This document shows, in pieces, positions 1-21,317 of a stretch of DNA of 21,317 nucleotides. Position 1 is the stretch's first letter. Each line of letters opens with the position of its first letter. Under the pieces are notes generated by a model that was not told the DNA's origin, did not search any database, and saw only the letters and a program-made list of their open reading frames with translations. The stretch is from a virus: positions 1 to 21,317 of the IMG/VR virus record IMGVR_UViG_3300045970_001104. The stretch is one strand, 5' to 3'. The position numbers and the translations under genes are program-made.

Positions 1-1455
1 GGGAAGGAGTACGGGTACGAGACCTTCCTCGACTCCCACGCGTTCGCACATCATGCGAACAAGGACCCCGAGCGAGCGTTCGGGGTCCCTGTCGTCTCGG
101 CCCTGAACGACCGCATGAAGAAGGTCGAGCTCGTCATCAAGCTCGACCGCGAGAAGGCCAAGATGGAGGGGGCCGGGCACATCGTCGACCGCATCGACGC
201 CGGTGACTTCCCCGACGTCTCGATGGGCTGCAAGGTGCCCTTCGACGTTTGCTCCATCTGCGGCAATCGCTCGAAGACCCGCAACGACTACTGCGAACAC
301 ATGCGCCCAGGCCCGGAGAAGAAGGGCATCTGGGGGCCCAATAGGATTCTCGAGGACGGTCGCCAGATCTGCGTCTACAACACCCTCCCCCGCTTCTTCG
401 ACATCTCGTTCGTGTTCATCGGCGCAGACAAGATCGCCAAGGCGATGGCGAAGCTGGCATCTCGGGGGAGCCATGTCTGTATTGGTCAAGTGTGCGCAGT
501 ACCTTCTCGAGCAGGAGAGGCTGGCTCCGAACCGGAGCTGTACTCAGCAACTGGCGATCGTCTCGAGCTTGGCAGGCTTCGCAAGCAAGCTGATGGTGGA
601 GCAGCTGTGCGCCGAGGGCCATGCGGCCGGTGCTGCGCTTCTTGCGAGTCCCAGCAGTCCTGCGAACAAGACAAGCTCGCCTCCGCCTTCGGAGTGAAGG
701 AAGCCGAGAAGAAGATCTCTTCCATCGTGAAGAAGATCCCCTCGGACAACTTCACGGCTCGGAAGCTGCCGGAGATCGAAGCCAAGGAGAAGGACTTCCC
801 CAAGGAGGTTCTGGACGCCTTGGCCGAGTACCCTCTCGCCACCAGCACCGGCGCCACCACTTCAGCAGGCATCATCCTCAAGCCGCATGAGTTCCAGCGC
901 ATCGTCTTGGTGCGGATGGGAGAGATGCCGCTGGCGGATGAGCTGGACGCCAAGAAGCAGGTCTTCCAGCCTTCCGAAGAGTTCGATGACAGCGTTGACC
1001 CTGCGCTGCCTGGGCTTCGAGAGGCCCTCTCGATCGTGATGCCCTACCTCTTGGAGCGGAGCGCATTCGCGCCGGCCCTCTCTCCGAGGCTGATGAAGTT
1101 GGCGAACTCCTCGGAGGAACGAAAGAAGTTCTTCCCACACAGGACGGCTATCGGCCATCCTATGCTGGACAAGGTCAGCGCGGCGTACAATGGCTACCGC
1201 CGCAACATCTTGACGAAGCTGTCGCAGGCAAGAGAGGCAGTACAGAGTGACTCGCAGTTGAGGTCGAACTTCTTCGGAGATGAACTGGTCACGATGTTCA
1301 GCAAGACTTCCAGCCCCAATCCGATCATCGACCACAACACGGTCGCATACGTCATGAGCGCTCATCTCTCGAACCGCAGCCTGCTGATCGCCACCCGAGG
1401 CAATGGTGCCTCCGCGGTGGCCATTCCGTGGCTCCCTGAGGAGCTGTCGGCCTAG
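1..1455 (+). CDS. Putative capsid-maturation (prohead protease-like) zinc-finger phage protein, 5' end missing
   Basis: The frame is open from the first base of the window, so the true start lies upstream; an internal ATG at 115 is probably not the start because the upstream codons continue a sensible protein. Visible are an N-terminal patch with HAFAHHANKDPERAFG, a basic segment LVIKLDRE, DVSMGCKVPFDV, then a C-x2-C-x10-C-x-H cluster (codons at 250, 259, 292 and 298) typical of zinc binding, followed by RFFDISFVFIGADKIAKAMAKLA. A second Cys-rich stretch lies near 622-670. From memory this combination belongs to conserved large-phage proteins encoded near the major capsid gene and sometimes linked to head maturation; I see no catalytic triad I can prove. 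Position ahead of scaffold-like and capsid genes supports a prohead role. Codon use at 457-620 is abnormal (see findings). A structural head protein without protease activity is the main alternative. Confidence 0.6.
   Translation, partial: GKEYGYETFLDSHAFAHHANKDPERAFGVPVVSALNDRMKKVELVIKLDREKAKMEGAGHIVDRIDAGDFPDVSMGCKVPFDVCSICGNRSKTRNDYCEHMRPGPEKKGIWGPNRILEDGRQICVYNTLPRFFDISFVFIGADKIAKAMAKLASRGSHVCIGQVCAVPSRAGEAGSEPELYSATGDRLELGRLRKQADGGAAVRRGPCGRCCASCESQQSCEQDKLASAFGVKEAEKKISSIVKKIPSDNFTARKLPEIEAKEKDFPKEVLDALAEYPLATSTGATTSAGIILKPHEFQRIVLVRMGEMPLADELDAKKQVFQPSEEFDDSVDPALPGLREALSIVMPYLLERSAFAPALSPRLMKLANSSEERKKFFPHRTAIGHPMLDKVSAAYNGYRRNILTKLSQAREAVQSDSQLRSNFFGDELVTMFSKTSSPNPIIDHNTVAYVMSAHLSNRSLLIATRGNGASAVAIPWLPEELSA
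473..697 (+). other. Possible overprinted small ORF or frame-displaced segment inside the first gene
   Basis: A +1-frame ORF of 74 codons begins with ATG directly after GGGGGAG (464-470), ends at TGA 695-697, and lies entirely inside the prohead gene. By hand count the first 50 codons have G or C at the third position in 39 cases, against 20 of 50 for the surrounding gene's own frame over nearly the same bases. Its product starts MSVLVKCAQYLLEQERL and could form helices. This could be an overprinted gene, or the host gene may carry two compensating indels, the first perhaps in the GGGGG run. It could also be chance, because third positions here are first positions of the main gene, which are normally G-rich. 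Confidence 0.25.
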
Positions 1456-1526
1456 AGGGTGCGGAAGCCCCTCGTAGACGGCCCACACTGATCGCCGAAG
1501 TTCAACGAATCGAAGGAGAAGAACAC

Positions 1527-2315
1527 ATGGACAAGACGCTCGCAGAGATCTACGGGACCAATCAGGAGGACGACCAGGAGAAGCTGGCCGCCGCGGCTGC
1601 CGCCGAGGAGCTGACCGAGGACGGCGCCATCGACCTCGAGGGCCTGACCGAGGAGGACCTGGAGGCCGTCGCCGCCGAGGTGCTCGAGGCCAGCGCCGAG
1701 GGCGAGGAGGAGACCGAGGAGGTCGAGGAGCCCGCCGAGGAGGAGAAGACCGCCTCCGACGAGGAGCTCGAGGAGAAGGTCGCCGAGGCCGACCAGATGG
1801 GCCGCATCATGGCCCACGCCTACGTGCAGGAGCTGCGGCAGATCGAGAAGACCGCCGGCGCCCGCATCGACGCGGCCAAGGCGGCCGTCAAGGGCGTCGG
1901 CTCCAAGGTCATGGCGCACGTCCGCTCGGCCGGCTCCAAGGCCGGCGCGGCGGGCAAGCGCGGCGGCGAGCTGCTGGCCGGCGGCAAGGGTGCCAAGGGC
2001 GCCAAGGAGAAGTTCCTCGGCGCGGTCGGCGAGCGCAAGAAGGTCTGGGGCGCCCGCGCGGGCGCCGTGGCCGCCACCGGCGCCGCCGGGGCCGGGGCGA
2101 AGAAGGCCTTCGGCAAGAAGGAGAAGAAGGCCTCCGCCTTCGAGACCCTGGCCGAGCAGCGCGCCAACGAGATCCTCGAGGCCTCCGGCATCGAGGAGCA
2201 GGAGACCGAGGTCACCAAGTACGACGTCCTCGCCGACGCCGTCGAGCAGCGCGCGGCCGAGATCCTGGCCGAGAACGGCTACGAGCTGGCCGACAGCGAC
2301 GAGAGCGCCGAGTAG
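1527..2315 (+). CDS. Acidic/basic two-part prohead core or scaffold-like protein with C-terminal helix repeats
   Basis: 262 residues; AAGGAG at 1513-1518 sits eight bases before the ATG. The first ~90 residues are extremely acidic (runs of E and D with Ala). Residues ~97-115 (MAHAYVQELRQIEKTAGARI) form a predicted helix. Residues ~115-200 are Lys/Gly/Ala-rich and basic. The end carries two related helices, residues 205-223 (FETLAEQRANEILEASGIE) and 232-253 (YDVLADAVEQRAAEILAENG...), the second with a three-residue insertion. The first follows EKKAS (199-203), and EKTA also occurs at about residue 108. The following gene carries the same helix. Location between the protease-like gene and the capsid gene, charge layout and low complexity suggest an internal core or scaffold protein; no enzymatic domain is visible. 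Confidence 0.75.
   Translation: MDKTLAEIYGTNQEDDQEKLAAAAAAEELTEDGAIDLEGLTEEDLEAVAAEVLEASAEGEEETEEVEEPAEEEKTASDEELEEKVAEADQMGRIMAHAYVQELRQIEKTAGARIDAAKAAVKGVGSKVMAHVRSAGSKAGAAGKRGGELLAGGKGAKGAKEKFLGAVGERKKVWGARAGAVAATGAAGAGAKKAFGKKEKKASAFETLAEQRANEILEASGIEEQETEVTKYDVLADAVEQRAAEILAENGYELADSDESAE
2139..2195 (+). repeat. Helix repeat copy 1 (protein level)
   Basis: Encodes FETLAEQRANEILEASGIE, residues 205-223 of the 262-residue protein, immediately after EKKASA. It matches copy 2 at 2220-2285 and the helix in the next gene at 2856-2912 through L-A, R-A-x-E-I-L and a terminal G-[IY]-E. Confidence 0.7.
2220..2285 (+). repeat. Helix repeat copy 2 (protein level)
   Basis: Encodes residues 232-253, beginning YDVLADAVEQRAAEILAENG. 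It aligns with copy 1 after allowing three extra residues following YDVLA. Two tandem copies at the C-terminus suggest a helical docking or address element. Confidence 0.65.
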
Positions 2316-2327
2316 CTCACCCGGGGA

Positions 2328-2351
2328 GGGAGGGGCTTCACGGCCCCTCCC
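2328..2351 (+). terminator. GC-rich hairpin, possible weak terminator
   Basis: A perfect 9-bp stem (GGGAGGGGC, loop TTCACG, GCCCCTCCC) lies 13 bases after the stop of the 262-residue gene and before the ATG at 2376. The 3' side continues CTCTCCACCCC, so there is no T-tract. It may attenuate transcription, stabilise the upstream mRNA, or be an inefficient terminator. Confidence 0.5.
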
Positions 2352-2375
2352 CTCTCCACCCCTTCAGAGAACGCC

Positions 2376-2927
2376 ATGACCTACGACGAACTCAACGACC
2401 TGGCCGAGGAGATCCTCCTCGAGAAGACTGCCGCCCGCGGGAAGCACGCGCGGCGCAAGGCAGCCCAGACGGCGCGTGCCGCCGGCACCATGGCTCCTCA
2501 CGACTCCGGCTCGAAGCCGGCCAGCAGCCCCGCTCCGGCGGGCGGCTCCTCTGCCTCTTCGATCGGAGACGCCGCGGGCGAGGCATCGAAGCGGAACAAG
2601 GCTCGTCTCGAAGAGCTGGCGTCGCACGCCACGCAGGAGTCCCCCTCTCGCCGCGCCCGGGCCACTGCTCGGCTCGAGCGGATTCAGAAGGGCCGGTCGG
2701 TCAAGGACCGCATCGGTCACGCCGCGCGGCGCGCAGTGAAGGCCGCTCCGGGCATGGTCAAGAAGCACTGGGGGAAGGGCCTCGCCGCCGCCGCCGGCAC
2801 CGTCGCCGTCCACCAGGCCGTCAAGCACTTCGGAGGGGAGAAGCGGGCGAGCGCGCTGGACACGCTCGCCATGGCTCGGGCCTACGAGATCCTCGCGGAG
2901 AGCGGCATCGAAGCAGAGCTGGAGTAG
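2376..2927 (+). CDS. Small basic head-associated protein with the shared C-terminal helix
   Basis: 183 residues, ATG 60 bases after the previous stop, just beyond the GC hairpin; only a weak purine stretch (AGAGA) precedes it. The N-terminus (MTYDELNDLAEEILLEKTAARG) is a charged helix containing EKTA. The centre is Arg/Lys/Ser/Ala-rich and probably disordered. Residues ~125-150 include a short hydrophobic patch (GLAAAAGTVAVHQAV). The C-terminus is EKRAS (155-159) followed by LDTLAMARAYEILAESGIE (161-179), clearly related to the helix repeats of the preceding protein. The protein is strongly basic and could contact DNA or acidic core proteins. The shared tail and position suggest packing into the prohead. 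I recognise no named family. Confidence 0.75.
   Translation: MTYDELNDLAEEILLEKTAARGKHARRKAAQTARAAGTMAPHDSGSKPASSPAPAGGSSASSIGDAAGEASKRNKARLEELASHATQESPSRRARATARLERIQKGRSVKDRIGHAARRAVKAAPGMVKKHWGKGLAAAAGTVAVHQAVKHFGGEKRASALDTLAMARAYEILAESGIEAELE
2856..2912 (+). repeat. Helix repeat copy 3 (protein level, second gene)
   Basis: Encodes LDTLAMARAYEILAESGIE. It shares L-A-x-x-R-A-x-E-I-L and S-G-I-E with copy 1 at 2139-2195. Codons differ between the copies, so the similarity appears held at protein level. Confidence 0.65.
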
Positions 2928-2935
2928 GGGAGCAC

Positions 2936-3181
2936 GTGCATACAGCAGACTCCAACCACAAGACCAAGAACGCAGACAGCTTGGCATTGTGGGGGGGATT
3001 CGCTGATGAGCTTTCGAAGATCGCCATGACGACGCCGTCCAACATCACCGCCATGGCCCGCCCCAAGCCAATGAAGATGGGGCAGACGTCGATGCCACGA
3101 GAGTCACCGGCGATGTCGCCAATGAAGGATTCGCTGTCGAGCACGAAGATCACAACCCCGCCGCCCGTCACGGCGGGCTGA
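2936..3181 (+). CDS. Small Met/Pro/Thr-rich protein with F-x-D-E-L-x-K-I-A motif
   Basis: 81 residues from a GTG start, with GGGGAG at 2927-2932 close upstream and overlapping the end of the previous gene's stop region; the next gene starts 11 bases after its TGA. Residues 22-30 read FADELSKIA, nearly identical to segments in the proteins encoded at 7727 and 8276. The rest is polar, Met- and Pro-rich, with no evident fold or membrane segment. Codon use is less biased than that of its neighbours, and the protein is short, so the motif is the main reason to believe the gene is real. A later internal ATG start (3027) is possible but would remove the motif. Function unknown; a virion or core peptide is the best guess. 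Confidence 0.6.
   Translation: MHTADSNHKTKNADSLALWGGFADELSKIAMTTPSNITAMARPKPMKMGQTSMPRESPAMSPMKDSLSSTKITTPPPVTAG
2999..3025 (+). other. F-x-D-E-L-x-K-I-A motif, copy 1
   Basis: Encodes FADELSKIA. Compared with 7919-7945 (FADELMKIA), several codons differ synonymously (GCT/GCC, GAT/GAC, CTT/CTC), so it is a protein-level similarity and not a recent DNA copy. Confidence 0.7.
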
Positions 3182-3192
3182 AGGAGAAGAAG

Positions 3193-4191
3193 ATGCACAC
3201 CAAGCTGGCAGGCCGCCTCCCGCTCCAGGACATGATCGCGCAGCACATCGAGTCCGCTCGGGTGAAGCTCGCCGCGGCCGAGGGCAAGGAGTCGAAGAAG
3301 GACGAGAAGGACGAGAAGAAGGTCGAGAAGCTCGTGAAGTACGAGAAGCGCGAGCACGGCGGGAAGATCCCGACCGAGAAGGAAGAGGAGGCCGAGAAGA
3401 AGGCTTCCTTCGACGCCTTCGACCCCGACTCCGTCGAGAAGCTGGCCTCTGCTCTGGACCTCGTGGCCGAGAAGCTGGCCGGCGACTCCATCGAGCTCGG
3501 CGGCGAGAAGCCCCAGGGCGGCGAGGTCCTCCCGACCAAGGGCGTGACCGCCGGCAAGCAGACCTACACCGGGGCCAAGGCCAAGACCCAGATCCCGCAG
3601 AGCTCCAAGGAGAAGGCCACCAAGGACAACCCGGGTGCCGCCACCGCCATGGAGACGGACGAGACCCGCAAGGTCGGCCCCTCCGCGGCCTACCCGGCCA
3701 AGGGCGTCCTCAAGACCGCGGGCCAGGGTGTGCTCGAGCGCATCGCCGCCATGCGCGCCCAGGCCAACGGCGAAGCCATCGTGGTCCCGGAGAAGACCGC
3801 CGGCGCCATCGACTACGTCCTCGAGAAGATCAAGGCCGCCGAGTTCCACGGTGGCGGCGAGACCCTCGACGACAAGTCGGCCCCCATCCCCAGCAACGCG
3901 GGCCGGCAGATGATCGCCAGCAACAAGGCTCCCGTCGGCGCCACCAAGCGCGAGGCCAAGGCTCCCCGCAAGGCGGAGCTGGCCCAGGTGCTCAAGGAGC
4001 CGGCCCTCACATCTTCGACCGACAACACGGTCAACCAGAACCTGCGGAACGCCTCCAAGGGTGGCGTGAAGATCGCAGCGGCGAAGGCCTACCTCCGCAA
4101 GATCGCGGAGGAGGGCTGCAAGTGCGACGGGGACGGTACCTGCCGTCACTGCAAGCTCAAGACGGCCGTCGAGGCCAAGAAGGCCTCGTAA
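3193..4191 (+). CDS. Lys/Glu-rich scaffold-like protein with C-terminal Cys cluster
   Basis: 332 residues; AAGGAG at 3181-3186, overlapping the preceding stop, gives a six-base spacer. The N-terminus (~1-30) is a helix. Residues ~30-70 are almost entirely K and E, a likely charged single helix or disordered arm, ending in EKKASFDAF (68-76). Residues ~80-95 are another helix (VEKLASALDLVAEKLA). The centre is Lys/Thr/Pro-rich and probably disordered, with EKTAGAIDYVLEKI near residue 200. The C-terminus has C309, C311, C317 and C320 (C-x-C-x5-C-x2-C) inside EEGCKCDGDGTCRHCKLK, a likely small metal-binding knuckle. Between the protease-like and capsid genes such a protein is most easily a scaffold or core protein. 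No enzymatic signature. Confidence 0.75.
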   Translation: MHTKLAGRLPLQDMIAQHIESARVKLAAAEGKESKKDEKDEKKVEKLVKYEKREHGGKIPTEKEEEAEKKASFDAFDPDSVEKLASALDLVAEKLAGDSIELGGEKPQGGEVLPTKGVTAGKQTYTGAKAKTQIPQSSKEKATKDNPGAATAMETDETRKVGPSAAYPAKGVLKTAGQGVLERIAAMRAQANGEAIVVPEKTAGAIDYVLEKIKAAEFHGGGETLDDKSAPIPSNAGRQMIASNKAPVGATKREAKAPRKAELAQVLKEPALTSSTDNTVNQNLRNASKGGVKIAAAKAYLRKIAEEGCKCDGDGTCRHCKLKTAVEAKKAS

Positions 4192-4222
4192 CAACACCAC
4201 CGAGAAAGGCAAGGAGAACGTC

Positions 4223-4597
4223 ATGCGGAAGATCAGCAACGTCGAGGTCAGCCAGATGATGAAGCTGGCGGCCGAGAACCTCCGGACTCTCTCGGAGGAG
4301 AACCAGGGGCTCCGCGAGAAGGTCGCGGAGTTCGAGAAGAAGGCGCAGGCCGAGACCATCGCTCACCTGATGGAGGAGAAGGGCCTCGAGCCCGAGGCCT
4401 CCTTCCAGGAGAAGGTGGCTGGTCTGCTCCAGCGTGACGACCTCGAGGTCGTCAGGCAGGCCGTCGGTCTGTCGGCCCCCCAGATGAAGCTCGCCTCGGT
4501 CCATGATGAAGGGACCATCGAGGTCGAGGGCATGGGGACTGACGAGGACGGCGGTTCCGCGGCGGCAGGCTTCGCCGCGGCCCTGGCCTCCGCCTAG
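4223..4597 (+). CDS. Short coiled-coil scaffold-like protein
   Basis: 124 residues; AAGGAG at 4211-4216 lies six bases before the ATG. Residues ~8-55 have heptad-like hydrophobic spacing rich in E, K, L and A (MMKLAAENLRTLSEENQGLR), a probable coiled coil. EKKA at 38-41 leads into QAETIAHLMEEKGLEPE, which resembles the EKKA-plus-helix element of the protein encoded at 1527. The C-terminus is acidic, then Gly/Ala-rich. Its size, coiled coil and place two genes ahead of the major capsid gene fit a minor scaffold or capsid chaperone. The following 55 bases before 4653 hold only a ribosome binding site and no hairpin I can support. Confidence 0.7.
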   Translation: MRKISNVEVSQMMKLAAENLRTLSEENQGLREKVAEFEKKAQAETIAHLMEEKGLEPEASFQEKVAGLLQRDDLEVVRQAVGLSAPQMKLASVHDEGTIEVEGMGTDEDGGSAAAGFAAALASA

Positions 4598-4652
4598 CTG
4601 TACCATTCGCTGCATCCAACGCTACCCCTTGAAGGAATAGGAGACGACAACC

Positions 4653-5138
4653 ATGGCCGGACCGAACTTCGAGCTCATCACCGAGCTCCAGACCCTGACC
4701 CGCCGCGACTTCACCATCGCGGACAGCACCATCCTCGCCCCCACGGGCACACTCCCTCTCGTCGACGGCGAGTGGCTCGAGATCAACTCGAGCTACCAGC
4801 TGGCGCGCGGCGCGACGGGCGTCCAGTCGTACAGCCCCCTCACCTTCCCGGTGCACACCGAGCGCGGTCGGTACGACACGCAGGCCATCGGCAAGGTCAA
4901 CGTCCTGATGCTCGGCATGTACGAGGCCGAGACCCAGGTCATGGTCGCCTCGGGCATCACCCTGGGCGAGGGGCTGATCGTGAACAGCCTCGCCTCCGGT
5001 GCCCACCTGGGCCGGCGCGGTCTCGTCGAGCAGGGCTCGGCGACGGCCACCACCCTGGTCGTGGGCTACGCGACCAAGCTGCCCGCCGCCAACGGTGGGA
5101 AGCTCCGCTTCGTCCACTTCGGGAACGCGCTGGTGTAG
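4653..5138 (+). CDS. Probable head decoration/capsid-stabilising protein
   Basis: 161 residues; AGGAGA at 4639-4644 precedes the ATG by eight bases. After a short N-terminal helix (ELITELQTLTRRDFT) the protein is a run of short beta strands with many Gly/Thr/Val residues: LVDGEWLEIN (36-45), then a strand-rich region through TFPVHTERGRYDTQAIGKVNVLMLG and the C-terminal GGKLRFVHFGNALV. No signal peptide, membrane segment or catalytic motif. A small beta-rich protein encoded immediately before the major capsid protein is the normal place for a decoration or cement protein, and I infer that role from position and composition. It lacks the EK[KTR]A motif found in the five upstream proteins. An alternative is a head-fibre base protein. 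Confidence 0.65.
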   Translation: MAGPNFELITELQTLTRRDFTIADSTILAPTGTLPLVDGEWLEINSSYQLARGATGVQSYSPLTFPVHTERGRYDTQAIGKVNVLMLGMYEAETQVMVASGITLGEGLIVNSLASGAHLGRRGLVEQGSATATTLVVGYATKLPAANGGKLRFVHFGNALV

Positions 5139-5174
5139 TTCGGCGCTCACACAGAAAGCACAGGAGACACAACC

Positions 5175-6296
5175 ATGAGCGCCACTGCCGTTCCAGCCAA
5201 GGTCCTCAACGACCTCTTCTTCGAGAAGATCGGGTCCACCGAGGGCAAGGACAAGATCGCCGAGTTCGGAGGCACCTACATCCGGGACCGCCTCCGTGAG
5301 GTCTCGTTCGCCCGCAAGATCATCCCGCCCACTCCCGTCCAGCGGAGCGAGCTCCAGCGCTCGGTGAACCACGACACGCTCGTCAAGATCGTGGACATCG
5401 AGCCGAACTCGAAGGCCACCAGCCTGACCTTCCGCGGTCAGCCGACGGCTCGGTTCATCCGCGCCCCGCGCTTCGAGATCCCCTTCTTCACCATCTCCTC
5501 GGAGAAGTTCGAGAAGACGGAGCAGGAGCTCCTGGCGTACGAGATGCCCATCACCAAGATCATCGAGGAGAACTCGGTGAAGGACATCCAGGCGATCGAA
5601 GACCGCCAGTTCCTGATCTTCGTCGAGGCCTGCATCCAGGCGATGCAGCTCTCCGCCAACGGTGGCACCGCGACCTCCAACAAGGTCAACGGCGGCACCG
5701 CCGTGGTGTCGTCGGTCATCAAGGGCGCCGGCGCCGTCACCGGCAACGCGAACACCTTCACGGTGTACTCGCTCCAGAAGAACGACTTCGTCAAGCTGAA
5801 GCAGCTCCTGCACCGGCGCTTCCTCCGGTCGGAGCGGCTCCTGATGACGGAGCCGGACTACGACACCCTCTCGACCTGGACCATGACCGAGGTCTGGAAC
5901 ATCGCTGCCGAGACGGCGACCGAGGGCTGGAAGAGCAACACCGTGGTGGGCCTGAAGATCATCCGGACCATCAAGACCAACATCCTGCGCGAGGGCAACG
6001 TGTACTGCTTCACGGCGCCCGAGTTCTTCGGCCGGTTCTACATCCTGAACCAGACGAAGTTCTACATCGACAAGATCGCCAACCTCATCACCTGGCAGAG
6101 CTGGGAAGACATCGGGATGGGCTTCGGCAACGTCGCCGCGGTCACCAAGCTCGAGCTCTTCGGTGGTGGCGTGGTCCCCGGCGCCTCGCCGGACTCCGGC
6201 TACGCGGCCGTCCTGCCGATGGACGAGTCCGACCTGAACCCGGTCAACAACCTGGCCGACGCCGGGACGACCTACCCGCAGGTCGACCAGTTCTAA
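5175..6296 (+). CDS. Major capsid protein (HK97-fold, inferred)
   Basis: 373 residues, a usual size for a major capsid protein; AGGAGA upstream at 5162-5167. Residues ~35-60 (RLREVSFARKIIPPTPVQRSEL) resemble the N-arm. Residues 92-110 (ARFIRAPRFEIPFFTISSE) are followed by a long charged helix, 110-152 (KFEKTEQELLAYEMP, then SVKDIQAIEDRQFLIFVEACIQA), as in the E-loop and spine helix of HK97-type capsid proteins. The later part alternates strands and helices (FVKLKQLLHRRFLRSERLLMT, ETATEGWKSNTVVGLKIIRTIKTN) as in an A-domain. It sits directly after a decoration-like gene and before a strong terminator, consistent with the most abundant transcript of the block. I have not aligned it to a structure, so the fold is inferred from layout and context. 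Confidence 0.85.
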   Translation: MSATAVPAKVLNDLFFEKIGSTEGKDKIAEFGGTYIRDRLREVSFARKIIPPTPVQRSELQRSVNHDTLVKIVDIEPNSKATSLTFRGQPTARFIRAPRFEIPFFTISSEKFEKTEQELLAYEMPITKIIEENSVKDIQAIEDRQFLIFVEACIQAMQLSANGGTATSNKVNGGTAVVSSVIKGAGAVTGNANTFTVYSLQKNDFVKLKQLLHRRFLRSERLLMTEPDYDTLSTWTMTEVWNIAAETATEGWKSNTVVGLKIIRTIKTNILREGNVYCFTAPEFFGRFYILNQTKFYIDKIANLITWQSWEDIGMGFGNVAAVTKLELFGGGVVPGASPDSGYAAVLPMDESDLNPVNNLADAGTTYPQVDQF

Positions 6297-6328
6297 AGCT
6301 GGTCGCCTTCGGAGCAGTCATGTAGCTT

Positions 6329-6358
6329 GAGGGGCGGGCGGGAGACCGCCCGCCCCTC
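6329..6358 (+). terminator. Strong rho-independent-type terminator after the major capsid gene
   Basis: A perfect 13-bp stem (6329-6341 with 6346-6358) closed by a GAGA tetraloop, almost all G-C, begins 33 bases after the capsid stop codon and is followed by pyrimidine-rich TTCTCTTTC. This is the clearest hairpin in the window and probably ends or attenuates the capsid transcript before the 6384 gene. Confidence 0.85.
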
Positions 6359-6373
6359 TTCTCTTTCAGCAGC

Positions 6374-6379
6374 AGGAGG
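6374..6379 (+). promoter_or_regulatory. AGGAGG ribosome binding site that sets the 6384 start
   Basis: A full AGGAGG lies four bases before ATG 6384. The same frame is open back to TTG 6327, but that codon is next to and reading through the terminator stem, so ATG 6384 is the better start. Confidence 0.75.
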
Positions 6380-6383
6380 TTTC

Positions 6384-6821
6384 ATGGACTACATCATCCG
6401 TCCCGCCTACGTCGGTGGTCCCCCGAGCGACAAGCAGCGCACCCACCCGAAGTTCACGGAGGAGCCGGTCATCGGCGCCTTCCACGTGCGGCGCGGCTCC
6501 TTCATCCGCCTGGACGAGGGCCAGTACGCGGCCGCCAAGCACCAGATCGACACCCTGCTCGAGGCCGACGCCATCATCGTGACCCGCGAGGGCGAGCCGG
6601 CCCCGGTCCAGCAGGCCTCCATGGAGGGCACCAAGCTCCCCGAGGACCTCTCCATCCCCGTCACCCCCATCGCCGGCCAGGCCTGGCCTGACCCCGTCCA
6701 GGTGGCCGAGCAGGCTGCTGCCGACGAGGCCGCCAAGGCCGCCGAGGCCACCACCGACGCTCCGAGCGACGTCACCACCACCGAGGTCCCGGTGGCCCGC
6801 GCCCCCAAGAAGAAGAAGTAG
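6384..6821 (+). CDS. Small virion protein with ordered N-terminus and Ala/Pro/Thr tail
   Basis: 145 residues from the ATG that follows AGGAGG. The first ~80 residues look folded (YIIRPAYVGG, then VIGAFHVRRGSFIRLDEGQY and a helix AAKHQIDTLLEADAIIV). The remainder is Ala/Glu/Pro/Thr-rich and probably disordered, ending in KKKK. It lies between the capsid terminator and another small protein of similar plan (6825), with only three bases between them. Position after the capsid gene suggests a head accessory or head-completion protein. No family recognised. Confidence 0.65.
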   Translation: MDYIIRPAYVGGPPSDKQRTHPKFTEEPVIGAFHVRRGSFIRLDEGQYAAAKHQIDTLLEADAIIVTREGEPAPVQQASMEGTKLPEDLSIPVTPIAGQAWPDPVQVAEQAAADEAAKAAEATTDAPSDVTTTEVPVARAPKKKK

Positions 6822-6824
6822 ACC

Positions 6825-7187
6825 ATGCGGGTCTTCAACCTCACGGCGGAGCCTCTCGCCTTCCGCACCAAGGTGATCCCGCCCAGCGGCGGGAGCCTCG
6901 ACTTCCAGGAGCTCGACTTCTTCATCCCGAACAGGGAGCAGGAGCTCGCGCGAGCCGGCACCATCTCCTTCGGGTCTCTGCCTCGTGGCTGGGTCCCGAA
7001 GGTCATCATCCCTCCCCCACCGCCGGCCAAGACGGCCCCCGTCAAGGTGGTGGAGAAGCAGGTCGTCCAAGAGAAGGTCGAGAAGGTCTACGTCGACCCC
7101 AAGGTGGCCGAGGTTGCCCTGCTGCCCGAAGAGAAGAAGCCGGAGCCGGTCTTCCAGTCCACCGCGGAGAAGTTCAAGAAGAGGTAG
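6825..7187 (+). CDS. Small virion protein with Pro-rich and charged C-terminus
   Basis: 120 residues, ATG three bases after the preceding stop. Residues ~1-65 form a beta-rich start (MRVFNLTAEPLAFRTKVIPP, then LDFQELDFFIP). PPPPPAK near residue 63 is followed by a Lys/Val/Glu-rich tail (KVVEKQVVQEKVEKVYVDPK). The layout, a small folded head and a flexible charged tail, matches that of the gene before it, suggesting that the two work together. No catalytic motif; function unknown, perhaps a minor head or neck protein. Confidence 0.6.
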   Translation: MRVFNLTAEPLAFRTKVIPPSGGSLDFQELDFFIPNREQELARAGTISFGSLPRGWVPKVIIPPPPPAKTAPVKVVEKQVVQEKVEKVYVDPKVAEVALLPEEKKPEPVFQSTAEKFKKR

Positions 7188-7190
7188 GCC

Positions 7191-7727
7191 GTGTCGGACC
7201 CCATCAGCAACAAGATCGACCCTGTCCTGCCTGCCCGGAACGCGAGCGAGTTCGCGGACCTTCCGGCATCGCAGACGCAGCTCGACAGCTTCATCCAGCT
7301 GGTGCGGGCCTACATGCGGGACTACCCGGAGCTCAACCGGCTCATCGCCGGCGAGGAGAGCTCCAACCGGCAGATCGCCTGGGCCATCATCGACGCGGTG
7401 GACGACTTCAACACCACCCCGCCCTTCACCCGCTTCGGCCTGAACGACTACCCCTCTCGCTCCCTCCTGCTGCGCGCCACAGTCATCACCCTGCTGGAGT
7501 CGGTGGGTCTTCTCCAGACCCGCAACCACCTCCAGTTCTCTGACGGTGGCATCACCGTCGGCGTGAACGACAAGACGCCCTTCCTCCAAGCCTGGATCCA
7601 GCTCTTCCGGAACAGCTACGAGGACAAGAAGATGAAGATCAAGGTCGCCTACAACATCGAGTCGGCCTGGGGCGGCGGCATCCATTCCGAGTACCGCTTC
7701 ATCAACAACTTCTACGGGGACTGGTGA
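7191..7727 (+). CDS. Probable head-tail connector / head-completion protein
   Basis: 178 residues from GTG 7191, three bases after the preceding TAG, with GAGGTAGG overlapping that stop. Mostly helical: residues ~29-53 (QLDSFIQLVRAYMRDYPELN), 58-73 (SNRQIAWAIIDAVDDFN), 89-110 (SRSLLLRATVITLLESVGLL) and 131-145. It ends with a compact aromatic tail (HSEYRFINNFYGDW). Size, helical content and position downstream of the capsid gene resemble connector or adaptor proteins that plug the portal in tailed phages. This is an inference from context; I cannot name a specific family. Its TGA overlaps the next ATG (TGATG), so the two are probably translationally coupled. Confidence 0.55.
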   Translation: MSDPISNKIDPVLPARNASEFADLPASQTQLDSFIQLVRAYMRDYPELNRLIAGEESSNRQIAWAIIDAVDDFNTTPPFTRFGLNDYPSRSLLLRATVITLLESVGLLQTRNHLQFSDGGITVGVNDKTPFLQAWIQLFRNSYEDKKMKIKVAYNIESAWGGGIHSEYRFINNFYGDW

Positions 7728-8095
7728 TGCAGGTCCTCCGTGGCGGCCTGGCGGACAAGAAGAAGGCCAAGGACTTCTCCCCCAAGGCGCTGGCACAGGG
7801 CCGCAAGGTGGAGAGCGAGCACACCAGCAACCCTCGCATCGCCACCGAGATCGCCGAGGACCACCTCACGGAGGACCCGATGTACTACGACAAGCTGAAG
7901 CTCATCGAGAAGAAGGCGTTCGCCGACGAGCTCATGAAGATCGCCAAGAAGCTGCCCTTCGGCGCGGGCGTGTACAAGGACCTCGCCCAGCACTTCGCAG
8001 TCAAGCCGAAGCTGAAGCTGCCGGGCTCTGCGATCACAGGCACGCCTGCCGCTGCTGTCCGCAACCCTGGAGTCATTGCCCGCATCGGCGGGTAG
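7727..8095 (+). CDS. DUF5661-like phage protein with EKKAFADELMKIA segment
   Basis: 122 residues. ATG 7727 overlaps the preceding TGA and follows GGGGA at 7716-7720; a GTG at 7724 would add one Met. Residues ~20-60 (ALAQGRKVESEHTSN, then PRIATEIAEDHLTEDPMYYDKL) match, from memory, the pattern of DUF5661: a GxxVExEH motif, then IAxDHLxEDPxYYxKL. The function of that family is unknown. Residues 61-73 are EKKAFADELMKIA, which combines both short motifs that recur in this window. The C-terminus is Pro/Gly/Ala-rich. Likely cytoplasmic or internal to the virion; no membrane segment. Confidence 0.7.
   Translation: MQVLRGGLADKKKAKDFSPKALAQGRKVESEHTSNPRIATEIAEDHLTEDPMYYDKLKLIEKKAFADELMKIAKKLPFGAGVYKDLAQHFAVKPKLKLPGSAITGTPAAAVRNPGVIARIGG
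7907..7945 (+). other. Joined EKKA and F-x-D-E-L-x-K-I-A motif, copy 2
   Basis: Encodes EKKAFADELMKIA. It is the only place in the window where EK[KTR]A runs directly into F-x-D-E-L-x-K-I-A, linking the two motif families. Confidence 0.7.
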
Positions 8096-8104
8096 GAGCA
8101 CCAC

Positions 8105-8239
8105 ATGACCGTCAAGACCTTCGCCAACGTCGCAGACCTCCAGGCCTACATCACGGCCAACGTCATCACGCTCGCCAAGACCGTCGCCATCTACTTCGAC
8201 GCGGCCAGCGGACACCACGTCCTCGTCCACACGCCGTAG
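8105..8239 (+). CDS. 44-residue protein of unknown function
   Basis: ATG 8105 follows TAGGAG (8093-8098), which overlaps the preceding stop, with six bases between. The product is 44 residues: MTVKTFANVADLQAYITANV, then a hydrophobic stretch and ...IYFDAASGHHVLVHTP. It has the look of a small alpha/beta domain (helix near 9-20, strands after). GC-rich codon use matches its neighbours and the spacing fits the operon. Similar tiny genes are common in phage structural blocks; no role can be assigned. Confidence 0.6.
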   Translation: MTVKTFANVADLQAYITANVITLAKTVAIYFDAASGHHVLVHTP

Positions 8240-8268
8240 TTCCCACACCCTCCTCTACCCGGTAGGCT
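8240..8268 (+). promoter_or_regulatory. Possible promoter TTCCCA-N17-TAGGCT giving a very short leader
   Basis: TTCCCA (8240-8245, four of six matches to TTGACA) and TAGGCT (8263-8268, a -10-like TANNNT element) are 17 bases apart. The ATG at 8276 is seven bases beyond the -10 element and no good ribosome binding site precedes it, so transcription may start at or within a few bases of the start codon (leaderless or nearly so). Confidence 0.35.
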
Positions 8269-8275
8269 GGGAGCC

Positions 8276-8701
8276 ATGAACGTCGTGACCGTGCGCGCCT
8301 TCAGAGACGAGCTCACCAAGATCGCCGCAGCTGGCGGTCTCGCTGGTCTCAGCGCCAAGGCTCTCGGCGTCCTCAAGTCGAACCCCATGGCGGTGAGCGC
8401 CGCTCTCGGTGCTGCGACGTTTGTGGCGGCCCAGTACGCCGCCAACAGAGCCCCCAAGGACGGCGGCAAGTCGGGGCAGCAGAGGCTCTTCTCGAGGATC
8501 CAGGCCTCCTCTGAGCACGACGAGAAGCAGCGCAAGAAGGAAGGGAAGAAGCCTACCTTCGTGAGCGAGTCTCGTCGCATCCTCGCCAAGCCAATGAGTC
8601 AGCTTGCGACTCTCTCCACCAAGCATCCCCTTCCTGCGGCCCTTCCTGCGGCCGCCGTCGGCGCCAAGGTCGGCGTCGAGTTCGCCAAGCTGCTGTTCTA
8701 G
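8276..8701 (+). CDS. Small Ala-rich protein with N-terminal F-x-D-E-L-x-K-I-A motif
   Basis: 141 residues. Residues 8-17 read AFRDELTKIA, followed by Ala/Gly/Leu-rich stretches; ~37-56 (NPMAVSAALGAATFVAAQYA) and ~118-141 are hydrophobic enough to be weak membrane segments or packed helices. A Lys/Glu-rich middle (HDEKQRKKEGKKP) separates them. It is the first gene after the promoter-like site at 8240 and is followed, eight bases after its stop, by the Gly-zipper protein at 8710. The motif links it to the proteins encoded at 2936 and 7727. A small internal virion or ejected protein is plausible; holin-like function is possible but no lysin is adjacent. Confidence 0.65.
   Translation: MNVVTVRAFRDELTKIAAAGGLAGLSAKALGVLKSNPMAVSAALGAATFVAAQYAANRAPKDGGKSGQQRLFSRIQASSEHDEKQRKKEGKKPTFVSESRRILAKPMSQLATLSTKHPLPAALPAAAVGAKVGVEFAKLLF
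8300..8326 (+). other. F-x-D-E-L-x-K-I-A motif, copy 3
   Basis: Encodes FRDELTKIA at residues 9-17 of the 141-residue protein, the only copy close to an N-terminus preceded by few residues. Confidence 0.7.
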
Positions 8702-8709
8702 GAGAAGAC

Positions 8710-9933
8710 ATGACCCCAGAGATGCAGCTGGCACAGGCCCTCGGTGGCATCGACGAGAAGGAGAAGAAGGCCTACACGCTGGCCGAACTCCACGGAGCTG
8801 CCACGGCAGTGGGTGCCGGCGCTGGCGGGCTGCGCGGAGCGATGAAGCCCGGCAAGGACGGGAAGGGGAAGACGAAGAGCCGCGTAAAGGGCGCGCTGAA
8901 GGGCGCCGCGAAGGGCGCTCTCGTGGCCAACCTGGCCGCCCCGGCAATCCCTCTGGCACAGATGACGATGGCCCATCGCGGAGCGGTCGGGAAGGCCGCC
9001 AAGGACATCGCGGAGGTGTACGGCAAAGTGGCCTTCAACACAGGCGACCGCATCCGTCACAGCATCAAGAGGGTCCTCAGCAAGGAGAAGAAGGCTTTCG
9101 ACCGGCGAGACATCGCAGGGCACGCCATCAAGGGGATCGCCGGCGGCACCGCGGCGGCACTCACAGGGGCGGCCATCAACCACGTCATCAAGAAGCGCAA
9201 GGCCAAGAAGCAGGCCGCCATCCAGGCCGCCGACGCGGCTGGCCGCCACCTCGCCCAGGCCAAGACGAAGGAAGCCAACCTGATGATGGGTCAGGCTCTC
9301 CGCACCATGGCCCGCACCAGCGTCGCCAAGAAGGCTCTCGTCGGCGCGGCGGGCGGCGCGGTGCTCAACGGCGCCCGGGCAGCCGTCTCGAACGACCCCA
9401 ACGCCAGCGTGGTGGGGAGCGCCCTCACTGGCGCCGCCGGCGGCGCGGCCCTCGCCGGCGGAGCCCACCTCGGCCAGAAGGCTCTCCTGAGCAGCAAGGG
9501 TGCCTGGGGCCAGCAGGCCCGCGGGGCGATGCGGCAGGCCAACGTGGCTGCCCGGGCGGCTCCCGCCGCTGCTCCGGCAGCTGGGGCGGCCCAGAGGGCC
9601 CTCCCGGCGGCGGCTCCGCAGAAGGCGCTCCCCGCCAAGGGTGGCGCTCCCGCGCCCGCCCCGACCCCGATGGCGGCCCGCGTCATGACGGGCACCGCCC
9701 CCGGCGCCGCGCCGGACCCGAAGGCGCTGGCGAGCGCCGTGAAGAAGGCCAAGCAGGCCCCCGGCGACATGGCTGCTGAGGTCGCTCGCCGCACCGATGC
9801 GGCGAAGGGAACTTCAGTCACACCCTCTCCCATCCCCGGCCCGAAGCCGCAGTCGTACGTGGACGCGAGGCAGACGCGCATGCAGGCAATGCGGGGACGG
9901 GTCGCGAGGGCGATGGGGATGGGCCAGGCGTAG
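8710..9933 (+). CDS. Lys- and Gly-zipper-rich protein, candidate internal/ejected virion protein
   Basis: 407 residues; GGAG at 8701-8704, overlapping the preceding stop, gives a five-base spacer. It contains two EKKA copies, EKKAYTLAEL (from 18) and EKKAFDRRDI (from 126), each followed by Gly/Ala-rich segments (AVGAGAGGLRGA; AIKGIAGGTAAALTGAAI). Further Gly-zipper stretches lie near 217-225 (LVGAAGGAVL) and 237-255 (ALTGAAGGAALAGGAHLG). Between these are Lys/Arg-rich amphipathic regions. Residues ~270-345 are Ala/Pro-rich and likely disordered. Gly zippers with cationic helices are common in proteins that insert into or cross membranes, including phage ejection proteins, but also in tape-measure or lysis proteins. 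It is too short for a typical tape measure. Function is inferred only. Confidence 0.65.
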   Translation: MTPEMQLAQALGGIDEKEKKAYTLAELHGAATAVGAGAGGLRGAMKPGKDGKGKTKSRVKGALKGAAKGALVANLAAPAIPLAQMTMAHRGAVGKAAKDIAEVYGKVAFNTGDRIRHSIKRVLSKEKKAFDRRDIAGHAIKGIAGGTAAALTGAAINHVIKKRKAKKQAAIQAADAAGRHLAQAKTKEANLMMGQALRTMARTSVAKKALVGAAGGAVLNGARAAVSNDPNASVVGSALTGAAGGAALAGGAHLGQKALLSSKGAWGQQARGAMRQANVAARAAPAAAPAAGAAQRALPAAAPQKALPAKGGAPAPAPTPMAARVMTGTAPGAAPDPKALASAVKKAKQAPGDMAAEVARRTDAAKGTSVTPSPIPGPKPQSYVDARQTRMQAMRGRVARAMGMGQA

Positions 9934-9956
9934 GAGCAGACAATGAGAGGTAGCAC

Positions 9957-11762
9957 GTGGCGACTCGCCTCCCTCTCGATGCCAACGTCGTAGGCTACTG
10001 GGGCTTCGACGAAGCAAACGAGACCGACTACGGCATCGACGAGGGGAGCTACGGTCGGAACCTGACCATCGTAGCTTCCCCTTCCGTTGCCCCCTCTCGC
10101 GTCAACAACGGCCGGCAGTTCAACGGCTCCAGCACCTACGCCTACCCCATCTCTCCCGCCCCCTTCAGGCTGCTGGGGGACATGACGCTCATCGTCTGGC
10201 CCATCCTCGACCAGGTGAACAGCTCGGGCTCTCTCCTGCGCTGCTTGGTCGAGTGCTCGAGCGCCACCGACAACATCCTCTACGGGCTCTACATCTCCAG
10301 CACGGGAGAGATCATCTACCGCCACGAGTACGGCGCCAAGGTCTTGGTCGAACTCAAGACAGCAACAGGCACGGTCAGGTCTGGCCGCTACTACTCCCTC
10401 GCGCTGCTTCGGGCGGCGAACACCATCTACCTCTTCATCGACAACAAGCTCTCCTCTTGGGCTTCTTGCACCGTGAACGGGGCTACCCAATCGCCCACCC
10501 TCGCAGTCCCTGCGCCCACGGGTGGTGCGACGGCGCTCTTGAAGATCGGCAAGAGCGACCGCCTCGTCGACAACGGCTGGTGGCAGGGGATGGTGGACGA
10601 GCTCTCCATCCACGACGTGGCGAGGACGTACAGCCCCTACCTCCGCTCCGTCTACTTCCGCCTCACCCTCTACTCGAACTTCTTCCGCCTCACGGCCTAC
10701 AACAACGTGAAGAGCGTGGGTGCCGCGGAGATGGGCGGCGGCTCGAGGTGGTGGACGTACGAGCGCGACGGGTCGCTCTACGCCGTACGAGAGAACACGC
10801 TCGGACTCTTCAGTCCGGAAGTGCAAATCACTTCGGGCGGTCCGGCCGCCACGGGGGCCATCAACCCCGGGGGCACCGAGAAGCCAGAGCTCATCTATGA
10901 CGCCGCCACGGACACGCTGCTCGTAGCCTTCGTCTCTTCCGGCAAGGTCTACAAGATGACGGCAGGAGTGGGAGACCCACCTGCTACGCAGACGATGCCG
11001 TACCTGACTGAGTCTTCGACGGTGGTGAAGCTCCATCCTCGACAGTGGAGTGAAGGAGTGCGGCTTGGTGCCGGAGTCGGCCTGAAGCCGATCGAGCAGG
11101 TTGGGTACATCACCAGGACCCCTATCAAGGGCGCCTATGGAGACGCCGTCTTGGTAGGGGCAAACGAGGGCCGGCTGCGCTCCTTCCAGAAGGGTGATCA
11201 AGACGCCCCGAGCGACGCATACTCAACGGTGACGATCGCCTTCACAGGGAAGCCCAGCTTCGGCATCACCATCAGCGGGTCGAACGCCTACGGCTACTCG
11301 GTGTATTCCCTCATCGGCGGCGTTGTCCAACTCCTCGGGTACTCAACATACGTGTTGGAGAGCCAGCTGGGTCGGCACTTCTTTGCCCTCTCGACTCGTC
11401 TCCGCTATCGAAGCTACTTCGTGCGTCCTCTCACCTCTCTGGGCGTGCCTGCCCTCACGGCGCGCTCCAACACCATCAGAGACACTCTCGGCGAGGTCGA
11501 CAATTACTACCTCACCTACCCGGACACTCTCGTCCTCAACAAGGATGGAGATCTCCCAGAGACGGTGGTTGCTGGCGTGGGGTCCATCCCTTCCCCCATC
11601 TTCCCTGTTGGCTACATCACCAGAACTCCGATCAAGGGCTCCTACGGTGAGGTGGGGTATGGTGCTGGGGTCGGTGGGGGTCTTGCCTTGAGCTTCTCTT
11701 CTACCAACGCTGGCAGCTTGGCGGTTTACACACGATCCCCTCCTCGGTGGAGATACCCATGA
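9957..11762 (+). CDS. LamG/concanavalin-type lectin-domain virion protein, probable tail fibre or adsorption protein
   Basis: 601 residues from GTG 9957 with GAGAGG at 9945-9950; the nearby ATG at 9943 is out of frame and soon stops. Residues ~10-225 have the jelly-roll pattern of the LamG_3 type: VVGYWGFDE, GRQFNGSSTY, DMTLIVWP, RSGRYYSLALLRAANTIYLFIDN and WWQGMVDELSIHDVART. Residues ~260-380 look like beta-propeller blades (WWTYERDGSLYAV, LIYDAATDTLLVAFV). VGYITRTPIKG[AS]YG[DE] occurs at 382-396 and again at 551-565. LamG modules bind sugars or proteins, so a role in host recognition is likely. Its final ATGA overlaps the start of the next gene. Confidence 0.7.
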   Translation: MATRLPLDANVVGYWGFDEANETDYGIDEGSYGRNLTIVASPSVAPSRVNNGRQFNGSSTYAYPISPAPFRLLGDMTLIVWPILDQVNSSGSLLRCLVECSSATDNILYGLYISSTGEIIYRHEYGAKVLVELKTATGTVRSGRYYSLALLRAANTIYLFIDNKLSSWASCTVNGATQSPTLAVPAPTGGATALLKIGKSDRLVDNGWWQGMVDELSIHDVARTYSPYLRSVYFRLTLYSNFFRLTAYNNVKSVGAAEMGGGSRWWTYERDGSLYAVRENTLGLFSPEVQITSGGPAATGAINPGGTEKPELIYDAATDTLLVAFVSSGKVYKMTAGVGDPPATQTMPYLTESSTVVKLHPRQWSEGVRLGAGVGLKPIEQVGYITRTPIKGAYGDAVLVGANEGRLRSFQKGDQDAPSDAYSTVTIAFTGKPSFGITISGSNAYGYSVYSLIGGVVQLLGYSTYVLESQLGRHFFALSTRLRYRSYFVRPLTSLGVPALTARSNTIRDTLGEVDNYYLTYPDTLVLNKDGDLPETVVAGVGSIPSPIFPVGYITRTPIKGSYGEVGYGAGVGGGLALSFSSTNAGSLAVYTRSPPRWRYP

Positions 11763-12298
11763 TCGAAATCCATGAGCTCTCCCCTGAGGACTCTGCGCTT
11801 ATCCTTTCCGCCATGCGCGGTCCTCCGAACGCCTCATTCGGTTGCTCCATCAAGGGCTTCTTCGACGCCGTCTGTCGGAACCCAGACGGAGAGGTTGCCT
11901 GGGAGATCCACCAACCGAACCTTCAAACCGACTACGGTCGGCGCACGTGGGCAGACAGGCTGTATGCCAACAGCCTCGCCCTCTTCACCAGTCCGGTCGG
12001 AGAGCCTGCTCTCGTCTCCCGTTACGCCCTCTTCGACCACTCTGGTCAAGCGCAGATCACCGCCGCGGTTACGCCAACCGTAGACGGCAACGCAATCACC
12101 AAAACGGTCAGCACGATCTTCAACGTTCCGGCCTCCAACAGACAGCTGGCAGCTGTCGGCCTTGCGTCGACGGGTCTGGGGATCACTATCGGGGCGACCG
12201 GTGTGATGTGCTACTCCCTGATCAACCCGGTCAAGACCCAGACGACGATTCAGACGCTCGAAGTTTCCTATCGGCTCACCCTCCAGGCGGCGGTGTAA
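11759..12298 (+). CDS. Small virion protein, probable tail/fibre-associated
   Basis: 179 residues. ATG 11759 shares ATGA with the preceding stop and follows GGTGGAG (11746-11752) by six bases; a GTG at 11747 would add four residues and lacks that advantage. Residues 29-58 (CSIKGFFDAVCRNPDGEVAW, then EIHQPNL) resemble a recurring phage structural pattern, G-x-F/Y-x-A/C-V-x-[DN]-x-D-G-x-x-x-W-x-x-x-x-x-N-L, often seen near tail-fibre genes. The remainder is strand-rich and ends in a beta segment (TLEVSYRLTLQAAV). Between the lectin protein and the giant fibre protein it may be an adaptor or attachment protein. Specific role inferred. Confidence 0.6.
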   Translation: MIEIHELSPEDSALILSAMRGPPNASFGCSIKGFFDAVCRNPDGEVAWEIHQPNLQTDYGRRTWADRLYANSLALFTSPVGEPALVSRYALFDHSGQAQITAAVTPTVDGNAITKTVSTIFNVPASNRQLAAVGLASTGLGITIGATGVMCYSLINPVKTQTTIQTLEVSYRLTLQAAV

Positions 12299-12301
12299 CT
12301 C

Positions 12302-15300
12302 ATGCGCGAGATTCTCAGTCAGGTTCGCATCGAACGTACGGGGCTTGGCGGTGTTCGAGAGGTCCTCGAGAAGGCCAACACGGTATTCAAGGCAGAGCTC
12401 GCTGAGGTCACCACCTGGTGGTGGAACGCAAACACGTCCGCCCCGAACCTGTACCCGCTCATGTGGCCCTGGAGGTCACATCCCGCGCTTGCCGCAGGAG
12501 CTGTACTGACTTCCCCAGTTCGTCACAGTTTCCTTGGGCTCGACAATACCTACGGGTATCCGGCGTACAACATTCAGGCCAACATTGCGACGAACGTCGA
12601 CATCGGCAGGATGAGGATTGCCACAACTACCCCCGTGTCGGTTCTACAGGCCACCATTCCGGCGGTGTTCTCTGGCATCGGTATCGGCCATGCGCAGAAC
12701 CGTACTCTCAATTACAACAGCTACTGGGGTCACAACAACATGGTGTCGCTGACCGACCTGGGGGTTCAGCAGATCGGTATTCCTTACCTTCACCCGGCAG
12801 CAGCATGCACCGTGACCACGTCCGTGGGGCTGTCTTACATCACGTTCGTCACGAGCACGGTTAGCCTCAACTTCAGCGGAGGCCACACCCATCAGCATCT
12901 CACATCAATCTTGCGTATCGAGACGGGCGCAGATCGAGGGCAGTACTTCGTCCAACACCTCGATCGGACCAACGGCCGGCTGTATCTCCAGACGATGACG
13001 GGACAGCCGTTTATCGCACAGGCCTCTACCGTCGGAGTCGCCGCCAGCCTTTCGCAGCGTCCAGCCTTCTTCAATGAGACCGCCGTCATGTGGGCCTCTG
13101 TCGGGCGTGTCGACGTCGATGGTTTCTTCGACCCCGGTGAGAGCAGGAACTCACTCGCTTTCAGGGTTCACTTCGAGAAGAGCGGATCTCCGTCTCCGAC
13201 AAACGAGGCGCAGCGTGGATCCTACTGGTTCTCCCATCGGCCTTGGTTGTGGGGGTCAGGGGGCTTTGACAGCGCCGCCAACTACGGTTCTGAGGACAAT
13301 GGCTGTGCCTCGCATCGACTCATCTACCCCTCCATCGCCACTGAAGGGGGCTTCCACTACAACGTGAGTGGAGGAGTTACCGCATACTCTATCTGCACGG
13401 GGATGGGTCTCGACAAGGTGTCTCAGCGCCTCTGGCTCGCCCATGGCGACAGGTACACTGCCGGAGCCCCGTCCAGCATCGGGTATTGGAACTACAAGAG
13501 CCCGGAGACGATGCGGGAAGTTGCAACCACCACCGGTACTCCGAACGACCCTCTTCCGACGCCATTCACTCTTCCTGATGCCTCAACTGCGTGTGGGTGC
13601 GAGATCGGTAGTGACGGCACCGCGTACTTCCCGATCTACCACCTTACGGACAATACGAAGAACGGCGTGCTCGCCATCAAGCGCGACCTGTCCTACACGT
13701 TCCTCACTGGGGCCGCGCTCGGCACCACGGGAGGCTATGCTCCTTCCGGTCTGGTGCTCGACAAGACGCGCTTCCGCTCGGGTACGGCGGGAGACGCTGC
13801 CTCGACCGTTGCCGGCCACATCACCTCTGCTACTGGGGCGTTCGCGGCGCAGGATATCGGCCGCTGCATCACCCTCACAGGTAACGCGCAGGACAACGGG
13901 ACATACCTCATCTCGGCGAGGAACTCCGCTACCGACGTCACGGTCACAACCCTCGCCGGCGGTGCCGTCTCCTTCGCCGGGGGAAGTGGGGGCACCTACT
14001 CCATCGGCGACCGCATCTACTTGTTCACGTCGACGGACACCGCATGGAACGCGGGAAAGATGTCGTACCTGGACTCGCTCTCTCTCACTCAGCGGTTTAC
14101 CAAGACCGTGACGATGACGAACGGGACCACCATCGCACCGTACTACCTCGGCAGCGTGCCCTCCGCGTGCGTGGATCCCCTCAATGGCAACGTCTTCTGG
14201 TACTCCACCGACACGGCGGGCCGCCTCAACAAGTTTGTGGTCTCCACAGGCTTGGTCGAACAACGGCCTCTCACAGACTTCGCCGTTCAAGTTCCTGGAT
14301 CCAACTTCAACCCGACGGCTCCGACCATCGCCTACTCGGTGGCGGTCAACACCAACACCTACTTCCGCGAGCTCTGGGTCGGTACCAACCAAGGACAGTT
14401 TAAGTTCAACCCTGACACATTCTCCGCACAGTTCTCTCGCTATTTCGGACTAAACACCACGGGAACATACGCGGAAGCTGACGGCAAACTGATGCTGGAC
14501 GGCACAGACGCATCGTACACCAACATCCCCAAGGTCAGACAGTTCCTCTTCATGCCCGATGGGCAAGTCTACTGCTCACTGATGGAGATAGCCCAACAGG
14601 CCTACAGCCACCTCGTTCACCTCAATAGAGAATCGGACTGCTTCGAGGTCGGTGGGTTCCACGTCTCCGAGATGCCATCGTACTGGTCTGGGGCTCCATA
14701 CTTCACCAGCACCCCCAACATGCTGTACTTCATGGATGGGTATGGGGGATTCGTCTGGTATCGCCCGGAACGCAACCTTGGAGCGACCTATCCTGGGCTT
14801 GTTGTCGCACACGTGAGCGCCACCCACTATCAGTGGGTCGGTGGGGCGTGGGTCGCTCGGGAAGTCGTGCGTGGGTCGCTTCCGGACGCCACGAGCTCCC
14901 CGGGCTGCCTCACCAAGCCTCTGCACACGACACTTGACGACCTCGTCTTTGGGGTGAAGGTCAAGTTCACTCGACAGGCTGGGGTCGGAGGGGAGAACAC
15001 GGACTTCATCGGCCGTGTTGGCCAACTCGGTACCGCCAAGAACGACGGGGCCACTGCGTCTGGGGCCGGGAGCTTCACCGGCTCTGGTTTCTCGTCCCTC
15101 AGTTTCATCGCTGCCGACAAGGGCCGTTACTACCTCCGGGTCGAGAGTGGCGCCGACGCGGGCGTCTACATCATCTCTGCTGTGACGAACGACACTCTTC
15201 TGACTCTCCAGAAGTTCAACGGCGTGGCTCTCTTGGCCACCGCCACAGCCGGATCTCTCCAGTACACGATCTGGGATCTCGGCGCTGGCGCAGCCATCGG

Positions 15301-17695
15301 CCCAGAGAACTGCACTTTCACGGCGTGCACCGGCTACGCAAAGGACAACACCCAGGACATCACCGGCCTTCTGTACGAGGCCTACGTCGCCAAGACGCTA
15401 CTCTCGGAGCAAGAGGAGCCCATCAAGTTCGCGATGGATGTTGTGCCAGTTATGGGTGCTGGGGTAGCTCAGTGTTACGCAGAATCCTACGCCGCTGCGA
15501 ATCCCAACTTCTCTCCGTCGAAGCCTGCCCATCTGGCTCTCCCAGGGTCTCCTCTCACGGGAGGCGACCAGTTGCTGGACGGTTGTATCGCTCGGTCACT
15601 CGACGGGACCGGCAACAGAACCAACGTCCCGATTCCTACCTCCTTCATTGGGGGCACCGTCGTCAACGCTGTTGGCTGTGCCCACACGGTCGACGCGGGA
15701 CTTGATGTGGAGATCGGTTCCATCATCATTCGGGCACGCGCCAGTACGCTCGCACAATACGCGCAGTGGCTGTCTCCTCTCGCGGCCAACGGCGGGCTGC
15801 TCGGCATTCTCTACAATGCGCCGAACGCTGGCGGTGCCCCGGCAGCATCGTCTTCGATCAGGACCAGCGGCACCGCCAACATCACTGCAACACTCAGCAG
15901 CACTACGATCTCCGTCAGCTCTGGCGACTTCCTGGGAACCTCGGTCTCCTCTGGCGCAGATGGAGAAACGAGCCCTGGGACCTACGGAGTCAACGTCTTC
16001 GTCTCTGCTGTCGGCAAGTTCACAGGCCACGCCGGGAAGGCCCTCAAGATCACCTCCGGGTCCGATGCAGGGTCCTACCGGATCGTCTCCGTCAACGGAG
16101 ACGGCTCGCAGGCAACCATTTGCAACCTCGACCAGACCGCCAAGTCATTCTCCGGTGCCGCGACCGGGCTCACTTTTGCCGTGCACGACAGCGTGACGGA
16201 AGAGGATCTCATTTGCATCCCGAGCCTTGCCGTGCCCACGTACCAGTACGTCGTGGAGCGGCTGCTCTCCACAACGACGGCTCAGGTTCGTCATACCCCT
16301 GGAGTCACCTCTACCAACCAGAATTGGCAGTGTGTGAAGCCCACTTGGAGCGTGGTGAAGAGGCTCTCCTATTCGGGTACGGCCACTCCTCCTGATGTCG
16401 CCAACAACGGCACCTTCATCAGCAACGACGGCAAGGAGAACTTTAGTCAGCGCACGCTCTTCTCCGCTCAGTACTACACATCTCACGACGTGAAGATCGT
16501 GTTCGACTTGTCCGATCTTCCTTCGGCAGCACGGACCGCTCGGTGGTGGAAGTTTGGCGCCACTGGTCGAACCTCTGGCTCTTTGGCTGCGATGACCTCG
16601 ATCGACAGCATCGAGATGTTCGACACGAGCGGGAAGAGGCTGTTCCTGACGGACTACAGCCGGGCAGACTCCGTCGACTCGCAACCGAACTTCCTTGCGG
16701 CCTGCTTCAACCGCGTGGACTTCATCCAGGCAAAGCAGAGCGCAGCTCCGCAGTACGCCTGGGCCAATGGCACGGCTGCCCTTGGTGGCACGGCGGGGGA
16801 TACCATCACTCTCACCGGTGCCAACAAGTTCCTCGGCTTCCGGGTCAGGCCGAAGGGAACCAACGGCACCTCAAATGGAACGAGCACCTTTACCGCTGGC
16901 GGTGGAGATCCTCCCTTCCTGACCTCCGACGTTGGCCGCTTCTTGGTCATCGCCAGCGGGGTGAACCTCAACGCCGTCTTCCGCATCTCCTCCTACGTCT
17001 CCGCGACGCAGGTGACTGTGACCTCTCCTGCTGGCAACGCGGCCACTGTCTCCTCCGACACGGCGGTCACCTTCTCCGTGCATGAGGGCATCAACGCCGG
17101 TGGAACTGTTCCGGACTACATCGTCCTCATGAGCGGCTCCAACCAGGTGGGGCTCACCGAGATGAGCATCCTCAGCATCTCGGACGACCTGAAGACCATC
17201 GTGGTCAACGAGAAGCAGTGGCGCAGCGCGACCGGCCAGAACTGGGAGATCCGCAGGCGCTGTGTCGAGAACCGCACGGTCACCATGGGCATCGACGCTA
17301 CCAACGTCGCACGGCTCCTCTTCACCGAGCACATGTACCCGCAGCAGTCGGGTGATGTGAGCCAGGACATCAAGGGCGTCGTGAAGTTCTGGCCTGCCGA
17401 CGTGGGAGGCACCAGCCTCACCGCAGGGGTGACCGTCGCCGGCGGCAACCACCTCCAGGCTGCTGCTTCCATCTTCACGGCCGATGATGTTGGGCGTGTC
17501 CTCCTCATCACGGGAGGCACCGCCAACAAGGGACCGTACAAGATCGCCACTCTCGTCTCCGGCACTGAAGTCACGCTGGTGAACGCTTTCACCGGCGCCA
17601 GCCCGACCTTCGCCGGTGAGGTCTCTCTCACCTACACGATCAAGGGAGAGCGCCGCCACCGCTTCAGCCGCTACACGACCGCCCTGAGGCAGTAG
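12302..17695 (+). CDS. Giant fibre-like virion protein with six diverged beta modules
   Basis: 1797 residues, ATG three bases after the preceding stop. The N-terminus (1-60) is helical, then Trp/Pro-rich (WWWNANT, LMWPWRSHP), a possible virion attachment region. Six modules of about 75-85 residues share [FL]-x-x-x-D-x-G-R-x-[IL]-x-[IL]-x-S-G-x-x-x-G-x-Y-x-I followed by V-T-L and a final strand-rich tail: residues ~169-252, 491-575, 911-994, 1224-1297, 1520-1596 and 1703-1781. The spacers hold beta-propeller-like repeats (GSDGTAYFPIYHLTD; ELWVGTNQGQFKFNPDT) and other strand-rich domains. No coiled coil, membrane segment or lysozyme motif. Size, beta content and neighbours support an adsorption fibre or baseplate appendage. 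Codon bias weakens in its middle and tightens in the last ~300 residues, suggesting mosaic origin. Its TAG overlaps the next GTG. Confidence 0.7.
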   Translation: MREILSQVRIERTGLGGVREVLEKANTVFKAELAEVTTWWWNANTSAPNLYPLMWPWRSHPALAAGAVLTSPVRHSFLGLDNTYGYPAYNIQANIATNVDIGRMRIATTTPVSVLQATIPAVFSGIGIGHAQNRTLNYNSYWGHNNMVSLTDLGVQQIGIPYLHPAAACTVTTSVGLSYITFVTSTVSLNFSGGHTHQHLTSILRIETGADRGQYFVQHLDRTNGRLYLQTMTGQPFIAQASTVGVAASLSQRPAFFNETAVMWASVGRVDVDGFFDPGESRNSLAFRVHFEKSGSPSPTNEAQRGSYWFSHRPWLWGSGGFDSAANYGSEDNGCASHRLIYPSIATEGGFHYNVSGGVTAYSICTGMGLDKVSQRLWLAHGDRYTAGAPSSIGYWNYKSPETMREVATTTGTPNDPLPTPFTLPDASTACGCEIGSDGTAYFPIYHLTDNTKNGVLAIKRDLSYTFLTGAALGTTGGYAPSGLVLDKTRFRSGTAGDAASTVAGHITSATGAFAAQDIGRCITLTGNAQDNGTYLISARNSATDVTVTTLAGGAVSFAGGSGGTYSIGDRIYLFTSTDTAWNAGKMSYLDSLSLTQRFTKTVTMTNGTTIAPYYLGSVPSACVDPLNGNVFWYSTDTAGRLNKFVVSTGLVEQRPLTDFAVQVPGSNFNPTAPTIAYSVAVNTNTYFRELWVGTNQGQFKFNPDTFSAQFSRYFGLNTTGTYAEADGKLMLDGTDASYTNIPKVRQFLFMPDGQVYCSLMEIAQQAYSHLVHLNRESDCFEVGGFHVSEMPSYWSGAPYFTSTPNMLYFMDGYGGFVWYRPERNLGATYPGLVVAHVSATHYQWVGGAWVAREVVRGSLPDATSSPGCLTKPLHTTLDDLVFGVKVKFTRQAGVGGENTDFIGRVGQLGTAKNDGATASGAGSFTGSGFSSLSFIAADKGRYYLRVESGADAGVYIISAVTNDTLLTLQKFNGVALLATATAGSLQYTIWDLGAGAAIGPENCTFTACTGYAKDNTQDITGLLYEAYVAKTLLSEQEEPIKFAMDVVPVMGAGVAQCYAESYAAANPNFSPSKPAHLALPGSPLTGGDQLLDGCIARSLDGTGNRTNVPIPTSFIGGTVVNAVGCAHTVDAGLDVEIGSIIIRARASTLAQYAQWLSPLAANGGLLGILYNAPNAGGAPAASSSIRTSGTANITATLSSTTISVSSGDFLGTSVSSGADGETSPGTYGVNVFVSAVGKFTGHAGKALKITSGSDAGSYRIVSVNGDGSQATICNLDQTAKSFSGAATGLTFAVHDSVTEEDLICIPSLAVPTYQYVVERLLSTTTAQVRHTPGVTSTNQNWQCVKPTWSVVKRLSYSGTATPPDVANNGTFISNDGKENFSQRTLFSAQYYTSHDVKIVFDLSDLPSAARTARWWKFGATGRTSGSLAAMTSIDSIEMFDTSGKRLFLTDYSRADSVDSQPNFLAACFNRVDFIQAKQSAAPQYAWANGTAALGGTAGDTITLTGANKFLGFRVRPKGTNGTSNGTSTFTAGGGDPPFLTSDVGRFLVIASGVNLNAVFRISSYVSATQVTVTSPAGNAATVSSDTAVTFSVHEGINAGGTVPDYIVLMSGSNQVGLTEMSILSISDDLKTIVVNEKQWRSATGQNWEIRRRCVENRTVTMGIDATNVARLLFTEHMYPQQSGDVSQDIKGVVKFWPADVGGTSLTAGVTVAGGNHLQAAASIFTADDVGRVLLITGGTANKGPYKIATLVSGTEVTLVNAFTGASPTFAGEVSLTYTIKGERRHRFSRYTTALRQ
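12806..13057 (+). repeat. Fibre beta module 1
   Basis: Residues ~169-252 of the giant protein. Core: LTSILRIETGADRGQYFVQHL, followed by a strand LYLQTM. It lacks the D-x-G-R start of later copies but keeps the G-A-D-x-G-x-Y pattern seen in module 3. Limits are approximate. Confidence 0.55.
13772..14026 (+). repeat. Fibre beta module 2
   Basis: Residues ~491-575. Core: FAAQDIGRCITLTGNAQDNG, then TYLISARNSATDVTVTTL and a final strand-rich tail. Aligns with modules 5 and 6 through D-[IV]-G-R and D/E-V-T-V/L. Confidence 0.65.
15032..15283 (+). repeat. Fibre beta module 3
   Basis: Residues ~911-994. Core: FIAADKGRYYLRVESGADAG, then VYIISAVTNDTLLTLQKF and SLQYTIWDLG. Confidence 0.65.
15971..16192 (+). 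repeat. Fibre beta module 4
   Basis: Residues ~1224-1297. Core: FTGHAGKALKITSGSDAGSY, then RIVSVNGDGSQATICNL and LTFAVHD. The D-x-G-R start is changed to H-A-G-K. Confidence 0.6.
16859..17089 (+). repeat. Fibre beta module 5
   Basis: Residues ~1520-1596. Core: FLTSDVGRFLVIASGVNLNA, then VFRISSYVSATQVTVTSP and VTFSVHEG. Confidence 0.65.
17408..17644 (+). repeat. Fibre beta module 6
   Basis: Residues ~1703-1781, ending 16 residues before the C-terminus. Core: FTADDVGRVLLITGGTANKG, then PYKIATLVSGTEVTLVNAF and VSLTYTIKG. Closest to module 5. Confidence 0.65.
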
Positions 17696-19839
17696 TGACC
17701 GTCTCCGCCATCAGCCAGGTGACGCAGGAGGGGTACGTCGAGTACCTCTCCTCGTTCTCCAAGAGCGGCGTGATGCATCTCGCCTGGACCACGCAAGGGT
17801 CCGGGGTAGATAGGATCCTTCAGTGGAAGCCCCACACGAGTGGGGACTTCACCGAGGTGGCTGGGGCCACTCAAGCCTCGTTCCACAACGTAGCGACGAT
17901 CTACGTTCCGTCGTCGAACGCGGTCGTCGCGGTCTTCGATGTTGGTGGAACGGACCTCTACGTGGCGCGGTTCGATGAGACTACTGGGGCCACGCTTGCA
18001 CTGCCGACCCGTCTCGGTGTTGGGATGAAGCCATCCATCCTGTACCGCGGCGGCGTGCAGGGGCCCACGCTCGAGATGGTGTACGGGAACCCGAGACTGC
18101 CACAGGTCTACCTTCGGGAGAGCTTGGATGGCGGGGTGACGTGGAGCGGGGAGCGTCCCGTTCTTTCCAACTACGTCCGCAACACCGTCGACATCGCAGC
18201 CGTTCCCTTCGATGACACGCATGTCTCCGTTCTCCAGCTCGGCAACGATGCAAGGCCGATGTTGGAGACGGGCTCGTACACCCGCACCCGGCCGGTTGCC
18301 GGGATCCTGAAGCACCCGACGCTGCCCGACCAGTTCTACGTCGTCGAAGGGAGCAATCGTGGTACTCGCCTTGGTGACTATGTACGTGGCGCCGTACTCG
18401 GTAGCAGTCTCAAGTTCCTCGACGGCGACCGGTACGGATCTGATGACGGTCTTGGCCCCCTCAGCCTGTTCAGTGGCTCTGGCCTCGTCCCGACAGTCGT
18501 CACTGCCCAAGTGGCGGGAGCAGCTCTTGGAGACGTCGTTGGGCCGGCGCAGGCAGCGGACCTTGCACTCGGCCCGACCTACCTCTACGCGGCTCTCTAC
18601 TCCGATGCAGTCGCCAACCAGGGCACGCTCTACGTTGCGCCCATCGCCGGGGGATCATCGGGGACTCCCATCACAGGCATCGCGGCAGTACACGCGGTCT
18701 CGGTGAGCAACGGCGTCCTCTTCGTGGCAACGCTCGAGGGGACGCAGGAGAAGCTCCGCATCTTCACGGAGAACGGGCTCACTCCTATCGCGCAGACCGA
18801 CCACAAGATGCCCGCAAGAGTGAATAAGCTTCTTGCGGTGATGTCTTCTCCCTCCGTCGGGTACATCTACGTCTCGATGTTGGACCGCTTCAACGTCTAC
18901 AGGGTCGAGGGCCTTACCAGCCCCATTCGCATGGTGATGACGACCCCCGTGCTGAGTCGGGGATCCTTCTTCCAAGCGAAGGTGCTCTCCACGGGAAACA
19001 TCCTCGTGGCGATGGGGGATGGTGGCATCATCGCCCTGACCCCCGAGGGCGGCGTCATCTCCGAGACCGTGCTCACCGGGAAGATGGCTTCGCCCTGGGT
19101 CGCGAGCAAGGTTTACGCCTTGAACGACATCGTGGCGCCTACGTCCGAGTCGCCTTACGCCCAGTACCGCAGGTACTTCCGCTGCTCGGTCGGGGGCACG
19201 AGCTACATCACCGAACCGCTCTGGTCACCGAGCGGGACCGTCATCGACAACACGGCGCAGTGGGTTGAGGTCGGCTCTGTCTCCGCCATCATCACGGGCC
19301 TCGAGGTCGATGAATCGAGATCTAAGATCTTCGCGGTTGGTGTTGTGGGAGGGAGCTCCGGCACATCGGGAAGGGTGTACTGCATCAGCGCCCCTGGTGT
19401 GGTCCCTGCCAACCCCATCTGGCGCGGCGTCGGCAGTGTTTGGTGGTTTGCCCGGCCTGACACGTTCTTTGAAGTGACGGCCTCTGTGACGTATCCACCA
19501 AACAGTAACCCGTTCGCGTTCGACTCTTATGGTGCCGGGATAGGCACGGAGCAGTCCGTCGAGATCCGCTCACCGGGATCCTTCTCTGGGATCCAGATGC
19601 TTGGTGGCGGCGACTGGGAAGCCACCAACGGCCTTGAGCTCCAGCTCCTGCGTCCTGATGGAGTCTGGGTCACGGTTCGGGCTTGGCCTCCCGGTTTGGT
19701 CGTGGGCCTCGGCAGTTCCGAAGTCCTCTTTACGCCCCCGTCTTGGTGGGGGCTCTACGGAGGTTCTTACTGCGCCAGGTTCCACGGGATCGGTGTTCGA
19801 TTCTCCGGCTCCGTAGATAGCCTCCGAGTCCTGTCCTGA
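17695..19839 (+). CDS. Adsorption protein with Asp box and C-terminal CBM5/12-like domain
   Basis: 714 residues from GTG 17695, which shares one base with the TAG of the fibre gene (TAGTG), so translation is probably coupled. The first ~450 residues are strand-rich with propeller-like blades (VMHLAWTTQ, NAVVAVFDVGGTDLYVARFD). Residues 143-150, SLDGGVTW, are a BNR/Asp-box as in sialidase-type propellers; only one clear copy is seen and no catalytic Arg triad was identified, so sialidase activity is not claimed. Residues ~466-527 (SPWVASKVYALNDIV...YRRYFRCSVGGTSYITEPLW...QWVEVG) match the small CBM5/12-like module frequent in phage tail proteins. The C-terminus is another beta domain. Role: host-surface binding, inferred. 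Confidence 0.7.
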   Translation: MTVSAISQVTQEGYVEYLSSFSKSGVMHLAWTTQGSGVDRILQWKPHTSGDFTEVAGATQASFHNVATIYVPSSNAVVAVFDVGGTDLYVARFDETTGATLALPTRLGVGMKPSILYRGGVQGPTLEMVYGNPRLPQVYLRESLDGGVTWSGERPVLSNYVRNTVDIAAVPFDDTHVSVLQLGNDARPMLETGSYTRTRPVAGILKHPTLPDQFYVVEGSNRGTRLGDYVRGAVLGSSLKFLDGDRYGSDDGLGPLSLFSGSGLVPTVVTAQVAGAALGDVVGPAQAADLALGPTYLYAALYSDAVANQGTLYVAPIAGGSSGTPITGIAAVHAVSVSNGVLFVATLEGTQEKLRIFTENGLTPIAQTDHKMPARVNKLLAVMSSPSVGYIYVSMLDRFNVYRVEGLTSPIRMVMTTPVLSRGSFFQAKVLSTGNILVAMGDGGIIALTPEGGVISETVLTGKMASPWVASKVYALNDIVAPTSESPYAQYRRYFRCSVGGTSYITEPLWSPSGTVIDNTAQWVEVGSVSAIITGLEVDESRSKIFAVGVVGGSSGTSGRVYCISAPGVVPANPIWRGVGSVWWFARPDTFFEVTASVTYPPNSNPFAFDSYGAGIGTEQSVEIRSPGSFSGIQMLGGGDWEATNGLELQLLRPDGVWVTVRAWPPGLVVGLGSSEVLFTPPSWWGLYGGSYCARFHGIGVRFSGSVDSLRVLS

Positions 19840-19870
19840 GCTCCTCCTATGCTCAGTCCCCCTTGCCCTC

Positions 19871-19876
19871 TATCAT
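19871..19876 (+). promoter_or_regulatory. Possible -10 element TATCAT
   Basis: TATCAT lies eight bases before ATG 19885 in the 45-base gap after the 714-residue gene. No convincing -35 hexamer is found 17 bases upstream and no ribosome binding site is obvious, so this is only a weak hint of a leaderless start like that suggested at 8240-8268. Confidence 0.2.
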
Positions 19877-19884
19877 GGTGCTGC

Positions 19885-20052
19885 ATGGCCGACGCCTACG
19901 TCACTCTCGCCTCCATCCAGCCTTCGGGCTCCACCCAGGTCGAGACCCCTCAGGAATCGAAGACGCAGGGCGGCCGCTCCATGAAGCAGGGCATCTACGC
20001 TGAGAAGCGGAAGAACGCCGTCGACAGCACATCCACGAAGCTCCCGGAGTAA
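19885..20052 (+). CDS. 55-residue hydrophilic protein of unknown function
   Basis: ATG 19885 gives MADAYVTLASIQPSGSTQVE and a polar, Gln/Ser/Lys-rich remainder ending in TKLPE. The frame is open upstream to ATG 19849, which would add 12 residues rich in Cys and Pro (MLSPPCPLSWCC) that look non-coding, so the later start is preferred. No ribosome binding site is clear. It ends three bases before the next gene. The size and polarity give no clue to function; a minor virion or regulatory peptide is possible. Confidence 0.5.
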   Translation: MADAYVTLASIQPSGSTQVETPQESKTQGGRSMKQGIYAEKRKNAVDSTSTKLPE

Positions 20053-20055
20053 GAG

Positions 20056-21000
20056 ATGGCCATCGCCTACCCGTTCACCGCTCGCTACTTCGTCCGCTTC
20101 CGCCACTCGGACACGGCCCTCACTCCGACGTTCAACTACTTCAAGAGGGCGGACACCCTCGTCGGTGTGACGTCTCCCCCCATCCTCGAGGTGGGCGGCG
20201 GGACGTACTACTTCGACTACAGCTTCACCACCTCGGCGGCGCCGGACCTCGTCTTCGAGATCGATGGCGGCTCCTCCATCCCCACGGAGGAGGTGCGCTA
20301 CATCTCCGACACCATCTCCATCAAGGACCACTTCATCGACCAGCCTACGTCCCAAGTCGTCTCCGACGTCTGGACGGACGCCGTGGTCTACGCTGCCGGC
20401 ACGAAGGGGAAGCGCGTCGCCGATGTTGGCGTGACAGGAGATGCCTACAACGCGGGTACTCTCTTCGGCGCCATCGTCAACGCCATCGAGATGATTCGAG
20501 GTGACGGCCACGGCAACACGGCAGGCAATAGCGTGAAGCAGGCCTACGACCGCATCGGGACTCCCGTCGGACTGACCATCTCGGCCGACCTCCAGACGAT
20601 CGACTCCCACATCACCACGTCGACCGGCGACACCGGAACGGCCATCACGGCTGCCGTCGTCAGCATCAAGGGAGGGGACGGCCGAGACCTCACCCAGATC
20701 TACAACTTCTCCAGTCACTTCGATGGGCAGATCGACCTCGTGCAGGCGATGGTCGCGCGGTGTCTCGGGATGCTCCACGAGAACGCGGTGCTCGACAAGT
20801 GCATCTACGACATCTCGACCAACAAGTTGAGCTCGGCCCGGCTGCGGATGTACGACAGCTCTACCAACGCCCAGGCCGCCAAGGCGTTGGGGGATGGCAC
20901 CACCTACACCACCGGCATGATCGGGCAGCACTCCATCGTCGCCGAGTACTCGGGCAGCAACATGTCCAACTACATGGTGGTGCGCGAGCTGCCGCTGTAA
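20056..21000 (+). CDS. Virion structural protein, probable fibre/baseplate-associated
   Basis: 314 residues; GGAG at 20046-20049 lies six bases before the ATG and overlaps the end of the previous gene. The N-terminal ~90 residues are beta-rich (FTARYFVRFRHSD, GGGTYYFDYSF). The middle is helical with DVWTDAVVYAAG and GTLFGAIVNAIEMIRGDG. Residues 235-247 (RCLGMLHENAVLD), followed by KLSSARLRMYDSS and a C-terminal strand (IVAEYSG, NYMVVRELPL), resemble from memory a conserved phage structural protein in which R-x-L-G-x-x-H-E-N-x-V is strongly kept. The exact role is unknown. It is followed at once by TAAGGAG and the next gene, an operon arrangement. Confidence 0.65.
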   Translation: MAIAYPFTARYFVRFRHSDTALTPTFNYFKRADTLVGVTSPPILEVGGGTYYFDYSFTTSAAPDLVFEIDGGSSIPTEEVRYISDTISIKDHFIDQPTSQVVSDVWTDAVVYAAGTKGKRVADVGVTGDAYNAGTLFGAIVNAIEMIRGDGHGNTAGNSVKQAYDRIGTPVGLTISADLQTIDSHITTSTGDTGTAITAAVVSIKGGDGRDLTQIYNFSSHFDGQIDLVQAMVARCLGMLHENAVLDKCIYDISTNKLSSARLRMYDSSTNAQAAKALGDGTTYTTGMIGQHSIVAEYSGSNMSNYMVVRELPL

Positions 21001-21009
21001 GGAGCTGCG

Positions 21010-21317
21010 ATGCTGGAGGTAACCAAGTTCTGGACTCGCTCCTTCGACCTCGACAGGGTTGATCTCTTCTGGGAGATCGCCAACGTCCCTGGTCCGCGCT
21101 CGGATGCGGATCGGCACGATGTCTTGGAGCACGAGATCTTCGTTCTTCGGGCCGGGGACAGCCCAATGGGTCCGTACGAGCAGATCGGCGGACCGCTTGT
21201 GGATCAGTACTTCTTCCGCGATGTGAAGGTGAACCTCCTTCACAAGTGGCGGCAGTACTTCTACAAGCTGCGGGTCGTGGATCGCCGGACGGGTGAGGCC
21301 AAGGAGTTCGGCCCCAC
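21010..21317 (+). CDS. Fibronectin-III-like phage structural protein, 3' end missing
   Basis: ATG 21010, with GGAG at 21001-21004 fused to the previous stop (TAAGGAG). 102 codons are present before the window ends. The sequence shows alternating strands: KFWTRSFDLDRVDLFWEIAN, then HDVLEHEIFVLRAGDSPMGP, YEQIGGPLVDQYFFRDVKV and HKWRQYFYKLRVVDRRTGE. This pattern (a strand, S-P-M-G-P-[FY]-E, then Y-x-Y-K-[LI]-x-V-x-D) fits an FnIII-type fold found in phage tail and baseplate proteins. Probably part of the same adsorption operon; complete length and C-terminal domains are unknown. Confidence 0.6.
   Translation, partial: MLEVTKFWTRSFDLDRVDLFWEIANVPGPRSDADRHDVLEHEIFVLRAGDSPMGPYEQIGGPLVDQYFFRDVKVNLLHKWRQYFYKLRVVDRRTGEAKEFGP

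Follow-up and report, generated by a model that had tools for sequence, protein, structure and literature searches.

Polysialic acid is bound by three regions of the K1F endosialidase, its beta-barrel among them (PMC12632334), the barrel insertion domain of the LKA1 tailspike gp49 has a defined span and contributes to the active site (PMC5701251), and the FCCH region of ubiquitin E1 is likewise an inserted domain (PMC12355090). Barrel domains of this known kind are commonly spliced by phages into tailspikes and other virion proteins, and the 1797-residue protein analyzed here, encoded in a 21,317-base stretch of viral DNA (the window), is a predicted phage virion protein with insertions of the FCCH/endosialidase type, unusual in that it and its homologues carry six to nine copies. 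As in LKA1 gp49 (PDB 4ru4), a six-stranded barrel interrupts another fold of a phage protein, but LKA1 has one copy in a beta-helix near the active site, whereas the 1797-residue protein has six, one of them in a propeller, and no known active site. Like the K1F and phi92 endosialidases (PF12195), it is predicted to combine a propeller with an inserted barrel of this fold, as seen for module 2, and there are weak sub-threshold sequence matches; the 1797-residue protein nevertheless falls far below the PF12195 cut-off, and five of its six copies lie outside the propeller. The modules, each of about 80 residues (n = 6), are contained in a single open frame:

12302–17695, plus strand: open reading frame of 1797 aa, a giant predicted virion protein with modules; seven other IMG/VR contigs encode homologues, of which one is truncated and the rest are complete
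12812–13063, plus strand: module 1 (aa ~171–254), the most diverged copy; profile, leave-one-out (weak by HMM), strand order in the model
13778–14020, plus strand: module 2 (aa ~493–573), predicted inside a propeller blade; profile, leave-one-out, AlphaFold2 (AF2) fragment model
15026–15280, plus strand: module 3 (aa ~909–993); profile, leave-one-out, AF2 fragment model
15947–16195, plus strand: module 4 (aa ~1216–1298); profile, leave-one-out
16844–17095, plus strand: module 5 (aa ~1515–1598); profile, leave-one-out
17408–17653, plus strand: module 6 (aa ~1703–1784), the copy folded alone; profile, leave-one-out, AF2 of the isolated module

A joint profile of all copies found the six modules of the window at i-E values of 1.8e-17 to 6.4e-24, which are partly circular. 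Because a profile built from the copies retrieves them by construction, leave-one-position-out was used as the deciding test. Copies 2–6 of the window were recovered by HMMs of the other positions at E values of 4.5e-7 to 8.6e-11 (single-sequence searches, Z = 1000), and copy 1 was recovered weakly in the window (E 0.34) and at 2.8e-4 in the homologue L003; the corresponding profile-profile values were 98.6–99.6% for copies 2–6 and 96.0% for copy 1. Pairwise scores of copies 2–6 exceeded nearly all of 1000 shuffles, and the best E value among 10,380 in a reversed-ORF control was 0.008. The six copies are thus homologous, as a preliminary description of this DNA had proposed: every position was retrieved by a profile built without it, copy 1 most weakly. 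The same description had noted that the modules are not in tandem, and they do occupy six scattered positions between aa ~171 and ~1784; the D-x-G-R core it had given for them holds in copies 2, 3, 5, and 6 but reads LTSI in copy 1 and HAGK in copy 4. The module search found no further modules elsewhere in the window; a half-module candidate after copy 5 (aa ~1606–1637) is plausible by eye but has an hhalign score of only 5%.

The AlphaFold2 model of module 6, made with 53 module sequences, has a pLDDT of 90.6 and contains six strands and a short helix, in a strand order common to modules 1, 2, and 3 of a fragment model; modules 4 and 5 were assigned to the fold by sequence homology. Predicted secondary structure is alike in copies 1, 2, 3, and 6; the preliminary description had held that differing folds among the six segments would speak against a shared module. 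Both VIA and Foldseek matched the module 6 model to one small six-stranded barrel fold. The best structural match is the decoration protein of Arthrobacter phage Bridgette (PDB 8eci; VIA Z 8.0, Foldseek E 3.1e-3), which is a stand-alone protein of 126 residues, in contrast to the repeated inserts in a giant protein seen here. Further VIA matches were the FCCH region of ubiquitin E1 (Z 7.7, rmsd 2.2 over 72 residues), residues 284–372 of the LKA1 tailspike (Z 7.3, 76 residues), residues 584–672 of the Carin 1 nozzle (Z 7.2), the phi92 endosialidase (Z 6.7), and residues 423–513 of a K1F-type endosialidase (Z 5.9–6.0, 2.3 Å over 72 residues), with the endosialidase superpositions as a whole ranging over Z 5.9–6.7 and rmsd 2.3–2.5 with 72–76 residues aligned; GTA and tail-tube proteins were also among the matches. 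These Z values are moderate, and even the top value of 8.0 is at a level still compatible with a mere common arrangement; the assignment is credible because unrelated proteins agree on one fold, the full module is covered, and most of the matches other than E1 are phage virion proteins. Judging from the predicted structures, the module is very probably a small six-stranded FCCH/endosialidase-type barrel.

The module is predicted to share the fold of the E1 FCCH barrel, which is also an inserted domain, but identity is 8%, and no PF16190 (E1_FCCH; cut-off 29.5 bits) match was found at E ≤ 10 in eight phage records; the module model likewise aligns to the published domain span of the LKA1-type insertion barrel. 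Two of the modules matched PF12195 (End_beta_barrel) below threshold (best E 0.0047), the best score being 15.7 bits in the L149 contig against a cut-off of 35 bits, with none in the window's own phage. Phrog_32881, annotated with pectin lyase activity, was matched by 10 of the 53 modules (best E 7.8e-7), and the top match in a BFVD search was a pectin-lyase-like protein of Bcep22 (E 9.5e-5). Short sub-threshold matches of the module profile to frataxin and D-Ala-D-Ala carboxypeptidase among PDB sequences were rejected, as were Flagellin_D3, PPC, and other sub-threshold Pfam entries. Where the preliminary description could assign no named family, the fold can now be named (the K1F/phi92 endosialidase, LKA1, and FCCH-type barrel), while by sequence the module stays below the Pfam cut-offs; the profile search against protein families that it had suggested gave phrog_32881 weakly and no Pfam call above cut-off.

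The preliminary description had also placed the modules among propeller-like regions and as possible insertions between blades. One such region is predicted:

13301–14845, plus strand: predicted seven-bladed beta-propeller with module 2 inside (aa ~334–848); AF2 fragment model and VIA

The AF2 model of aa 1–1010, made with eight sequences, has a mean pLDDT of 52 and is poor outside the propeller and the modules, with values mostly of 60–89 from aa ~370 to ~710. Residues 334–848 matched the seven-bladed propellers RACK1, YncE, and G-beta at VIA Z values of 20.6–22.6, and module 2 is modeled between two strands of one blade. The propeller is flanked by module 1 on its N-terminal side and module 3 on its C-terminal side, and modules 4–6 lie among unnamed domains, with no named domain found by sequence search in aa 1301–1513. 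The propeller claim therefore stands for this single region and not for the remainder of the protein, and insertion into blades applies to copy 2 and is not general, given that the other five copies fall outside it.

The window is identical to part of the 198-kb IMG/VR contig 3300045971_000895 over the 15 kb compared. Homologues of the 1797-residue protein were found in seven other contigs, at identities of 79% (L004), 51% (L003), 39% (L067), 37% (L147), 34% (L149, whose 3′ end is missing), and 29–41% by segment (L150 and L151); no relatives were found in the isolate genome collection, and searches of the whole protein against Pfam, PHROGs, PDB sequences, and INPHARED gave no useful match. A DNA pattern for D-V-G-R-x-L-x-I brought up the homologue L067 as well as nozzle-like module carriers. 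Module order is the same in all seven homologues, the truncated L149 having detectable copies 2–5 and neither a detectable copy 1 nor its copy 6. In a FastTree phylogeny the modules group mostly by position and not by genome, which would place the duplications before the split of these phages. L150 and L151 carry three additional copies of a sub-type. Two of the three extra sites are clean insertions, about 80 residues being absent there from the six other homologues; alignment at the remaining site (L150 aa ~818–907) is ragged. A gain in the L150/L151 pair would be simpler than a loss in six lineages.

The gene lies between those for the major capsid protein and a tail-sheath-like protein, in a much-diverged block:

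8749–20061, plus strand: diverged block between contigs 3300045971_000895 and 3300045747_000694; blastn and per-gene protein identity
9957–11762, plus strand: 601-aa neighbor, a conserved upstream partner whose concanavalin A-like lectin domain matches Laminin_G_3 (28.3 bits in Pfam, cut-off 27.6); orthologue in seven of seven relatives
11747–12298, plus strand: 183-aa neighbor, a conserved upstream partner; orthologues in relatives
17695–19839, plus strand: 714-aa neighbor, aa 461–525 matching head-decoration phrog_20658 (E 2.2e-7); orthologues in relatives

The genes for the 601-, 183-, 1797-, and 714-aa proteins stay together in relatives whose contigs extend far enough; the final ~140 residues of the 714-aa protein are without a match in relatives. 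Upstream of the module gene are a terminase and the major capsid protein (phrog_2522), and downstream are a sheath-like protein (Phage_sheath_1C sub-threshold, recognized by eye in L147) and a collagen-like tail fiber. A tRNA-Arg predicted within the capsid gene (5719–5810, minus strand) is probably a false positive. Distant relatives of the capsid protein and terminase occur in Salmonella phage Arash and in Vibrio phages of ~180–187 kb. Arash gp229 (2548 aa) is similarly a giant structural protein encoded soon after a homologous capsid gene (capsid identity 30%), but it has neither a module match nor detectable homology to the 1797-residue protein; gp229, whose gene (L153 13822–21468) takes the equivalent place behind the capsid gene of this cultured relative, has the look of a series of Ig-like repeats.

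Between the window's phage and 3300045747_000694, nucleotide identity is 89.7% up to position 8748, drops to scattered matches mostly of 64–73%, and is 87% again from 20062; the capsid protein is 99% identical, as against 49% in the block, whose four genes range over 43–50%. Some genes ahead of the 8.75-kb border are also less alike (54–76%), so the block, although its border is sharp in the nucleotide comparison, is not the sole variable region. The block would be an exchanged or fast-evolving cassette with a pattern typical of host-interaction genes, other causes being possible, and fits a host-interaction or decoration cassette.

The module is also reused in other phage proteins. Carriers include ~1500-aa proteins in relatives (E values of 1.8e-10 and 6.6e-9), phage Rctr197k, and MW202566, and in the nozzle-like proteins L047, L069, L088, and L029 one or two related modules are found close to a conserved nozzle-like N-terminal region. 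The ~1500-aa counterpart in the window's phage (L017 4412–8911, 1499 aa, with a Baseplate_J match) has only weak module matches, its full-sequence E value of 1.4e-10 being summed from several weak stretches. Several degenerate half-motifs of the module are seen in this protein and in a second one of 1425 aa (L017 11529–15806). Elsewhere in this phage, a 2103-aa frame (L018 714–7025) has matches to several RNA polymerase beta-subunit families spread over it; a multi-subunit RNA polymerase, perhaps a fused one, is apparently encoded.

Gene position and neighbors suggest a virion or surface location for the 1797-residue protein, which probably has a surface or appendage role. Taken as a whole, our preferred explanation, which we hold to be somewhat likelier to be right than wrong, is that the modules are exposed accessory barrels providing both contacts and spacing. 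The protein would be an appendage or decoration exposed on the virion and in contact with the surface of the host, and the barrels, seated in loops and between domains of this giant protein, would offer weak, multivalent contacts with glycans or neighboring virion subunits and would also keep the propeller and other domains apart. Surface loops can take up such compact domains with the scaffold undisturbed, and the irregular spacing would follow from this; we count the lectin-like and head-decoration matches of the neighbors and the divergence of the cassette in support of a host-surface role. The preliminary description had offered spacer or sugar-binding functions; the latter has a precedent in the K1F barrel of the same fold, and by that analogy glycan binding here is conceivable, if somewhat less likely than not.

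Alternatively, and with a chance that we put a little short of even, the barrels may be purely structural, as spacers or as oligomerization or packing domains that determine how long and how rigid the appendage is, without a ligand of their own. In seven of seven relatives the modules show slightly higher conservation than the remainder of the protein (e.g., 45% vs 35% in L067 and L147), which favors such a role and counts against specificity-determining tips and glycan specificity, and the same fold occurs in capsid decoration, nozzle, and tail-tube proteins, where the partners are other virion subunits. Irregularly spaced copies would however make a poor ruler, and barrels of this fold bear a mapped polysialic-acid site in the K1F endosialidase (PMC12632334) and contribute to the active site in LKA1 (PMC5701251).

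It is improbable that the protein is an active depolymerase in which barrels feed glycan to a catalytic propeller: a propeller with an inserted barrel is the endosialidase arrangement, and the Foldseek matches of the aa 1–1010 model include endosialidases NF and phi92 near the top, but the propeller best matches generic seven-bladed propellers, the Pfam search of the protein gave no sialidase or hydrolase family match, and no catalytic residues were identified. A tail-nozzle relative, with propeller and inserted barrels as in T7-like nozzles and a place in the neck or tail conduit, is very unlikely, for although the top Foldseek match of that model is the LME-1 nozzle (E 1.3e-7), nozzle-like proteins bear the same module, and the gene sits between head and tail genes, the TM-score is only 0.14–0.17 (the model being poor outside the propeller) with endosialidases scoring about level, Phage_nozzle (PF25675) is absent from the Pfam matches of the protein at E ≤ 1, the nozzle-like N-terminal sequence of L029, L047, L069, and L088 is absent from it, and the sheath-like gene downstream suggests a contractile tail, where a podoviral nozzle would be unexpected.

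A broader and speculative proposal, which we regard as unlikely though worth stating, is that the module is a mobile domain repeatedly inserted by large phages into virion-protein loops of the head-tail cassette and baseplate, that its copy number and position form a tunable adhesion array, and that phages retaining a common capsid trade the block as a whole. The repeat, missed by Pfam and NCBIfam and caught weakly by PHROGs, now has a predicted fold and precedents, and the block is a candidate for a host-interaction cassette in a lineage of uncultured phages of ~200 kb. The extra copies in L150 and L151 present a natural domain insertion with empty (six homologues) and filled (two) sites side by side, and such sites of domain gain would mark loops that tolerate insertion. 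With its many scattered copies and divergent gene block, the locus offers a clear case of phage surface proteins assembled from insertable parts.
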